The translations under genes and the position numbers were made by a program. Below, piece by piece: positions 1 through 64,000 of a stretch of 64,000 bases of DNA. Under the pieces are notes generated by a model. That model searched no databases, had not been told where the DNA came from, and worked only from the letters and a program-made list of their open reading frames with translations. Origin of the DNA: Chitinophagaceae bacterium (GTDB lineage: Bacteria > Bacteroidota > Bacteroidia > Chitinophagales > Chitinophagaceae); contig JADBXR010000002.1 of assembly GCA_020403425.1 (NCBI GenBank), forward strand, positions 868,001 to 932,000, in the 5' to 3' direction. Every line of letters begins with the position of its first letter. Within the stretch, counting starts at the first letter, position 1.

Positions 1-1
1 C

Positions 2-1207
2 GCTTCTGAAAATTTTACCAGTTTACAGGTAATGCAGGCCATGGGTAATGTGATGACGAACAAATACGCCGAAGGTTATCCCGGCCGCCGTTATTATGCC
101 GGCTGCGAGATCGTAGACCAGACCGAACAACTGGCCATCGACCGCCTGAAGCAGATCTTCAACATAGAATATGCCAACGTACAACCCCATAGTGGTGCCC
201 AGGCCAATGCTGCCGTAGCCCTGGCGGTATTGCAACCCGGCGATGCCATACTGGGTCTTGACCTGAGCATGGGTGGCCACCTTACCCATGGTTCTGCTGT
301 TAACTACAGCGGTAAATTATACAAACCCCATTTCTACGGTGTGACACGTGAAGGTGGCCTGGTGGACTATGAGATGCTGGAAGCCAAAGCCCGTGAAGTG
401 AAACCCAAAATGATCATCTGCGGCGCCAGTGCCTATAGCCGCGACTGGGACTATGCCCGCATCCGCAAAGTGGCCGATGAAGTGGGCGCATTGGTGATGG
501 CAGATATTGCTCACCCTGCCGGACTGATCGCCAAAAAATTACTGAACGACCCTTTCGATCATTGTCATTTTGTTACTTCCACCACACACAAGACCTTACG
601 CGGGCCCCGGGGCGGTATCATCATGATGCGCAAGGATTTCGAAAATCCGTTTGGCCTGAAAGATGTGAAAGGGAATATACGCATGATGAGCAACCTGCTG
701 GATATGGCCGTGTTCCCTGGCATACAGGGCGGACCGCTGGAACACGTGATCGCCGCCAAAGCCATCGCTTTTGGCGAGATCCTGAGCGATGAATTCACGG
801 CTTATGCCAACCAGGTAGTCAAGAACTCACAGGCACTGGCCAAAGCGCTGGTGGCCAAAGAATACCAGATCATCAGTGGCGGTACCGATAACCACCTGGT
901 GCTGATAGACCTGCGCAACAAGAACATCAGCGGTAAAAAAGCCGAACAGGCACTGGTATTGGCCGATATCACCGCCAACAAGAACATGGTCCCTTACGAC
1001 GATAAAAGTGCTTTCGTGACTTCCGGTATCCGTCTGGGTGTTCCGGCCATCACTACCCGCGGCATGAAAGAAGAACATATGCCGTTTGTGGTGGATGCCA
1101 TTGACAAAGTGCTGATGAATGCCGATGATACCACTATCCTGAACAGTGTGAAAAAGGATGTGAATGCGTTCATGGAGCAGTTCGTGTTGTATCCGGAATT
1201 AGGGTAG
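2..1207 (+). CDS. glyA: Serine hydroxymethyltransferase, 5'-truncated by the window edge
   Basis: PLP enzyme that interconverts serine and glycine while charging tetrahydrofolate with a one-carbon unit in the cytoplasm. The frame is open from base 2 with the family's SENF segment (usually near residue 35), so the true start lies before the window; a Met at base 32 is internal. Family landmarks are [26 protein letters not shown] and the PLP-lysine motif [14 protein letters not shown], with the lysine codon near base 590. The reading frame is intact to TAG at 1205-1207. Downstream, a DUF4293 gene follows in the same direction after about 45 bp and may be co-transcribed. The assignment is secure. 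Confidence 0.97.
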
Positions 1208-1252
1208 TCAGGATAAAGGAATGGGCGTTTTGTGAAATTGTAAACTTGATAT

Positions 1253-1675
1253 ATGCTGCAAAGAATACAGACCATCTGGTTGTTACTGGTTTCCGGCTTG
1301 GCATTTGCTTCGCTGAAGTTGTCGTTTTTCAGCGGTAATATCCTCGTTGACAACGTAAAACAGTTTCAGAGTTTCACTGCCATGAGTCACCTGCTGATCA
1401 TGATACTGACGGTGGGCGTGGGCATTGCTTCGCTGATCACCATCTTCCTGTTCGGCAACCGGCAACTGCAGATCAAGATCAGTTTTGGGGTGCTCGCAGT
1501 TGCTTTACTGAATATTCTCCTGTACTACCTGCAGACCAAGAATTTTGTCCCTAACGAATGGAGCTTTGACCTTACTTCACTGGTCACCATCGCCATCCCC
1601 TTCCTGTTGTTCCTTGCCATCAGAGGCATTTATAAAGACGAGCAACTGGTGAAAAGTGTAGACAGACTTAGATGA
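1253..1675 (+). CDS. DUF4293-type four-helix membrane protein
   Basis: A 140-residue integral membrane protein with about four hydrophobic segments (roughly residues 5-25, 45-67, 73-92 and 106-125) and a short charged C-terminus. It resembles the Bacteroidota-restricted DUF4293 family (opening MLQRIQTIWLL is typical). No function is known for the family and none can be read from the sequence; no catalytic motif is visible. It lies 45 bp after glyA on the same strand. Its TGA stop (1673-1675) is itself the first bases of a heptamer-phased palindrome that separates it from the convergent uvrA. Confidence 0.75.
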   Translation: MLQRIQTIWLLLVSGLAFASLKLSFFSGNILVDNVKQFQSFTAMSHLLIMILTVGVGIASLITIFLFGNRQLQIKISFGVLAVALLNILLYYLQTKNFVPNEWSFDLTSLVTIAIPFLLFLAIRGIYKDEQLVKSVDRLR

Positions 1676-1771
1676 ATATTGAATGTTGAGCAAGGAATTT
1701 TGAATGATGAAGTGGGGGCTTTTCTTGACCAAAATCAACATTCAAAATTCCTTGCTCATCTGTTCATCATT
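1674..1771. repeat. Heptamer-phased palindrome between convergent genes
   Basis: The left arm reads in units of seven (gaatatt, gaatgtt, gagcaag, gaatttt, gaatgat) from 1674; the right arm (1735-1771) carries the complementary series in the same phase. Bases 1687-1706 and 1739-1758 form a perfect 20-bp inverted repeat with a 32-nt loop. It overlaps the TGA of the DUF4293 gene and abuts the TAG of uvrA, so it could act as a bidirectional terminator. Each unit junction in the left arm tends to create TGA. Confidence 0.85.
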
Positions 1772-4603
1772 CTACAAGTATTTGCCTGTATAACTTTCTT
1801 TCACTTTCTTCAATCCTGCCGGTACGCCGGCATATACCAGGGTTCCGCCGGCATCGCCGGCTTCGGGGCCGAGGTCGATGACCCAGTCGGCGCATTTGAT
1901 GACATCGGTATTATGTTCTATCACGATCAATGAATGTCCCTGTTCTATGAGGGCATTGAAGGATGCCAGTAATTTCTTGATATCGTGAAAGTGTAAACCG
2001 GTGGTGGGTTCATCGAATACGAACAGGAGATGGCCGATGCCTTTGCCTTTTCCCAGGAAGCTGGCCAGTTTTACACGCTGTGCCTCTCCGCCGCTAAGGG
2101 TATCACTGCTCTGGCCCAGTTTTACATACCCCAGTCCCACATCCTGCAAAGGCTGGATGGCCGACCTGATCTGTTTTTCATCGGCAAAGAATTCAATAGC
2201 ATCATCAACGCTCATATCCAGTACGTCGAATACATTCTTTCCTTTGTATTGTACGTCCAGCACTTCTTCTTTGAACCGTTTACCGCCGCAGGATTCGCAG
2301 GTAAGGTGTACATCCGCCAGGAACTGCATTTCAACGATCTGCTCTCCTTCACCCTTGCAGGTATCGCAACGGCCACCGTCTACGTTAAAGGAAAAATGTT
2401 TGGGCTGGAAACCGCGTGTTTTTGCCAATGGTTGTCGAGAAAAGAGGTCGCGGATGGGGTCATAGGCCTTGATATAGGTGATCGGATTACTGCGAGATGA
2501 TTTACCAATGGGATTCTGATCCACCAGTTCTATCTGGGAGATATAGTCCACATCGCCTGTGATGTTCTTATGCAGTCCCACTTTCTCCGAGAACTCACCC
2601 TTCAGTTTCCGCAGGGCAGGAACCAATACCTGTTTTACCAGTGTGGTCTTACCACTGCCACTTACCCCGCTCACAACGCATAATGTGTTGAGTGGGAATT
2701 CCACGGTGATATCTTTCAGGTTGTTCTGCCGGGCATTTTCAACCGTGATACTGCGGTTCCATTTACGCACCTGTTTGGGTGGGTCGATGCTGAGTTCGCC
2801 GGTCAGGTATTTTCCTGTCAGGCTTTCAGGATTGGCCACCAGTTCCTCATAATTACCCACCGCCACCACTTCACCACCCAGATGTGAGGCCAGTGGTCCC
2901 ATATCGATGATATGATCTGCTTCGCGCATCATCATTTCATCGTGTTCCACCACCACCACGGTATTGCCCAGGTCGCGCAGTGATTTCAATACACTGATCA
3001 AACGTGCGGTATCCCTGGAATGAAGACCTATCGATGGTTCGTCAAGAATATATAAGGAGTTGGTGAGGTTACTGCCCAGGCTACGGGTAAGCTGTATACG
3101 CTGGCTCTCTCCGCCACTCAATGAATTGGCAAGACGGTTCAGGGTAAGATATCCCAGTCCCACATCGATCAATGTCTGCAAGCGCTGGTGGATCTCGATC
3201 AGTATCCTTTTGGCCACCTGCTGGTCGTGTTGTGACAATTTCAATGTATCAAACCATTGTTTCAGGTCTTTCACCGGCAGTTCGCATAACTGGCCGATAT
3301 GTTTATCGCCCACATGCACATATAAAGCCTCTTTGCGTAAGCGGTAACCCTGGCAATCGGGACAGTTGGTGCGACCACGGTAGCGGCTCAGCAATACGCG
3401 GTATTGCACTTTGTATAGGTTCTGTTCCACTTCCTTAAAGAAATCATCGATCCCCAGGGCACCGGGTCCGCCTTTCCATAGCTGCTGGTATTGATCTTTG
3501 CTGAGGTCTATCACAGGTTTGTGTATCGGGAACCCGAATTTACCGGCGTTCTTCACAAACTGTTCTTTCCACCAGCTTAGTTTCTCGCCTCTCCAGGCGG
3601 CCACTGCTCCTTCGTACACACTCAGCCGTTTATCGGGTATCACCAGGTCCTCATCGATCCCCAATACCTGGCTGAATCCTTCGCAGGTAGGGCATGCACC
3701 ATACGGGTTGTTGAATGAGAACAGGTTCGGTACCGGCTCCTCGAATACGATCCCGTCCAACTCGAACTTATTACTGAAATGCAGCAGTCGGGTATTGTTC
3801 ACTTCCACATACATCTCGCCCTCACCCTCGTAAAAAGCCGTGCCGATGGAATCGGATAAGCGGTGTATATCGTCCTCATCGAAGGATTTGGTAACAATGC
3901 GGTCTATGAGGACCTGAGTGGTGAGTCGTGAATCGTGAGTGGTGAGTTTTTGGGAGAGTTCTTTCTCTGTCGATTCGAGCAGGTCCTCAATGCGGACCAG
4001 TTCCGCAGATGCCCCACGGAAGTAGATACGTGAAAAGCCTTTCTGCATCAGAATATTCAGTTCTTCGCGTATATCCCGTTTGGCATGCTGTTTAAAGGGT
4101 ACGATGATCACGACTTTCGATCCCTCCGGTAATGATTGTATGGCCTGCATCACATCCGCCACATCATCTTTCTTCACTTCTTTGCCGCTAATGGGAGAAA
4201 GGGTCTTACCGGCACGCGCATACAGCAAACGCAGGTAATCATAGATCTCCGTCATACTACCTACCGTACTGCGTGGGGTGCGGGTGATCACTTTCTGTTC
4301 AATGGCAATGGCGGGGCAAAGTCCTTTGATATAATCCACATCCGGTTTGGCCATCCTCGACATGAACTGGCGCGCATAGGCGCTCAGGCTCTCGGCGTAG
4401 CGCCTTTGTCCTTCGGCAAACAGGGTATCGATAGTGAGGGATGATTTACCGCTGCCCGAGACACCCGTAACCACAATGAGCTGGTTTCTAGGGAAACCGA
4501 CCGTTACATTCTTCAGATTATGCACACGGGCTCCTTTAACCAGGATACTGTCGTTATCCTCTGCCACCATCTCTGTTTTCGGGGATCTTGTCTTTGTTGC
4601 CAT
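1772..4603 (-). CDS. uvrA: Excinuclease ABC subunit A
   Basis: DNA-damage sensor ATPase of nucleotide excision repair, 943 residues (E. coli protein 940). Two ABC modules are visible: Walker A GVSGSGKSS at about residues 47-55 and GVSGSGKTT in the second half, with signatures LSGGESQRIQL and LSGGEAQRVKL. The C-terminal zinc module CDTCKGEG...CESCGG is intact, and CPTCEG plus CPDCQGYR occur in the first half, but the CxxC normally preceding FSFNNP in the first zinc module is absent (FSNKFELDG instead). Residues about 219-230 (KLTTHDSRLTTQ) are encoded by a heptamer repeat at 3914-3948, in the linker before VLIDRIV. The gene is convergent with DUF4293 and divergent from the sigma factor. Confidence 0.97.
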   Translation of the reverse strand: MATKTRSPKTEMVAEDNDSILVKGARVHNLKNVTVGFPRNQLIVVTGVSGSGKSSLTIDTLFAEGQRRYAESLSAYARQFMSRMAKPDVDYIKGLCPAIAIEQKVITRTPRSTVGSMTEIYDYLRLLYARAGKTLSPISGKEVKKDDVADVMQAIQSLPEGSKVVIIVPFKQHAKRDIREELNILMQKGFSRIYFRGASAELVRIEDLLESTEKELSQKLTTHDSRLTTQVLIDRIVTKSFDEDDIHRLSDSIGTAFYEGEGEMYVEVNNTRLLHFSNKFELDGIVFEEPVPNLFSFNNPYGACPTCEGFSQVLGIDEDLVIPDKRLSVYEGAVAAWRGEKLSWWKEQFVKNAGKFGFPIHKPVIDLSKDQYQQLWKGGPGALGIDDFFKEVEQNLYKVQYRVLLSRYRGRTNCPDCQGYRLRKEALYVHVGDKHIGQLCELPVKDLKQWFDTLKLSQHDQQVAKRILIEIHQRLQTLIDVGLGYLTLNRLANSLSGGESQRIQLTRSLGSNLTNSLYILDEPSIGLHSRDTARLISVLKSLRDLGNTVVVVEHDEMMMREADHIIDMGPLASHLGGEVVAVGNYEELVANPESLTGKYLTGELSIDPPKQVRKWNRSITVENARQNNLKDITVEFPLNTLCVVSGVSGSGKTTLVKQVLVPALRKLKGEFSEKVGLHKNITGDVDYISQIELVDQNPIGKSSRSNPITYIKAYDPIRDLFSRQPLAKTRGFQPKHFSFNVDGGRCDTCKGEGEQIVEMQFLADVHLTCESCGGKRFKEEVLDVQYKGKNVFDVLDMSVDDAIEFFADEKQIRSAIQPLQDVGLGYVKLGQSSDTLSGGEAQRVKLASFLGKGKGIGHLLFVFDEPTTGLHFHDIKKLLASFNALIEQGHSLIVIEHNTDVIKCADWVIDLGPEAGDAGGTLVYAGVPAGLKKVKESYTGKYL
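3914..3948. repeat. Heptamer repeat inside the uvrA reading frame
   Basis: Five 7-bp units (ctgagtg, gtgagtc, gtgaatc, gtgagtg, gtgagtt) of the same type as the intergenic palindromes lie inside uvrA. On the uvrA strand they read as the stop-free complement and encode THDSRLT-like residues. Only one arm is present. Confidence 0.85.
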
Positions 4604-4885
4604 GGGTCAGCAATTTAAACAGATTATCGGCGCCGAGGTTTAGAAACCTGCATAGAATAAGGATTTTTTTATTTTCCGCAGCGCTTTTCACTGTGAAAAA
4701 CACCTGTTTTCGTAACAGCCGGAATGTGTATAACCCCGATAGCCAAAAACATTATTTCCACAAAACTTTTCAGGCATCAAAAGATGTATAATTTGTCATT
4801 GAAAGATAATGAGTTAGTCCCGGCATCTTCAACAAAAAACACCTTACCGCCCGGGACAGGCAGTACACAACTCAAAAAAGATGTT
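4604..4885. other. uvrA / sigma-factor divergent intergenic region
   Basis: About 280 bp between divergent genes. It contains a short palindrome ttttcactgtgaaaa near 4686-4700 and an imperfect one, aggtttagaaacct, near 4636-4649; either could be an operator, but neither matches a site I recognise. No convincing TAnnTTTG box was found for uvrA. A sequence tataatttg at about 4788-4796 could be a weak -7 element for the sigma-factor gene. An in-frame upstream extension of the sigma ORF covers part of this space. Confidence 0.4.
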
Positions 4886-5467
4886 ATGAGAACATTAGAC
4901 CATGCGTCTGATACAGAACTGATAAGGGCATTCCAGGAAGGCGACAGTAACGCTTTCGAAACCCTTATCTACCGATATAAGGACAAAATATTCTCTTCCA
5001 TCCTATTCTTTGTGAAGGACAGCTACCTGGCCGAAGACCTGTTCCAGGATGTGTTCATCAAGATCATTGATACGCTGAAGAACAAACGCTATACCGAGGA
5101 AGGCAAGTTCCTTCCCTGGGCGCTGCGGATCTCGCACAATCTCTGTGTGGATTATTTCCGCAAGGTAAAACGCACGCCGGCCATCCGCACCAGCGACAAC
5201 CAGGACATTTTTGAAGTATTACAGATCTCTGAAGAAGGACCAGACAGCAAGATCATGCAGGGACAGAGTCATGAGCGCGTACGCCGTATGCTGGACCTGT
5301 TACCGGAAGAGCAAAGAGAGATCATTGTACTGAGGCATTATGCCAATATGAGTTTCAAAGAGATCGCACTGATCACCAATTGCAGCATCAACACAGCATT
5401 AGGCCGTATGCGTTACGGGCTCATCAACCTGCGTAAGATGATGCAGGAGAAACAGATCGCATTATAA
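4886..5467 (+). CDS. RNA polymerase sigma-70 family factor, ECF-like
   Basis: A 193-residue sigma factor with region 2 (YRYKDKIFSSILFFVKDSYL and AEDLFQDVFIKIID) and a region 4 helix-turn-helix (MSFKEIALITNCSINTALGR). It resembles the small ECF-like sigma proteins, about 190-195 residues, common in Bacteroidota, whose N-termini begin close to MRT.DH.SD. I therefore start at 4886; an in-frame ATG at 4784 and another at 4724 would add 34 or 54 poorly conserved residues. No anti-sigma factor is adjacent: the next gene, dsbD, is convergent. The regulon cannot be read from the window. Confidence 0.85.
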   Translation: MRTLDHASDTELIRAFQEGDSNAFETLIYRYKDKIFSSILFFVKDSYLAEDLFQDVFIKIIDTLKNKRYTEEGKFLPWALRISHNLCVDYFRKVKRTPAIRTSDNQDIFEVLQISEEGPDSKIMQGQSHERVRRMLDLLPEEQREIIVLRHYANMSFKEIALITNCSINTALGRMRYGLINLRKMMQEKQIAL

Positions 5468-5495
5468 CCGGATTTCCAATCGATATAAAGATCAT

Positions 5496-5521
5496 GAACC
5501 CTTCATTACGATGAGGGGTTC
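5496..5521. terminator. Hairpin between sigma factor and dsbD
   Basis: gaacccttcat / atgaggggttc form an 11-bp stem (one G-T pair) with loop tacg between convergent genes. The T-runs on both sides are weak, so efficiency is uncertain. Confidence 0.5.
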
Positions 5522-5533
5522 TGCTTTGGGTAG

Positions 5534-7480
5534 CTACCTGGACCTGTCGAAGGCTTCTTTACCGCACTGTAACCATTTCAGGTATTCGGCCGCATCGGGT
5601 GTGTAGCCCACAGGATGATTCATCAGCTGTTCCCTCGTATTCAGGATACCGTATAAGGGTTGTGTGGTCTGGTTAAAGTTCTCCGCCTCAAAAGTGGCCC
5701 ATTTATCACCGATGGTGATGATGTCTTTGCTATCGCCTGTTTTGGTCCGGTAGTTCAGGATACGTTGTTCTGCGGGCAGTTTCTTGCGGTCATCAACGTA
5801 CAAGGACACCAGGATATAATTCTCTCTGATATAGTTGTACACATCAGGATTGGTCCACACATTCTCTTCCATCTTGCGGCAGTTCACACAGGCCCATCCG
5901 GTGAAATCGATGAGGATGGGTTTGTTCTGCTCTTTGGACAGGGCCAGCGCCTTGTCGTAATCATTCACCACATTCGCTTCCAGTCCTTTCCCGTGCACAT
6001 TGTTCTGTCCATAGATGCTATAACTCAGTGGTGGTGGAAAACCGCTCAGCAACCGCAGGTTGGCGTATTGTGTCTGGGTAACGCCGGGCAATAGGTACAG
6101 GGTGAACAGGAGTGCCAATACACCCAGTGCTTTTCTTCCAGCTCCGATCTTCATGCCTTTGTAATCATGAGGCAAACGCAGTATGCCGAACAGGTACAGC
6201 GTCAGTCCCGCGCCGATCAGGATCCAGATACCGATGAACACTTCGCGTTTGAGCAGTCCCCAGTGCATCACCAGGTCGGCGTTGGAGAGAAATTTGAAGG
6301 CCAGTGCCACTTCCACAAAAGCCAGTATCTTTTTGACCGTATCCAGCCATCCGCCCGATTTGGGCAGTGACTGCAGCCAATCAGGGAAGATGGCAAACAG
6401 CGCGAAAGGCAAAGCCAATGCCAGTCCAAAACCAGCCAGTCCGGAAGTCAGCTGCCAGGCTCCCCCACTTAAGGATCCTACCAATAAGGATCCCAGGATC
6501 GGCCCCGTACAGGAGAACGAAACAATGGCCAGGGTAAGGGCCATGAAAAAAATGCCCCCCATGCTTCCCAGACCGCTTTTCGAATCGGCCTTGCTGGCAA
6601 TGCCGCTGGGCAGGGTCAGTTCGAAATAACCAAAGAAAGAGATTGCAAAAAAGATGAAGATCACAAAGAAGATCACATTGAGCCAGGAATTGGTGGAGAT
6701 ATTATTGAAGATCTCCGGCTGTACATTTCCCAACACATGAAAAGGTACACTGGCCAACAAATAGATCAGGAAAATGAAAAAACCATACACCGCACCATTC
6801 TTGATGGCATGTTTGCGGCTGGATGCTCTTTTGGTGAAGAAGGACACGGTAACAGGGATCATCGGGAACACACAGGGCGTAAGCAATGCAATGAGACCTC
6901 CGAGAAAGCCCAACAGGAAGATGGACCCCAATCCGCTACCGCTCACCACACTGCTCTTACCGCAGTCGGCGGCAGGTTTGTCCAGTTCAATGGCAGGTAT
7001 TTTGATCTGGGTGGTGGTGGCTGCTGTAACGGCACCTCCCTCCAGCGTTACTTCGAAAGGTTGTTCGGATACGATGAACTCATCCGCTTTTGCCAGGCTG
7101 GCGTTAATGGTTCCCTTTAACATAGCGGGCACAAAACCACTGATCTTCACCTGCTGCCTGATCTCCAGTTGGCCGGTGAACACATCTACCTTGCTGAACA
7201 GGGGATCTTCGATCGATACGGGTTTTGAACCATAAGCGATCTGATCCTGCAATACCGCATTCTCGTAAGCAGGCACGAACTTCACAGGATCCAGTCCCTC
7301 CACTTTCGGGTTGGTGCCATATACATGCCATCCTTTGGGAATAGAGGTTCTGGCCACCAGTTCATACACACCATCGCTGACCTTACGCGATCGTGTTTGC
7401 CAGTGCAATAAGCTGTCTGTCTGGCCGAATACCAGCACAGAGACCAATACCGCCAAAAAAAGCAGGGAAAGTTGTTTCAT
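5534..7480 (-). CDS. dsbD: DsbD-type thiol:disulfide interchange protein
   Basis: Inner-membrane protein predicted to pass electrons from cytoplasmic thioredoxin to periplasmic thiols, 648 residues. In order: signal peptide (MKQLSLLFLAVLVSVLVFG), a DsbD N-terminal-like beta domain (about 20-155), an eight-helix CcdA-like core with its two cysteine motifs (LTPCVFPMIPV and FSCTGPILGS), and a C-terminal thioredoxin domain with GWACVNCRK. The N-terminal domain has no cysteine pair: the position normally CxxxxC is DEFIVSEQP. The gene just upstream encodes a separate N-terminal-like domain that retains the pair, 14 bp away on the same strand, so the two probably work together. Confidence 0.9.
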   Translation of the reverse strand: MKQLSLLFLAVLVSVLVFGQTDSLLHWQTRSRKVSDGVYELVARTSIPKGWHVYGTNPKVEGLDPVKFVPAYENAVLQDQIAYGSKPVSIEDPLFSKVDVFTGQLEIRQQVKISGFVPAMLKGTINASLAKADEFIVSEQPFEVTLEGGAVTAATTTQIKIPAIELDKPAADCGKSSVVSGSGLGSIFLLGFLGGLIALLTPCVFPMIPVTVSFFTKRASSRKHAIKNGAVYGFFIFLIYLLASVPFHVLGNVQPEIFNNISTNSWLNVIFFVIFIFFAISFFGYFELTLPSGIASKADSKSGLGSMGGIFFMALTLAIVSFSCTGPILGSLLVGSLSGGAWQLTSGLAGFGLALALPFALFAIFPDWLQSLPKSGGWLDTVKKILAFVEVALAFKFLSNADLVMHWGLLKREVFIGIWILIGAGLTLYLFGILRLPHDYKGMKIGAGRKALGVLALLFTLYLLPGVTQTQYANLRLLSGFPPPLSYSIYGQNNVHGKGLEANVVNDYDKALALSKEQNKPILIDFTGWACVNCRKMEENVWTNPDVYNYIRENYILVSLYVDDRKKLPAEQRILNYRTKTGDSKDIITIGDKWATFEAENFNQTTQPLYGILNTREQLMNHPVGYTPDAAEYLKWLQCGKEAFDRSR

Positions 7481-7494
7481 TTGTACCGCAGGGT

Positions 7495-7953
7495 TTATTG
7501 AAGCTTCAGGTCAAATGATTTCTTAACAGGAGGCAGACACTGACTGTCATCACACACCATGTACTCAACGGTTCCGCTGAGATTGGTCTTGATGCGGCCA
7601 CCGCCTTTTACCTTCACGGTCTGTACAAACAATACCTTATCGGAATAATACAATACATCGGTATTGAAGTTCTTGTCGAATACTTTTTCCAGTTTACCCA
7701 CTTCTTTCACTTTGCCGGTCTGTGTTACCAGCGGATTGGTTTTGAACACGACAGTAGTGGGAATAGGGCCGCCCTTTCCGGTATTCTGTGAATAGATATG
7801 CCAGGGATGTTCTACGGTTGCGGTAAGTACGATCTCGTAAGTGTCGGCCGATTTTTTCTTTGATTCATAGTTCCAGCTAACAGGGTTCTGCCTTTGTGCA
7901 AAAGAAAAGGACACAAGCATCATCGCAAAAAAGCCAAGAAAGAGTTGTTTCAT
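7495..7953 (-). CDS. Secreted DsbD N-terminal-domain protein
   Basis: A 152-residue periplasmic protein with signal peptide MKQLFLGFFAMMLVSFSFAQ followed by a single DsbD-alpha-like immunoglobulin-fold domain (HPWHIYSQNTGKGGPIPT) that keeps the redox pair in YMVCDDSQCLPP. The open frame extends to 7989, but a -7-like ttgctttg lies at about 7981-7988 on this strand and the signal peptide starts at 7953, so 7953 is preferred. It is the first gene of a pair with dsbD, whose own N-terminal domain lacks cysteines; the inferred role is the exchange partner that takes electrons from the DsbD C-terminal thioredoxin domain and passes them to substrates. Confidence 0.8.
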   Translation of the reverse strand: MKQLFLGFFAMMLVSFSFAQRQNPVSWNYESKKKSADTYEIVLTATVEHPWHIYSQNTGKGGPIPTTVVFKTNPLVTQTGKVKEVGKLEKVFDKNFNTDVLYYSDKVLFVQTVKVKGGGRIKTNLSGTVEYMVCDDSQCLPPVKKSFDLKLQ

Positions 7954-8009
7954 ACTATCGTGCTGTTTAAGGGTACTGACGCAAAGCAAGACCTATCCTT
8001 ACAAACTAC

Positions 8010-8669
8010 CTAATTCAGGCCCAGTATTTCAAATACTTTAACACCATCCAGGTTGCCCAAAGCAGCGGAAGTGGCCCTTTCGGGGTGCGGCATCATACCA
8101 AATACATTGTTCTGTTTATTACGGATACCTGCTATATGGCGGGTGGCCCCGTTCGGATTCGCAGCCGCATCCAATTCGCCCTCTTCGGTACAGTAGCGGA
8201 AGATGACCTGTCCATTAGCCTCCAGTTCGTTCAGTGTGGCTTCGTCGGCATGGTACCTTCCCTCTCCATGGGCCACGGGTATCTTCAGCGCTTTGCCGTT
8301 TTCGTGTTTGATATAAACATTCTTGCAAACGAATTGTTGGTTGGCATTCTGCAGCAGTACGCCGGGTAACAGCCCGCTTTCGCAAAGTATCTGGAAACCG
8401 TTACACACCCCCAGCACTTTCCCGCCCCGGTTAGCGAATTCAATCACACTTTGCATCATCGGACTGAAACGGGCAATGGCCCCACAGCGCAGGTAATCTC
8501 CATAGGAGAACCCTCCTGGCAGAATGATGCAGTCATCAGTGGTGAACATGCTCAGGTCCTTATCTTTATGCCATAACATGATCACTTCTTTACCAAGGTC
8601 CTGCTGAAGGGAGTCCTGCATGTCTCTGTCGCAGTTAGATCCCGGAAAAACCACAACGCCAAATTTCAT
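8010..8669 (-). CDS. purQ: Phosphoribosylformylglycinamidine synthase, glutaminase subunit
   Basis: Class I glutamine amidotransferase subunit of the fourth step of purine synthesis; supplies ammonia to PurL. Length 219 residues, normal for stand-alone PurQ. Visible: N-terminal FGVVVFPGSNCDRD, oxyanion strand ILPGGFSYGDYLR, nucleophile C89 in GVCNGFQ, and the catalytic His-Glu in MMPHPERA near the C-terminus. No other pur gene is adjacent. A perfect TACCTTTG box on the minus strand (8711-8718) lies about 42 bp upstream of the ATG, so it has its own promoter. Confidence 0.97.
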   Translation of the reverse strand: MKFGVVVFPGSNCDRDMQDSLQQDLGKEVIMLWHKDKDLSMFTTDDCIILPGGFSYGDYLRCGAIARFSPMMQSVIEFANRGGKVLGVCNGFQILCESGLLPGVLLQNANQQFVCKNVYIKHENGKALKIPVAHGEGRYHADEATLNELEANGQVIFRYCTEEGELDAAANPNGATRHIAGIRNKQNNVFGMMPHPERATSAALGNLDGVKVFEILGLN

Positions 8670-8710
8670 AGGGGTTCATTTTGTACGCTAAAAGGAAGTT
8701 GCTTGCGCGG

Positions 8711-8718
8711 CAAAGGTA
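8711..8718 (-). promoter_or_regulatory. Bacteroidota -7 box for purQ
   Basis: Plus-strand caaaggta, that is TACCTTTG on the minus strand, matching TAnnTTTG exactly about 40 bp before the purQ ATG. Confidence 0.7.
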
Positions 8719-8758
8719 ACAACTGACCGGTTAAGAGCCCGGCTAATTTTTCCCCGTA

Positions 8759-9745
8759 TTAACGGTAATAGACCATCCACCAGTTGTTATAGGCGATCAA
8801 TCCGGCCGTGAGCCAGAAAAGGATATTGGGCAATATCAGGCTTCGGGGATAAGAGAACCCATTTCCGGCAAAAGCGCCCAGGGGCACCAGCAGCATCAGC
8901 CCCGACTCCAGTCCGGCCTTATGGAACAGGAAGGGGATGGGTAACAGGATGAACAGCATGACCGCCATGACCCCCCAGTTCTTCCGCACCTGGATCACCA
9001 TTCGGTTACTGGACGCCTGCCAGTAATACAGACCTGTTACCAGGAAAAGGAACAACAGTGACAGGCTGACCATCAACGGTATACCCATTTCCTGTAAAGG
9101 CAGATTCAGCTTCAGGTAGGGCAGGTACTGGGAAAAACTGCCGAACTGGTCTTTCAGGAACAGGATGGCCCCCAGAAAATAATATGGCAATAAAGCCCCC
9201 ATGAGCAGGGTAAGCCATTCTGCCAGTTTGAAAGGCCGTACTACTGCCAGGGCAAATAAGACCACCAGTACCAGTATGGCCGTTGGATGGTAGCAGAGCA
9301 CCGACAGCCCAACGATCAGTCCCGTATTAAACAACAGGGTCTTGGGAGAAGGATGGTTGTACAAACGGCAGAGTTTGATAAACAGCCAGATCAGCAGGAA
9401 GTTGGCCAGCAAAGCGGGGGTAATGCTGCACCACTGGGTAAACAATCCTGTGAGCAATACATAGGCCATGGCCGTTGTATAGGTATTGTGCTGGAACATC
9501 CGCAGATCGTTCAAGACGATGTTCAGGCGGATGGCCTGTGTGAGAACGATGATATGGTACAGGAGGAACAGTACCGTGGTTGGTAGCCCCACCACATAAT
9601 TACGCAACAGGATGGAGAACACGCCATCCGCATCGTTGGTGACCACCAGTGGCGCATTGATGAACAGGTGCAGGTGAACGGCAATGCTGAGTACAACCAG
9701 GAAAAACAGGTTAGCGATCGATTTGTCTCGGAATAAAAAAACCAC
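8759..9745 (-). CDS. Multi-pass membrane protein, DUF6427-like
   Basis: A 328-residue protein with about nine or ten hydrophobic stretches starting at residues 8-28 (ANLFFLVVLSIAVHLHLFI) and no recognisable catalytic motif. Its general look, an opening short basic segment then a run of helices with short loops, resembles the uncharacterised Bacteroidota DUF6427 group; this is a tentative match. The GTG start at 9745 is only 10 bp after the stop of the secreted-protein gene upstream, so the two are probably one transcript and may share a cell-envelope role. Function unknown. Confidence 0.6.
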   Translation of the reverse strand: MVFLFRDKSIANLFFLVVLSIAVHLHLFINAPLVVTNDADGVFSILLRNYVVGLPTTVLFLLYHIIVLTQAIRLNIVLNDLRMFQHNTYTTAMAYVLLTGLFTQWCSITPALLANFLLIWLFIKLCRLYNHPSPKTLLFNTGLIVGLSVLCYHPTAILVLVVLFALAVVRPFKLAEWLTLLMGALLPYYFLGAILFLKDQFGSFSQYLPYLKLNLPLQEMGIPLMVSLSLLFLFLVTGLYYWQASSNRMVIQVRKNWGVMAVMLFILLPIPFLFHKAGLESGLMLLVPLGAFAGNGFSYPRSLILPNILFWLTAGLIAYNNWWMVYYR

Positions 9746-9755
9746 TGGCTACTGA

Positions 9756-11285
9756 TTAAAATTCAATTTTCGCAAAACAGGTGAAACCCCTGTACTGGCA
9801 AGGAACAATGGCCTGGCGGGCTCCTACCTGTTTGGCATGACGGGGCATGAAATCATACCCTTTGTCCAGGTTCTTGAAAGTAGGGTTCCGGTCGATCTGG
9901 CCATTAGGCGCAATGGTCTGATCGTTCAGGATCATGGTCCTTTTTTCCTGCGTGTTAAAGATAAAATGCAACTCCCCACCTGTGTTGAAGAGGCCGAAAC
10001 CGATATAGTTATCGGTATTGTCGTCGTATTGCGACTTACGGATCACATTGCTCCATTCCACTTTACCTCCGGGTTCAAATGAGATCACGGCAATATTGTC
10101 TGCAAAATAACGGGTCAGGTTATTCATATTGTTCATCCCATACGAACGCCACCAAGGGTAATACCCTATCGGGCTGTTCCAGGTATAATAATCCACCGGC
10201 GACCAATAGGGTGAACCATAGAGATAATCCCAGCGGTTCAGGGTATTGCCCCGCGAACTGGTATAGGCCGATTCGGCGATCACAATGAAACCGCCATCCT
10301 TACGCATGATGAGATTCTTCAGAAAATAATCGTTGAATGCCGATTTGATGCTGCCCTCCCCTTTGGCATCCTCCCTGAATTCCGCATCAAATATGTGGGT
10401 GGCATTCAGCAGTTCCTTGTTCAGTTGTTTATCCCAGAGCACATAATACAATCCTTCGATATTGCCCCTTTTGGTCTTGCTCAGGAAAGAAGTGATCACA
10501 TAATGTTTGTTGATATTGTCCACTTTGATCCGAAGGTCATCCAGGAAGATATTACCCAGTTTCAGATCGGTAAGGGTATAGGTATCCAGGGTGGCGGGTT
10601 TGGTGATCAGGCTGATCTTATTGATATTATCGTTGGTAGAGGTCCCTGAAGCACGGATGCAGACCAGGTCTCCATCATTATCGAGCGAGAATTCCGACAG
10701 GAAATCATTGCGCTGCGGCATCGGTACGCTGAGTCTTGATTTCCGAACCAATGAAAGGTCTTTGTTGAACAGGCAGGTAGTGAGGATATGCGCTTTATCG
10801 CTTCGGGTATTGATCTTGAACACCATGATCTTTTGCTTGTCATCGCTGTTGACGACAGAATAGATCTTGTTACTGGCCGAGTAGTTGATATTATCGGTGG
10901 AATCCAGCTGAACCGGATCGCCCACCGGGGTTCCGGTACCGTCCAGTTTAATGGCCATGCAGTACATGATGCTGCGCTTCTGGAACTGGTAGATCATGTA
11001 CACAAAATCTGAATACGGGATGAACTCTGTATTCAATACCCGGTAATTGATGAAATCCAGCTTCTTCTTCTCCAGCATTTTCATGTCGCTGTCGTAGGTA
11101 ACGATATAATGAAGGTCGCGGTAGGACTTGTACACCAGGATCTTGCCGTTGATCCTGCCCAGCACTTCGAAATTGAGCATACGGGGATCGTCCCTGTCGG
11201 GTTCAGAATAGGTGATCCGCTGGCCCAAACCGGTGATGCAGGCAAGGAGTAAACAGGTCAGTAACAGGGATACCATCTTTTTCAT
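9756..11285 (-). CDS. Secreted protein of unknown function
   Basis: A 509-residue protein beginning with signal peptide MKKMVSLLLTCLLLACITG. The frame is open to 11450, but the signal sequence and a TATTTTTG box at 11308-11315 place the start at 11285. The mature part is rich in beta-strand-like stretches with repeated D/N-Y patterns, and has a Trp/Tyr-rich segment (YGSPYWSPVDYYTWNSPIG) near residue 390. The repeated pattern of hydrophobic strands and acidic turns suggests a propeller-like fold, which is inference. No known family was recognised. It is followed at 10 bp by the membrane protein at 8759-9745. Confidence 0.65.
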   Translation of the reverse strand: MKKMVSLLLTCLLLACITGLGQRITYSEPDRDDPRMLNFEVLGRINGKILVYKSYRDLHYIVTYDSDMKMLEKKKLDFINYRVLNTEFIPYSDFVYMIYQFQKRSIMYCMAIKLDGTGTPVGDPVQLDSTDNINYSASNKIYSVVNSDDKQKIMVFKINTRSDKAHILTTCLFNKDLSLVRKSRLSVPMPQRNDFLSEFSLDNDGDLVCIRASGTSTNDNINKISLITKPATLDTYTLTDLKLGNIFLDDLRIKVDNINKHYVITSFLSKTKRGNIEGLYYVLWDKQLNKELLNATHIFDAEFREDAKGEGSIKSAFNDYFLKNLIMRKDGGFIVIAESAYTSSRGNTLNRWDYLYGSPYWSPVDYYTWNSPIGYYPWWRSYGMNNMNNLTRYFADNIAVISFEPGGKVEWSNVIRKSQYDDNTDNYIGFGLFNTGGELHFIFNTQEKRTMILNDQTIAPNGQIDRNPTFKNLDKGYDFMPRHAKQVGARQAIVPCQYRGFTCFAKIEF

Positions 11286-11307
11286 TTGCTGGTCATCGTT
11301 TATACAC

Positions 11308-11315
11308 CAAAAATA
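11308..11315 (-). promoter_or_regulatory. -7 box for the secreted-protein operon
   Basis: Plus-strand caaaaata, TATTTTTG on the minus strand, exact TAnnTTTG. It lies 23 bp upstream of the ATG at 11285 and argues against the longer ORF starting at 11450. Confidence 0.65.
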
Positions 11316-11408
11316 AGGGTTGTGGTGGTTACAGATACCTAAATTAACAGTAAAAGCACAATGTGGAACCGGGCCGCGGATATTTATTTGCGGGATTGAT
11401 TTTACGGC

Positions 11409-11416
11409 TACATTTG
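11409..11416 (+). promoter_or_regulatory. Promoter of kup
   Basis: TACATTTG at 11409-11416 with a TTTG -33 element at 11387-11390, 18 bp apart, an arrangement typical of the Bacteroidota primary sigma factor. It precedes the kup GTG by 39 bp. Confidence 0.75.
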
Positions 11417-11455
11417 TTGGATATTTACAGCAACCAATCGTAATAACCACCTCGC

Positions 11456-13456
11456 GTGAGCAAAAATATCAATAAGGTTTCCGCTGCCGGCCTCATCATT
11501 GCCCTGGGAATCATCTACGGAGATATCGGTACCTCCCCGTTATACGTTTTAAACGAGATCATTGCAGGCCGGGCCATCAGTGAAAAACTGATCCTGGGTT
11601 CGCTTTCCTGTATCATCTGGACACTTACCCTCCAGACCACGGTCAAATACGTGATCCTTACGCTGAAAGCGGATAATAAGGGCGAGGGTGGTATATTCAG
11701 CCTCTATGCACTGGTACGCCGCCGCCGTAAATGGCTGGTGATACCTGCCATGCTGGGTGGCGCTGCCTTATTGGCCGACGGCATCATCACCCCTCCCATC
11801 ACGGTCACTTCGGCCATTGAGGGTCTGCGGCAACTGCCCTCGCTCAGGCATATTGAACAAAGCACCATTGTCACCATTGTCATAGCCATCATTTCGGTAC
11901 TGTTCTTCATGCAGCAGTTCGGCACAGCTTCCATCGGCAGGTTGTTCGGTCCCATCATGAGCATCTGGTTCGCCATGCTGGCCGTTCTGGGTTGTGCGCA
12001 TTTGCTGGACGATGTTGAGATCTTCAAGGCGCTCAATCCCTACTATGCCATTGAACTGCTGGCCACCTACCCGAAAGGGTTCTGGTTATTGGGGGCCGTA
12101 TTCCTCTGTACCACGGGGGCCGAAGCCCTGTATAGCGACCTTGGTCACTGCGGCCGGGGCAATATCCGTATCTCCTGGATCTTTGTAAAGACCTGCCTGA
12201 TCCTGAACTACCTTGGACAGGGTGCCTGGCTGCTGGCCAATTACAAGGACCAGATCATTCCGCCACAGGTGGTGGCCGATGGCTTCAACCCCTTCATCAA
12301 CATCATGCCCCAATGGTTCAAACTGCCGGGCATCATCATTGCCACCATTGCCGCGGTGATCGCGAGCCAGGCACTGATCTCTGGTTCATTCACACTGATC
12401 AGTGAGGCCATGCGACTGAACCTCTGGCCCAAAATGAAGATCAATTACCCTACTGAAGAGAAGGGACAATTGTACATACCGGGCATCAGCCTGCTGCTCT
12501 TCATCGGTTGTGTGGGCATTGTATTGTATTTTCAGAAATCGGCCAATATGGGTGCAGCGTATGGACTGGCCATCACCATGTGTATGATCAGTACTTCCAT
12601 CCTGTTCGCCAATTTCCTGGTAAGCAGAAGGGTGAACAAGGGATGGATCTACCTGTACCTGATCGTGTACTTCTCCATCGAATCCTCATTCCTGATCGCC
12701 AACCTGGAAAAATTCATGCATGGCGGTTATGTTACCCTGATCGTGGGCGGCGGTCTGTTTGCCGTGATGTATGTGTGGTTCCGCAGCCGTAAGATCAAGA
12801 ACCGGTATGTGGAGTTCGTACGCATGGAACATTATATCCCCATGATCCAGGAGCTGAGCAACGACAAGACCATTCCCAAATATGCCACCCACCTGGTTTA
12901 CATGACCAGCGCCAACAACCCCAAGGAGATAGAGCATAAGATCATCTATTCCATCCTGAATAAAAAACCCAAACGCGCGGATATCTACTGGTTCGTTCAC
13001 GTGGATGTACTGGATGATCCGTATACCTGCGAATATTCGGTGGAGCATATCATCCCCAACGATATCATCCGGGTAGAGTTCCGTCTGGGTTTCCGCGTTG
13101 AGCAACGCATCAACCTCATGTTCCGCAAAGTGGTGCATGAACTGGTAGACAATACAGAAGTGAACATCACCAGCCGTTACGAGAGCCTGGAGAAGAACAA
13201 TGTGGTGGGTGACTTCCAGTTCATCGTTCTGGAGAAATACCTCAGCCAGGATAATGAGCTGCCTTTCTTTGAACGCATCATCATGAAACTCTACTTCTGG
13301 TTAAAAGAGATCAGCCTGGGCGAAGAAAGAGGTTTTGGACTTGACCCCAGCAATGTTACTGTGGAGAAATTCCCGCTGATCGTTGCGCCGGTCTCTAACC
13401 TGAACCTGAAAAGGGTGTACCACGAAGACATGGAAGAAGCGGAAGAATTTGAATAA
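11456..13456 (+). CDS. kup: KUP/HAK/KT potassium uptake transporter
   Basis: Low-affinity, proton-coupled potassium importer in the inner membrane; 666 residues, within the family's usual 610-680. The opening AAGLIIALGIIYGDIGTSPL is diagnostic of KUP, followed by DNKGEGGIFSLYAL and about twelve transmembrane helices to roughly residue 430. The remaining ~230 residues form the cytoplasmic C-terminal domain (from about RSRKIKNRYVEFV), including HVDVLDDPYTCEY. The start is GTG; the next in-frame alternatives would cut the conserved first helix. A good promoter lies directly upstream; the divergent neighbour is the secreted-protein operon. Confidence 0.95.
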   Translation: MSKNINKVSAAGLIIALGIIYGDIGTSPLYVLNEIIAGRAISEKLILGSLSCIIWTLTLQTTVKYVILTLKADNKGEGGIFSLYALVRRRRKWLVIPAMLGGAALLADGIITPPITVTSAIEGLRQLPSLRHIEQSTIVTIVIAIISVLFFMQQFGTASIGRLFGPIMSIWFAMLAVLGCAHLLDDVEIFKALNPYYAIELLATYPKGFWLLGAVFLCTTGAEALYSDLGHCGRGNIRISWIFVKTCLILNYLGQGAWLLANYKDQIIPPQVVADGFNPFINIMPQWFKLPGIIIATIAAVIASQALISGSFTLISEAMRLNLWPKMKINYPTEEKGQLYIPGISLLLFIGCVGIVLYFQKSANMGAAYGLAITMCMISTSILFANFLVSRRVNKGWIYLYLIVYFSIESSFLIANLEKFMHGGYVTLIVGGGLFAVMYVWFRSRKIKNRYVEFVRMEHYIPMIQELSNDKTIPKYATHLVYMTSANNPKEIEHKIIYSILNKKPKRADIYWFVHVDVLDDPYTCEYSVEHIIPNDIIRVEFRLGFRVEQRINLMFRKVVHELVDNTEVNITSRYESLEKNNVVGDFQFIVLEKYLSQDNELPFFERIIMKLYFWLKEISLGEERGFGLDPSNVTVEKFPLIVAPVSNLNLKRVYHEDMEEAEEFE

Positions 13457-13511
13457 GGGCTATTGGTTTCCACCAATAAAAACCGGAACTTAGGAAACCA
13501 AAACCTGTTGT

Positions 13512-14300
13512 TTGCCTGTTACCCTGCTCTATATCATCATCGGTTACCTTGTTGTAGCTGCTGTCATTTACCTGGTACAGGAGAAACTCATTTTCAAGCC
13601 CGAAAAACTTCCGCAGGATTTCGAGTACAAATACGATGCACCTTTTGAAGAGCTCTTCTTCCATATAGCACCCGGCGTTCATATCAACGGGCTGCATTTC
13701 CGCTGTAAGGAGCCTAAGGGATTGATCCTCTATTTTCATGGCAATTCCAGAAGTATCAAGGGATGGGCCAAGTATGCCCGTGATTTTTACCGCTATGGTT
13801 ATGATGTGTTGCTGGTGGATTACCGGGGTTTTGGCAAAAGCACGGGCAAACGCGGCGAAAAAGAGATGCTGAGCGATATGCAGTTCGTATATGACAGGCT
13901 GCGCGAGCGCTATGAGGAACACCATATACTGGTATACGGCCGCAGCATGGGCAGCGGTTTTGCCACCAAGATCGCCGCCGATAATACACCACGTTACCTG
14001 ATACTGGATGCGCCTTATTACAGTTTCATCAAAGTGGTGGAAAGGTTCACGCCCATTTTTCCGCACCGTTGGCTATTGCGTTACCACCTCCGGACGGACC
14101 AGTGGATCCGCAAGGTGAATTGCCATACCTATATCCTGCACGGTACCCGCGACCAGCTGATCCCCATCCGCCACAGCGAAAAACTGCAGCGGATCAATCC
14201 GCACAAGATCACGCTGATCCGCATACAGGGTGGCGGCCATAACAACCTGCCGGCCTTTCCGGAATACCACAATTTCATCCGTGATATATTACAATACTGA
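13512..14300 (+). CDS. Alpha/beta hydrolase with N-terminal membrane anchor (copy 1)
   Basis: A 262-residue serine hydrolase of the BEM46/ABHD type. Residues about 4-22 form one hydrophobic helix, so the catalytic domain is probably membrane-tethered. The fold's landmarks are LYFHGN (oxyanion region, about 73-78), the nucleophile elbow YGRSMG with S145, acid D214 in GTRDQLIP and H243 in GGHNN. It starts with TTG (13512); no better ATG exists in frame. It follows kup by 55 bp and is followed 15 bp later by a paralogue of the same layout. Substrate unknown. Confidence 0.8.
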   Translation: MPVTLLYIIIGYLVVAAVIYLVQEKLIFKPEKLPQDFEYKYDAPFEELFFHIAPGVHINGLHFRCKEPKGLILYFHGNSRSIKGWAKYARDFYRYGYDVLLVDYRGFGKSTGKRGEKEMLSDMQFVYDRLRERYEEHHILVYGRSMGSGFATKIAADNTPRYLILDAPYYSFIKVVERFTPIFPHRWLLRYHLRTDQWIRKVNCHTYILHGTRDQLIPIRHSEKLQRINPHKITLIRIQGGGHNNLPAFPEYHNFIRDILQY

Positions 14301-14303
14301 ACC

Positions 14304-14311
14304 TACCTTTG
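14304..14311 (+). promoter_or_regulatory. -7 box at the second hydrolase
   Basis: TACCTTTG, exact TAnnTTTG, ends 5 bp before the GTG start at 14316. Transcription would begin about at the start codon, giving a leaderless message. Confidence 0.6.
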
Positions 14312-14315
14312 CGGC

Positions 14316-15128
14316 GTGAAAAACAAACAGAAGTTATTCCGCTGGCTAAAACTCATCGTTGCCGTATATGCATTGTCGGGTACCGCTTTATACTACCTGC
14401 AGGAGAAACTCCTGTTCCATCCCGTAGCCATTTCTGCCGACAGCAGTTATCATTTCTCGCAGCCATTCACCGAAGCCAATATCCTGTTGGACAAAAACAC
14501 CCGTTTCAACATAGTGCAGTTCACCCCTGCCGACACACCAGCCAAACGTGTGGTACTGTACTTCCATGGCAACCGTGAAAATGTGAACCACTATGCTCAT
14601 TTTGCCAAAAACTTTACCAGCAAAGGATACGAGGTATGGATGCCCGACTACCCCGGATTCGGGAAATCGACCGGCGAACTCACAGAAGATATCCTGTACG
14701 AAGAGGCCTTACATGTGTACAAACTGGCGAGGGTCAGGTACCAACCAGAGCAGATCCTGATCTACGGAAAATCACTGGGTACGGGCATTGCGGCACAGCT
14801 GGCCTCTGTACGCGATTGCAGACAGCTTGTTTTGGAAACGCCTTATTATAGCCTTACCTCACTGACACGCCTCCTGTTCTGGATGTACCCGGTGAACCAG
14901 TTACTTCATTTTAAAATGCGTACCCACGAGTACCTGCCCAAGGTAACGGCCCCGGTAACCATGTTTCATGGCACAGCAGACGGGGTGATCCCTTATCTGA
15001 ATGCAAAGCGACTGAAAAAAATAATGAAACCGGCAGATAGTTTCATCACCATAGAAGGCGGATCACACAATGACCTGAACAGTTATCCGCTGATGCAGGA
15101 GAAACTGGCGGAACTATTACGCAGGTAA
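14316..15128 (+). CDS. Alpha/beta hydrolase with N-terminal membrane anchor (copy 2)
   Basis: Paralogue of the preceding gene, 270 residues. It has an N-terminal hydrophobic helix (about 11-28), the shared YYLQEKLLFHP segment, LYFHGN, nucleophile S153 in YGKSLG, D222 in GTADGVIPY and H251 in GGSHND. Start is GTG at 14316, with a -7 box immediately upstream implying a leaderless transcript in addition to read-through from copy 1. The two are evidently a tandem duplication that has diverged; no substrate can be assigned. It is convergent with the TonB-C-like gene. Confidence 0.8.
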   Translation: MKNKQKLFRWLKLIVAVYALSGTALYYLQEKLLFHPVAISADSSYHFSQPFTEANILLDKNTRFNIVQFTPADTPAKRVVLYFHGNRENVNHYAHFAKNFTSKGYEVWMPDYPGFGKSTGELTEDILYEEALHVYKLARVRYQPEQILIYGKSLGTGIAAQLASVRDCRQLVLETPYYSLTSLTRLLFWMYPVNQLLHFKMRTHEYLPKVTAPVTMFHGTADGVIPYLNAKRLKKIMKPADSFITIEGGSHNDLNSYPLMQEKLAELLRR

Positions 15129-15152
15129 TCTCCCTGGTGATACAAAACCTGT

Positions 15153-15671
15153 TCAATACGAAGGAGGATTGATACCCACCCAGAACTGCAGGAAATCATC
15201 TACCCGGCAATCTACGGGAATACCATTCTGCAACGCAGGTTTCCAGAAAGGCATTTTGGCCACCATGGCAGCGATCAGTTTATCGTAATATTTCCTGTCT
15301 TCTGAAAAATATTTAATGGTCCTGGCCGATTCACCCCTGGCATAGGGCGTACCGGCGATACGCTCAAAACGGCCCTCATAAGGCGAGCCGTTCTTATCTA
15401 CGATAAAAGAAAAATAGACACGGATGTATTTGGCGGTATCGCCCTGTTCGATCACTTTGCTCAGTACGCTGTCGAAGCCACCAAAAGCCGCATAATAAAA
15501 CCTTCGGCAGGAGTCGGCACCGAATGGATATTGCGGTGGTTTCTGTACATACCGGGCCTCGAACAAACGGGAGTAATTGGATTCGGCCAGTGCCGCATTG
15601 GTATTCCGCTGTGCCGTAAGGTTAAGGGTACCCAACGCCAGCAGTAACAGTAAACATATCCTGATCATCAT
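15153..15671 (-). CDS. Secreted TonB-C-terminal-like protein
   Basis: A 172-residue exported protein: signal peptide MMIRICLLLLLALGTLNLTA, then about 150 residues ending in a TonB-C-like fold. The similarity lies in YIRVYFSFIVDKNGSPYEG followed by a helix and MPFWKPALQNGIPVDCR, the pattern of TonB C-terminal domains (strand, AR-containing helix, mP.W.PA..NG.pV). It has no transmembrane anchor or proline-rich spacer of a real TonB, so it is probably a stand-alone periplasmic module; three cysteines occur. Monocistronic by layout. Confidence 0.65.
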   Translation of the reverse strand: MMIRICLLLLLALGTLNLTAQRNTNAALAESNYSRLFEARYVQKPPQYPFGADSCRRFYYAAFGGFDSVLSKVIEQGDTAKYIRVYFSFIVDKNGSPYEGRFERIAGTPYARGESARTIKYFSEDRKYYDKLIAAMVAKMPFWKPALQNGIPVDCRVDDFLQFWVGINPPSY

Positions 15672-15776
15672 CGTATTTTTACGGTTGTAAGTTCGTGAAT
15701 TTATCTCATAGGGCAGGATGGCCGTACCTGTTCAGTTTTGTTCTTTCCGCCCCTGCTTCGTGAAGGCTTTTTCGTT

Positions 15777-15784
15777 TATCTTTA
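15777..15784 (+). promoter_or_regulatory. Probable -7 box for the RidA gene
   Basis: TATCTTTA, one mismatch from TAnnTTTG, 34 bp upstream of the ATG at 15819. Confidence 0.45.
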
Positions 15785-15818
15785 AGGAACAAATACCTAT
15801 TCATCAATCTATTGTACA

Positions 15819-16280
15819 ATGACACCCGAAGAGAACTTTGCCAAACTGGGCCTGGTGCTGCCACCCGCCCCCAAACCCTTAGGCGTTTACAAACCCTTTC
15901 TGATCGATGGGAAACACGGTTATGTTTCCGGACACGGTACCCTGAAAGAGGATGGCAGCTTCATCACCGGCCGTGTTGGGGTTGACCTGACCCAGGAGGA
16001 AGGTAAACTGGCCGCACGCCAGGTAGGACTGGCCATACTGGCCACACTGAAAGCCAACCTGGGTTCACTGAACAGGATCAAACGCGTGATCAAAGTGCTG
16101 GGCATGGTGAGCTGCAGTCCGGAGTTCGACAAACACCCTTATGTGATCAATGGCTGCAGTGAACTATTTGCCGCAGTATGGGGCGAGGAGAACGGCGTCG
16201 GCGTAAGAAGTGCGGTTGGCATGGGTTCCTTACCCGGCAATATCCCTGTTGAAATAGAAGCAATGTTCGAACTGGAATAA
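15819..16280 (+). CDS. RidA/YjgF-family imine deaminase-like protein
   Basis: A 153-residue member of the longer Rid subgroup. RidA proteins hydrolyse 2-aminoacrylate and related imines made by PLP-dependent serine/threonine dehydratases. The arginine equivalent to E. coli RidA R105 is kept (GVRSAVGMGSLPGN), as is the terminal PVEIEAMF strand; the usual cysteine next to it is Ala. It directly precedes a D-TA/D-serine-dehydratase-like PLP enzyme, which fits a clean-up role for imines from that enzyme. Its TAA is followed at once by an AT-rich heptamer palindrome. Confidence 0.85.
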   Translation: MTPEENFAKLGLVLPPAPKPLGVYKPFLIDGKHGYVSGHGTLKEDGSFITGRVGVDLTQEEGKLAARQVGLAILATLKANLGSLNRIKRVIKVLGMVSCSPEFDKHPYVINGCSELFAAVWGEENGVGVRSAVGMGSLPGNIPVEIEAMFELE

Positions 16281-16382
16281 AAATGCAAAAGTCAAAATGC
16301 AAAATGCAAAAATAGAATAGTGACCATCCTTACTATTTTTTGACTTTTGACTTTTACATTTTGACTTTTGCATTCTGCCTTT
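16280..16382. repeat. Heptamer palindrome, aaaatgc type
   Basis: Left arm units aaaatgc, aaaagtc, aaaatgc, aaaatgc from 16280; the right arm (about 16328-16382) carries the complements (gactttt, gcatttt types). An 18-bp perfect stem forms from aatgcaaaagtcaaaatg and its complement. It fills most of the gap between the RidA and D-TA genes and starts on the RidA stop codon. Confidence 0.8.
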
Positions 16383-16404
16383 TCACTAATCTAAGCCCCA
16401 TAAC

Positions 16405-17511
16405 ATGTCCACTCCCTGGTATACGATAGACAACATCGATAAGATCGATTCCCCTTCGCTGGTGATCTACCCGGAGAGGATCAAAGAAAATATCCGCCAA
16501 CTCATCCGAATGGCGGAGGATGTGGAGCGCATACGCCCGCATGTAAAGACCAATAAGATCTCGGAAGTATGCAAACTGATGCAGAATGCCGGTATCAAAA
16601 AGTTCAAATGCGCCACCATCGCCGAAGCAGAAATGCTGGCGGAGATCGACGCGCAGGATGTACTTCTGGCACACCAGCCCGTAGGGCCTAAAGCAGAAAG
16701 GCTGTTACAACTGGTCAGCAATTTCCCGGATACGGTCTTCTCCTGTATCATCGATAACGCCACAACGGCCGGCATCCTTTCTGCGTTATTCAGCAAAAAC
16801 AACCACAGGCTGCAGGTGTTCATTGATCTGAATATCGGCATGAACCGTTCCGGTATCCGACCGGAAGGTGCACTGGAGCTGTACAAAAACATCAAAGATC
16901 TCCCCGGTATCCGGGTCATTGGCCTGCATGCATACGACGGCCATATCCGCGACACCGACCTTACCGAAAGGAACCGGCGTTCTGACGAAGCTTTTGCCAA
17001 AGTGGAATGGCTGGTAAAAGAGATAGCCGCCATCGATGATACGCGCTTGCAGATCGTGATAGGTGGTTCGCCCAGTTTCCCTACGCATACCAAAAGGAAG
17101 AACGTGGTATATAGCCCGGGTACTTTCGTGTTCTGGGACTGGGGCTACAAACACATCGTTCCCGATGAGCCCTTCGAATATGCGGCACTGGTGATCACCC
17201 GTATCATTTCCGTGATCGATGAACATACGGTTTGTACCGACCTGGGCCACAAATCCGTAGCAGCAGAAAATCCTTTACCCCGTGTACACTTCCTGAACGC
17301 ACCGGATGCAAACCCCATCTCGCAAAGCGAGGAACACCTGGTACTGAAAGTCCCCGACAGTAGTCAGTACACCGTGGGGGATGTATTATATGGCGTTCCC
17401 GTACATATTTGCCCGACAGTGGCACTGTACGATCATGCCATGGTCATCGAGAACCATCAAAAAACCACCTGCTGGCGGGTAATTGCCAGATCGAGAAAAA
17501 TAACAATTTAG
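16405..17511 (+). CDS. D-threonine aldolase / D-serine dehydratase-like PLP enzyme
   Basis: A 368-residue fold-type III PLP enzyme (alanine-racemase-like barrel plus beta domain). The PLP lysine is in RPHVKTNK (about residue 49). The C-terminal metal site reads VPVHICPTV: His-x-Cys is the arrangement of zinc-dependent D-serine dehydratases, whereas D-threonine aldolases have His-x-Asp. I therefore lean to a D-serine/D-threonine dehydratase, which would also explain the upstream RidA; an aldolase cannot be excluded. Neighbours downstream are an M19 dipeptidase and an LD-carboxypeptidase, pointing to D-amino-acid catabolism from cell-wall peptides. Confidence 0.85.
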   Translation: MSTPWYTIDNIDKIDSPSLVIYPERIKENIRQLIRMAEDVERIRPHVKTNKISEVCKLMQNAGIKKFKCATIAEAEMLAEIDAQDVLLAHQPVGPKAERLLQLVSNFPDTVFSCIIDNATTAGILSALFSKNNHRLQVFIDLNIGMNRSGIRPEGALELYKNIKDLPGIRVIGLHAYDGHIRDTDLTERNRRSDEAFAKVEWLVKEIAAIDDTRLQIVIGGSPSFPTHTKRKNVVYSPGTFVFWDWGYKHIVPDEPFEYAALVITRIISVIDEHTVCTDLGHKSVAAENPLPRVHFLNAPDANPISQSEEHLVLKVPDSSQYTVGDVLYGVPVHICPTVALYDHAMVIENHQKTTCWRVIARSRKITI

Positions 17512-17514
17512 GAA

Positions 17515-17596
17515 CGTGAGTCGTGAATCGTCAGTCGTGAGTGAAGAAAATCACCATCACCCACTCACGACTGACGATTCACGACTCACGATTCAC
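17515..17596. repeat. Heptamer palindrome, cgtgagt type
   Basis: The clearest member of the family: cgtgagt, cgtgaat, cgtcagt, cgtgagt, g at 17515-17543 is repeated as an exact 29-bp inverted copy at 17562-17590, with an 18-nt loop. One further unit (attcac) follows on the right. It lies four bases after the D-TA stop. Confidence 0.95.
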
Positions 17597-17610
17597 AAAC
17601 CACTACCACC

Positions 17611-18681
17611 ATGTTCCTCTTCGACGCCCATCTCGATCTCAGTATGAATGCCATGGAATGGAACCGCGACCTCCGCTTGCCGGTGCATGCCATCCGCGAA
17701 AGGGAAAGGGGCATGACGGATAAGCCCGACCGTGCCAGGGGAACCGTTTCCCTGCCAGCCTTACGCGAGGGCAATATCGGCATCGTGGTGGCCACGCAGA
17801 TCGGCCGTTATGTGGCGCCGGACAGTGCGCTCAGCGGCTGGCACTCGCCCGAACAGGCCTGGGCACAAACACAGGGACAACTGCAATGGTACCGGGCCAT
17901 GGAAGAAGCGGGCGAAATGGTACAGATCCGTACCCTGGCAGAACTGGAACATCATCTGTTAGTTTGGAATAATGGTGAGCCAAATGAACACAAAGCCATC
18001 GGTTATATCTTAAGTTTAGAAGGAGCCGATTCTTTGGTCACGATCGATCACCTGCATCGTGCCCATGCCTACGGATTACGTGCCGTTGGGCCTGGACATT
18101 ATGGGCCGGGCCGTTATGCCAATGGCACCAACGCCAGCGGTCACCTGAACGATATGGGCAAAGCGTTGTTGCAGGAAATGCAGCAACTGAACATCATACT
18201 CGATGCCACACATTTATGCGATGAAGCGTTCTGGGATGCCATGGAATTATTTGATGGCAGTATCTGGGCCAGCCATAATCATTGCCGCAGCCTGGTGAAC
18301 CATAACCGCCAGTTCAGTGATGAGATGATCAGAGCCCTGATCCAGAAAAAAGCGGTGATCGGCGCCGCCATGGATGCCTGGATGATCGTTCCGGGCTGGC
18401 AGAAAGGCATTTCCGATCCCAGGCAGATGAACTGCGGACTGGAACAGGTGATCGACCATATGGACCATATTTGCCAGATAGCCGGCAATACCCTGCATGT
18501 AGGCATCGGAACGGACCTGGATGGGGCTTATGGAACAGAACAATGTCCCTATGACATAGACACGATCGCAGACCTGCAACAGATGACCGGATTATTGATG
18601 AAACGTGGATACACGCAAAGCGATTGCGAAAACATCATGCATGGTAACTGGCTCAGGCTATTGAGACAGGCCTGGAAATAA
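17611..18681 (+). CDS. Membrane-dipeptidase-family (M19) dipeptidase
   Basis: Zinc dipeptidase of the renal-dipeptidase family, 356 residues, no signal peptide, so probably cytoplasmic. Metal-ligand motifs are visible: HxD in FDAHLDL at the N-terminus, the bridging Glu in LSLEGAD (about residue 135), and the histidines in DATHLCD and SHNHCR. Family members hydrolyse dipeptides, often with a D-residue at the C-terminal position. Position between a D-amino-acid PLP enzyme and an LD-carboxypeptidase fits recycling or use of peptidoglycan peptides. The start ATG follows the palindrome by 14 bp. Confidence 0.92.
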   Translation: MFLFDAHLDLSMNAMEWNRDLRLPVHAIRERERGMTDKPDRARGTVSLPALREGNIGIVVATQIGRYVAPDSALSGWHSPEQAWAQTQGQLQWYRAMEEAGEMVQIRTLAELEHHLLVWNNGEPNEHKAIGYILSLEGADSLVTIDHLHRAHAYGLRAVGPGHYGPGRYANGTNASGHLNDMGKALLQEMQQLNIILDATHLCDEAFWDAMELFDGSIWASHNHCRSLVNHNRQFSDEMIRALIQKKAVIGAAMDAWMIVPGWQKGISDPRQMNCGLEQVIDHMDHICQIAGNTLHVGIGTDLDGAYGTEQCPYDIDTIADLQQMTGLLMKRGYTQSDCENIMHGNWLRLLRQAWK

Positions 18682-18707
18682 CCTCTCCGGAAGTGTATCG
18701 GACTGAC

Positions 18708-19619
18708 CTATACCAATTCCTTCAACACAGTTTTTCCGGCGGTGACGGTTAACCGGTGTGTAACGCCCACTTTTAAAGCATAGTTATTCTTTCCATGACT
18801 CACCGGAAAATCAAAACAAACCGGGTATTTGAATTCCCGCACATGTGATTGAATGATCGTATACACATCGGAGCCGAAAGGCAGGGTAGTGTCTTTCATT
18901 TCAGTAAAACCGCCGATCACCAGTCCGGCCAGCCCATCCAGCATACCGCTGCGCTTCAGCTGTAGGAACATACGGTCAACATTGTAGATATATTCACCCA
19001 CATCTTCCAGGAACAGGATCTTTCCTTTGGTATCAAAAGAAGCATTGCTTCCCACCAGGTGTGCTACCAGGGAAAGATTACCGCCTACCAGTTCACCTTC
19101 GGCCTTTCCGTTGCGGTTCAGTTTGTGTGCCGGACAACTATAATTCGAAACAGTTCCCTTAAGGGCTTTTGCCAGTGATTGTACATATTCCTTTTTGTGA
19201 AGTCCGTGATTAAATGCGGCCGCCATGGGAGCATGCAAGGTCGCTATGTTGAGTTGGCGGTACACATGCGCATGTAACACCGTGATATCACTGAAGCCGA
19301 TCAGCCATTTGGGCTGTTTCCTGAATCGGGAGAAGTCGAGCCCGTCAATGATCCGGCTCATACCATAACCCCCTCTTCCGCAAAGAATGGCTTTTACCTC
19401 TTTGTCGTCGAGCATGGTTTGCAGGTCTTCCAGCCGTTCCGCATCGGTTCCGGAAAAATAGTGGAACTGGTTACCCAGGGTTTTGCCCACCCTTACCTGG
19501 TACCCCCATTCCTGCAGCACGCGGATACAGGTTTGGGCTTTGGCTTTGGGCATATATCCCGACGGGCAAACGATCCCGATCAGGTCTCCCTTTTTGAGGT
19601 AAGGCGGCAATTTGATCAT
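18708..19619 (-). CDS. LD-carboxypeptidase, family S66
   Basis: A 303-residue serine peptidase that removes the terminal D-alanine from cytoplasmic murein tetrapeptides (LdcA family). The expected triad positions are present: Ser in LIGFSDIT, Glu in LFLEDVGEYI and His in FPVSHGKNN; the GRGGYGMSRI segment of the N-terminal domain is also typical. No signal peptide. It is convergent with the M19 dipeptidase (26 bp apart), not in one operon with it, but supports the view that this 4-kb stretch handles cell-wall peptides. Confidence 0.93.
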   Translation of the reverse strand: MIKLPPYLKKGDLIGIVCPSGYMPKAKAQTCIRVLQEWGYQVRVGKTLGNQFHYFSGTDAERLEDLQTMLDDKEVKAILCGRGGYGMSRIIDGLDFSRFRKQPKWLIGFSDITVLHAHVYRQLNIATLHAPMAAAFNHGLHKKEYVQSLAKALKGTVSNYSCPAHKLNRNGKAEGELVGGNLSLVAHLVGSNASFDTKGKILFLEDVGEYIYNVDRMFLQLKRSGMLDGLAGLVIGGFTEMKDTTLPFGSDVYTIIQSHVREFKYPVCFDFPVSHGKNNYALKVGVTHRLTVTAGKTVLKELV

Positions 19620-19779
19620 ACAACAATATTACTGAACTGTTACTATATCTGAGCAGTCGCTCGGCTCAGTCAAATGACGCTTATCCCCCGGGCTTCCGGC
19701 CTAAAAGCCTATGAGTCCTAAAATCCTACATCCACAGATCCCTTCACTCCCTCAAAATTGCCTTCTTACAAGGATTACT

Positions 19780-19787
19780 TACTTTTG
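19780..19787 (+). promoter_or_regulatory. Promoter of metG
   Basis: TACTTTTG (exact TAnnTTTG) with an attg -33-like element at 19757-19760, 19 bp upstream. It places the transcript start near 19794, which rules out the in-frame ATG at 19711. Confidence 0.7.
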
Positions 19788-19806
19788 CAGACTTTCCCAA
19801 TTGGAA

Positions 19807-21966
19807 ATGACCGAACCGATGAACACACCCAAAAGATATTTGATCACTTCCGCCCTCCCTTATGCGAACGGGCTGAAACATATTGGTCACCTGGCCGGTG
19901 CCTACCTGCCTGCCGATATTTATGTACGTTACCTAAAAGCGCAAAAACGTGATGTGGTTTTTGTATGCGGCAGCGACGAACATGGAACGGCCATACCCAT
20001 TCAGGCCACCAAAGAAGGAACTACGGCGAGAGCGATCATAGATAAGTATCACCCCATCATGGAGCAGAACTTCAGGGACCTGGGGATCGAATTCGATATT
20101 TATCACCGCACCAGCGATCCACTGCACCATGAGACCGCACAGGAGTTCTTTACCAAACTGAACAATAACGGCGACCTGGAGATCAAAGAAAGCGAACAGT
20201 ATTTTGATGAGCAGGCCAATAGTTTCCTGGCCGACAGGTACATCAAAGGCACCTGCCCCAACTGTAATTTTCCCGGTGCTTATGGCGACCAGTGCGAAAG
20301 CTGCGGCAAGAGCCTGAGCCCGGATGAACTGATCAATCCCGTGAGTACGCTCAGCGGTAATCCACCGGTGAAGAAACTGACCAAACACTGGTACCTACCC
20401 CTGAACAGGCACGAAGAATTTTTACGCAACTGGATCCTGAAAGAACATGCCAGCGACTGGCGTCCAACCGTAGTGGGACAGTGTAAAAGCTGGATCGATG
20501 GCGGACTGCAGCCCCGTGCCGTAACACGCGATCTTGACTGGGGCGTGAAGGTACCGCTGAAAGAAGCCGATGGAAAAGTATTGTACGTGTGGTTCGATGC
20601 CCCTATCGGTTATATCAGCGCCACCAAACAGTGGGCGCTGAACAACGAGAAGGACTGGCGACCTTACTGGGAGGACAAAGAGACCAAACTGGTGCATTTT
20701 ATCGGCAAGGACAATATCGTGTTCCACTGCCTGATCTTCCCGGTAATGCTGAAACTGCATGGCAATATCCTGCCCGATAATGTGCCTTCCAACGAGTTCA
20801 TGAACCTGGAAGGGGACAAGATGAGTACCAGCCGCAACTGGAAACTGGATATGCAGGACTACATCGACGACTTCATCAAAAAAGAGAATGGTGGTAGCCA
20901 GATGGCAGATGTATTGCGGTATTACCTGACCCTGATCGCACCGGAAACCAAAGACAGTGAATTTACCTGGCAGGGATTCCAGGATGCCAATAACAGCGAG
21001 CTGGTCAGCATTTTCGGCAACTATATCAACAGGAGCCTGGTACTGATGCATAAGCTCTGCAAGGGTAAGGTACCACCGTTGCACAATGATACTTTAACGG
21101 AACTTGACAGGACAACCATCGAAGAGATCGAAGCCTGCAAACAGAAAGTAGAGAGCCTGCTGGAGCAGTACAAGTTCCGCGATGCGCTGTTTGAGGTGAT
21201 CAACCTGGCACGTACCGGCAACCAGTACATGCAGAAAAAAGAACCCTGGATCCTCGCCAAACAGGTAGATGCGGACGGTAACGTGATCCGTGAAGCACAA
21301 CAGTCGATCGACAATACCCTGCACATCTGTTTACAGCTTTGTGCCAACCTGGCCATCCTGGTCAACCCCTTCCTGCCGTTCACGGCTAAGAAAATATGTC
21401 ACCTGCTGAAAGTGGTGGACAAGATACTTGATTGGGAAAATGCAGGCAAGATGAAATTATTAAGCGTAGGATATACCTTACGGGCACCGGAATTGCTGTT
21501 CCGTAAGATAGAGGACAGTGAGATCACTTATCAGGTAGAAAAATTAAAAGCAGCAGCCGTGAATCGTGAATCATCAGTTGCCAGTGTCCCTGTTACTGCA
21601 AAAGTGGAAGAGCCCAAAGCAGCAAGTGGTCCGGTGAAACCAGAGATCGTGTTTGATGATTTTGCCAAGATCGACCTGAAAGTAGGTAAAATTGTGAGTG
21701 CCGAAAAAGTGGAGAAAGCCGACAAATTGTTGAAACTCTCTGTTGATCTGGGTTTTGAAACCCGCACCATCGTATCGGGTATCGCAATGCATTTTGCACC
21801 CGAAGAGATCGTAGGTAAACAAGTGACCGTAGTCACCAATCTTGCACCCCGTAAAATGAGGGGGATTGAAAGCAATGGTATGATCTTAATGGCAGAGGAC
21901 GCCAACGGAAAACTTCATTTCATCAACCCGGAAACAGAGATCAATCCCGGCGCAGGAGTGAGTTAA
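19807..21966 (+). CDS. metG: Methionyl-tRNA synthetase with C-terminal tRNA-binding domain
   Basis: Charges tRNA-Met; 719 residues from the chosen start. Order: catalytic core with HIGH (GLKHIGHLAG), a CxxC...CxxC zinc knuckle (CPNCNFPG, CESCGK), KMSKS variant GDKMSTSRNW, anticodon-binding helices, then a C-terminal EMAP/OB domain (IDLKVGKIVSAEKVEKADKL) that dimerises the enzyme. The frame runs up to 19711, but the promoter at 19780 and the conserved MNTPKRYLITSALPYANG put the start at 19807 or 19819. The linker before the OB domain contains four heptamer units (21558-21585) coding VNRESSVAS. Confidence 0.95.
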   Translation: MTEPMNTPKRYLITSALPYANGLKHIGHLAGAYLPADIYVRYLKAQKRDVVFVCGSDEHGTAIPIQATKEGTTARAIIDKYHPIMEQNFRDLGIEFDIYHRTSDPLHHETAQEFFTKLNNNGDLEIKESEQYFDEQANSFLADRYIKGTCPNCNFPGAYGDQCESCGKSLSPDELINPVSTLSGNPPVKKLTKHWYLPLNRHEEFLRNWILKEHASDWRPTVVGQCKSWIDGGLQPRAVTRDLDWGVKVPLKEADGKVLYVWFDAPIGYISATKQWALNNEKDWRPYWEDKETKLVHFIGKDNIVFHCLIFPVMLKLHGNILPDNVPSNEFMNLEGDKMSTSRNWKLDMQDYIDDFIKKENGGSQMADVLRYYLTLIAPETKDSEFTWQGFQDANNSELVSIFGNYINRSLVLMHKLCKGKVPPLHNDTLTELDRTTIEEIEACKQKVESLLEQYKFRDALFEVINLARTGNQYMQKKEPWILAKQVDADGNVIREAQQSIDNTLHICLQLCANLAILVNPFLPFTAKKICHLLKVVDKILDWENAGKMKLLSVGYTLRAPELLFRKIEDSEITYQVEKLKAAAVNRESSVASVPVTAKVEEPKAASGPVKPEIVFDDFAKIDLKVGKIVSAEKVEKADKLLKLSVDLGFETRTIVSGIAMHFAPEEIVGKQVTVVTNLAPRKMRGIESNGMILMAEDANGKLHFINPETEINPGAGVS
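21558..21585. repeat. Heptamer repeat in the metG linker
   Basis: cgtgaat, cgtgaat, catcagt, tgccagt: a single-arm remnant of the palindrome family, in frame between the anticodon-binding and C-terminal domains. The frame used avoids the TGA present in the other frames. Confidence 0.7.
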
Positions 21967-21993
21967 GCATCGGGTGTTGATTAAAAAAATAAA

Positions 21994-22036
21994 AAGGGTT
22001 AAAGTAGTTCGGATGATCTGTACTACTTTAACCCTT
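21994..22036. terminator. Bidirectional terminator after metG
   Basis: aagggttaaagtagt (21994-22008) and its exact complement (22022-22036) form a 15-bp stem; on the plus strand it is followed by caattttttaac, on the minus strand by an A/T-rich tract giving T-runs. It separates convergent metG and the subunit-3 gene. Confidence 0.85.
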
Positions 22037-22062
22037 CAATTTTTTAACCCCTTTAACGCTCC

Positions 22063-22755
22063 CTACGCCTTATCAAAGCTTACGCACTCTTTTAGTTCTT
22101 TTTCTGTGTACGCGTATCCATACTGTTTCAACACATCATCCGGCACACCATTCCATTGGTTAGGAGTATTGCCCATATACCCCAGGTCTTTTACACCTAT
22201 TTCTGATGTATAGAAACCGGTCATTACCATATCGCGCATTTTATTGAAGAATTCAACCCCCTGTTGCATGCCAGGTTTGATGGTGCGTTTGTTTTTACTG
22301 ATGGCCCCTTCCACTTCCGGATAAGCGATATCTTCCACGATCTCTATCTGCTGTTTGTGATCAGCGTCCTTGAACGCTTTTCCGAAACGTTTCAGGCTCT
22401 CTACATCCAGCCAGCGTAACCCGCCACGCAAAGGTGTCTGGTGTTCAGGCATATCTTTCACGATGAACTCCAGGAACTCATGCACTTTGGCATCAGAAGC
22501 ACTGCCACTTATTTCATCTTTCGGAAGAATGATATCTTCGAGTACGATGATCGTAGCCATTTCATGTTCGGTGAAGAACTTAGGCTCCGCCTCGATCTTC
22601 TTCAGGTAGTCCTTCTCTTCCTGCATCCTGTCTTCCAGTTTCGCATCCGGCGATGCCGCAATGGCTTTCTTGTCACTATTCTTGCAGGCTTCTACCAATA
22701 CCCCCGAAGCGGCTGTACCGATCAGGAGGGCTTTGATGGATTTTCTTCTGTCCAT
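22063..22755 (-). CDS. Gluconate 2-dehydrogenase subunit 3-like lipoprotein
   Basis: A 230-residue small subunit that accompanies membrane GMC dehydrogenases. The N-terminus MDRRKSIKALLIGTAASG carries a twin-arginine-like motif and ends in a possible lipobox (VLVEAC), suggesting export folded and lipid attachment. The family's tail YMGNTPNQWNGVPDDVLKQY is recognisable. The GTG at 22764 is less likely than the ATG at 22755. It lies downstream of the GMC oxidoreductase on the same strand, separated by a 113-bp repeat, and is presumably its partner. Confidence 0.85.
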   Translation of the reverse strand: MDRRKSIKALLIGTAASGVLVEACKNSDKKAIAASPDAKLEDRMQEEKDYLKKIEAEPKFFTEHEMATIIVLEDIILPKDEISGSASDAKVHEFLEFIVKDMPEHQTPLRGGLRWLDVESLKRFGKAFKDADHKQQIEIVEDIAYPEVEGAISKNKRTIKPGMQQGVEFFNKMRDMVMTGFYTSEIGVKDLGYMGNTPNQWNGVPDDVLKQYGYAYTEKELKECVSFDKA

Positions 22756-22756
22756 G

Positions 22757-22856
22757 ATGATCACAGATTTTTATGATTTATGTATGATCACAGATTTTTA
22801 TGATCTGAGTATGATTTCACTGAAAGAAACCTTCTGCGAAATCATACTCAGATCAT
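22757..22856. repeat. 27-bp direct repeat plus 19-bp palindrome
   Basis: atgatcacagatttttatgat occurs at 22757-22777 and 22784-22804, period 27. The second copy runs into atgatctgagtatgatttc (22800-22818), which has an exact inverted copy at 22838-22856. The structure fills the whole space between the two GMC-unit genes. It is similar in style to, but not in phase with, the heptamer palindromes. Confidence 0.8.
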
Positions 22857-22868
22857 ATCTATCAGCGA

Positions 22869-24611
22869 TCAAAGGTTTTGTTTTTTCATTTCGTCAATGA
22901 TATATTCCGAAGCACGCATAGAAAGCGCCAGGATCGTCCAGGTGATGTTCTTATCGGCCTGAGATGTGAACTGACTGCCATCTACGCAGAACAGGGTCTT
23001 GCAGTCATGCGCCTGGCTCCATTTGTTCAGAGCTGAGGTCTTACGGTCCGCTCCCATACGAACGGTTCCGGCTTCGTGGATGATGTTGCCGGGGTTGTTA
23101 AGTCCCCAGTTGTTCTTTTCATCATCATCTCCCCCCCAGGTAATGACGGCACCCATATTATGCAGGATCTCTTTAAAGGTCTCCTTCATGTGTTTGGCCT
23201 GTTTGATCTCGTACTCGGAATGATTGGTATGGAAACGCAGTACGGGGATCCCGTATTTGTCAACCACTTTCGGATCTATCTCGCAATAGTTGTTGATATT
23301 AGGAACCGCTTCACCCCTGCCGGCCATACCTACGCCTGCTCCGTAGAAGAATCGGGCATCTTCTTTCAGTCCGGCACCATACCCTCCGGCTTCCTTGGTT
23401 TTACCGTTCACCATGTATTTGCCGTTCTGGTATTGCATGCCCATACCGAAACCATATGCCGGCTGACCCATGCCGCCCCAGTACTCAATATGGTAACCAC
23501 GTGGAAAGTCCAGCTTCTTATTATCCAGCCACCAGGGGGTATACACGTGCATACCTCCCACGCCATCTTCGTTGTAACGCTTGCGGCCATACAATTGTGG
23601 CAATACGCCACCTACAGCGGCTCCGGTAGAATCATGCAAATACTTACCTACCACATTGCTATCGTTGGCCAAACCATTCGGATGGCGGGTTGATTTTGAG
23701 TTCAGCAACAGACGGGCGGTTTCGCAGGCACTGGCTGCCAGTATCACTACTCGGCCACTTACCTGGTACTCCATCATATCCGCTTTGTTCACGTAAGATA
23801 TGCCCGTAGCAATGCCTTCCGCGTTGGTGATCACTTCGCGTGCCATGGCATTGGTGATCACATCCACGTTGCCGGTTGCCACAGCGGGTTTGATGAGTAC
23901 GGAAGAGGAGGAGAAGTCGCCATATACCTTACAGCTTCTGCCACACTGCGCACAAAAGAAACAGGCGCCACGCTCATCATTGATTTTCTTGGTGAGGATC
24001 GATAAACGCGATGGGATCACAGGGATCCCCATGCCTGTCGCCGCTTTTTTGATCATTAGCTCATGCAGCCTGGGTTTGGGCGGCGGTAAAAAAATACCAT
24101 CAGGGTCGTTGGGCAATCCTTCATTCGACCCAAAGACACCGATCAGTTTATCGATCTTATCGTAGTAAGGTTTTACATCTTCGTAACCGATGGGCCAGTC
24201 ATCACCCAGACCATCAATACTTCTGCGTTTGAAGTCTTTCGGACCAAAACGCAGGGAGATACGGCCCCAGTGATTGGTCCGTCCGCCGATCATACGTGCC
24301 CGCCACCAGTCCCATTTGGCACTGCCTTCGGCCATGGTATAGGGTTCACCGTCAATTTCCCAACCCCAGTAACATCCGTCAAAATCGCCGAAGGGCCTGA
24401 ACTTGGTACTGGCGCCGCGACGAGGGGAATCCCATGGGTTTTTCAACTGGGAGGAGTGTTTGGCAGGATCATAATCAGGCCCTGCTTCTATCAGGCATAC
24501 TTTCAGGCCCGATTTGGCCAATACATACGCAGCCATACCGCCACCCGCACCGGAGCCAACAATCACGGCATCGTATTTCTTGCTTTCTTTTTTGATCTGG
24601 AGATCGCCCAT
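22869..24611 (-). CDS. GMC-family FAD oxidoreductase, gluconate-dehydrogenase-like
   Basis: A 580-residue flavoprotein dehydrogenase of sugars or sugar acids. N-terminal dinucleotide fold AVIVGSGAGGGMAAYVLA followed by LIEAGPDYD, the substrate-cap region, and the GMC C-terminal segment HEAGTVRMGAD...FCVDGSQF with NITWTILALSMR. A cysteine cluster CFFCAQCGRSC (near residue 220) occurs in this subgroup. No Tat signal of its own is visible; the partner subunit at 22063-22755 carries one, so the pair may be exported together. The substrate cannot be told from sequence. No cytochrome c subunit is adjacent. Confidence 0.88.
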   Translation of the reverse strand: MGDLQIKKESKKYDAVIVGSGAGGGMAAYVLAKSGLKVCLIEAGPDYDPAKHSSQLKNPWDSPRRGASTKFRPFGDFDGCYWGWEIDGEPYTMAEGSAKWDWWRARMIGGRTNHWGRISLRFGPKDFKRRSIDGLGDDWPIGYEDVKPYYDKIDKLIGVFGSNEGLPNDPDGIFLPPPKPRLHELMIKKAATGMGIPVIPSRLSILTKKINDERGACFFCAQCGRSCKVYGDFSSSSVLIKPAVATGNVDVITNAMAREVITNAEGIATGISYVNKADMMEYQVSGRVVILAASACETARLLLNSKSTRHPNGLANDSNVVGKYLHDSTGAAVGGVLPQLYGRKRYNEDGVGGMHVYTPWWLDNKKLDFPRGYHIEYWGGMGQPAYGFGMGMQYQNGKYMVNGKTKEAGGYGAGLKEDARFFYGAGVGMAGRGEAVPNINNYCEIDPKVVDKYGIPVLRFHTNHSEYEIKQAKHMKETFKEILHNMGAVITWGGDDDEKNNWGLNNPGNIIHEAGTVRMGADRKTSALNKWSQAHDCKTLFCVDGSQFTSQADKNITWTILALSMRASEYIIDEMKKQNL

Positions 24612-24847
24612 ATAGCAATATTGATTTTGAGATTCGTTGAGGGAATGAAAATAAGTTATTTCACTTGTTACAAAAAGTGTTTTAGCCGAAAGTCAAAAAA
24701 GTATCGGTATTGATCATAATTTACCATCATATCACATGACCAGCAAAGTAATGCCTTTGAAAGGGATGCTTAATATACATTTTTTGCCACATAAAAAAAG
24801 GGGAGAATTCCCGTTTTTTCGTGAGGACCAGATATTTACTTTTAGAA

Positions 24848-24860
24848 AGCCCACCCCCCT
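24848..24860. repeat. C-tract arm flanking a small secreted gene
   Basis: agcccacccccct at 24848-24860 is complementary to aggggggggtgggc at 25157-25170 apart from two extra G. The pair brackets the gene at 24888-25151 and could hold the ends of its mRNA together. Confidence 0.45.
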
Positions 24861-24887
24861 TCCTTTCTTCACATAAAAACAAAAAAA

Positions 24888-25151
24888 ATGAAAAAACTCT
24901 TATTATTCGTAGTCATTGCATTTATTGGCACAACGACATTGGCCAACAAATCTCTCCCCCCCTCCATTTCTTCAGAAAAGCAGTTCGTGGTAGAAGCTCA
25001 ATACGACTGGCCAGTAGACAACTGCGGGAAAACACTTTCGGTGACAGTCACGTGTACAGGTTACTGTGACCCTAATGGCAATATGCGGGATGCTGCCAAT
25101 GATTATGTGTTGGCACATTGGAATTCAGAAACAGGTTGTTATATTCCATAA
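24888..25151 (+). CDS. Small secreted cysteine-containing protein
   Basis: An 87-residue product with signal peptide MKKLLLFVVIAFIGTTTLAN and a mature part of about 67 residues containing four cysteines (DNCGK, TVTCTG, GYCDPNG, TGCYIP), enough for two disulfides. No family recognised. It lies 44 bp before a GLPGLI gene and an outer-membrane barrel on the same strand, and shares their AT-rich composition. It may be a secreted peptide or a surface factor handled by these neighbours; that is speculation. A weak -7-like tacttttag occurs at about 24836. Confidence 0.6.
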   Translation: MKKLLLFVVIAFIGTTTLANKSLPPSISSEKQFVVEAQYDWPVDNCGKTLSVTVTCTGYCDPNGNMRDAANDYVLAHWNSETGCYIP

Positions 25152-25195
25152 AAAATAGGGGGGGGTGGGCACTTTAATAACAATAAAATGACCTT

Positions 25196-26029
25196 ATGAA
25201 AAAAATAATGCTATTGATACTACTTCAACTGTCCGTTAACATAATTTATTCGCAGATAAACCAATGGAAAGTATCAGGGAAAATCTACTACAATACCACG
25301 CATATTAGAGATACCATTTCGAGTAGAACAATGAACGAAGTGTCGATACTATATTTTGGAGCAGAGGGCAGTCTCTATAGAAGTTATGAAGCAATGCAAG
25401 GGTTAGCTGCATTTCAAAAGTGGCGTGAGTCTGGTTATATAGGCCCCAACCCCGGTTTTGGAAGAGGAACGCGAGACCTTTATTACGTCAATCCCAACAA
25501 AAAAGAAGTGGCAAGGGTCAGGGATTTTTTTATTGGCGGAGATTTACTCAGCAAGGCTAACTATATTATGCCAGAACCAATGGAATCTTTCAACTGGAAT
25601 ATTACCACCCAAACAAAAAAAATTGGTGACTTTATTTGCCAGATGGCCACAGGCAATTGCCGGGGTCGTTTGTATACTGTTTGGTTTTGCAACGATATTC
25701 CCTTTTCAGCCGGCCCCTGGAAACTGGCAGGTTTGCCGGGATTGATTTTGGAAGCGGAAGACAGCAAAAAACAAGTGATTTTCAGGTTTAACAGAATTGA
25801 ATATCCCATAACAGAATTCATAGAACCCGTTTCTAACGCTATCATCGTCAAAGAAACTGACTTTGAGAAAATGAGGCAGGCCTATTATGATAATCCGAGC
25901 CCATCAGGTAGCAGTACAGGTGTAAAAGCTATTATCAAAAATGTACAGGGGCAAGAAGTTATTTCCAAAAGGCCCACAATCAATAACCCTATAGACCTCA
26001 TCAGCAAGCTACCCACATTGATTTTTTAG
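25196..26029 (+). CDS. GLPGLI family protein
   Basis: A 277-residue exported protein (signal peptide MKKIMLLILLQLSVNIIYS) carrying the signature WKLAGLPGLILEAEDSKK at about residues 178-195 that defines the Bacteroidota GLPGLI family. The family has no established biochemical role but is very often encoded next to TonB-receptor-like barrels, as here (next gene 17 bp downstream). Conserved features include the FTAWYCxDIPFSAGPW-like stretch, here VWFCNDIPFSAGPW. AT-rich codon use differs from the housekeeping genes around it. Confidence 0.9.
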   Translation: MKKIMLLILLQLSVNIIYSQINQWKVSGKIYYNTTHIRDTISSRTMNEVSILYFGAEGSLYRSYEAMQGLAAFQKWRESGYIGPNPGFGRGTRDLYYVNPNKKEVARVRDFFIGGDLLSKANYIMPEPMESFNWNITTQTKKIGDFICQMATGNCRGRLYTVWFCNDIPFSAGPWKLAGLPGLILEAEDSKKQVIFRFNRIEYPITEFIEPVSNAIIVKETDFEKMRQAYYDNPSPSGSSTGVKAIIKNVQGQEVISKRPTINNPIDLISKLPTLIF

Positions 26030-26046
26030 ATGCTCGGGGATTTACT

Positions 26047-28743
26047 ATGTTTTACACAAAGTCATTTAAAAAGTTTCTTTTGGGCCTGTGGTTCTCCGCA
26101 ATCGCCTTATCCACTCCCTGTCAAATGGTTATTTCCGGAATTGTCAGAGACAGTTCCGGAAATACAATTTCTTCTGCTTCAGTAAACATCTTCAATAGTA
26201 AAACAGAAGCCGGGATATATTTTACAAAATCAGATGAAAAAGGTTTTTACCGTTTGATCATCCCTGACACGCTACGATTAACCGACCTGTCAATAAAAGC
26301 TATCAGCATTGGATTCAGGAAAGAAATAAAACCGATCTCTGTTTTAAACAAAGTCATTAATTTCAGGCTCAATCCGGATGTTAAACAATTACCTAACGTA
26401 ACTGTAAAGAATACAAATGCAAGGATCAGGATCAAAAGCGACACACTGAATTACAGCACAATTGATTTTGCAGACAAAAGCGATAAATTTATTGTTGATA
26501 TTATACGAAAAATACCAGGTATTGAAGTAGAAGCCAATGGAAGTATCAGATACCAGGGAAGGTTCATAAATTATTTTTACATCGATGGCGATAATATTTT
26601 AGACGAAAAATACAGCATCGCAACAAAAAATATCCCACAGGAAACAGTTGAAAAAATACAGATCATTGAAAATAATCAGCATATTAAACTGCTTAATGGG
26701 ATAGTGCCATCTGAAAGCCCGGCCATCAATATAACACTGAAAGATAAAGCCAAGGTCAATTTCATCAATTCTTCCAAGTTAGGACTGGGCACTGAATCTG
26801 TAAAAGAAGGAGAGGTAAACAACCTGGCATTTAAAAGCAAATTCAAAGCGATCAATATTTTCAGATACAATAATTCAGGAGCAGACCCTGCTGAAGATGT
26901 TGCTTCTCATGGCAGCTCCGATATTTATACCTTTCAGGAAAACAGGCCATTAGCCGACATGCTGAATCTGGGTATTGCCGGGGCACCTTCTATCAACAAA
27001 AACAGGTATCTGTTTAACAATGCCGGCTTATTGAATATTAATGATCTTTTAAAAACAAAAAAGGATCTGAGCTTTCGTATAAACGCTTATTATCTGCCTG
27101 ACAAACAAGATCGCTCTTATACATACTATTCCAATTACTACTTACCTACAGATACGATTACTTACATAGAGAATCAGGATATCCATACTAATCTTCACAC
27201 TTTACATGCACTAGTAAATATCAATATAAATACCACTAAACGATACGTTAATAATTCCTTGACAATAGATTATTCAACCACAAACAACATAGCTGGTCTC
27301 ACTACCGGTCGCAATGCAGTTTTGCAGCAACTTAACAGTTCTGTAAAAGGATTCTCCAATTATACCAACGGGTTAAAATTACTAGCCAATGGGAAGTTTA
27401 TCGAATTTTACTCGTTGGTGAGTTATAACAATAGGCCTCAACATCTTGGAGTATCTCCCGGGCTTCACCAAGAATTATTGAATGGAAATAAGCCATTTAC
27501 CCAGTCAATTCAAAATATTACTTCACCTGTTTTTTTCACAAACAATTATATTAGTTATAAAGCCGCAAATGGCATCTTGTTCCAGAATTACAGGCTGGGG
27601 TTTCTTATTCAGAATGGAGATCTGACTTCCACATTGTCATTGCAACAGGCAGATAATATTGTCACACCGCTTCCAGATAGCTTTTCAAATCAACTTCAAT
27701 GGCAAAAAAATAAATTTTATACTGAGGCAGAATACAGACTTGATATTGGAAGGAACTCTATCAGATTAACAATACCTGCCGGATATACAATTATCAGGCA
27801 GAACAATGCCATATTCAATGTGAATGATAACGTAACCCGTTTTATGCTAACCCCTTCATTTATGTGGCGATACAAAGTAGGCAGGGAGCATATCTTATCT
27901 GCAGGTTACCGGTTCGACACACAGCTTGGCAATATGAATGAAAATTACCCTGGAATTATTCTAAGTAATTATCAAAGTCTTATCTCAAATGATATCCCCA
28001 TTCAACAAACCCATACAAACATATATAATGCAGGAATGGATTTTAGAAAATCCATTAAGCTCTTATTTTTAAACATTTCAGGAACGTATATAGAAAAGAA
28101 AGCGGGGTACTTGTATGCCTCTACTTTGCAGAACAACATCCTGCAACGGAAAGTATTGCCTATACCTAACACCAGTTACCAAACCTCTATTTCCGCAGGA
28201 ATTTCAAAATATCTTTTTTTTATTAAATCCACCATCCTTGCACGCCACACACTACAGTACTCAAAAAACCTGCAAATGCAGAACAATTCGCAATACCCGA
28301 TAACAAATATTTCAAATCACTTAACAACCAGCATAACTGCAAGACCCAATTTGTATATCTCCATTACTTACGAAATGTCACAAATATGGTCATCGGGCAG
28401 AAGCAATGCCCCTAATTCCGGCAAACAATTCAGCTTGTCCACCTACCACCAGAAACAATATCTGGAATTAGCTATTTCCCCGGCAGATAGGTTTTCAATA
28501 AAATTAAAAAATGAGTATTACTATTACAAATCACCAGAACAACCTTCGTCTTCCTGGTTTTTTGCTGATGCTTCGGTACAATATCGGTTACCTAAAAAAC
28601 CGATAGACTTTGAACTTATCTGTTCAAACCTTGCGAACAGTAATCAACTTTCAACCATTTCAATTTCTGAGAACAGCATTTCAGGCTATACCTATGTGCT
28701 CAGGCCAAGATTCTTGCTCTTACGCGTATCATTTCATTTATGA
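26047..28743 (+). CDS. Outer-membrane beta-barrel protein with carboxypeptidase-like N-domain
   Basis: An 898-residue outer-membrane protein. After a signal peptide (about 1-27) comes a CarboxypepD_reg-like domain (ISGIVRDSSGNTISSASVNI, about 29-110), a plug-like region (IIRKIPGIEVEANGSIRYQG, YFYIDGDNI, about 140-220) and a long barrel rich in alternating aromatic strands ending in a hydrophobic strand LLRVSFHL. It resembles the TonB-dependent-receptor-like barrels that pair with GLPGLI proteins; no TonB box was identified with confidence. Ligand unknown. Markedly AT-rich and possibly acquired. Confidence 0.82.
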   Translation: MFYTKSFKKFLLGLWFSAIALSTPCQMVISGIVRDSSGNTISSASVNIFNSKTEAGIYFTKSDEKGFYRLIIPDTLRLTDLSIKAISIGFRKEIKPISVLNKVINFRLNPDVKQLPNVTVKNTNARIRIKSDTLNYSTIDFADKSDKFIVDIIRKIPGIEVEANGSIRYQGRFINYFYIDGDNILDEKYSIATKNIPQETVEKIQIIENNQHIKLLNGIVPSESPAINITLKDKAKVNFINSSKLGLGTESVKEGEVNNLAFKSKFKAINIFRYNNSGADPAEDVASHGSSDIYTFQENRPLADMLNLGIAGAPSINKNRYLFNNAGLLNINDLLKTKKDLSFRINAYYLPDKQDRSYTYYSNYYLPTDTITYIENQDIHTNLHTLHALVNININTTKRYVNNSLTIDYSTTNNIAGLTTGRNAVLQQLNSSVKGFSNYTNGLKLLANGKFIEFYSLVSYNNRPQHLGVSPGLHQELLNGNKPFTQSIQNITSPVFFTNNYISYKAANGILFQNYRLGFLIQNGDLTSTLSLQQADNIVTPLPDSFSNQLQWQKNKFYTEAEYRLDIGRNSIRLTIPAGYTIIRQNNAIFNVNDNVTRFMLTPSFMWRYKVGREHILSAGYRFDTQLGNMNENYPGIILSNYQSLISNDIPIQQTHTNIYNAGMDFRKSIKLLFLNISGTYIEKKAGYLYASTLQNNILQRKVLPIPNTSYQTSISAGISKYLFFIKSTILARHTLQYSKNLQMQNNSQYPITNISNHLTTSITARPNLYISITYEMSQIWSSGRSNAPNSGKQFSLSTYHQKQYLELAISPADRFSIKLKNEYYYYKSPEQPSSSWFFADASVQYRLPKKPIDFELICSNLANSNQLSTISISENSISGYTYVLRPRFLLLRVSFHL

Positions 28744-28811
28744 CATTGATCTTTCAATCATTTGGGGATAAAATCAGGGATCACTTACTCAATAGTTTAC
28801 TTAAACAAAAA

Positions 28812-28837
28812 AATAAGGGCCTTCCCAGGCCCTTATT
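28812..28837 (-). terminator. Terminator of nrdJ
   Basis: aataagggcct / aggcccttatt, 11-bp stem with tccc loop. On the minus strand it is followed by a run of seven T, so it ends the nrdJ transcript; it may also stop the convergent barrel gene. Confidence 0.85.
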
Positions 28838-28862
28838 GCATATCAATATCTAACGGATGTTT

Positions 28863-31800
28863 TTAACTGCAACCCATACTGTTACCACAGTTCAGGCACT
28901 TGTAGCAGGTGCCGCTGCGGATGGTGATATGTCCGCAGGTATTACAGGCAGGCGCATCGCTCTGCATATTCTTGGCAGCGGCGTTCACGGCGTTCATTCC
29001 ATTGTCTTCATTCACCGTTGCGGCAGCGCGCTGTAATTTTTGCGGCTGTGGAGCGACACTGGTATTGGCAGATGGCGCCGTTACACGGATGCTGCTCAGC
29101 TCAGGCTTTCCCAGGAATGTGGCATCCCCTGCATCATCCCCTTCACCGGTATTGCCGATGCTGGGTTTGTCGAGCACATGCACCAGGTCGGTACGACCCA
29201 GGTATTCGAAGGCAAGGGCGCGGAATACAAAGTCTACCAGTGAAGTAGTGGTCTTGATATTCGGATGGTCTACCATACCGGATGGCTCGAACTTGGTGAA
29301 CACGAATTTCTCTACGAATTCTTCCAGCGGAACACCATACTGCAGACCCACAGAGATCGCGATGGCGAAACAGTTCATGAAACTTCTGAGGGTAGAACCT
29401 TCTTTGGCCAGATCGATGAAGATCTCACCCAGGGTTCCGTCGCTGTACTCACCGGTGCGCAGGAAGATCACCTGTCCGCCGATCTTCGCTTTCTGCGTAA
29501 AACCACGGCGTTTGGCCGGTAATGATTTTTTCTCTACGATACCGGATAAAGCACGTTTGAACTTGGTATCGGTAGAAGCCTGCATACGCTTCTGTACTTC
29601 CTCCAATAATTCATCTACTGTTAATTTGCTCAGGTCTACGATCTGTGATACAGTCTCGGCTGCTGCAGCAGGCTGGTTCTCAGCAACCGCATCCTCCCCC
29701 TTTTCGTCTGTCTTCTTTTTCTTGTCCGATTTGTTGCTCAGCGGCTGGCTCAGTTTGGAACCGTCGCGGTACAGGGCATTGGCTTTCAGGCCCAGCTGCC
29801 AGCTCAGCATATAACAATCTGCGATTTCCTCGATCGTTGCCTCATGCGGCAGGTTGATGGTTTTGGAGATCGCGCCACTCAGGAAGGGCTGACAGGCAGC
29901 CATCATACGGATATGTCCGTAAGCGTGGATATATCTTTCGCCTTTTTTACCGCACTTGTTGGCGCAGTCAAATACAGGCAGGTGTTCCTCTTTCAGGAAA
30001 GGCGCTCCTTCAATGGTCATGGTTCCGCACACATAATCATTGGCTGCATCTATCTGTTCTTCGGTGAAGCCCAACGCCTCCAGCAGGTTAAAGCTCCAGT
30101 CGGCATACTGCTCTTCGGTAAAGCCTAAACGCTGCATGCACTCATCACCCAGGGTAAACCGGTTAAACAGGAACCCGATCTCGAATGCGGATTTGGCTGC
30201 ACCGTTCAATTTTTCGATCTCCGGCTCTGTGAATCCTTTCTCGCGCAGTGAAGTGGGGTTAATGAAAGGGGCCCCTTCGAAGCTGGCCGCTCCTACGGCA
30301 TATTTCTCAATGGCTTCTGCCTGTTCCGGGTTGTAACCTAGGTTACGCAGCGCCTGTGGTACCGACTGGTTGATGATCTTGAAGTAACCACCACCGCTCA
30401 ATTTCTTGAATTTTACCAGGGCGAAATCAGGCTCTACACCGGTGGTATCGCAATCCATTACCAGGCCAATGGTTCCGGTAGGTGCGATCACAGTGGTCTG
30501 TGCGTTGCGGTAGCCATATTTTTCTCCCAGTTGTACCGCTTCATCCCATGCTTTGGTGGCGGCTTTCAACAGGTAATCCGGACAGTATTGCGCTTTGATG
30601 CCCTGTGGTTTGATCTCCAGTCCTACATACGCATCTTCTGCGTCGTAAGCGGCAGCACGGTGGTTGCGCATTACGCGCAGCATATCTTCTTTGTTCTCTT
30701 CGTATTTGTCGAAAGCGCCCAGGAAACTCGCCATTTCGGCTGAGGTCTTGTAAGCCACACCGGTCATGATAGCAGTGATGGCGCCTGCAATACCACGGGC
30801 TTCCTCACTGTCGTAAGGGATGCCGCTCACCATGAGCATGGAGCCCAGGTTGGCAAATCCAAGACCCAGTGTACGGTAATCGAATGACAGCTGTGCCACT
30901 TCTTTGGAAGGGAACTGTGCCATTAACACAGAGATCTCCAGGACAGTGGTCCACAAACGGCTGGTATATTCAAAACCTTGCACATCGAAGATATTGGTAT
31001 CGTCATCGTGGAACTTACGCAGGTTGATCGATGCCAGGTTACATGCAGTGTTATCCAGGAACATGTACTCTGAGCAGGGGTTGGAAGCATTGATCCTTCC
31101 GCCTTTGGGGCAGGTATGCCATTCGTTGATGGTGGTATCGTATTGTGTACCGGGGTCCGCACAACGCCATGCCGCATAGGAGATCTGCTTCCATACTTCG
31201 CGGGCAGGGATCTTTTTCATGGTACGGCCATCGGTGCGGGCTTTCAGTTCCCAGTCACCATCGGCTTCCAGCACTTTGAAGAATGAGTTAGGGATACGTA
31301 CCGAGTTATTGGAGTTCTGACCGGAAACAGTGGCATAGGCTTCTCCTTCGTAACTGTTGTCATAACCCGCGGCCACCAATGCGGCCACTTTATCTTCTTC
31401 CCCTACTTTCCAGTTGATGAACTCCATGATCTCGGGGTGATCCAGGTCAAGGCAGACCATTTTGGCTGCCCTGCGGGTGGTACCGCCGCTTTTGATGGCT
31501 CCTGCGGCACGGTCGCCGATCTTCAGGAAGCTCATCAGACCGCTGGAAGTACCGCCACCTGATAATTTCTCACCACCGCCACGGATCTGGGAGAAGTTGG
31601 TACCCACCCCTGAGCCGTATTTGAAGATACGGGCCTCACGGGTCCAGAGATCCATGATACCGCCTTCATTTACCAGGTCGTCGTTCACACTCAGGATAAA
31701 ACAGGCGTGTGGCTGGGGACGCTCATAGGCGTTGGTCGATTTCTTTAATTTCTTGTCCTTGGGATCTACATAATAGTGGCCCTGCGGTTTACCGGTGATA

Positions 31801-32240
31801 CCGTAGCTCTCGTGCAGACCGGTATTGAACCACTGCGGTGAATTGGGTACGCAGGCCTGATTCAGGATGCTGTATACCAGTTCCTCATAAAACACCTGTG
31901 CATCTGCTTTGGTAGCGAAATATCCATAACGCTCGCCCCATACGCGCCAGCAATTGGCCATACGGTGTGCTACCTGTTTCACACTGGTCTCACGCCCCAC
32001 CGACCCATCCGGTTGGGGAACACCCGCTTTACGGAAATATTTCTGAGCGAGGATATCCGTGGCAATCTGACTCCATTGCTTGGGAACCTCCACATTGTTC
32101 ATTTCAAAAACTTTCTCCCCGTTGGGATTCTTGATCACGCTGTCGCGGTAATCGTATTCGAACATATCGAAGGGACTCACACCATCTTTGGTGAAGCGGC
32201 GACTGAATTGTAAGCCTTTGGTAGCGCGAGGGTTAGACAT
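28863..32240 (-). CDS. nrdJ: Adenosylcobalamin-dependent (class II) ribonucleotide reductase
   Basis: Makes deoxyribonucleotides using a B12 radical, needing no oxygen; 1125 residues. Visible: CFILSVNDDLVNEGGI, the glycine-rich GVGTNFSQIRGGGEKLSGGG, the active-site NASNPCSEYMFLDNTACNLA, and APTGTIGLVMDCDTTGVEPD. After the barrel comes a TSCPD-like part (GSTLRSFMNCFAIAISVGLQ) and a C-terminal cysteine cluster (CNTCGHI...CYKCLNCGNSMGCS) that likely relays reducing equivalents. It depends on cobalamin; no cobalamin riboswitch is seen upstream. Confidence 0.96.
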   Translation of the reverse strand: MSNPRATKGLQFSRRFTKDGVSPFDMFEYDYRDSVIKNPNGEKVFEMNNVEVPKQWSQIATDILAQKYFRKAGVPQPDGSVGRETSVKQVAHRMANCWRVWGERYGYFATKADAQVFYEELVYSILNQACVPNSPQWFNTGLHESYGITGKPQGHYYVDPKDKKLKKSTNAYERPQPHACFILSVNDDLVNEGGIMDLWTREARIFKYGSGVGTNFSQIRGGGEKLSGGGTSSGLMSFLKIGDRAAGAIKSGGTTRRAAKMVCLDLDHPEIMEFINWKVGEEDKVAALVAAGYDNSYEGEAYATVSGQNSNNSVRIPNSFFKVLEADGDWELKARTDGRTMKKIPAREVWKQISYAAWRCADPGTQYDTTINEWHTCPKGGRINASNPCSEYMFLDNTACNLASINLRKFHDDDTNIFDVQGFEYTSRLWTTVLEISVLMAQFPSKEVAQLSFDYRTLGLGFANLGSMLMVSGIPYDSEEARGIAGAITAIMTGVAYKTSAEMASFLGAFDKYEENKEDMLRVMRNHRAAAYDAEDAYVGLEIKPQGIKAQYCPDYLLKAATKAWDEAVQLGEKYGYRNAQTTVIAPTGTIGLVMDCDTTGVEPDFALVKFKKLSGGGYFKIINQSVPQALRNLGYNPEQAEAIEKYAVGAASFEGAPFINPTSLREKGFTEPEIEKLNGAAKSAFEIGFLFNRFTLGDECMQRLGFTEEQYADWSFNLLEALGFTEEQIDAANDYVCGTMTIEGAPFLKEEHLPVFDCANKCGKKGERYIHAYGHIRMMAACQPFLSGAISKTINLPHEATIEEIADCYMLSWQLGLKANALYRDGSKLSQPLSNKSDKKKKTDEKGEDAVAENQPAAAAETVSQIVDLSKLTVDELLEEVQKRMQASTDTKFKRALSGIVEKKSLPAKRRGFTQKAKIGGQVIFLRTGEYSDGTLGEIFIDLAKEGSTLRSFMNCFAIAISVGLQYGVPLEEFVEKFVFTKFEPSGMVDHPNIKTTTSLVDFVFRALAFEYLGRTDLVHVLDKPSIGNTGEGDDAGDATFLGKPELSSIRVTAPSANTSVAPQPQKLQRAAATVNEDNGMNAVNAAAKNMQSDAPACNTCGHITIRSGTCYKCLNCGNSMGCS

Positions 32241-32643
32241 AATGCAGGTGTATTTTTATGGGTTCTAGGTAAATTCCCCTGGCCTAACGAAAAAGTTAAG
32301 CGGTTGACGAAAATATCCTTCCTTTCGACAATTCAATCTTGTAAATATTAACAGGTTGTGGATAAGGAATAGAGAATATTTCGCACCCCAAATCCCTATT
32401 GATTTTGCGCGAATGTGCACAGGTGTAGAAAATAATTTTTGCCCAAACAGGCTGTTAAACCAATAATTTTCCGTAAATGTGAGTAGTTAAACAGAAAAAG
32501 TCCTGTGGGGTTAGAACTACCCCCGGCGACCCAATTCAACCGGAATGGCTTATCTTTCCAACTGGTATCGAAAACACAGCTGAATAAGCGGTTTTAAATA
32601 AAAACTTTTTTGCATTTTTGCAGCAGTATCTATCCACTACTGA
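32241..32643. other. nrdJ / GGGP-synthase divergent intergenic region
   Basis: About 400 bp without a gene. It holds a perfect DnaA-box sequence (TTATCCACA as its complement tgtggataa, 32357-32365), about 120 bp upstream of the nrdJ ATG. Near the right end tttttgcatttttgcagc (about 32608-32626) may contain a -7 element for the plus-strand gene. No exact TAnnTTTG box was found for nrdJ, no NrdR box pair and no riboswitch-like structure. Confidence 0.5.
32357..32365 (-). promoter_or_regulatory. DnaA-box-like site upstream of nrdJ
   Basis: Exact match to the E. coli consensus TTATCCACA on the minus strand. DnaA control of nrd genes is known from E. coli; for this organism it is a suggestion from a single site. 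Confidence 0.4.
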
Positions 32644-33399
32644 ATGAAACCAGGCTTGTATCAACAATTTGAGACCAATAAAAAATCGGGCAAGAAATCC
32701 TTTGCTGTACTGATCGATCCCGATAAGGTCGATAATGAGAAGATCGATCAGCTGGTGACACTGGCCACCGATGCCCGGGTAGATTATTTCTTTGTGGGTG
32801 GTAGTCTGGTCATATCCAGTCACCTGGATGAATGTATCCAGCAGATCAAAGCCAATTGCAGTATCCCCGTTCTGCTGTTTCCGGGGTCTCCCTCCCAGGT
32901 AAGCAAGTATGCGGATGCGCTGTTATACCTCTCACTCATTTCGGGCCGCAACCCCGAACTGCTGATCGGCCAGCATGTAATCAGCGCCCCCTTTGTTAAA
33001 AAGAGCGGACTCGAGATCATGCCCACCGGTTATATGGTGATCGACGGAGGGGCACCTACCACCGTATCCTATATTTCGAACGCAACGCCCATTCCTGCCG
33101 ATAAAAACGAGATCGCCATGTGTACCGCCATGGCGGGAGAAATGCTCGGCATGAAGCTGATATACATGGATGCAGGTAGTGGTGCCAAACGCCCCATTAC
33201 AGAGACCATGATCGAAAAAGTGGCCCGGAACATCAGTATCCCCCTCATCATCGGTGGCGGCATCACCGAACCCGAAAAAGCTTACCACAACTGCAAGGCC
33301 GGCGCCGATGTGATCGTAGTGGGCAATGCCATCGAAAAAGACCCATCCCTCATTAAGGAGATCAGCAACGCCATACACAGTGTGCCTGTGAATGCGTGA
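32644..33399 (+). CDS. Geranylgeranylglyceryl phosphate synthase-family protein
   Basis: A 251-residue TIM-barrel prenyltransferase. Archaeal and some bacterial members join sn-glycerol-1-phosphate and a polyprenyl diphosphate to form an ether lipid. Recognisable: FAVLIDPDK at the N-terminus, FVGGSLV, FPGSPSQVSKYADALLYLSL, and the phosphate-binding VARNISIPLIIGGGI and GADVIVVGNAIEKD near the end. Length fits the group II enzymes found in Bacteroidota. The TGA stop is part of the following heptamer palindrome. Chain length of the prenyl substrate cannot be inferred. Confidence 0.9.
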   Translation: MKPGLYQQFETNKKSGKKSFAVLIDPDKVDNEKIDQLVTLATDARVDYFFVGGSLVISSHLDECIQQIKANCSIPVLLFPGSPSQVSKYADALLYLSLISGRNPELLIGQHVISAPFVKKSGLEIMPTGYMVIDGGAPTTVSYISNATPIPADKNEIAMCTAMAGEMLGMKLIYMDAGSGAKRPITETMIEKVARNISIPLIIGGGITEPEKAYHNCKAGADVIVVGNAIEKDPSLIKEISNAIHSVPVNA

Positions 33400-33550
33400 G
33401 TCGTCTGTTGTGAGTAGTGAGTGGGGAGTAGGTAGTATGTTATAAATAATTTATAAATGGATAAAGGGGTTGGGTTTGAACCAGTGTTAGTTCAAACCCA
33501 ACCCCTTCCTCTTTACTCCCCCCATTGACACTCACTACTCACCACTCACT
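33395..33550. repeat. Nested heptamer palindrome between convergent genes
   Basis: Outer left arm cgtgagt, cgtctgt, tgtgagt, agtgagt, ggggagt, aggtagt (33395-33436) pairs with actcacc/actcact-type units at 33515-33550. Inside lies a separate perfect 18-bp hairpin (33464-33481 with 33490-33507). The outer arms contribute the stop codons of both neighbours, TGA of the GGGP synthase at 33397-33399 and of the M28 peptidase at 33546-33548. Confidence 0.88.
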
Positions 33551-34844
33551 TCAATCCCGACACATCCACCCTCGAAGGGGTTTCTTTGCCGCTTACGATG
33601 CCGCGTGAACTGAGGGCGATGGCTTTGATGATCATGGCCATGTTCTCCATATCCAGTGTACCTATCTCATCGCTGGCTTTGTGGTAATTGGGTTCGTTGT
33701 CCATTTTGGAAGTAGAAATGGTATGTGCCGGTACGCCCAGCCTGGCCAGGGTGGCATTATCTGAACGGTAGAAAAGGTTCTGTGTGGTATAGGGATCCGG
33801 GTAAAAGATAAAACCGGTCCCTTCCAGGTTTCCCTGCAGGATCTTTCCCATATCCGTTTTTTCATAACCCGTGATATAGGCGGAGTTCCTTCCCCATTTG
33901 CTCTCAGTACCGATCATCTCGATATTGAACATGGCTTTCACATCTTCCGGGTTGTACTGGCGCGAAAAATAGGTTGCCCCGAAACCGCCCACTTCCTCTG
34001 CGGTGAACGCTGCAAAAATGAGCGTGCGCTCGTTGTTGTTCAGCGCCTTGAAATATTTGGCCAGCATGATCACCGCGGTGGTCCCGGCCGCATCATCATT
34101 GGCGCCGTTGAAAATAGAATCGGTCAGTACATTGCCCTGGCGATCCTTGCTCATGATACCCAGATGATCGTAGTGGCCGGAGAAAATCACATACTCGTTC
34201 TTCCTGCTTTTACCCGGCAGTACGCCCACCACATTGGCCAGCGACTGCTCTGTGAAGGTATGTTTGGCACTTACCTCAAAACGTTTGGGATTGGCAGCGG
34301 CCAGTATGAACACCGTACTATACTCCGATTGGTACAGCTGTGATTTGACACGGGTAAGCTGATTGAAGGTCTTGGCGTAACTGGTATCTACCAGCACCAG
34401 ATAATTCTTTTTGGCATTGATATACTTACGTGCTTCGGTGAATAGATTGGCGCCCGCAGCGATGGATACTTTTTCATAACCCGAAGTCTCATCCAGTTTC
34501 AGGTCTTCCTTGCAGGTCACCACGATCACATCGCGGCTGTCCACCGATAGCCCATCAAAGCTGCAGCTGGCACTGATGAATTTGGGACGCAGCATAGCGA
34601 ATGATTGCAGATAGGTTCCGCTGTTCTGTAGGGTCTGCAGACCTGTCTGTCTGAATTCATCGGCGATGAATGCTGCCGCTTTCTCAATTCCGGGTGTGAA
34701 AGCGCGGCGGCCTTGCATATCATCTGCAGACAGGATCCGCTCGATCCGCTCGACTTCTTTGGCATTGATGATGTTGTCTGCCTTTTGCGCAAAAACGCCG
34801 GTAGTGATCACTAGCCATACCAGCAGGAAAGATATCTTTTTCAT
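33546..34844 (-). CDS. Secreted M28-family metallopeptidase
   Basis: A 432-residue exported zinc aminopeptidase-like protein. Signal peptide MKKISFLLVWLVITTGVFAQ defines the start at 34844 (the frame is open to 34916). The M28 metal ligands are visible in order: H and D in FSGHYDHLG, GANDDAAGT, the catalytic Glu pair in FTAEEVGGFG, NIEMIG, and a final His in VPAHTIS. An N-terminal ~150-residue region likely forms the protease-associated insert. The stop TGA lies inside the heptamer palindrome. Confidence 0.9.
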   Translation of the reverse strand: MKKISFLLVWLVITTGVFAQKADNIINAKEVERIERILSADDMQGRRAFTPGIEKAAAFIADEFRQTGLQTLQNSGTYLQSFAMLRPKFISASCSFDGLSVDSRDVIVVTCKEDLKLDETSGYEKVSIAAGANLFTEARKYINAKKNYLVLVDTSYAKTFNQLTRVKSQLYQSEYSTVFILAAANPKRFEVSAKHTFTEQSLANVVGVLPGKSRKNEYVIFSGHYDHLGIMSKDRQGNVLTDSIFNGANDDAAGTTAVIMLAKYFKALNNNERTLIFAAFTAEEVGGFGATYFSRQYNPEDVKAMFNIEMIGTESKWGRNSAYITGYEKTDMGKILQGNLEGTGFIFYPDPYTTQNLFYRSDNATLARLGVPAHTISTSKMDNEPNYHKASDEIGTLDMENMAMIIKAIALSSRGIVSGKETPSRVDVSGLK

Positions 34845-34938
34845 ATAGGGTTGTTCGTATAATGATGAGGGAACAAGATAATGACAGGAACGGGTTTGCC
34901 CCAAATATTCTGACAAGCGGACAAACCTGCATAAAAAA

Positions 34939-34955
34939 AGGGCGCTGGGCGCCCT
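34939..34955 (-). terminator. Terminator of the LytTR regulator gene
   Basis: agggcgc / gcgccct stem with a 3-nt loop, followed on the minus strand by seven T, starting 4 bp after the stop. Confidence 0.8.
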
Positions 34956-34959
34956 GTTA

Positions 34960-35691
34960 TCATAAACTCATCATTTCCTTGAATTTCACTGTCTGCCTGC
35001 GGCTCACTTCTATCTTCTCGCCCCCTTTCAGGTCTACCAGCAGTCCCCCGTTGAAATAAGGCTCGATCTTTTCGATCCAGCGGAGATTGATGATATGTTT
35101 GCGGTTGGCACGGAAGAACATCCTTTCATCCAGTCTCTCTTCCAGCGCATTCAGCGATTTCAGGATAAGGGGCTTGTGCGTTCCGAAAAACACTTTGGCA
35201 TAGTTACCCACGCTTTCGAACAGTCGGATCTCTCCCAGTTTCACGAACCAGCAACGTTCACCATCTTTCACGAACACCTGGTCGAACTCTGTCAACGGAC
35301 CACGGTTCAGTCCATTGATGCCTACATTCTCTTTAAAGATCTCCGCCTGCAGTTTCTGAATGGCATCGGCCAGACGTTTGGGTTCTATCGGCTTTAACAG
35401 GTAATCCAGTGCATTCACCTCGAAGGCCTTGATGGCATATTCGTCGTAAGCGGTGGTGAAAATCACCTTGGGGGCTTTTTCCACTTCAGCCAGCAGATCG
35501 AAACCGGTCTTACCGGGCATCTGTATATCAAGGAAGATCAGATCGGGGTTCAGCGTTTCGATCTTCTCAATACCGTCATCCACATTGGCGGCTTCCTCGA
35601 TCACTTCAATATCGGAATGGTCCTGCAGCAGTTTCTTCAACTCGTTGCGGGCCAGCCTTTCATCATCAATAATAATTGCTTTGAGTGCCAT
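34960..35691 (-). CDS. LytTR-family response regulator
   Basis: A 243-residue two-component regulator: receiver domain (about 1-120) with acidic pocket DDE (IIIDDERL), phospho-acceptor Asp in LIFLDIQMPG, Thr/Lys region FTTAYDEYA and LLKPIEP; then a LytTR DNA-binding domain (about 140-243) with FRANRKHIINLRWIEKIEPY. It follows the LytS-type kinase by 22 bp on the same strand and is its cognate partner. The terminator overlaps its 3' end. Targets unknown; in Bacteroidota such pairs often act on envelope genes. Confidence 0.93.
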   Translation of the reverse strand: MALKAIIIDDERLARNELKKLLQDHSDIEVIEEAANVDDGIEKIETLNPDLIFLDIQMPGKTGFDLLAEVEKAPKVIFTTAYDEYAIKAFEVNALDYLLKPIEPKRLADAIQKLQAEIFKENVGINGLNRGPLTEFDQVFVKDGERCWFVKLGEIRLFESVGNYAKVFFGTHKPLILKSLNALEERLDERMFFRANRKHIINLRWIEKIEPYFNGGLLVDLKGGEKIEVSRRQTVKFKEMMSL

Positions 35692-35713
35692 ACTACTAAT
35701 TTATGAATAGAAT

Positions 35714-36766
35714 TTAAGAATGCAATTCCTGTACCGGCATTTTCACCACGGCTTCCACCATGTTCTGTTCAGTGTTCCGGATTTCAAAAGAGGCTTTTCC
35801 ACCAAACAACAGTTTCAGGCGGTTACGGGTACTGTTGATACCGAATCCATCACTGTTGCCATTCTCATCCAGGTGACCGCTGTTCTGTACGATCAGTTCA
35901 TGCTGGTCATTCCTGTAATCCGATATCACGCGGATCAGTCCTCCGCCCTTCTGTTTGCCAATGCCGTGTTTGATGGCATTCTCTACCAGTGTCTGCAGCA
36001 TCATCGGCGGCACGGGCTGGTCGAGGGTATCTTCATCAATATCGTATTCTACCTGCAACCTGTCCTCGAAACGGATATATTCCAGTGCCAGGTAATCCTT
36101 TACAATATTCAGTTCGCGTTCAAAAGGAACTGTTTCCATTTTCTCTGCCTGCATGCTGCTTCGCAGGATATTGCTGAGTTCGGTGATGGCCGTACGAGCC
36201 CTTTCCGGGTTCTCATCTACCAATGCACGGATACTGTTCAATGCGTTGAAAATAAAATGGGGATTGATGTGCGACTTGATGGTCTTGAGCTCCAACTCTT
36301 TTACCAGACTTTCCAGGCGTGCTTTCTGGATCTCGGTTTTGGAACCCAGATCAACATAATGCCAGATATAGTAAGCTGAGAACCAAACCAGTACCAAGGG
36401 AGAATCGAGTATGAGGTTATAGAGGAACCTTTTTTCCACCGATACTTTTATCTTGGGATCGTACATCTTCAGCCATTCCACCAGGGCACTATTGGCCAGG
36501 TTGAACAGGATGATGATACTCAGCACGGTAATGATCAGTAACCACCATTTCTGCACCTGGATGGGCGGCCGGAGCTTCAGCCGAACGATCAGCTCCCTGA
36601 GCAGGTGCGTGAACGCCAATCCGATCAGAATGGTAATGGCAATGCGGGGGTACAGGATATTATTGGTCTTATTCTCGAAAATGAATGCGAAGAATACCAT
36701 GGTCAACCCATAGAACAACCAACCACCCAACTGGCAAGTCCAGTATAATGAAGATTTACTTCTCAT
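35714..36766 (-). CDS. LytS/YehU-type sensor histidine kinase
   Basis: A 350-residue kinase: four transmembrane helices in the first ~150 residues, then a His_kinase domain with the phospho-histidine in KSHINPHFIFNALNSIRAL and an HATPase with NAIKHGIG. The frame is open to 36943, but a TATATTTG box at 36774-36781 on this strand would start transcription about at the ATG of MRSKSSLYW, so 36766 is used and the mRNA is probably leaderless. Followed by its LytTR partner. The divergent neighbour is dxs. Confidence 0.9.
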   Translation of the reverse strand: MRSKSSLYWTCQLGGWLFYGLTMVFFAFIFENKTNNILYPRIAITILIGLAFTHLLRELIVRLKLRPPIQVQKWWLLIITVLSIIILFNLANSALVEWLKMYDPKIKVSVEKRFLYNLILDSPLVLVWFSAYYIWHYVDLGSKTEIQKARLESLVKELELKTIKSHINPHFIFNALNSIRALVDENPERARTAITELSNILRSSMQAEKMETVPFERELNIVKDYLALEYIRFEDRLQVEYDIDEDTLDQPVPPMMLQTLVENAIKHGIGKQKGGGLIRVISDYRNDQHELIVQNSGHLDENGNSDGFGINSTRNRLKLLFGGKASFEIRNTEQNMVEAVVKMPVQELHS

Positions 36767-36773
36767 GTTAGAA

Positions 36774-36781
36774 CAAATATA
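36774..36781 (-). promoter_or_regulatory. -7 box of the LytS/LytTR operon
   Basis: TATATTTG on the minus strand, exact TAnnTTTG, 8 bp upstream of the preferred ATG. Indicates a leaderless transcript. Confidence 0.7.
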
Positions 36782-36931
36782 AACGGAAAGCCTGCCCCAA
36801 GCCCCCCGAAATTTGATTAATGGCAAAATCAGCCTCTGTTTGGCAGAAATTAATGTTTTGAACCGCCGAACCTTCCGGTGATCCGGCATGTTTCTATACC
36901 CGAACAAAGCCCTGTTTCCGAACAAAATGCC

Positions 36932-36939
36932 TATTTTTA
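36932..36939 (+). promoter_or_regulatory. Probable -7 box of dxs
   Basis: TATTTTTA, one mismatch from TAnnTTTG, 18 bp before the ATG. Confidence 0.45.
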
Positions 36940-36957
36940 CCATATAAAACCGTCTGC

Positions 36958-38892
36958 ATGCAGATAACCGCAGGTCCCCTGTTACAATCGATCAATAACC
37001 CCGACGATCTTAAGAAACTCAGTCGCGAACAGTTACACCAGGTTTGCGATGAACTCCGTCAATACATTGTAGATGTAGTAAGCGTTCATGGCGGCCATTT
37101 TGCAGCCAGCCTCGGCGTGGTAGAGCTCTCCGTGGCCCTGCACTACGTATACAATACGCCTTACGACCAGCTGGTATGGGATGTTGGCCACCAGGCCTAC
37201 GGCCATAAGATACTGACCGGCAGGAGAGATAATTTTGTCACCAACCGCAAATACAAAGGCATCAGTGGTTTCCCCAAACGCAGTGAGAGTGAATACGATA
37301 CATTCGGCGTAGGACATTCTTCCACCTCCATTTCGGCCGCACTGGGTATGGCCATGGCAGCCAGGTACAAGGGTGAGAACCGGAAATCCGTGGCCGTGAT
37401 CGGTGATGGCTCCATGACAGCCGGAATGGCATTTGAGGCCATGAACCATGCCGGCGTGGCCAATAGCGATGTGCTCATCATCCTCAACGATAACTGTATG
37501 AGCATTGACCCCAATGTGGGCGCACTGAAAGAATACCTGACCGATATCACCACATCGCCCACCTATAACAAAATGCGCGATGATATCTGGAACCTGATGG
37601 GCAAACTGCCCGTAGGCAAGAACTTCAGCCGCGATATGGCGAGCAAACTGGAAGCGGGACTGAAGAGTGTGGTGACCAAAAGCAGCAACCTGTTCGAAGC
37701 TTTGCAGATCCGTTATTTCGGACCCATAGACGGGCACAATATCACCAAACTGGTGGATACCCTCAACGACCTGAAAAAGATACCCGGCCCCAAACTATTG
37801 CATATTGTGACCGTAAAAGGAAAAGGATATGCACTGGCCGAAAAGGACCAGACCAAATGGCACGCACCAGGTCTGTTCGATAAAGTGACCGGTGAGATCT
37901 ACAAGAAAAAGATCGATACACCCCAGCCACCTAAATACCAGGATGTATTCGGTCACACCATGATCGAACTGGCAGAACAGAACAAACATATCATGGGCGT
38001 GACACCCGCCATGCCCAGCGGCTCCTCACTGAAATTCATGATGGAGAAAATGCCGGATAGGGCTTTTGACGTTGGTATCTGCGAACAACACGCCGTTACC
38101 GTGAGTGCCGGACTGGCCACACAAGGCATGCGTGTTTTCTGCAATATCTATTCATCCTTCATGCAAAGGGCCTACGACCAGGTAGTGCACGATGTGGCGA
38201 TACAGAAACTGCCGGTGGTATTCTGCCTGGACCGTGCCGGACTGGTAGGTGAGGACGGCCCCACCCACCATGGCTGTTACGATATTCCTTATATGCGCTG
38301 TATCCCCAATATGGTGATCAGTGCACCGATGAATGAGCAGGAACTGCGTAACCTGATGTATACGGCCCAACTGGAAAAGAACCAATATCCTTTTGTGATC
38401 CGTTACCCAAGAGGGGAAGGCATGATGCCGGAATGGAGGACCGCTTTCGAGGAACTACCGATCGGCAAGGGAAGAAAACTAAAGGATGGAGAAGAGATCG
38501 CTATCTTAAGTTTCGGGCATCCGGGCAATTTTGCGCAGGCCGCCATACGCGAACTGCGTTCCCAGGGCATTGATCCCGCACATTACGACCTGCGGTTTGT
38601 AAAACCCATTGACGAAGATCTGTTACACGAAGCATTCAGCAGGTACCATAAAATTGTGACCGTGGAAGACGGAACCGTAGTAGGCGGTTTTGGCAGCGCC
38701 ATCCTGGAGTTCATGAACCGGCACAACTACAAGGCGGATGTACGCATACTGGGTATCCCCGACAGGCTGGTAGAACACGGTACACCGAAGGAACTGCACC
38801 GTGAATGCGCTTATGATGCACAGGGTATTGCCGATGCCGTAAGGGAACTGATGAAAGAAAAGATCACTGTCCGCAGCGCTGTTGCAGGATAA
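36958..38892 (+). CDS. dxs: 1-deoxy-D-xylulose-5-phosphate synthase
   Basis: First enzyme of the non-mevalonate isoprenoid pathway; condenses pyruvate and glyceraldehyde-3-phosphate with thiamine diphosphate. Length 644, normal is 620-650. Visible: HGGHFAASLGVVELSVALHY, the TPP motif AVIGDGSMTAGMAFEAMNHA, KGKGYALAEKD, the catalytic Glu region in GICEQHAV and RAGLVGEDGPTHHG, and C-terminal GGFGSAILEF. It makes precursors for quinones and for the prenyl donor of the GGGP-synthase-like enzyme encoded 3.5 kb upstream. It is monocistronic, with a strong terminator after it. Confidence 0.97.
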   Translation: MQITAGPLLQSINNPDDLKKLSREQLHQVCDELRQYIVDVVSVHGGHFAASLGVVELSVALHYVYNTPYDQLVWDVGHQAYGHKILTGRRDNFVTNRKYKGISGFPKRSESEYDTFGVGHSSTSISAALGMAMAARYKGENRKSVAVIGDGSMTAGMAFEAMNHAGVANSDVLIILNDNCMSIDPNVGALKEYLTDITTSPTYNKMRDDIWNLMGKLPVGKNFSRDMASKLEAGLKSVVTKSSNLFEALQIRYFGPIDGHNITKLVDTLNDLKKIPGPKLLHIVTVKGKGYALAEKDQTKWHAPGLFDKVTGEIYKKKIDTPQPPKYQDVFGHTMIELAEQNKHIMGVTPAMPSGSSLKFMMEKMPDRAFDVGICEQHAVTVSAGLATQGMRVFCNIYSSFMQRAYDQVVHDVAIQKLPVVFCLDRAGLVGEDGPTHHGCYDIPYMRCIPNMVISAPMNEQELRNLMYTAQLEKNQYPFVIRYPRGEGMMPEWRTAFEELPIGKGRKLKDGEEIAILSFGHPGNFAQAAIRELRSQGIDPAHYDLRFVKPIDEDLLHEAFSRYHKIVTVEDGTVVGGFGSAILEFMNRHNYKADVRILGIPDRLVEHGTPKELHRECAYDAQGIADAVRELMKEKITVRSAVAG

Positions 38893-38911
38893 AACGATAC
38901 AAGCTCACAAT

Positions 38912-38946
38912 AAAAAAATCCGGTTCAGACTGAACCGGATTTTTTT
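38912..38946. terminator. Bidirectional terminator dxs/scpA
   Basis: aatccggttca gac tgaaccggatt with A-run on the left and T-run on the right, a classical intrinsic terminator working on both strands between convergent genes. Confidence 0.93.
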
Positions 38947-38963
38947 ATTCGATCGGAAGAGAA

Positions 38964-39806
38964 CTATTCTTCCGGCAGTGAAGTATCTTCTTCGCCAATG
39001 GCATCGTCGCCGATGATATCCGAATCACCCACATTACCTTCTGCTTCCAGGTCTTCTTCGCGGTGTTCGTTCCATTCCACGATAAAATTGTTCATGCCGG
39101 GACCAACCAGCAGTTTCATGAATTTCTGCTGCGAAAGTTCCAGCAGTGAAAGGAACAGGAAAAGGGCATGGATCCGGTCGTTACACACTTCGAACACTTT
39201 TTCGAAAGACACGGTTTTCTCCCTTTGCACCACGTTCAGCATATAATCACGACTGCCTTCCATGGTGTAGTTGTAACGAACCACGGTATGTACGGGTTTG
39301 TTCTGCCGTTGTTGTACACGCAACATCACTTTCTCAAAAGCTTTCATCAGCTTAAAGAGGGTGATGGTCTGTATCTCGGTACCTTCTGAAGCTTCTTCAC
39401 CGATCATGGATATCTCGCGCTGCAGGTTACCGCGTTTGATCATGAGCATACGCTCGGCTTCCATTTCGGCCATTTTGGCGGCAGCTTCCTTAAATCGTTT
39501 GTATTCGAGGATCTTATCGATCAGTTCCTGGCGCGGATCGATCTCATTACCCTGTGCATCAATTTCCTTACGTGGCAGCAATAACCTGGCTTTGATCCGC
39601 ATCAGGGTGGATACGAACAGGATGAACTCGCTGCTCAGCTCAATATTCAGTTTCTCTCCCTGGTGAATGAACTCCAGGAAGTCATTGATGATCTTGGTGA
39701 TGGGAATATTATAGATATCCAGTTCATCCCTCTCGATAAAAAACAATAACAGGTCGAAGGGGCCCTCAAACTGGTCCAACTTGATCTGGTAACTCACATT
39801 ATTCAC
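38964..39806 (-). CDS. scpA: Segregation and condensation protein A
   Basis: Kleisin subunit of the bacterial SMC condensin complex, 280 residues. The N-terminus YQIKLDQFEGPFDLLLFFIE is the ScpA signature; YNIPITKIINDFLEFI and the RIKARLLLP segment follow. The C-terminal winged-helix part binds the SMC head; the last ~30 residues are strongly acidic (GEEDTSLPEE). scpB and smc are not in the window. Convergent with dxs. Confidence 0.93.
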   Translation of the reverse strand: MNNVSYQIKLDQFEGPFDLLLFFIERDELDIYNIPITKIINDFLEFIHQGEKLNIELSSEFILFVSTLMRIKARLLLPRKEIDAQGNEIDPRQELIDKILEYKRFKEAAAKMAEMEAERMLMIKRGNLQREISMIGEEASEGTEIQTITLFKLMKAFEKVMLRVQQRQNKPVHTVVRYNYTMEGSRDYMLNVVQREKTVSFEKVFEVCNDRIHALFLFLSLLELSQQKFMKLLVGPGMNNFIVEWNEHREEDLEAEGNVGDSDIIGDDAIGEEDTSLPEE

Positions 39807-39891
39807 GGGTAAAAAGCTTTAGCTGCAAAGAAAACCGAATAAGGGATATAACGGGCAGCCAGGGAACAATAGTTATCCACCGGCGGGGGGG

Positions 39892-39977
39892 GCGTGAGCG
39901 GTGAGTAGTGAATAGGTAGTCGAAAAAGCATACTTTAGCCTTCCTACTCCCTACTCACCACTAACTACTCACGAGCA
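39892..39977. repeat. Heptamer palindrome between mscL and scpA
   Basis: Left units gcgtgag, cggtgag, tagtgaa, taggtag (39892-39919); right units cctactc, cctactc, accacta, actactc (39943-39970), strict 7-bp phase. It sits directly 3' of the mscL stop (minus strand). Confidence 0.85.
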
Positions 39978-40427
39978 TCAGTCCTTCGCTTCTGCCCTTT
40001 TCAGCGAATCGCGGATCTCGGCCAGTAATTTATCGGCATTGGAGGGTTCCGGCGGGGCAGCAGGTTTGGCAGGTTCCTCGCGTTTTAGTTTATTGATGGC
40101 TTTGATCACCAGGAACACGGAAAAAGCCACTATGATAAAATCGAAGAGGTTGGTGATGAATGCGCCATATTTTACGGCCACTTCAGCCACTCCGGGAGTC
40201 ACGACCTTACCGGCAGCATCTTTCACTTCCGGAACGGCCTCTTTTAACACCCATACCTTATCGTTGAAATTGACCCCACCGGTAAGCATGCCCACCAGCG
40301 GCATCACGATACCGTCTACAAAAGAGGTGACGATCTTTCCGAAGGAAGCACCCATCACAAAGGCAACGGCAATGTCTACCAGGTTGCCTTTCATGGCAAA
40401 CTCTTTGAATTCTTTCAGCATTCCCAT
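39978..40427 (-). CDS. mscL: Large-conductance mechanosensitive channel
   Basis: Emergency osmotic release channel of the inner membrane, 149 residues. Two transmembrane helices: first FAMKGNLVDIAVAFVMGASF, the pore-lining one, about residues 10-35, second about 85-108 (FITNLFDFIIVAFSVFLVIK). The periplasmic loop contains an insertion-like KEAVPEVKDAAGKV. The C-terminal cytoplasmic helix is charged (LLAEIRDSLKRAE). The ATG at 40427 matches the family. Downstream element 39892-39977. Confidence 0.95.
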   Translation of the reverse strand: MGMLKEFKEFAMKGNLVDIAVAFVMGASFGKIVTSFVDGIVMPLVGMLTGGVNFNDKVWVLKEAVPEVKDAAGKVVTPGVAEVAVKYGAFITNLFDFIIVAFSVFLVIKAINKLKREEPAKPAAPPEPSNADKLLAEIRDSLKRAEAKD

Positions 40428-40479
40428 ATGAGGATATTTTATTTCCGTTAAAATACTACAATGCCTCCAACCCGCAAAG

Positions 40480-41226
40480 CTATTTTTTCAATCCCGGGTA
40501 CTGCATTCGCAAAGAAGTGAGCAGATCATGCAGTGCTTTTGCCACCAGGTATTCCTTGTACCAGTTCTGGTCTGCCGGTATGATATGCCAGGGTATTTTA
40601 TTGCAATTTGTAAAACAGTCCTGGTACATTTTCATATACAGGTCCCAGAGTTTGGCCTCTTCAAAATCCCGTTCGTTGTACTTCCACTGTTTCTTGGGGT
40701 CACGGATCCTTTCTTGTAACCGCTGCTGCTGCTCTTCCGGTGAAATGTGGAGATAAAATTTCAGGATATGTGTGTGATTGTGTTTCACCAGCAATTCTTC
40801 AAAATCATTGATGGCCTTCATACGCTCCATGGCCAGTTTATCGCCACACCATCCGTGTACCCGTGTTACCAGCACATCCTCGTAATGCGACCGGTTGAAT
40901 ACCTGTATCACTCCTTTCGGGGGTACGTACTGATGCACACGCCACAAAAAATCGTGCGATAGTTCTTCGGGGGTAGGCGCCTTAAAAGGACGTACCCAGA
41001 CCCCCTGCGGATTCAGCTTGCCGAGCACATTGCGTATCAGCCCGTCTTTACCACTGGCGTCCATTCCCTGTATCACGATCAGTACGGCATGTTTGGATTG
41101 TGCGAACAGCAGGTTCTGCAGGTCATCCAGCTCTGCCAGCAGTTTGGCTGTTTTCGTCCGGGTCCGCTCCTTGCTCCATCCCTTGGGTGCCCGTGTAGGC
41201 TGTTTCTTGATATGTGCAGTGGCCAT
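40480..41226 (-). CDS. ppk2: Polyphosphate kinase 2 family protein
   Basis: A 248-residue PPK2-type kinase that transfers phosphate between polyphosphate and nucleotides. It has Walker A GMDASGKDG, the lid-module RSHYEDVLVTRVHG and WVRPFKAPTPEEL typical of the family. The short N-terminus without an extra domain fits class I/III one-domain enzymes; which nucleotide (ADP, AMP or GDP) is used cannot be said. It lies 52 bp upstream of mscL on the same strand and divergent from the DMT exporter. Confidence 0.88.
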   Translation of the reverse strand: MATAHIKKQPTRAPKGWSKERTRTKTAKLLAELDDLQNLLFAQSKHAVLIVIQGMDASGKDGLIRNVLGKLNPQGVWVRPFKAPTPEELSHDFLWRVHQYVPPKGVIQVFNRSHYEDVLVTRVHGWCGDKLAMERMKAINDFEELLVKHNHTHILKFYLHISPEEQQQRLQERIRDPKKQWKYNERDFEEAKLWDLYMKMYQDCFTNCNKIPWHIIPADQNWYKEYLVAKALHDLLTSLRMQYPGLKK

Positions 41227-41296
41227 AGGTTACGTTTCCATAAATTTATTCCTTTGCTTTTGTAAAAACACCAACTTTGGCCAAATTAGTCCGGCA

Positions 41297-42163
41297 TTGA
41301 AAGACAAACTCATCCACTGGTCGCTCTTCCTTGTATTATCCCTGATCTGGGGCAGTTCCTTTATCCTGATGAAAGAAGGCATGCACACGCTTACCCCTTA
41401 CCAGGTGGCCTCACTGAGAATACTGAGCGCCGGTGTGGTCCTGATCCCCTTTGCCCGCAAGGCGCTGAAGGAAGTGCCCAAAGACAAATTATTCCTGGTG
41501 ATCCTCTCCGGTCTATTGGGGAGTTTTTTCCCGGCCTATCTTTTCTGTATCGCTGAAACCCGGATAGACAGTTCGCTGGCAGGCATTCTGAACGCATTAA
41601 CGCCTTTGTTCACCATCCTGCTGGGCATCGCTTTCTTCCAGTTACAGGCCGGTACGCGTAAGATCATCGGTGTGCTGGTGGGTTTTGCGGGGTTGTGCCT
41701 GCTCATCGCTCCCAAAGGCAATTTCCGTTTTGAAGATTTTTCCTATTCCTTGCTGGTATTACTGGCCACACTCTTTTATGGGATCAATGTGAACATGGTA
41801 GGCAGGCATATGCAGGGCGTGGGTTCGCTCAATATCGCTTCACTGGCATTTGTGTTCCTCATCATCCCTACCCTGATCATTTTACAGATCACCGGTTATT
41901 TTGCCTTACCGTTATTGCACTCCGATGTACTGTTGTCAACGCTGGCATCCGTAGTGCTGGGTGTGTTCGGAACGGCCATTGCGTCCATTCTGTTCTACAT
42001 GCTGGTAAAAAAAGCCGGGACCCTGTTCGCTTCCATGGTCACTTATGGCATTCCGTTCATTGCAGTGATGTGGGGACTATGGAGCGGTGAGACCATTACC
42101 TGGCTGCAGGTGGGTTGCCTGGGCATCATCCTCGTAGGCGTGTACCTCGTCAACAAAAAATAA
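41297..42163 (+). CDS. EamA/DMT-superfamily exporter
   Basis: A ten-helix metabolite exporter of about 288 residues with two EamA repeats (WSLFLVLSLIWGSSFILMK in the first; FYGINVNMVGRHMQG opens the second). The open frame runs back to 41018, but that part is antisense to ppk2. A -7-like caactttg (41272-41279) and the position of the first helix favour the TTG at 41297 (MKDKLIHWSLF). Substrate unknown; amino acids or nucleosides are usual for this family. It is followed 25 bp later by a MazG-like gene. Confidence 0.8.
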   Translation: MKDKLIHWSLFLVLSLIWGSSFILMKEGMHTLTPYQVASLRILSAGVVLIPFARKALKEVPKDKLFLVILSGLLGSFFPAYLFCIAETRIDSSLAGILNALTPLFTILLGIAFFQLQAGTRKIIGVLVGFAGLCLLIAPKGNFRFEDFSYSLLVLLATLFYGINVNMVGRHMQGVGSLNIASLAFVFLIIPTLIILQITGYFALPLLHSDVLLSTLASVVLGVFGTAIASILFYMLVKKAGTLFASMVTYGIPFIAVMWGLWSGETITWLQVGCLGIILVGVYLVNKK

Positions 42164-42188
42164 TACTGTTCATCCTATTTTCTTATCT

Positions 42189-42554
42189 ATGAAACTTGAT
42201 CTGGAAAAATTCAGGGAATTGAATGTGCAAAGGGCGAAAGAAGGTTTTAAGACCTACGATAACCAGCCCCTTACCTATTGGACCACTGCGCTGGCCGGCG
42301 AAGTGGGCGAACTCTGCAACATGATCAAAAAGACACAACGCGTGGCCCTGGGCGGGGTGGATGGCGGTAGCAGTTATACGGCCAAAGACATTACACCGGA
42401 AATGTTACAGGAAGAGATCGGCGGCATCGCCATTTACCTGGACCTGCTGGCATCGCTGTTGGGGATCTCGCTGGAGCAGGCGATCGTACAGACTTTTAAC
42501 GAGAAATCGGAGAAATACGGGTTCTCACAGTACTGGAAGGAAGAGGGAATGTAG
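42189..42554 (+). CDS. MazG-like nucleotide pyrophosphohydrolase
   Basis: A 121-residue all-alpha NTP pyrophosphatase-like protein. The metal-binding pattern is visible: GEVGELCNMIKK (E..E) in the first helix pair and EEIGGIAIYLDLLAS (EE..D) in the second. Members remove non-canonical nucleoside triphosphates; the exact substrate is not deducible. Co-directional with the DMT exporter (25 bp) and followed by a heptamer palindrome. Confidence 0.8.
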   Translation: MKLDLEKFRELNVQRAKEGFKTYDNQPLTYWTTALAGEVGELCNMIKKTQRVALGGVDGGSSYTAKDITPEMLQEEIGGIAIYLDLLASLLGISLEQAIVQTFNEKSEKYGFSQYWKEEGM

Positions 42555-42575
42555 GTTGGAGTGATGCGCGAGATC

Positions 42576-42648
42576 GGATACTGGATACTGGATACTGGAT
42601 GCTGGATGCTGGTATCGGGTATCCAGCATCCAGCATCCAGTACACTCC
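42576..42648. repeat. Heptamer palindrome, ggatact type
   Basis: ggatact three times, ggatgct twice, ggtatcg, then ggtatcc, agcatcc, agcatcc, agtacac. Bases 42593-42612 and 42623-42642 form a perfect 20-bp stem with a 10-nt loop. Between convergent MazG-like gene and frr. Confidence 0.92.
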
Positions 42649-42650
42649 AT

Positions 42651-43214
42651 TTACACCGTCATAATTTCTTTTTCTTTGACAGCCAGGTGTTTCTCTACCA
42701 GGCCAATGAACTTGTCTGTCAGTTCCTGGATGGTCTTCTCACCGTCTTTGGCCGCATCTTCGCTCAGGCCGTCTTTCTGCAGTTTTTTCACCTGTTCAAT
42801 GGCATCCCGGCGAATGCTGCGGATGGCCACTTTGGATTGTTCACCTTCGCCACTGGCTTTTTTCACCAGTTCTTTTCTCCTTTCTTCGGTCAGCGGGGGC
42901 AGGAACAAACGGATCTGCACACCGTCGTTCTGGGGGGTGATGCCGATATTGGCCTGCATGATGGCTTTTTCAATCGCCTGCAACATGTTCTTTTCCCATG
43001 GCTGGATACTGATGGTACGGGCATCCAGTACGCTAACATTGGCCACCTGGGCAATGGGGGTTGGGGCGCCATAATATTCTACATTCACACCATCCAACAT
43101 ACCCGGGTTCGCTTTGCCTGCACGGATCCTGGTCAGTTCTGTTTCCAGGTGGGCGATCGCTTTTTGCATACCCTCTTCCCCTTCCTGGATGATCATATGT
43201 AATTCGTCCGACAT
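42651..43214 (-). CDS. frr: Ribosome recycling factor
   Basis: Splits post-termination ribosomes with EF-G; 187 residues, normal length. Landmarks: AIAHLETELTRIRAGKANPGML near the N-terminus and LTEERRKELVKKASGEGEQ and KVAIRSIRRDAIEQVKKLQK in the second helix pair. pyrH, often next to frr, is not adjacent here. A TAATTTCG (43231-43238, minus strand) may be its -7 box. Confidence 0.97.
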   Translation of the reverse strand: MSDELHMIIQEGEEGMQKAIAHLETELTRIRAGKANPGMLDGVNVEYYGAPTPIAQVANVSVLDARTISIQPWEKNMLQAIEKAIMQANIGITPQNDGVQIRLFLPPLTEERRKELVKKASGEGEQSKVAIRSIRRDAIEQVKKLQKDGLSEDAAKDGEKTIQELTDKFIGLVEKHLAVKEKEIMTV

Positions 43215-43249
43215 AACTATTGTTTAAAGTGGGGCGAAATTAAGGAATA

Positions 43250-43284
43250 GTTGGGAGTTAGGAGTTGGGAGTTTGGGGTTGGAG
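43250..43284. repeat. Single-arm heptamer run, gttggga type
   Basis: gttggga, gttagga, gttggga, gtttggg, gttggag: five 7-bp units, with no clear complementary arm downstream. It lies upstream of the transketolase gene and downstream of the frr start; either a decayed palindrome or an unpaired arm. Confidence 0.75.
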
Positions 43285-43366
43285 GGCTGGTTTCGGGAGG
43301 TTTGGATAGAGGGTACTTCCAGACTTTTAACTTTCCCCTATCTTCGCAGCCATAATCAACAGTTTT

Positions 43367-44209
43367 ATGGCAAGTATACAGGAGTTAAAGAACGTGGCCT
43401 CTCAATTAAGGCGCGATACCGTAAGAATGGTGCATGGTGTTCAGAGTGGTCACCCCGGTGGTTCATTGGGTTGCGCCGATTTCCTGGCCGCCCTGTATTT
43501 CCATATCATGAAACACGATACCAACTTTACCATGGATGGAAAGAATGAGGACCTGTTCTTCCTTTCCAATGGCCATATTTCTCCTGTATTCTACTCCGTA
43601 TTGGCCCGCTCCGGTTATTTTGACGTAAAGGAACTGGCCAGCTTCCGTAAGCTGAATACCCGTTTACAGGGTCACCCCACCACCCATGAACAGTTACCGG
43701 GTGTACGCGTGGCCAGTGGTTCACTGGGCCAGGGCATGAGTGTGGCCATCGGCGCCGCACTGACCAAAAAACTGAATGGCGACAAGCACCTCGTATTCTC
43801 CCTGCACGGGGATGGGGAGCTGGATGAAGGACAGAACTGGGAAGCCATCATGTTCGCTTCGCACAACAAAGTGGATAACCTGATCGCTACCATTGACTGG
43901 AACGGCCAGCAGATCGACGGACCTACAGAAAAAGTGATGGCACTGGGTAACCTGCGCGCCAAATTTGAAGCATTCGACTGGACCGTTCTGGAAATGGATG
44001 GCAACGATATGGACGATATCATCAAGATCATGGATAAGGCCAAATCAATGACCGGCCAGGGCAAACCCATCTGCATACTCATGAGAACTGCAATGGGCAA
44101 AGGCGTTGATTTTATGGAAGGCAGTCACGAATGGCATGGTATTGCCCCGAGCGATGAACAACTGGCCAAAGCACTGGCGCAGTTACCAGAGACGCTGGGT
44201 GATTATTGA
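43367..44209 (+). CDS. Transketolase, N-terminal (TPP-binding) subunit
   Basis: A 280-residue half-transketolase. It contains the TPP/pyrophosphate module (HGDGELDEGQNWEAIMFA then NKVDNLIATIDWNGQQIDG) and the early GHPGGSLGCADFLAAL. Split transketolases need a separate C-terminal (pyrimidine-binding) subunit, which usually follows; here a strong terminator follows the stop and the next gene is on the other strand, so the partner must be elsewhere. A TATCTTCG at 43339-43346 is a one-mismatch -7 box. The pentose-phosphate role is family knowledge. Confidence 0.9.
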   Translation: MASIQELKNVASQLRRDTVRMVHGVQSGHPGGSLGCADFLAALYFHIMKHDTNFTMDGKNEDLFFLSNGHISPVFYSVLARSGYFDVKELASFRKLNTRLQGHPTTHEQLPGVRVASGSLGQGMSVAIGAALTKKLNGDKHLVFSLHGDGELDEGQNWEAIMFASHNKVDNLIATIDWNGQQIDGPTEKVMALGNLRAKFEAFDWTVLEMDGNDMDDIIKIMDKAKSMTGQGKPICILMRTAMGKGVDFMEGSHEWHGIAPSDEQLAKALAQLPETLGDY

Positions 44210-44232
44210 TCCACCCCATTTGAAAATAATCG

Positions 44233-44263
44233 GAACCCATCCTTTGTGATGGGTTCTTTTTTT
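44233..44263 (+). terminator. Terminator of the transketolase subunit gene
   Basis: gaacccatc / gatgggttc stem (44233-44241 and 44248-44256) with a 6-nt loop and seven T. Confidence 0.93.
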
Positions 44264-44315
44264 GAGTATCTGTTGAAGCAGATGAAGATGGCTCGCAAAA
44301 GCACGGTTGAGGGGC

Positions 44316-45530
44316 CTAACTTTTCAGGGAGAACAATTGTTGTCCCGCTTTGCGGGCGGGTATCCAGGCAGCCAGTACTGCAATAAAAGCGATGGTAGCG
44401 ATGACCAGCAGAAAATCGGCCCCCACCATTTTGACCGGGTAATAATCGATGATAAAAGTGTTACCACCCAGTTTGATGAAATGAAAGCGGATCTGTAACC
44501 AGCAAATCAGGCTGGCCAGTAACATACCTGCCCCGCCACCCAATGCTGCCAATAGCAGTCCTTCACTTAAAAAGATCCCCTGAACCGTTTGGTTGCTGGC
44601 ACCCATGGCTTTGAGCACCGCAATGTCTTTCTGTTTTTCCAATACCAGCATGGTCAGTGCGCCGATCATGTTGAATGCGGCAACCACCAGTATCAGTGAC
44701 AGAATAGCGTAGATCACCCATTTTTCCACCTGCATAACAGCATACAGGCTCCGGTTCTGTTCATATCGGGTCTCTACCAGGAAGTCTTTGCCTAAGCGTG
44801 CCTGCAATTGTTGTTTCACTTTGTCAGGGTTACCGGATATTTTCATTTCAATGGCGCTGTACTCATCCGCATCCATACTAAGCATGTATTTCACAAAACC
44901 AAGGTTGGTGAATACATACTTGTTATCAAAATCCTGCTGCACCATGAATGTGCCGGCGGGAGTGATGTTGAAAGCATTGAGGCCATCATCGGAGCTTAAC
45001 CTAGCAGCCTGGCGGTTGGGCAGGTAAAGGGTGGCCCCGTAACCGGGCTTCTCCACATCTATGCCCGCAGCATTTTCGATGCCGGCGCCCACCACCAGCT
45101 GGGGTTCGGCCACCGTACCCAATGCAAATTTTCCGCGGGGGATATGTTCGGATGTATTGATGCGGTTGACAGAGGTATACTGCTCATCCACCCCTTTCAC
45201 AGATACGATGGTCTGCAAAGCCCCGCTAAGTACGGCTTTCTCCTCTACCACAAAACTGATCACCGCCACACCGGGTGTGTTTTTCAGCTGCTGGATCTTG
45301 TCGCCGGCAAAATGGAAGGTCTTACCACGTACCGGGGTAACACGCATATCGGCATAGAAATCGGCATAGAGGCCTTTCACCAGGTCCTCAAAACCATTGA
45401 ACACACTCAGCACGATGATCAACGCCGCACTGCCCACCCCGATGGCCGTAACACTGATCCAGGCGATCACGTTGATGGCATTGGTGGATTTGTTGGAGCG
45501 GAAATAGCGCCAGGCAAAAAGAAGGTTCAT
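44316..45530 (-). CDS. FtsX-like ABC permease, LolC/LolE type
   Basis: A 404-residue inner-membrane permease with four helices: one after the N-terminus (about 21-46, IAWISVTAIGVGSAALIIVL), then a large periplasmic domain (about 50-270), and three C-terminal helices starting YAILSLILVVAAFNMIG. The topology is that of LolC/E and MacB-like permeases, and the opening FAWRYFRSNKS is typical for Bacteroidota lipoprotein-release permeases. An ATPase (LolD) is not adjacent. It lies 93 bp downstream of rbfA with a repeat element between. Confidence 0.87.
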   Translation of the reverse strand: MNLLFAWRYFRSNKSTNAINVIAWISVTAIGVGSAALIIVLSVFNGFEDLVKGLYADFYADMRVTPVRGKTFHFAGDKIQQLKNTPGVAVISFVVEEKAVLSGALQTIVSVKGVDEQYTSVNRINTSEHIPRGKFALGTVAEPQLVVGAGIENAAGIDVEKPGYGATLYLPNRQAARLSSDDGLNAFNITPAGTFMVQQDFDNKYVFTNLGFVKYMLSMDADEYSAIEMKISGNPDKVKQQLQARLGKDFLVETRYEQNRSLYAVMQVEKWVIYAILSLILVVAAFNMIGALTMLVLEKQKDIAVLKAMGASNQTVQGIFLSEGLLLAALGGGAGMLLASLICWLQIRFHFIKLGGNTFIIDYYPVKMVGADFLLVIATIAFIAVLAAWIPARKAGQQLFSLKS

Positions 45531-45531
45531 G

Positions 45532-45619
45532 GGATTGGCGGATTACGAATTCGCGGATCAACGGATTACGGATGGGCGGATCAGGCATTGTCTCATACCT
45601 GCATTCGCTGATCCGTTAA
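45532..45619. repeat. Degenerate heptamer element between rbfA and permease
   Basis: cggatta, cgaattc, gcggatc, aacggatta, cggatgg, gcggatc, approximately 7-bp phased, then a complementary ctgatccg at 45608-45615 pairing with cggatcag (45577-45584). Weaker phase than the other members. Confidence 0.55.
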
Positions 45620-45623
45620 TAAA

Positions 45624-45998
45624 CTATTCCTCCTTTCCGGGAGGTCTGTCCTGTTTGATCTGTTTGAAAATCTCTTCCATCTTGAACACATAATCGAGTG
45701 TATCATCCAGGTAAAAATGCAATACTGGGATCCGGCGCAGCTGGTGTTTTACACGGTCGGCCAGTTCTTTCTTGATCTCCCAGGCCCTCGATTCGATGGT
45801 TTTCATCACTGCCTGGGCATCTTTTACCTGGAACAGGCTCAGGTAAATACGCGCCTCCAGCAGGTCGGGCGTCACTTTTACGGAGGAAATGGATACCATG
45901 CCGCCATCGATCATGGCCAGGTTCAAACGCCTGAAAATATCGTTCAGTTCCTCCTGCAGGGCACCTGCCACCTGTCTTTGACGTTTTCCTTCCTCCAT
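45624..45998 (-). CDS. rbfA: Ribosome-binding factor A
   Basis: A 124-residue KH-fold factor for 30S maturation. Visible pattern: GALQEELNDIFRRL at the N-terminus, the central VSISSVKVTPDLLEARIYLS strand-helix and RRIPVLHFYLDDTLDY at the end, all characteristic. It lies upstream of the LolC/E-like permease. Divergent from the MsbA-like transporter; 63 bp between the starts must hold both promoters. Confidence 0.95.
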   Translation of the reverse strand: MEEGKRQRQVAGALQEELNDIFRRLNLAMIDGGMVSISSVKVTPDLLEARIYLSLFQVKDAQAVMKTIESRAWEIKKELADRVKHQLRRIPVLHFYLDDTLDYVFKMEEIFKQIKQDRPPGKEE

Positions 45999-46061
45999 AT
46001 TCTAACATTTGATTGACTGCAAAATTAGTTACTTTGCTGCGTTTTAAAGGTTTTACATTTT

Positions 46062-47882
46062 ATGAAGCGATTTTCCCGCATACTTTTTTACCTGAGGAGC
46101 CAGAAACGGAACATAGTGCTCTATGTCCTGTTCAACCTGCTCTCCATCGTTTTTTCGCTGGTATCGCTGGCCATGCTGGCCCCTTTTCTGCAGATGCTGT
46201 TCGGCAAAGAGAAGTTCCTGAATGTACAGCCAAGCCTCTCCTTTTCAGCCGAAAGCATACTGAATTACCTGAAATTCTATATCGGCCGGCTCATTGCGGA
46301 CCATGGTGAGATCTACGCCCTGGGCGCCATCTGCCTGATCATCATCATCTCCATTTTTTTCAAGAACCTGTTCACCTACCTCTCTTTCCGGGTACTGGCA
46401 CCCATGCGGAACTATGTGATGACCAAACTCCGCTCCGATCTCTATACCAAGATACTGGAACTCCCTATCGGATTTTTCACGGAGCAGCGCAAGGGCGATA
46501 TCATCAGTCGCATGAGCAATGATGCCAATGAAGTGGAATGGAGTGTGATGAGCACTCTGGAAGGACTGATCCGCGACCCATTGAACATTCTCATCATCCT
46601 GGTTTCGCTGGTATACCTGAGTCCGGCCTTATCCCTGTTCCTCCTGGTATTATTGCCTTTGACCGGTTTCATCATCGGCCGCGTTAGCCGATCGCTCAAG
46701 AAACAATCCACCGCCTCACAGGAAACACTGGGCACCCTGATGTCGATACTGGATGAAACACTGGGCGGCCTGCGGGTGATCAAAGCCTTTAACGCTGAAA
46801 AGATCCTGCGCGGTAAATTCTTCCATACCAATGATACGCTGAACCATATCCGTAACCGGATGAATTTCCGCCGCGACCTGGCTTCGCCTATGTCGGAATT
46901 CCTGGGTGTACTGGTATTAAGCTGTATCCTGTGGTTTGGGGGTAAACTGGTGTTGAACCAGGAAGTGGGACTGAGCCCCGAGAGTTTCATCACGTATATC
47001 GTGTTCTTTACGCAGATCATCAATCCTGCCAAATCCTTATCCACCGCCTTTTACAACGCACAGCGCGGCAGTGCGGCCATTCAGCGTATTGAGGAGATAT
47101 TACAGGCTCCGATCACCGTTACCGATAAGAAGGACGCTGCCGAGATCATCTCCTTCAATAAAAGCATTGAATTCAGGAACGTATCTTTTGCGTATGAGGA
47201 CAAACTGATCCTGAAGAATATCAATCTGGTGATCGAGAAAGGCAAAACCGTTGCCCTGGTAGGTTCTTCAGGGGCAGGTAAAAGTTCACTAGCCGACCTC
47301 GTGCCTCGTTTTCATGATGTAACGGAAGGTGAACTGCTGATCGATGGTGTCAATATCAAAGATTACCAGCTGCACTCGGTACGCAACCTGATGGGTATTG
47401 TGACCCAGGAGCCGATCCTGTTCAATGATACCATTTCGAACAATATCGCTTTGGGGGTTGACCATGTGACCCGTGAGCAAATTGAACACGCGGCCACGGT
47501 TGCCAACGCCCTGTATTTTATCCGCCACAAAGAAGAGGGTTTTGACACCAATATCGGCGACAGGGGCAGCAAACTGAGTGGCGGTGAAAGACAACGGCTG
47601 ACCATTGCCCGTGCGGTACTCAAAAACCCACCGATCCTGATCCTGGATGAAGCCACTTCCTCGCTTGATACAGAAAGCGAACGATTGGTGCAGGATGCCA
47701 TCAATAACATGATGCAGAACCGTACCTCACTCGTTATCGCCCACCGCCTATCCACCATCCGCCACGCCGATGAGATCATTGTACTCCAGAAAGGAGAGAT
47801 CGTTGAACGCGGCAACCACGACCAGTTGCTGGCCCATAACGGCATCTATAAGAAGTTGGTGGATATGCAGGAAGTTAAGTGA
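46062..47882 (+). CDS. MsbA-like ABC exporter (permease-ATPase fusion)
   Basis: A 606-residue half-transporter: six helices in about residues 15-320, then the nucleotide-binding domain with Walker A GSSGAGKSS, Q-loop VTQEPILFNDT, signature LSGGERQRLTIARAV, Walker B ILILDEATSSLD and H-switch IAHRLSTI. Similar proteins move lipids or lipopolysaccharide core precursors; substrate is not fixed by sequence. A ttactttg at about 46030 is a one-mismatch -7 box. The TGA stop is part of the heptamer element that follows. Confidence 0.9.
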   Translation: MKRFSRILFYLRSQKRNIVLYVLFNLLSIVFSLVSLAMLAPFLQMLFGKEKFLNVQPSLSFSAESILNYLKFYIGRLIADHGEIYALGAICLIIIISIFFKNLFTYLSFRVLAPMRNYVMTKLRSDLYTKILELPIGFFTEQRKGDIISRMSNDANEVEWSVMSTLEGLIRDPLNILIILVSLVYLSPALSLFLLVLLPLTGFIIGRVSRSLKKQSTASQETLGTLMSILDETLGGLRVIKAFNAEKILRGKFFHTNDTLNHIRNRMNFRRDLASPMSEFLGVLVLSCILWFGGKLVLNQEVGLSPESFITYIVFFTQIINPAKSLSTAFYNAQRGSAAIQRIEEILQAPITVTDKKDAAEIISFNKSIEFRNVSFAYEDKLILKNINLVIEKGKTVALVGSSGAGKSSLADLVPRFHDVTEGELLIDGVNIKDYQLHSVRNLMGIVTQEPILFNDTISNNIALGVDHVTREQIEHAATVANALYFIRHKEEGFDTNIGDRGSKLSGGERQRLTIARAVLKNPPILILDEATSSLDTESERLVQDAINNMMQNRTSLVIAHRLSTIRHADEIIVLQKGEIVERGNHDQLLAHNGIYKKLVDMQEVK

Positions 47883-48030
47883 ATATTGAACAGAGGAACA
47901 AGGAATGATGAATGATGAGTGAAGGGGATATCTTTCAGAATCCTCACGCATCAATTCGTCTGTACCCTACTCATCTGTTCAACTATTCAAAATCCGCCTT
48001 CATCATTCATTCATTTCCCGCTATGGCGTG
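47881..48030. repeat. Heptamer palindrome, gaatatt/gaatgat type
   Basis: gaatatt, gaacaga, ggaacaa, ggaatga, tgaatga, tgagtga on the left; catctgt, tcaacta, ttcaaaa ... tcatcat, tcattca on the right. The same gaatatt unit starts on a TGA stop here and at 1674. The stems are ttgaacag/ctgttcaa and the gaatgat/atcattc series. Confidence 0.75.
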
Positions 48031-48050
48031 ACTCAATAGTCAACATTAAA

Positions 48051-48076
48051 AAAGGCCTCTGTATCCAGAGGCCTTT
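48051..48076 (-). terminator. Terminator of the DksA-like gene
   Basis: aaaggcctctg / cagaggccttt 11-bp stem with a 4-nt loop; six consecutive T follow on the minus strand. Confidence 0.9.
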
Positions 48077-48098
48077 GTATAAAATACGCTTGTTGTGA

Positions 48099-49091
48099 TT
48101 ATTGTTGCTCAGGTGCTGGCTTCACCAGTCCCAGCTTGGCTTCCAGGCTCAGGGTGGCGTGAGGCACGGCACGTAAACGGGCTTTGTCGATCAGTTTACC
48201 GGTAACACGGCAGATACCGTAGGTCTTGTTCTCGATACGCATCATAGCCTTTTCCAGGTGATCGATATAAGTGATCTGGCGACTGGCCATCTGGCTCAGC
48301 TGCTCCCTTTCCATACTCATACTGCCATCTTCCATGGTCATGTAACGGGCATCATCGTTATCTCCACCCATTTCATCCTTGCGGGTGATCAGGCCCTGCA
48401 GGTATGCCAGTTCTTTCTTGGCCGCTTCCAGCTTTTTGCTGATGAGTTCACGGAACTCGTTCAGGTCGCTGTCGCTGTATTTCACCAGGGGCTCGCCATT
48501 GGTCCTGGCGGCATCGGCCCTTTTTTCCAATTGGGTATAACCGGGCTGGTATGGAACACTGGTCTTGGTGCTGATCTTGGGTACTTTAACGTCTTTGATA
48601 GGTTCTGGTTGCTTTTTCACAGGCTTCACGGGTGGAACCGGTTGCGGTTTCACTTCTACTTTTGGTTTTACGGGTGCAGGAGCTGGTTTGGGCGCCGGAG
48701 CTGCGGCTTTAGGCGCTGCTTTGGCAGGAACAGGTTTGGCAGCCACTTTGGCTGGGGCCGCTTTTACTGCCTTTGCCGGAGCTGGTTTAGATACTGGCTT
48801 GGCAACTGCTTTCACCGGAGCCGCTTTTTTAGCGGGCTTGGGCGCAGGTTTGGCTGCTACTTTCTTGGGGGCTGGTTTAGGAGCAGGCTTCGCAGCCGCT
48901 TTCTTTGCCGGAACTGCTTTCTTAGGAGCTGGCTTGGCAGCCGCTTTCTTTGCCGGGGCCGCTTTTTTGGCGGGTTTGGGCGCAGGTTTGGGAGCCGCTT
49001 TTTTAGCCGGAGCCGCTTTTTTAGGAGCTGGCTTGGCAGCCACTTTCTTGGCTGGAGCCGCCTTTTTCGGAGCAGGTTTCTTCGTTGGCAT
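48099..49091 (-). CDS. TraR/DksA-family protein with a histone H1-like Ala/Lys/Pro tail
   Basis: A 330-residue fusion. Residues about 2-165 are low complexity, built from units like PAKKAAAKPAPKKA, which resemble eukaryotic H1 tails and would bind DNA or RNA non-specifically. Residues about 190-330 form a DksA/TraR-like module: coiled coil (LISKKLEAAKKELAYLQGL, then MEREQLSQMASRQITYIDHL) and YGICRVTGKLIDKARLRAVP. Of the four zinc-finger cysteines only one remains, as in many Bacteroidota members. It lies 6 bp after ileS and is probably co-transcribed. Function in RNA-polymerase control is inferred. Confidence 0.85.
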   Translation of the reverse strand: MPTKKPAPKKAAPAKKVAAKPAPKKAAPAKKAAPKPAPKPAKKAAPAKKAAAKPAPKKAVPAKKAAAKPAPKPAPKKVAAKPAPKPAKKAAPVKAVAKPVSKPAPAKAVKAAPAKVAAKPVPAKAAPKAAAPAPKPAPAPVKPKVEVKPQPVPPVKPVKKQPEPIKDVKVPKISTKTSVPYQPGYTQLEKRADAARTNGEPLVKYSDSDLNEFRELISKKLEAAKKELAYLQGLITRKDEMGGDNDDARYMTMEDGSMSMEREQLSQMASRQITYIDHLEKAMMRIENKTYGICRVTGKLIDKARLRAVPHATLSLEAKLGLVKPAPEQQ

Positions 49092-49097
49092 ACAATT

Positions 49098-52000
49098 TTA
49101 TCCTTTTTTGTTTACAACCACTTTTAACAGCGAATCATTGATCTCAATTTCAGTGCCATCCGCTATTTCGGAGGCCCAATCAATGGTATCTGCCAAAATT
49201 TCGCGGCAAATATAATCGTTATATTTAATAATGGACGGCTTGAGGCCAGTGGTATCAAGCACGGTTACGAATATACGGTCTGTGAGTTCAAAACCGCTTT
49301 CTTTTCTGATATTTTGCACGCGATTGACGAATTCACGTGCATCCCCCTCCTGCTTCAGCTCCTCGGTCAGGGTAATATCCAATGCCACGGTCAGACTGCC
49401 CTTTCCGGCCACACTCCAACCTGGAATGTCCTCAGCCACAATGTCCACATCCGACAATTCTATTATAATTTGCTCATTATCAATATTTAATGCAAATCTA
49501 CCTTCTTTCTCGATCGTTGCAATATCCACCTGGCTAAAATTACCGATAGCCGCGCTGACCGCTTTCATCCTGGCCCCCATGCGGGTACCCAGGGCCTTGA
49601 AATTGGCTTTGATCTTCTTACTGATCACCCCTTCGGTTTCAGTGATGTACTGCATTTCCTTCACGTTCACTTCGGCCTTGATCAGGTCTTCGATCTTCTC
49701 CAGCTGTGTCTTCATCCTGGCATCCAGCACCGGGATCATCACTTTCTGGAGCGGCTGACGGACCTTGATATTCACTTTTTTGCGGAGCGACAGTACCAGC
49801 GAGCAAACATCCTGCGCCAGCTGCATCCTTTCTTCCAGGGCCGTATCTATGGCAGCTTCATCGGCCACCGGGAAATCGGCATGGTGTACGGAAGCTACGG
49901 TGAACTTGCCGGTAACCGAGTTCAGGTTGCGGAACACCGCATCGCTGAAGAACGGAGAGATCGGTGCCATCAGGCGTACGATGGTCTCAAGGCATGTATA
50001 CAGGGTCTGGTAAGCGCTGATCTTGTCCTGCTCGTACTCCCCTTTCCAGAAACGGCGGCGGCAGAGACGTACATACCAGTTGCTCAGGTGTTCATCCACG
50101 AATTCTTCAATGGCCCTGCCCGCCAATGTGGGCTCATATTCATCCATCGAGCGGGTCACGTTCTTCACCAGCGTATTCAGTGAAGAGAGGATCCAGCGGT
50201 CGATCTCCGGACGTTCTGCCAGCGGAACAGGGGCCTGCTCAAAGGCAAACCCGTCTACATTGGCATAGAGTGCAAAGAACTGGTAGGTATTGTAGAGGGT
50301 CCCGAAAAATTTGCGTTGTACTTCCTGTATACCGGCCAGGTCGAACTTAAGGTTATCCCAGGGCGATGCATTGGTGATGAGGTACCAGCGGGTAGCATCG
50401 GCTCCATATTTTTCGATGGTCTCAAAAGGATTCACCACGTTACCTAGGCGTTTGCTCATCTTGTTGCCATCCTTATCCAGCACCAGCCCGTTACTCACTA
50501 CCGCCTTGTAGGCCACGCTGTCGAACAGCATCACACCCAGTGCGTGCAGGGTATAGAACCAGCCACGGGTCTGGTCAACGCCCTCACAGATGAAATCTGC
50601 CGGGAAAACCTGGCCCTTATCAATATATTCCTTGTTCTCGAATGGGTAATGCCACTGCGCATACGGCATGGCGCCGCTATCGAACCACACGTCGATCAGG
50701 TCCGGTACCCGTTTCATCGGTTTGCCCGAAGCGCTTACCAGCACGATATCATCCACAAAAGGCTTGTGCAGGTCAAGGATTCCCTTGTGCAGGTAATGTT
50801 TGTTCACATCACCACCCAGCACTTCATTGGCTTTTCGGATACCCTCATTCAGTTCTTCAATGGAACCGATACAAACCTCTTCGGAACCGTCTTCTGTTCT
50901 CCAAACCGGTAAAGGTGTTCCCCAATAACGGCTGCGGCTCAGATTCCAGTCCACCATATTCTCCAGCCAGTTGCCAAAACGGCCTTCGCCGGTAGAACGG
51001 GGTTTCCAGTTGATGGTCTTGTTCAGCTCCACCATCCGGTCTTTCACGGCCGTGGTCCTGATGAACCAGGCATCCAGCGGATAGTAAAGGATGGGTTTGT
51101 CCGTTCTCCAGCAATGGGGGTAGCTGTGTTCGTATTTCTCTACTTTGAATGCGCGGTTCTCTTTTTTCAGTTTTACGCTGATGTCCACGTTCACATCCAC
51201 ATAATCTTTCCCATCCTTATAATTTTTTACATAGCGGTTGCTGAACTCTCCCAGACCATCCACGAATTTACCCTGTCTGTCCACCATGGTCAGGATACCA
51301 ATATTGTATTTCTTTCCTACACGGTAGTCATCTGCACCAAAAGCAGGGGCGGTATGAACGATGCCGGTACCATCTTCGGTAGTAACGAAATCGCCCAGGA
51401 TCACACGGAAAGGTTTTGCATCTGGTGTGATCTCTTTGATGGCTGTCAGCGAGTTCGCTTCATAAGGCAGCAGCTGCTCGTATTCACAGTTCTCTATCTG
51501 CGATCCCTTGCATTCGGCCAGGATCTTCCAGGGCAGCAGTTTTGCTTTCTCGTTGTATCCCGCAAAATCACCATTCTCTGCTTCCGGTTTGAAATACTTG
51601 CTCAGCAAGGCTTTGGCCAGTACCACGTTCACGGGAAGATGGGTGTACGGGTTGAATGTACTCACCAATACATAATCAATATTGGGGCCCACTGTAAGAC
51701 CCAGGTTGGAAGGCAGTGTCCACGGAGTGGTGGTCCAGGCCATGAAGAAGACTTCTTCGGATCCGGCGGCATCGAACAGGAACTGGCTTTTCGCATTCTT
51801 CACCGCTTTGAACATGGCCACGGCAGAAGTGTCTTTCACATCCTTGTAGGTTCCCGGCTGGTTCAGTTCGTGTGAACTCAGACCGGTTCCGGCAGCAGGT
51901 GAATACGGCTGGATGCTCACGCTCTCGTAGAGGTATCCTTTCTTATAGAGTTCACTCAGGATCCACCAGAGCGTTTCAATGTATTTGTTGTCGTAAGTAA

Positions 52001-52451
52001 TGTATGGGTCATTCAGATCTACCCAGTAGCCCATTTTCATGGTCAGCTCATCCCATTTGCCCTTGTAACGAAGCACGGCTTCACGGCATTTCTGGTTGTA
52101 TTCCTCTACGGATATCTTCTTGCCGATATCTTCTTTGGTGATGCCCAACTCTTTCTCCACACCCAGTTCAATGGGCAGTCCGTGGGTATCCCATCCTCCT
52201 TTACGTTTTACCTGGAAGCCCTGCATGGTCTTGTAGCGGCAGACCATATCTTTCAGTGTACGAGAGATCACGTGGTGGATACCCGGCATACCGTTGGCAC
52301 TGGGTGGGCCTTCGTAAAACACAAAGGGGGTCTTGCCTTCGCGCAGTGAAACACTTTGTTCAAATGCCTGTCCTTCGTTCCATTTGGCCAGGATCTCCTG
52401 CTCAATAGCCGGGAGGTTCAATCCGGAAAATTCTGGGTATTTAACGCTCAT
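49098..52451 (-). CDS. ileS: Isoleucyl-tRNA synthetase, type 2 (IleRS2)
   Basis: Charges tRNA-Ile, 1117 residues, the long form typical of IleRS2. The HIGH-like signature at residues 57-60 reads GIHH instead of HxGH: first and third positions are swapped. The KMSKS site is NKMSKRLGN. Other family landmarks: FICEGVDQTRGWFYTLHALG and an editing domain in the middle. A TACCTTTG promoter (52511-52518) lies 60 bp before the ATG, with a strong leader hairpin between. dksA-like gene follows 6 bp downstream. Confidence 0.97.
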   Translation of the reverse strand: MSVKYPEFSGLNLPAIEQEILAKWNEGQAFEQSVSLREGKTPFVFYEGPPSANGMPGIHHVISRTLKDMVCRYKTMQGFQVKRKGGWDTHGLPIELGVEKELGITKEDIGKKISVEEYNQKCREAVLRYKGKWDELTMKMGYWVDLNDPYITYDNKYIETLWWILSELYKKGYLYESVSIQPYSPAAGTGLSSHELNQPGTYKDVKDTSAVAMFKAVKNAKSQFLFDAAGSEEVFFMAWTTTPWTLPSNLGLTVGPNIDYVLVSTFNPYTHLPVNVVLAKALLSKYFKPEAENGDFAGYNEKAKLLPWKILAECKGSQIENCEYEQLLPYEANSLTAIKEITPDAKPFRVILGDFVTTEDGTGIVHTAPAFGADDYRVGKKYNIGILTMVDRQGKFVDGLGEFSNRYVKNYKDGKDYVDVNVDISVKLKKENRAFKVEKYEHSYPHCWRTDKPILYYPLDAWFIRTTAVKDRMVELNKTINWKPRSTGEGRFGNWLENMVDWNLSRSRYWGTPLPVWRTEDGSEEVCIGSIEELNEGIRKANEVLGGDVNKHYLHKGILDLHKPFVDDIVLVSASGKPMKRVPDLIDVWFDSGAMPYAQWHYPFENKEYIDKGQVFPADFICEGVDQTRGWFYTLHALGVMLFDSVAYKAVVSNGLVLDKDGNKMSKRLGNVVNPFETIEKYGADATRWYLITNASPWDNLKFDLAGIQEVQRKFFGTLYNTYQFFALYANVDGFAFEQAPVPLAERPEIDRWILSSLNTLVKNVTRSMDEYEPTLAGRAIEEFVDEHLSNWYVRLCRRRFWKGEYEQDKISAYQTLYTCLETIVRLMAPISPFFSDAVFRNLNSVTGKFTVASVHHADFPVADEAAIDTALEERMQLAQDVCSLVLSLRKKVNIKVRQPLQKVMIPVLDARMKTQLEKIEDLIKAEVNVKEMQYITETEGVISKKIKANFKALGTRMGARMKAVSAAIGNFSQVDIATIEKEGRFALNIDNEQIIIELSDVDIVAEDIPGWSVAGKGSLTVALDITLTEELKQEGDAREFVNRVQNIRKESGFELTDRIFVTVLDTTGLKPSIIKYNDYICREILADTIDWASEIADGTEIEINDSLLKVVVNKKG

Positions 52452-52479
52452 AACCTGAAAATCGCTTGAAAAGTACTAC

Positions 52480-52501
52480 CCGCCGGGTAAAAGGCGGGTT
52501 T
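52480..52501 (-). promoter_or_regulatory. Hairpin in the ileS leader
   Basis: acccgcc / ggcgggt, a 7-bp G/C stem with an 8-nt loop, 30 bp upstream of the ileS ATG and a few nucleotides after the predicted transcript start. It could regulate or stabilise the mRNA; no T-box features are seen. Confidence 0.5.
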
Positions 52502-52510
52502 TAAAGGCTG

Positions 52511-52518
52511 CAAAGGTA
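52511..52518 (-). promoter_or_regulatory. -7 box of ileS
   Basis: Plus-strand caaaggta, TACCTTTG on the minus strand. Exact match to TAnnTTTG. Confidence 0.7.
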
Positions 52519-52530
52519 AGAAATATAAGG

Positions 52531-52703
52531 ACGTGAGGGCCAATGGGGAGTCGTGGGTCGTGAGCCGTAAGTTGTGAGTGGGGAGTAAGGGCAATTGGTG
52601 GGTTATTGAGTCCGGGCAGCTATCATTCTGGATCCATTCACCATTGCCAATTGCCTACTCACGACTGACAACTCACGGATCACGACCCTCTACTCACTAC
52701 TTC
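52531..52703. repeat. Long heptamer palindrome between ileS and hemJ
   Basis: Left: acgtgag and then cgtgggt, cgtgagc, cgtaagt, tgtgagt, ggggagt, aagggca, attggtg to about 52609; right: ttcacca, ttgccaa, ttgccta, ctcacga, ctgacaa, ctcacgg, atcacga, ccctcta, ctcacta from about 52637, all in register. The TAG stop of hemJ (52697-52699) is part of the right arm. Confidence 0.88.
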
Positions 52704-53245
52704 CTGTCTCTCAACACCTTATACATCTTTATGGCGCTCATTAGCAGGCCAATGAACAGTACCAGTCCTACCAGACCCCATACCAGGCTGATGCTTTGTT
52801 TGACCACTACCAGCATAACAATGGCGATGAGCAATACGGTGGCCGCCTCATTCCAGATGCGCAGTTGTTGTGAGCTGTACCGGTAAATACCCTTGCTCTC
52901 CTGTTGCAGGATCAGGTGCAGACTCCAATGGTAGGCATATAGCAGCACCACAAAAGAGAGTTTGATGAGCAGCCAACGGCCTTCGGGAGAAAATACCTGC
53001 GTGTACCAGTTACCATTGATGAGTACCCAGATACCAAAGATCAGGGTAAGTACGGCCGAGGGCCAGGTGATACCATACCAAAGCCTTTTCATCATGATAC
53101 CGAGCTGACTGCGAAGAGCATTCTTCTCTGCTTCCGGACGCTCCCCTGCCTCTGTTGCATAGATGAATAAGCGGGGCATGTAGAACAGTCCGGCAAACCA
53201 GGTCACGATAAAAATGATATGAAGGGCCTTTAGGTACGCGTACAT
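52697..53245 (-). CDS. hemJ: HemJ-type protoporphyrinogen IX oxidase
   Basis: A 182-residue four-helix membrane protein of the UPF0093/CopD-like family, the non-flavin enzyme that oxidises protoporphyrinogen IX to protoporphyrin IX in many bacteria without HemG or HemY. The signature KALHIIFIVTWFAGLFYMPR and the conserved His in KALHII are present, then RLWYGITWPSAVLTLIFGIW. The next residue of the family, usually His in IYH, is Ala here (FIYATEA). It lies next to hemH in the hem cluster, which supports the assignment. Confidence 0.85.
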   Translation of the reverse strand: MYAYLKALHIIFIVTWFAGLFYMPRLFIYATEAGERPEAEKNALRSQLGIMMKRLWYGITWPSAVLTLIFGIWVLINGNWYTQVFSPEGRWLLIKLSFVVLLYAYHWSLHLILQQESKGIYRYSSQQLRIWNEAATVLLIAIVMLVVVKQSISLVWGLVGLVLFIGLLMSAIKMYKVLRDRK

Positions 53246-53308
53246 GAAGGGAAATTAAAAATTAGTAACGAAAAATCAGCAAGGAACCTCTCCAGAACAG
53301 CATACCCA

Positions 53309-53364
53309 GTTCAACATTCAATGTTCCTTTTCAATATTTGTCTGTTCCATATTCATCCGTTCAG
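53309..53364. repeat. Heptamer run at the hemH 3' end
   Basis: gttcaac, attcaat, gttcctt, ttcaata, tttgtct, gttccat, attcatc, cgttcag: eight units in strict phase, extending into the last codons and stop of hemH (stop 53353-53355). No complementary arm is obvious. Confidence 0.8.
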
Positions 53365-54411
53365 GATCATCTCCTTTTTTCCCTGGTTATGGTCGTTCAC
53401 CCAGCTTGCCAGGGTAGCTACCCACATGGGGTGGGTATTCAGACAAGGGATCATTTCGTAGGATTCGCCGCCGGCTTCCAGGAAGGTCTCCTTGCCTCTT
53501 TCGGCGATCTCTTCCAGGGTTTCCAGGCAATCGCTGATGAAGGCCGGACAGATGATCAGCAGTTTCTTAATACCTTCTTTTGGCATTTGCTCCAGGCGCA
53601 CATCTGTAAAAGGTTGCAGCCAGCCACTGCCCAAACGGGACTGAAAGGAGATGCTGTACTTATCCCTGGGCAGCCCCAGTTTCTCAGCTACCAGCCGGGT
53701 AGTGGTGAATACCTGGTGGCGGTAACAGGTGTCATGCGCCATGGTGTTCACTTCACAGCAATTGGCCACTTTCATACAATGGCATCCGTTGCCGCCCCCT
53801 GTCTTGCGCAGATGGCGTTCGGGTATGCCATGGTAACTGAAGAGGATATGATCATATTCTTTTTCCAGCCAGGGCTGCATACTGGCAGCCAGGGCGTTCA
53901 GGTAGTTCTCCTCGTTGTAGAAAGGTTTGATGAAAGAGATGCGGAACGGATAGTTGCCAGCTGCATGATGTTCCTTTGCCTGTACTATGGCAGTTTCATA
54001 ACTGCTCATTGCATAATGCGGGTACAGTGGGACAATGATCACTTCTTTCAGGTCAGGGTTCTCTCTCAGCAGGTCGTCGAAAGCCTGTTTGGGAGACGGG
54101 TTGCCATACCGCATGGCGATGGCCACAGGTTCCTGTATCTGCTGCTGCAGCGATTGCTGTAACTGTTTGGTGAGCACGATCAGTGGAGAGCCTTGCTCGG
54201 TCCAAATGGTCTTATACGCTTCCGCTGATTTGGGCGCACGGAAAGGAACAATGATGCCACGTACCAGCAAGGTTCTGGCAATGAGCGGCAGATCGATCAC
54301 ACGGCCATCCATTAAAAACTCATTCAGGTATCTTCTCACGTCTTTCACAACGGTAGAATCGGGTGAACCCAGATTCATTAACAGGACGGCTTTTTGTGCA
54401 GATTGTGACAT
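53353..54411 (-). CDS. hemH: Ferrochelatase
   Basis: Inserts ferrous iron into protoporphyrin IX, 352 residues. Seen: AVLLMNLGSPDS at the N-terminus, the PLYPHYAMSSYE pocket, FSYHGIPERHLRKTGGGNGC with the catalytic His, and SFQSRLGSGWLQPFT. The Glu-rich C-terminal helix of the family follows (TLEEIAERGKETF). A TACCTTTG box at 54428-54435 (minus strand) gives a short leader. It is divergent from hemA and lies upstream of hemJ with a 107-bp gap containing a heptamer run. The last codons (LNG-stop) lie in that repeat. Confidence 0.96.
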   Translation of the reverse strand: MSQSAQKAVLLMNLGSPDSTVVKDVRRYLNEFLMDGRVIDLPLIARTLLVRGIIVPFRAPKSAEAYKTIWTEQGSPLIVLTKQLQQSLQQQIQEPVAIAMRYGNPSPKQAFDDLLRENPDLKEVIIVPLYPHYAMSSYETAIVQAKEHHAAGNYPFRISFIKPFYNEENYLNALAASMQPWLEKEYDHILFSYHGIPERHLRKTGGGNGCHCMKVANCCEVNTMAHDTCYRHQVFTTTRLVAEKLGLPRDKYSISFQSRLGSGWLQPFTDVRLEQMPKEGIKKLLIICPAFISDCLETLEEIAERGKETFLEAGGESYEMIPCLNTHPMWVATLASWVNDHNQGKKEMILNG

Positions 54412-54427
54412 AGTTCAATTGTGTTTG

Positions 54428-54435
54428 CAAAGGTA
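54428..54435 (-). promoter_or_regulatory. -7 box of hemH
   Basis: TACCTTTG on the minus strand, 17 bp before the ATG. Confidence 0.7.
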
Positions 54436-54533
54436 TAGTAACAGAACACATACGTAAAAGTTTTAGCGAACAAGGCTTAGCCTCCGCAAACAGCTGCCGG
54501 CAAAGCATTCCAGGGAATTACGGGCAATTGTCA

Positions 54534-54570
54534 TGACAAAACGTGACAGAGAAATGACAATCGAATGACG
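54534..54570. promoter_or_regulatory. Helically phased TGACA repeats between hemH and hemA
   Basis: TGACA at 54534, 54544 and 54555 and TGACG at 54566: spacing 10, 11, 11, so all on one face of the helix. The first is part of the palindrome tgtcatgaca (54529-54538). The array lies about 35-80 bp upstream of the hemA -7 box and between two divergent hem promoters, a position suited to an activator or repressor of heme synthesis. Confidence 0.5.
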
Positions 54571-54601
54571 TATCTCATGTTTTTTAAGAAAGCGTCTAAG
54601 A

Positions 54602-54609
54602 TACCTTTG
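54602..54609 (+). promoter_or_regulatory. -7 box of the hemA operon
   Basis: TACCTTTG, exact TAnnTTTG, with a T-rich -33 region (tgtttttt near 54579). It predicts transcription from about 54616 and a leader of about 28 nt. Confidence 0.75.
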
Positions 54610-54643
54610 CGTTCATAAGACCAATACCGAAAAGAGCAGTTAC

Positions 54644-55846
54644 ATGGAGATGAAGCAATTTTTCACAGTGGGGATCAACTACAAGAAAACAGATGCGGCC
54701 ATCCGCGGAGAGTTTGCGATTGGTTCCGAGCAATACGCTTCGCTGCTGGAAAAAGCGACCCGCAAGGGCATCAAAGAGGTATTTGTCCTGAGCACCTGTA
54801 ACCGTACCGAGATCTATGGCATTGCCGACAATGCACAAGTGCTGATCGACCTGCTCTGTCATGAGACCGCTGGTGATGCAGATACGTTCCAACAGTTATG
54901 TTATATCAAACAGGGCAGCGATGCCATCCAGCATATTTTTGAGGTAGGTGCCGGTTTGGACTCCCAGATCCTGGGCGACTATGAAATAGTGGGACAGATG
55001 AAACTGGCTGTGAAGTTTGCCAGGGAGAGAGGATGTATCGGAGCTTTCATGGAACGCCTTTTCAATACGGTACTGCAATCTTCCAAAGCCATCAAAAACG
55101 AAACGGCACTCAGTGGCGGCACCATTTCTGTTTCTTTTGCCGCTATTCAGTTCCTGAAACAACAGATAGCTGATACACGTGATAAAAAGATCGTGCTGCT
55201 GGGCACCGGTAAGATCGGCCGTAATACCTGTAAGAACCTGGTAGATTATCTGAACACTACCAATATCACCCTGATCAACCGGACCGATGACAAAGCCATT
55301 GAACTGGCAGCAGAACTCGGTCTGAAAGCAGCGCCGTTCGCCGCCATGCAGGCAGAAGTGACTGCCGCCGATATCGTGATCGTTGCCACCAACGCGGAAA
55401 GACCCATGATCACCCGGCAGGACCTGCTGCACAGTGGCTCCAAGATATTGATCGACCTCTCTATCCCCAATAATATAGAGCCGGCTGCCGGCACATTGCC
55501 GCAGATCACCCTGGCCAATGTAGATGACCTTTCAGTGATCAACGACATCACGCTGCAGAAAAGAATGGCAGAAGTTCCCAAAGCGAGGACCATTATCCAA
55601 CAGCACAGGCAGGAATTTGCAGAATGGTGGCTGTTACGCAGTCATGTGCCGGTTTTAAAAGCCGTAAAACAAAAATTACACGACATGCACTCATGCAGCA
55701 TGTTCCAATCCATCAGCCAGGTAAGCAGCATCGACAAAGCTGCCATCCAGAAAGTGGTGAATACGGTAGCCGTGAAAATGCGTAGCCAACATCAGCCGGG
55801 ATGTTATTATATTGAGGCTATCAACGATTTCATGACCAGCAATTAA
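54644..55846 (+). CDS. hemA: Glutamyl-tRNA reductase
   Basis: First committed step of C5-pathway heme synthesis: reduces Glu-tRNA to glutamate-1-semialdehyde with NADPH. 400 residues. Catalytic C52 in LSTCNRTEIYG, the substrate domain ending in DSQILGDYEIVGQMK, an NADPH fold with GTGKIGRN, and a shorter than usual C-terminal dimerisation helix. Starts at ATG 54644 (MEMKQFF). First gene of the operon hemACDEFB; the stop is 3 bp before the hemC ATG. Confidence 0.95.
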   Translation: MEMKQFFTVGINYKKTDAAIRGEFAIGSEQYASLLEKATRKGIKEVFVLSTCNRTEIYGIADNAQVLIDLLCHETAGDADTFQQLCYIKQGSDAIQHIFEVGAGLDSQILGDYEIVGQMKLAVKFARERGCIGAFMERLFNTVLQSSKAIKNETALSGGTISVSFAAIQFLKQQIADTRDKKIVLLGTGKIGRNTCKNLVDYLNTTNITLINRTDDKAIELAAELGLKAAPFAAMQAEVTAADIVIVATNAERPMITRQDLLHSGSKILIDLSIPNNIEPAAGTLPQITLANVDDLSVINDITLQKRMAEVPKARTIIQQHRQEFAEWWLLRSHVPVLKAVKQKLHDMHSCSMFQSISQVSSIDKAAIQKVVNTVAVKMRSQHQPGCYYIEAINDFMTSN

Positions 55847-55849
55847 CCC

Positions 55850-56827
55850 ATGACAAAGCCTTTACGAATCGGCACCCGCGACAGCCAGCTGGCCGTGTGG
55901 CAGGCCACATTAGTGCAAAACGAGCTAAGCCGAAAAGGCATCGCCTCCGAGCTGGTATACATTAAAAGCGATGGGGACATTGACCTGGTGACCCCTCTAT
56001 ACGAACTGGGTGTACAGGGCATTTTTACCAAAACACTGGATGCCGCCCTGCTAAACGACCGGATCGATATTGCCGTTCATTCGATGAAAGATGTTCCTAC
56101 ACAACTGGCAAAAGGCCTTCAGCAGTCAGCGGTATTACCGAGAGCCTCTTTTAAAGATATTCTGGTATACAAAGGTGATAAAGAACATTTATTGGAGACA
56201 TTGGGGTTTGTGAATGGTGAGTGGTCAGTCGTGAGTAAAGATACACGACCCAGGTTTCACGACTCAGTTCTCACGATCGCCACCAGCAGCGTTCGCCGTA
56301 AGGCGCAATGGCTGAACCGTTATCCGAACCATGTGTTAGACAATCTTCGTGGCAACGTGAATACCCGGATGCGTAAACTGGAGGAAAGCAACTGGAACGG
56401 TGCCATTTTTGCCGGTGCCGGTCTGGAACGGATCGGGTTACGGCCGTCCAACTCCATCGATCTGGACTGGATGTTACCCGCCCCATCTCAGGGTGCCATT
56501 ATGATCGCTTGTCGTGAGAATGACCCACAGACATTTGAGGCCACCCACCAGTTGAACGATACAGCTACGGCCATCTGCACAAAAATCGAAAAGGATTTTT
56601 TACGAGTGCTGATGGGAGGTTGTACCACACCGATCAGTGCATTGGCCATCATACAGGGGAACACAGTGCATTTCCGTGGCAACGTTCTATCGCTTGATGG
56701 AAAACAAAAAGCGGAAATAGAAAAAATCGTACCCGTTTCAGAAACGGTTGCATTAGGAGAACAAGCAGCCGAAGAAGTTTTGCAGAAAGGCGGTGCCGCC
56801 ATTATTGAATCGATCAGAAATGCCTAA
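55850..56827 (+). CDS. hemC: Porphobilinogen deaminase with a heptamer-encoded insert
   Basis: Joins four porphobilinogen units into hydroxymethylbilane; 325 residues, slightly longer than the usual ~310. Seen: RIGTRDSQLAVWQA, AVHSMKDVP, TSSVRRKAQ, LRGNVNTRM, and the dipyrromethane-cofactor Cys in GGCTTPIS. Residues about 121-143 (from VNGEWSVVS through RFHDSVL) replace the short loop before TSSVRR and are encoded by ten phased 7-bp units (56210-56279). The insert is in frame, and the catalytic parts are intact. Overlaps hemD by 8 bp. Confidence 0.95.
   Translation: MTKPLRIGTRDSQLAVWQATLVQNELSRKGIASELVYIKSDGDIDLVTPLYELGVQGIFTKTLDAALLNDRIDIAVHSMKDVPTQLAKGLQQSAVLPRASFKDILVYKGDKEHLLETLGFVNGEWSVVSKDTRPRFHDSVLTIATSSVRRKAQWLNRYPNHVLDNLRGNVNTRMRKLEESNWNGAIFAGAGLERIGLRPSNSIDLDWMLPAPSQGAIMIACRENDPQTFEATHQLNDTATAICTKIEKDFLRVLMGGCTTPISALAIIQGNTVHFRGNVLSLDGKQKAEIEKIVPVSETVALGEQAAEEVLQKGGAAIIESIRNA
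56210..56279. repeat. Heptamer palindrome inside hemC
   Basis: gtgaatg, gtgagtg, gtcagtc, gtgagta, aagatac, acgaccc, aggtttc, acgactc, agttctc, acgatcg. Both arms are present, imperfectly paired, around the sequence atacacgacccag, which recurs in the loop of the element at 62377-62460. Confidence 0.88.
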
Positions 56828-57548
56828 GAATTCTGTTACCATATTATCTACCCGGCCGATATCCGGCAAACAGCTGGACAATGCCCTGTCACAAGGGGTC
56901 CGTATTTCCGTACGATCCTTCATTGAGACCTCACCGGTGCAGAACATAGAGATACAACAGGAGTTGGAATCCATATCGGTGCAGGAAGCCATAGTAGTGT
57001 TCACCAGTATGAATGCGGTAGAAGCGGTCATTGGCATGCTCGATGGCCATATACCCGACTGGCGCATTTACTGTATGGGCAATACCACGCAACAGCTGGT
57101 GGCTGATTATTTTGGTGAAGATGCCATAGCCGGAACAGGCAATAACGCAGTGGAACTGGCGGAAACACTGATAGAAAATGAAATGCCGGATGAGGTGATC
57201 TTTTTCTGTGGCAACCTTCGTAGGGATGAACTTCCGGCAAGGCTACATAAAGAACGGATCGATGTACAGGAGATCATCGTTTACGAAACAACTGCCATTC
57301 ACCAAAAGCTAGAAGAAACCTATGACGGCATCCTGTTCTTCAGTCCGAGTGCAGCAGAAAGTTTTTTTGCAACGAACCAACTGCCCCCCCATACCGTTTT
57401 ATTTGCGATCGGTACCACCACCCGTGATGCCATTGCGCGATTCACCCAAAACAGGATCGTGGTCAGCGGGCAGCCCGGCAAAGATGAACTGGTGGAACAG
57501 GCTGTGAACTATTTCACCGGCAGGAAACAACCGGAAAACAAACAATAA
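56820..57548 (+). CDS. hemD: Uroporphyrinogen-III synthase
   Basis: Closes and inverts ring D of hydroxymethylbilane. 242 residues from ATG 56820; the frame is open to 56793 but [20 protein letters not shown] is the natural N-terminus and overlaps the hemC end by 8 bp, suggesting translational coupling. HemD sequences are poorly conserved; visible are [11 protein letters not shown] in the first domain and [13 protein letters not shown] in the second, both typical. Assignment rests on these and on position between hemC and hemE. Confidence 0.9.
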
Positions 57549-57569
57549 AGCAAAACAGGAATACAAAGA

Positions 57570-57609
57570 GAATTGTGCAACAAACTTTCACAATTCACAA
57601 CTCAGCAAT
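57570..57609. repeat. Short heptamer element between hemD and hemE
   Basis: cacaatt, cacaact, cagcaat on the right with gaattgtg (57570-57577) pairing to cacaattc (57589-57596). It lies inside the hem operon, directly before the hemE ATG. Confidence 0.6.
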
Positions 57610-58641
57610 ATGTTACAAAACGACCTACTACTCAGAGCCCTTCGTGGCGAAGTTACCGAGAGAACCCCTGTATGGATGATGCGTCAGGCCGGCCGTTACC
57701 TGCCCGAATATATGGTACTGCGCCAGAAATATGGTTTCTTCGAAAGATGCCAGACACCCGAACTTGCCTGCGAGATCACCCTGCAGCCGGTAGATATCGT
57801 AGGGGTTGACGCAGCCATCCTGTTCTCGGATATCCTTGTGGTACCACAGGCCATGGGACTGGAAGTGCAACTGATCGAAAGCAAGGGCCCTGTATTACCC
57901 GATCCCATCAAAACGGCAAATGACCTGAACCGCGTACGTGTACCGGATGTGAACGAGACCCTGGGATATGTATTTGATGCCATCAGACTCATCAAGCAGG
58001 AACTCAATGGCCGTGTACCGCTGATCGGTTTTGCCGGCGCTCCCTGGACGCTGCTTTGTTATATGGTACAGGGTAAGGGATCCAAGACCTTTGATGAGGC
58101 CAAAGCTTTCTGCTACACTGAACCCGAACTGGCGCATCAGTTACTGCAGATGATTACCGATACCACCATCGCCTATCTGAAAGAGCAGGTAAAAGCCGGT
58201 GCAGACACAGTGCAGATCTTCGACAGCTGGGGAGGTTTGTTAGGGCCCGATGATTTTGAAAATCTTTCTTTACGGTATATCCGCCAGATCGTTACCGCAC
58301 TCAAAGACACTGTGCCTACCATCATCTTTGCCAAAGGTGCCTGGCATAGCCTGGACAGCATGGCGGCAACCGGCGCGCATGGTCTGGGTATCGACTGGTG
58401 CATCAAACCACAGATGGCGCGTCAATTGGCGGGCAATCATGTGGCCCTGCAGGGCAATTTTGATCCTGCCAAACTATTGTCGCCCATCCCCGTGATCAAA
58501 AAAGAAGTAACCGCAATGCTGGATGCATTTGGCCCCGGGCATCATATCGCCAACCTGGGACATGGCATTTTGCCCAATGTTCCGGTAGACCATGCCAGGG
58601 CATTTGTGGATACTGTAAAAGAATACCGGCACAAAATATAA
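57610..58641 (+). CDS. hemE: Uroporphyrinogen decarboxylase
   Basis: Removes four acetate carboxyls to form coproporphyrinogen III. 343 residues. Signature [17 protein letters not shown] with the substrate-binding Arg, [14 protein letters not shown] with the catalytic Asp, [20 protein letters not shown] and [12 protein letters not shown]-terminal [14 protein letters not shown]. All key segments are intact. Confidence 0.97.
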
Positions 58642-58656
58642 CGACACATAACTGCC

Positions 58657-59574
58657 ATGGAAGATATCAAAACACAATGGATCAGTCTTATTCACCAGTT
58701 ACAGGATGATATCTGTGTGGCTCTGGAAACCTGCGATGGTAAGGCCCGTTTTATTGAAGACAAATGGGAAAGGCCTGAAGGTGGAGGCGGTAAGACCCGT
58801 GTGATCAGTAACGGGAATGTGTTTGAGAAGGGAGGTGTGAATACTTCCGTGGTCTTTGGCAGTGTTACTGACACCATGCGTAGCCAGCTTAAGATCAATG
58901 GCGACAAATGGTTTGCCTGTGGCATGAGCATTGTGATTCATCCGCTGAACCCTTTTGTGCCTACAGTACATTGTAACTACCGCATGTTCGAATTGTATGA
59001 CGCTAAGGATCATGTGATCGACCGTTGGTTTGGTGGCGGCACCGATCTAACACCTTATTACCTGTTCGAGGAAGATGCCCGTCATTTTCACCGGACCTAT
59101 CAAAACATCTGCGACGGTTTCGACACAGGTTTCTACCCGCTTTTCAAAGAGGAGTGCGACAACTATTTTGTGAACCGTCACCGGAACAATGAACGCCGTG
59201 GTATTGGTGGTATCTTTTACGATCACCAGCGGCCCGACGCGGACAAGGATGTTCAGTTCTGGATCCGTTTTGCGAAAGCCTGCGGATATGGATTCATAGA
59301 TTCGTATATTCCGATAGTGGATAAAAGGAAACAGACCGTTTATCAGCCGGAACATAAATACTGGCAGGAGATCAGACGTGGCCGGTACACCGAGTTCAAT
59401 CTGGTACATGACCGCGGAACTATTTTCGGACTGAAAACAAATGGCAGAACAGAAAGCATTTTAATGAGCTTACCGCCAACGGTAAGATTTGAATACAATC
59501 ACCAACCGGCTGAAGGAAGTGCCGAAGCAGCATTATTGGATGCATGCCTGCACCCCCGCAACTGGGTCAACTAA
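58657..59574 (+). CDS. hemF: Oxygen-dependent coproporphyrinogen III oxidase
   Basis: Aerobic enzyme for coproporphyrinogen III to protoporphyrinogen IX, 305 residues. Seen: GGGKTRVISNGNVFEKGGVN, SIVIHPLNPFVPTVHCNYR, WFGGGTDLTPYYLFEED, RGIGGIFYDH and EFNLVHDRGTIFGLKT. Its presence, not only HemN, fits an aerobic or facultative organism. 15 bp after hemE; stop is 7 bp before hemB. Confidence 0.97.
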   Translation: MEDIKTQWISLIHQLQDDICVALETCDGKARFIEDKWERPEGGGGKTRVISNGNVFEKGGVNTSVVFGSVTDTMRSQLKINGDKWFACGMSIVIHPLNPFVPTVHCNYRMFELYDAKDHVIDRWFGGGTDLTPYYLFEEDARHFHRTYQNICDGFDTGFYPLFKEECDNYFVNRHRNNERRGIGGIFYDHQRPDADKDVQFWIRFAKACGYGFIDSYIPIVDKRKQTVYQPEHKYWQEIRRGRYTEFNLVHDRGTIFGLKTNGRTESILMSLPPTVRFEYNHQPAEGSAEAALLDACLHPRNWVN

Positions 59575-59581
59575 TGATTCT

Positions 59582-60556
59582 ATGTACCTGCAAAGAAGAA
59601 ACAGGATCTTACGCAGATCGGCCGCCATCCGTTCACTGGTAGCGGAAACCATTTTACGCCCATCCGATTTCATCGCCCCATTGTTCATTGATGAGGGAGA
59701 GAACCTTGCTACAGAGATCGCTTCCATGCCGGGCTATTACCGGCGCTCCCTTGACCTGACCGAGAAGGAAGTGAAGGAACTCTGGAGCATGGGTATCAGA
59801 TCCGTTCTCCTGTTCATCAAATGCAAGGACGAGTGGAAAGACAATACCGGGAAAGAAGCCTGGAACCCCGATGGCCTGATGCAGCGAAGCATCAAAGCCA
59901 TTAAGGATGCGGTTCCGGAAATGGTGGTGATGACCGATGTGGCCCTGGACCCTTACTCCTCTTTCGGACACGATGGTATTGTAAAAGATGGCGAGATCGT
60001 GAATGATGAGACCGTGGAAGCTTTGGTGAAGATGAGTATCAGTCACGCCCGCTCCGGCGCCGATTTTGTAGCCCCCAGCGATATGATGGATGGCCGCATC
60101 GGCGCCATACGCAGCGGACTGGAAGAAAACGGTTTTACGCAAACCGGTATCATGAGTTACAGTGCCAAATACGCGTCCTGTTTTTATGGCCCGTTCCGTG
60201 ATGCGCTGGACAGCGCTCCGGGTTTTGGCGATAAGAAAACCTACCAGATGGATTATGCCAATCGCACGGAAGCCGTCAGGGAAACCCTGATGGATGTGGA
60301 AGAAGGGGCGGACATCGTAATGGTAAAACCGGCGATGGCCTACCTCGACATCATCCGTGAGATAAAAAATACGGTGGATGTACCGGTAAGCGCCTACCAA
60401 GTCAGCGGCGAATATGCTATGATCAAAGCCGCAGCCAAAATGGGCTGGCTGGATGAGAACAAAGCAGTGATCGAGAGCCTCACGTCCATCAAACGTGCCG
60501 GCGCCGACCTGATAGCCACCTATTTTGCGAAGGATGCAGTTAGATTGCTGGGGTAG
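59582..60556 (+). CDS. hemB: Delta-aminolevulinic acid dehydratase (porphobilinogen synthase)
   Basis: Condenses two 5-aminolevulinate molecules to porphobilinogen; 324 residues from ATG 59582. The frame extends to 59489 inside hemF, but MYLQRRNRILRRSAAIRSLV matches family N-termini and sits 7 bp after hemF. The two active-site lysines are in SYSAKYAS and MVKPAMAY. The metal loop reads TDVALDPYSSFGHDG with no cysteine triad, hence the magnesium rather than the zinc type. Last of the directly adjoining hem genes before the four-helix-bundle insertion. Confidence 0.95.
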   Translation: MYLQRRNRILRRSAAIRSLVAETILRPSDFIAPLFIDEGENLATEIASMPGYYRRSLDLTEKEVKELWSMGIRSVLLFIKCKDEWKDNTGKEAWNPDGLMQRSIKAIKDAVPEMVVMTDVALDPYSSFGHDGIVKDGEIVNDETVEALVKMSISHARSGADFVAPSDMMDGRIGAIRSGLEENGFTQTGIMSYSAKYASCFYGPFRDALDSAPGFGDKKTYQMDYANRTEAVRETLMDVEEGADIVMVKPAMAYLDIIREIKNTVDVPVSAYQVSGEYAMIKAAAKMGWLDENKAVIESLTSIKRAGADLIATYFAKDAVRLLG

Positions 60557-60615
60557 TATGTTGAAGCAGTAAGTAGTTATACTTGATGGGAGATAGGTGT
60601 TTAAACGGATTTTTC

Positions 60616-60642
60616 GTGAATGGGCAATGGTGAATGGTGAAT
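60616..60642. repeat. Left heptamer arm flanking the four-helix-bundle gene
   Basis: gtgaatg, ggcaatg, gtgaatg, gtgaat. Matches the reverse complement of 61059-61085 at 26 of 27 positions. It lies 60 bp after the hemB stop and 53 bp before the start of the flanked gene. Confidence 0.92.
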
Positions 60643-60694
60643 CTCTTTGTTTTGTGCTGAGAAAGTTGTCACATCACATACCTAAACCGATCCT

Positions 60695-61054
60695 ATGTTC
60701 CTTTTACTGAACCATCAGAAGCTTGACATATATGGAATTTCCAGATCACTCGTTCATGAATGCTACAGGTTAACCAACACCTTCCCTGCTGAAGAAAAAT
60801 TTGGAATGATTTCGCAGATACGGAGAGCCGCTTTATCAGTTCATTTGAATATTGCAGAAGGCGCTTCCAGAAAATCAGAGGCTGAGAGAAAGAGATATTA
60901 TGAGATTGCAAGAGGTTCCGTGATAGAGATCGATGCGGCATTGGATATTGCAGAGGACCTTTGCTATGTAAGGAATGTACCGATTGCGGACCTTGAAGAA
61001 TTAATGATCAAATGTTTTAAACTGCTATCAGGAATGATAGCGACCAATAAATAA
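60695..61054 (+). CDS. Four-helix-bundle protein (23S-rRNA-intervening-sequence / Avd-like family)
   Basis: A 119-residue all-helical protein of the TIGR02436 / PF05635 family. Diagnostic segments: [59 protein letters not shown] and [17 protein letters not shown]. Relatives lie in 23S rRNA intervening sequences of some bacteria and act as Avd in diversity-generating retroelements, where they bind nucleic acid. No rRNA or reverse transcriptase is in this window. The gene breaks the hem operon between hemB and hemL and is bracketed by inverted heptamer arms (60616-60642, 61059-61085). Confidence 0.93.
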
Positions 61055-61058
61055 AATC

Positions 61059-61085
61059 ATTCACCATTCACCATTGCCAATTCAC
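61059..61085. repeat. Right heptamer arm flanking the four-helix-bundle gene
   Basis: attcacc, attcacc, attgcca, attcac; starts 4 bp after the stop and ends 7 bp before the hemL ATG. Inverted copy of 60616-60642 with one mismatch. Confidence 0.92.
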
Positions 61086-61092
61086 ACCAACC

Positions 61093-62379
61093 ATGTACGA
61101 AAAAAGCAAACAACTCTTCACCCGCGCGCAGCAATCCATCCCGGGCGGAGTGAACTCTCCGGTAAGGGCATTTAAAAGCGTGGGCGGAACGCCTTTGTTC
61201 ATAGAAAAAGCAAAGGGTGCTTATTTATATGATGCCGACGGCAACGCATATATTGACTATATCGCTTCCTGGGGCCCCATGATCCTGGGACATGCCCACG
61301 AACCCGTAGTAAAAGCCATCCAGGAAAAAGCCCTGTTATCCACCTCTTACGGAGCACCCACCGAGCTGGAGATACAGATGGCCGAACTGATCAAGAGCAT
61401 GGCCCCGAACGTGGACCTGGTAAGAATGGTGAGCAGCGGAACGGAAGCCTGCATGAGCGCGCTGCGACTGGCAAGAGGATATACCGGCAAGAACAAGTTC
61501 ATCAAGTTCGAGGGATGTTACCATGGACATGCCGATGCCTTTCTGGTGAAGGCCGGCAGCGGACTGGCCACATTCAACATACAGACCGTTCCGGGTGTCA
61601 CCGGTGGTGTAGCCAACGATACCCTTACCTGTGCTTTCAACGACCTGGAAGCGGTTGAACAACTGGTGAAAGAAAATAAGAACGAGATCGCAGCCATCAT
61701 CACCGAACCTGTGGTGGGCAATATGGGTTGCATATTACCCAAGGCCGGTTTCCTGGAAGGCTTACGCAGCATCTGCGACAGGGAAGGCATCGTTTTCATC
61801 TTTGATGAGGTGATGACCGGTTTCCGACTGGCCGCCGGTGGTGCACAGCAGCATTTGAAGATAGATGCAGATCTGGTAACCTACGGCAAGGTAATTGGGG
61901 GAGGAATGCCTGTGGGTGCTTTCGGCGGCAAACGCGAGATCATGGAAAAGATCGCTCCGTTGGGTAATGTATACCAGGCCGGGACCCTCAGCGGTAACCC
62001 GATCGCCATGGTGGCCGGATTTACCATGCTCACCGAATTAAAGAACAACCCCTCGATCTATAGCGAACTCGAAGAGAAGACCGCTTACCTGCACAAAGGA
62101 CTGGACACCGTACTCAAGAACTCCGGTACCCCCTATGTGATCAACCGTCTGGGTTCTATGATCAGCGTGCATTTCAGCGATCACCCGGTCACTGATTTTG
62201 CAACTGCCGCATCAGCCAACAACGAACTCTTCAAAAAATATTTTCATGCTATGCTGCAACGCGGCATCTATCTGCCACCTTCCGCTTTTGAAAGCTGGTT
62301 CCTGAACAATGCCTTGTCCTATGCCGATCTTGATAAGACCATTCAGGCAACCGAAGAAAGTTTGAAGGAGATCTTATGA
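61093..62379 (+). CDS. hemL: Glutamate-1-semialdehyde 2,1-aminomutase
   Basis: PLP enzyme that makes 5-aminolevulinate from the HemA product; 428 residues. Seen: [43 protein letters not shown] and the PLP lysine K266 in [18 protein letters not shown], plus QAGTLSGNP. The TGA stop is the first base group of the following heptamer element. Its upstream region is the right arm of the mobile-looking four-helix-bundle unit, so its expression may depend on that insert or on read-through. Confidence 0.97.
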
Positions 62380-62460
62380 ATCGTTGATCGTCAGTCGTGA
62401 ATCGTGAGTATATACACGACCCAGATACAACTCACGACTGACGATTCACGGCTCACGACC
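62377..62460. repeat. Heptamer palindrome after hemL
   Basis: gaatcgt, tgatcgt, cagtcgt, gaatcgt, gagtata, tacacga, cccagat, acaactc, acgactg, acgattc, acggctc, acgacct. The loop sequence tacacgacccag is shared with the element inside hemC. The arms pair with a one-unit slip (atcgtcagtcgtga and its complement). Confidence 0.9.
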
Positions 62461-62483
62461 TACGGCGTTTCCCCAAGCCTACG

Positions 62484-62491
62484 TATCTTTA
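62484..62491 (+). promoter_or_regulatory. Probable -7 box of the D-lactate dehydrogenase gene
   Basis: TATCTTTA, one mismatch from TAnnTTTG, 7 bp before the ATG at 62499, implying a leaderless transcript. Confidence 0.5.
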
Positions 62492-62498
62492 GCGCATT

Positions 62499-63494
62499 AT
62501 GAAAATCATCTTCTTCTCCGCGCAACCGTACGATAAGGATTTCTTTAACAGCCATAATACCGACTTCGGTTTTGATCTGGTGTATCATAAATCGCAGCTG
62601 AATGAACAAACCGTTGGACTGGTTGATCATGCCGAAGCGGTATGTGTTTTTGTGAACGATAAAGTGACCGCATTGGTATGCCGGCAACTGGCCGATAAAG
62701 GCGTAAAGATCATCGCACTGCGCTGTGCGGGTTTCAACAATGTAGACCTGGAAGCGGCCAAAGCACTGAGTATCAAAGTCTGCAGGGTGCCGGCCTACTC
62801 GCCCGAAGCGGTGGCGGAACATGCTTTGGCGTTGATCATGACGCTGAACCGCAAAACCCACAAAGCCTATAACCGGGTAAGGGAACAGAATTTTTCACTG
62901 AATGGCTTACTGGGTTTTAACCTGCATGGAAAGACCATTGGGGTGATCGGCACCGGTAATATCGGGAAAGCCTTCTGCCGGATGATGCTGGGCCTGGGTT
63001 GCCAGGTAAAAGCCTTTGATGTGATCGCCAATACGGAACTGGAAGCCATTGGCGTTACCTATCATCCGCTGTCAGATGTATTGAACACGGATATCGTTTC
63101 ACTGCACTGCCCGCTGAACGAACAGACCAGGTACCTGATCAATACAACCACTATCGGAATGATGAAACCGGGTGCCATGCTGATCAATACCAGCCGGGGT
63201 GGACTGATCGATACCAAGGCCGCCATCCAGGGGCTCAAATCTGGCCAGATCGGCTACTTAGGCATTGATGTGTACGAACAGGAGGAACACCTGTTTTTCC
63301 GTGATCTGAGCGGAACTGTGATACAGGACGATGAAATCCAACGCTTAATGAGTTTTCCCAATGTGCTGATCACCGCCCACCAGGCCTTTTTCACCGATGA
63401 AGCCCTGTCCCAGATCGCTACAACAACGTTAAATAATGTGGATCAGTTATTAAAAAATGGTAATTTGACCAGCCGGGCAGCGTTATTAGTATAA
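62499..63494 (+). CDS. ldhA: D-lactate dehydrogenase (2-hydroxyacid dehydrogenase family)
   Basis: A 331-residue NAD-dependent enzyme reducing pyruvate to D-lactate. Visible: IALRCAGFNNVDLEAAK, the cofactor motif GVIGTGNIGKAF, DIVSLHCPLNEQTRYLIN, INTSRGGLIDTKA, the catalytic His in TAHQAFFTDEAL, and Arg/Glu positions in the expected segments. The C-terminal FFRDLSGTVIQDDEI loop is typical of LdhA rather than phosphoglycerate dehydrogenase. A fermentative or redox-balancing role is inferred. Confidence 0.92.
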   Translation: MKIIFFSAQPYDKDFFNSHNTDFGFDLVYHKSQLNEQTVGLVDHAEAVCVFVNDKVTALVCRQLADKGVKIIALRCAGFNNVDLEAAKALSIKVCRVPAYSPEAVAEHALALIMTLNRKTHKAYNRVREQNFSLNGLLGFNLHGKTIGVIGTGNIGKAFCRMMLGLGCQVKAFDVIANTELEAIGVTYHPLSDVLNTDIVSLHCPLNEQTRYLINTTTIGMMKPGAMLINTSRGGLIDTKAAIQGLKSGQIGYLGIDVYEQEEHLFFRDLSGTVIQDDEIQRLMSFPNVLITAHQAFFTDEALSQIATTTLNNVDQLLKNGNLTSRAALLV

Positions 63495-63540
63495 ATTTTA
63501 TCTGATATTCGTATACAGCCAGTAAATGCAAAAACCAACC

Positions 63541-64000
63541 ATGATCAAATTAACCCTTCGACTCAGTGTAATCCTCGCTGTGTTCTTTGCCTTCCAGGCA
63601 TGTAAGAAAGAATACAGCGTGGAAAAAGGAGGATTCAATGGTACTGCCCAGGGAGAGCTGGTGGATTCACTGGGAAACTGTAAATCTTCCGAAGTACAGG
63701 GGGATTATAAAGTGGACACTCCACTGATAGCCACTTATAACTACGTGAACATCAACGTAAACTTTACTGCACAGGGAAAATACAAGATCTATTCCGATAC
63801 AGTGAACGGTATGTGGTTCATCGATTCCGGTTTTGCCGTAAGCACCGGCCCCGCCGTGATCAAACTGAAAGGGTATGGTACACCTATACTGCCCAAGACC
63901 ACCGATTTCGTGCTGATCTTCAACAACAATATCTGTAGTTTCTCCGTTCCGGTATCGGGCAGCGGCTCTGGTAGCGGCAGCGGTACAAGGGGGGATTATT
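63541..64000 (+). CDS. Lipoprotein, 3'-truncated by the window edge
   Basis: An open frame with no stop before the window ends (153 codons seen). It starts with a lipoprotein signal MIKLTLRLSVILAVFFAFQA and a lipidated cysteine at residue 21, followed by KKEYS; the start could also be ATG 63526. The rest is a beta-rich stretch (YVNINVNFTAQGKYKIYSD) and then an (S/G)n linker SGSGSGSGSG before TRGDY, which suggests a second domain after a flexible spacer. No family recognised. Confidence 0.75.
   Translation, partial: MIKLTLRLSVILAVFFAFQACKKEYSVEKGGFNGTAQGELVDSLGNCKSSEVQGDYKVDTPLIATYNYVNINVNFTAQGKYKIYSDTVNGMWFIDSGFAVSTGPAVIKLKGYGTPILPKTTDFVLIFNNNICSFSVPVSGSGSGSGSGTRGDY

What the first reader, a model, noticed from the sequence alone, without database searches (positions are those of the whole stretch)
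60557..61092. Four-helix-bundle gene lodged in the hem operon between inverted heptamer arms: candidate mobile unit behind the repeat family
The gene at 60695-61054 is bracketed by 27-bp inverted arms (60616-60642, 61059-61085; 26 of 27 match) built from the same kind of 7-bp units found at some fifteen other loci, without a gene inside. It interrupts hemB-hemL and is unrelated to heme synthesis. Relatives of this protein family bind nucleic acid and occur with 23S-rRNA intervening sequences and diversity-generating retroelements. One reading is that gene plus arms is an autonomous element and the gene-less palindromes are its non-autonomous derivatives; the protein may bind the structured DNA or RNA. 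What is seen: gene, arms, placement. What is inferred: mobility and the link.
Basis: partly seen in the sequence, partly recalled or inferred. Interest (0 to 1): 0.85.

Follow-up and report, generated by a model that had tools for sequence, protein, structure and literature searches.

The report
Heptamer-armed S23p mobile element
A small bacterial gene of unknown function, known from inserts in ribosomal RNA genes, sits between mirror-image arrays of a 7-base word; many related genes do the same with other words, and gene and arrays appear to change places together like a tiny transposon.

Summary
The ORF at 60695-61054 is an S23p/IVP protein (PF05635); its 27-bp arms match at 26 of 27 positions. 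It is not a lone oddity: all 9 intact PF05635 genes of this genome lie between inverted arrays of 7- or 8-mers, each with its own word. Of 149 such genes surveyed, 86 have arms scoring at least 15 (cross-locus control 1.3%); 18 of 23 named loci outside Bacteroidota and kin score at least 14. Of 707 ORFs, 7 have heptameric arms; 6 of these are PF05635. The word follows the protein: of 14 relatives (66-75% identity) elsewhere, 11 match this element's arms on both sides (background 0 of 182), and homology mostly stops near the outer arm ends. Own arms match 50 more places in 464 kb of this genome, 1 in 200 kb of an element-free congener. So gene plus arms is a unit of movement, and gene-less palindromes are probably derivatives. 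rRNA intervening sequences with S23p look like captured relatives. Protein-word binding and the joining enzyme are inferred; no target duplication, reverse transcriptase or strict Y1-transposase requirement was found.

The parts
60616..60642 (+). Left arm: tandem heptamers, word GTGAATG (GTGAATGGGCAATGGTGAATGGTGAAT)
   Evidence: homology with 9 of 14 relatives at other sites begins within 25 bp of its outer end
60695..61054 (+). S23p / 23S rRNA-intervening-sequence protein gene (PF05635, TIGR02436), 119 aa, four-helix bundle
61059..61085 (-). Right arm: inverted copy of the left arm, 26 of 27 positions
   Evidence: homology with 13 of 14 relatives at other sites ends within 25 bp of its outer end
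59489..60556 (+). Flanking gene hemB (porphobilinogen synthase), not part of the element
61093..62379 (+). Flanking gene hemL (glutamate-1-semialdehyde aminomutase), not part of the element
1687..1758 (.). Gene-less palindrome of the L009 element's arm type
16282..16374 (.). Gene-less palindrome of the L007 type
17515..17590 (.). Gene-less palindrome of the L002 type
33407..33545. Gene-less heptameric palindrome, weaker (score 14.5); no match to an own element's arms at the threshold
39894..39965. Gene-less heptameric palindrome, weaker (score 14.5); no match to an own element's arms at the threshold
42586..42642 (.). Gene-less palindrome of the L005 type (word ACTGGAT)
52548..52695 (.). Gene-less palindrome of the L002 type
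62382..62464 (.). Gene-less palindrome of the L002 type, after hemL

Best explanation
The feature is a small mobile element of about 0.47 kb. Each end is an array of a few tandem copies of a 7-bp word, pointing inward; between them lies one gene, a four-helix-bundle protein of the S23p/IVP family (a pentamer, by analogy with its solved relative). The protein (inferred) recognises the word of its own element, and gene-bearing units and gene-less palindromes with the same word are both carried to new intergenic sites. Protein and word diverge together, so one genome can hold many element lineages, each with its own word. The strand-transfer step is unknown. A DNA-level route, for example arms extruded as hairpins or bound at replication forks and finished by host enzymes, is my preferred guess. 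Shown by comparison: anatomy, family-wide association, word-protein correlation, unit boundaries, gene-less copies that match own elements in this genome. Inferred: binding, mobilisation in trans, catalysis.
For: Nine of 9 intact own-genome copies have inverted arms: six with a 7-bp unit, three (L001, L006, L008) with an 8-bp unit. 86 of 149 PF05635 genes have arms scoring at least 15; resampled flanks 0.1%, cross-locus pairs 1.3%; best repeat lag is 7 in 135 and 8 in 26 of 172 arms. Gene control: of 707 ORFs 7 have heptameric arms, 6 of them PF05635; so 6 of the 11 whole PF05635 genes in those stretches (listed) and 1 of roughly 696 others. Of the 30 loci nearest to this protein (own included), 29 have arms of 14 or more. 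Word follows protein: 7 of 7 (hem site) and 11 of 14 (elsewhere) relatives match own arms on both sides, 0 of 182 background. Boundaries in own coordinates: at other sites homology ends within 25 bp of the outer right arm end in 13 of 14 and starts within 25 bp of the left one in 9 of 14. The same-genome pair L272/L276 is homologous only from arm to arm. Own arms hit 50 places (60-bp bins, so a palindrome can count twice) per 464 kb in the own genome and 1 per 200 kb in congener G010. Common word grammar GWNNTNA, information 2.75 bits against at most 2.10 in 20 column-shuffled controls.
Against: No target-site duplication was seen for L272/L276. Of eight moved pairs aligned only five are bounded within 40 bp of the arms on both sides: L127/L121 align in the gene alone, L153/L150 runs on to the right, L105/L135 is not bounded by arms. 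Measured in the relatives' own coordinates the boundaries are looser (left 8 of 14, right 10 of 14 within 25 bp). No clean filled/empty pair was established between G000 and G126: 9 of 12 G000 sites hold a heptameric palindrome in both by the scan, and hem does by alignment, so recent movement is slow. Own-genome excess of arm matches is not universal: G179's arms hit 3 places per 100 kb in G179 and 3.2 in G000. Gene-less density tracks PF05635 count only loosely (Spearman 0.49, p 0.05; 19 of the 26 in the copy-bearing random samples are from G000; G273 with 11 genes had none in 100 kb; eight zero-copy genomes had 5 in 827 kb). 63 of 149 genes have arms below 15, and weak family members (L025-L027, L038) score only 8-10. 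The survey favours high-scoring family members. No enzyme is identified.
Confidence: 0.7

Rival explanations
1. Regulator with dispersed operators: the protein represses its own gene by binding the flanking arrays, and the gene-less palindromes are its other targets. Nothing is mobile; copies spread by ordinary recombination.
For: Word and protein change together; arrays are directional and lie around the gene; most gene-less copies examined sit at sites shared with G126.
Against: Arms mark the ends of homology between most copies at different sites. Congeners are patchy: 0 to 13 copies. Hem-site copies do not form a clade. An operator needs no inverted copy after the stop codon.
Confidence: 0.12
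2. RNA-level intervening sequence: the arms pair in the transcript, RNase III cuts out the gene-bearing loop as in 23S rRNA IVSs, and the arms are kept for RNA pairing.
For: Arms pair in the predicted transcript fold (minimum energy -130.2 kcal/mol, z -3.2, 100 shuffles). The Coxiella 23S IVS has a 28-bp stem, an S23p ORF and tandem heptamers (PMC4990558).
Against: Mismatches between arms show no G.U bias overall: 115 wobble-compatible transitions against 128 incompatible, p 0.44. It explains neither the gene-less copies nor words matched to the protein.
Confidence: 0.1
3. Passenger of another mobiliser: a reverse transcriptase (as Avd serves in retroelements) or a Y1/REP transposase moves the palindromes; S23p is an accessory.
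For: The predicted fold resembles chains of a diversity-generating retroelement complex (8ub7, TM about 0.7-0.76, but E 0.2-0.5). Y1_Tnp is found in 16 of 20 copy-rich and 13 of 20 zero-copy genomes, and its summed matches are higher in the copy-rich set (57 against 17), so a looser link is not excluded.
Against: No RVT_1 in own genome, G126, G179, G169, G111 or G273. Four copy-rich genomes (G225, G257, G261, G269; 9-12 copies) have no Y1_Tnp match. None of 12 Y1_Tnp loci has heptameric arms of 14 or more around the transposase; L312 has one flagged pair at score 13.
Confidence: 0.06
4. Chance or tolerance: heptamer palindromes collect at permissive intergenic sites and the gene merely lies between two of them.
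For: The hem site is held by different palindromes in different genomes, including an unrelated one in G010.
Against: Cross-locus control 1.3% against 58%; one case among roughly 696 ORFs that are not PF05635.
Confidence: 0.02

Closest known systems
23S rRNA intervening sequence (IVS) with S23p ORF (Leptospira, Coxiella and others; PMC4990558)
   Same: One S23p gene in the loop of terminal inverted repeats (28-bp stem in Coxiella); tandem heptamers GACAGAT before the gene; 428-444 nt there, 470 bp here; mobility suggested by earlier authors as cited there.
   Different: Here the host site is between protein genes, not in rRNA; several lineages per genome; both arms are heptamer arrays; gene-less relatives in the same genome; words differ by lineage.
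REPIN-RAYT (REP palindromes with a Y1 transposase; PMC3116915, title and start of abstract in a search listing only; the rest recalled)
   Same: Short intergenic palindromes tied to one protein family whose gene lies between the same repeats.
   Different: Protein is a four-helix bundle, not a Y1 HUH enzyme; arms are tandem 7-mers; Y1_Tnp loci here carry other palindromes.
Avd of diversity-generating retroelements (that the 8ub7 chains are Avd is recalled)
   Same: Similar fold by structure search (8ub7, TM about 0.7-0.76; E 0.2-0.5, not significant by itself).
   Different: No reverse transcriptase match in this genome; about 10% identity.
TAACTGA heptamer repeats of Beggiatoaceae, Cyanobacteria and some Bacteroidetes (PMC4679880, passages read)
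   Same: Intergenic tandem heptamers, patchy across phyla.
   Different: Almost all direct repeats of one fixed word; the terms S23 and four helix have 0 hits in its main text.
MITEs / non-autonomous transposon derivatives (recalled as a class)
   Same: Gene-less palindromes share the ends of gene-bearing elements in the same genome.
   Different: Parent has no recognisable transposase; no target duplication seen.

Membership tests
PF05635 / TIGR02436 S23p (23S_rRNA_IVP) | Profile match over curated cut-off | tested here: met
   102.8 bits against 33.8, and 94.3 against 24
PF05635 / TIGR02436 S23p (23S_rRNA_IVP) | Four-helix-bundle fold of solved members | tested here: met
   Model pLDDT 92; 2gsc TM 0.82-0.87, 2rld TM 0.66-0.82 by query length
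PF05635 / TIGR02436 S23p (23S_rRNA_IVP) | Homopentamer | not testable with these tools
   Reported for the Xanthomonas S23p (Lin et al. 2006 as cited in PMC4990558); oligomer not modelled
23S rRNA intervening sequence | Lies inside an rRNA gene | tested here: not met
   Lies between hemB and hemL; no Rfam match up to E 0.1 at 60400-61300
23S rRNA intervening sequence | S23p ORF between terminal inverted repeats | tested here: met
23S rRNA intervening sequence | Cut out by RNase III | not testable with these tools
   A stem is predicted, no cleavage data
REPIN-RAYT | Y1/HUH transposase encoded with the palindromes | tested here: not met
   0 of 12 Y1_Tnp loci with heptameric arms of 14 or more (one at 13); 4 copy-rich genomes without a Y1_Tnp match
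Diversity-generating retroelement | Reverse transcriptase in the genome | tested here: not met
   No RVT_1 match in G000
DNA transposon with target duplication | Short direct target repeats at the ends | tested here: inconclusive
   None seen in L272/L276, the one pair printed base by base; exact ends uncertain
DNA transposon | Discrete unit found at different sites | tested here: met
   Homology ends near arm ends in L272/L276 and in most relatives at other sites; exceptions are told in the Against line

The most novel reading that the evidence does not exclude
A widespread class of transposon in bacteria, possibly reaching archaea, whose only gene is a pentameric four-helix-bundle protein with no known recombinase. 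The protein reads an evolvable 7-bp code (grammar GWNNTNA), one repeat per protomer, and moves both its own unit and gene-less palindromes. The 23S rRNA intervening sequences, whose origin has been unclear since 1990, are members of this class caught in ribosomal genes.
Probability: 0.4. Interest if true: 0.93.

Novelty: new variant of a known kind. Interest (0 to 1): 0.86.

Why it matters
S23p/IVP proteins are very common (4706 clustered relatives of this one at E <= 0.001) and have no known function according to PMC4990558 (passages); that paper also calls the functionality and origin of rRNA intervening sequences unclear (discussion read). The association gives both a testable answer: a protein, its word, its ends and its gene-less copies can be read from sequence and tried in vitro. 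It also offers an explanation for many intergenic heptamer palindromes in this genus, and a natural set of matched protein-word pairs for studying how a small helical protein may recognise repeated DNA or RNA.

Tried and rejected
RNA pairing as the selected property of the arms: no wobble bias. This is weak evidence, since pairing in RNA is still predicted.

Reverse-transcriptase partner, suggested by the Avd-like fold: no RVT_1 match in this genome. Y1/REP transposase as a required helper: absent from four copy-rich genomes; Y1 loci mostly have other palindromes. A looser link is not excluded, since Y1 matches are more numerous in the copy-rich set.

Simple vertical inheritance at the hem site: hem-site elements occur in nine genomes of eight other genera, but they do not cluster on the protein tree (9 label changes, shuffled mean 9.8, 181 of 500 shuffles as low; starred branches force at least 2; bootstrap not settled). 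G126, with hemB 97% and hemL 96% identical, carries a 57%-identical protein and another word there.

The scan of 2.06 Mb for palindromes with gene-sized loops (11 heptameric, 9 of them holding PF05635) is not an unbiased test, because many of those stretches were fetched for their PF05635 genes. In the randomly placed stretches it found one with (L208) and one without (L203).

Gene-less loops as decayed genes: not tested. A conserved other cargo: only L203, with weak Pfam hits below cut-off.

Literature: eight searches of an open-access library listed no paper whose title or abstract start tells of heptamer arms around S23p genes outside rRNA. The listings are capped, and subscription journals and preprints are not held, so this is no proof of absence.

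Full report
What is in the window. The ORF at 60695-61054 encodes a 119-aa PF05635/TIGR02436 protein, lying between hemB and hemL. Its arms at 60616-60642 and 61059-61085 match at 26 of 27 positions in inverted orientation. The predicted fold is a four-helix bundle (pLDDT 92) that matches the S23p structures 2gsc and 2rld; 2gsc is also found by sequence (76 bits).

The rest of the genome. A profile search finds ten PF05635 loci in the 3.72-Mb genome. Nine are intact and one (L010) has two stops and no arms (best score 10.5). All nine intact genes lie between inverted arrays of short tandem units, each with a different unit: TTGGCGCA (8-mer), GTGAGAC, GTGAATG, GTTTGGG, ACTGGAT, AATTTGAG (8-mer), TTTTGAA, AATGAGTG (8-mer), TGAATAT for L001 to L009 (units named by eye; lags computed).

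Survey and controls. I collected PF05635 loci from relatives, from the order (209 of 248 genomes carry the family) and from named genomes of many phyla (the best 80 loci). My own profile, built from eight own-genome proteins, found 156 genes in 143 loci after leaving out the 25 hemL loci; 149 had at least 200 bp on both sides. Arms scoring at least 15 flank 86 of 149. First-order resampled flanks reach this in 0.1%, and an upstream flank paired with another locus's downstream flank in 1.3%. Among the 172 arms of those 86 genes the best lag is 7 in 135 and 8 in 26. Outside Bacteroidota and kin (sorted by record title), 25 named loci were listed, 23 had enough flank, and 18 of 23 score at least 14; Clostridia, Acidobacteria, Proteobacteria, Fibrobacter, Nitrospirae, Gemmataceae, Akkermansia and an archaeal bin are among them. 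Of 53 named loci of Bacteroidota and kin, 36 do. The sets favour high-scoring family members. Weak members (L025-L027, L038) score 8-10.

Specificity for this gene family. In 707 ORFs of at least 90 aa from stretches of three genomes (G000, G068, G126), 7 have heptameric arms of 15 or more; 6 are PF05635 genes and the seventh is L203. One search lists 11 whole PF05635 genes in those stretches, so the rate is 6 of 11 against 1 of roughly 696. Some stretches were fetched because they hold PF05635 genes, which does not affect the second figure. Around 12 Y1 transposase genes there are no heptameric arms of 14 or more; L312 has one flagged pair at 13, besides a stronger palindrome of another kind.

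The word follows the protein. Among pairs with arms of 14 or more, arms are alike (score 14 or more) in 87% of pairs above 75% protein identity, 28% at 60-75%, 4% at 50-60% and 2% of random pairs. A search of 344 genomes of the family for this very protein gave 30 loci (own included), 29 with arms of 14 or more. Relatives at 66-75% identity number 21: 7 at the same hemB-hemL site and 14 without hem genes in the fetched flanks. They match the own arms (score 12 or more) on both sides in 7 of 7 and 11 of 14, against 0 of 182 other PF05635 loci. At 59-63% identity many words shift to GTGAATC and GTGAGTG types. Across 85 elements the words share a grammar, GWNNTNA read inwards (G 0.92, T or A 0.83, T 0.68, A 0.75); information is 2.75 bits, against a mean of 1.97 and a maximum of 2.10 in 20 column-shuffled controls (a few rows are orthologs or duplicates). 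In 91% of 110 elements the left arm has more G than C.

Arms are the ends of the moving unit. L272 and L276 lie at unrelated sites of one genome (G068), with proteins 83% identical; their DNA homology stops within 2-9 bp of the outer arm ends. Eight such pairs were aligned; five are bounded within 40 bp of the arms on both sides. L127/L121 align in the gene only, L153/L150 continues to the right, and L105/L135 is not bounded by arms. For the hem element and its 14 relatives at other sites, measured in the hem element, homology ends within 25 bp of the outer right arm end in 13 and starts within 25 bp of the outer left end in 9; measured in the relatives, 10 and 8. Of 7 relatives at the hem site, 5 run on for more than 500 bp on both sides, as expected of a shared site; L346 does so on one side only and L347 on neither. 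These ends come from local alignments and are approximate.

Gene-less copies. Arms of the nine own elements hit 50 further places in 464 kb of the own genome (10.8 per 100 kb; 60-bp bins, so one palindrome may count twice), 1 in 200 kb of congener G010 (no PF05635 gene), 1 in 200 kb of G068, 2 in 100 kb of G179 and 6 in 700 kb of seven other genomes. L009, L002 and L008 account for most. G068's arms also do best in G068 (10 in 200 kb against 4 in 464 kb of G000), but G179's do not: 3 in 100 kb of G179 and 15 in 464 kb of G000. Arms of congener G126 hit G000 33 times, as expected of shared words. In the window ten other loci match, each best to a sibling element. The weaker test, gene-less density against gene count, gives 26 in 1064 kb for six genomes with three or more genes, 19 of them in G000 (48 in 1379 kb with G126, whose stretches were picked), against 5 in 827 kb for eight genomes with none; Spearman 0.49, p 0.05, and G273 with 11 genes had none in 100 kb.

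History of sites. The hem junction is free of the gene in the four congeners that I read; G010 has an unrelated palindrome there. G126 is syntenic at about 88-90% nucleotide identity around the window. Of 12 palindromic sites of G000 in the shared region, 9 have a heptameric palindrome in G126 by the scan, and the hem site has arms by alignment; of 11 G126 palindromes with an ortholog, 2 have none in G000. At three sites the word differs: the L005 site (gene with ACTGGAT arms in G000, gene-less GTTTGTG palindrome in G126), the site near contig position 844,770, and hem. At hem, hemB and hemL are 97% and 96% identical between the two species but the S23p proteins only 57%, while other proteins up to 80% identical to this one exist. 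G126's hem protein is nearest (62%) to L362 and L363, which lie elsewhere. On a tree of 39 proteins the hem-site elements are scattered (9 changes; shuffled mean 9.8), with starred branches forcing at least two. So sites last, and their occupants seem to be exchanged together with their words. That could mean re-invasion of favoured sites or conversion; I cannot tell which.

How it may work. Two enzyme classes that could do the joining are not needed everywhere: no RVT_1 match in six genomes with 7-16 copies including this one, and no Y1_Tnp match in four genomes with 9-12 copies. Arm mismatches show no preference for G.U-compatible changes (115 against 128, p 0.44), which points to DNA rather than RNA as the level at which arms matter, though the transcript is predicted to fold with arms paired (z -3.2). 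In a 20-sequence alignment the invariant or nearly invariant polar residues Q41, R44, S48, N52, E55 and R59 are spaced 3-4 residues apart along helix 2 or its end, with S75 and E78 in helix 3; whether this surface binds nucleic acid or cuts it is open. My working model is recognition of the word by the pentamer, bringing together of the two arms, and transfer finished by this protein or by host enzymes.

What is known. The S23p ORF in 23S rRNA intervening sequences also lies between terminal inverted repeats; in Coxiella the stem is 28 bp and tandem heptamers GACAGAT precede the gene, varying in number among strains (PMC4990558; abstract, outline, discussion and passages read). That paper calls the functionality and origin of IVSs unclear and cites earlier suggestions of transposition or mobility. 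The present data fit those inserts as members caught in rRNA genes; I did not examine rRNA loci myself.

Verdict. Gene, arms and movement as a unit rest on comparison; protein-word recognition and the enzyme are inferred.

Noticed in passing
L203:12649-13062 (genome G068): A heptameric palindrome with a 360-bp loop that holds a small ORF which is not PF05635 (weak Pfam hits only): possible other cargo or chance.
   Followed up: partly
L040, hemB-hemL junction of congener G010: The same junction holds an unrelated CGTCATCCCGAG-type palindrome in a genome without PF05635 genes.
   Followed up: no
L291 (G126 contig 6, about 16.5-20.6 kb): Three PF05635 genes in a row within about 4 kb.
   Followed up: no
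L284:18889-19382 (G126): Large 8-mer palindrome (AATTTGAG type, like L006) with a 426-bp loop and no recognisable PF05635 gene; perhaps a decayed element.
   Followed up: no
window 1687-1758 and its G126 counterpart: At the orthologous site G126 has several tandem copies of a unit of roughly 90 bp that includes pieces of the L009-type arm.
   Followed up: no
L002, L004, L006, L009 upstream of the gene: A GTATTTATAC / GTATAAATAC motif recurs near the left arm or between arm and start codon in four own-genome elements; seen by eye, possibly a promoter or operator.
   Followed up: no
window 22785-22871: A 40-bp non-heptameric inverted repeat (83%).
   Followed up: no
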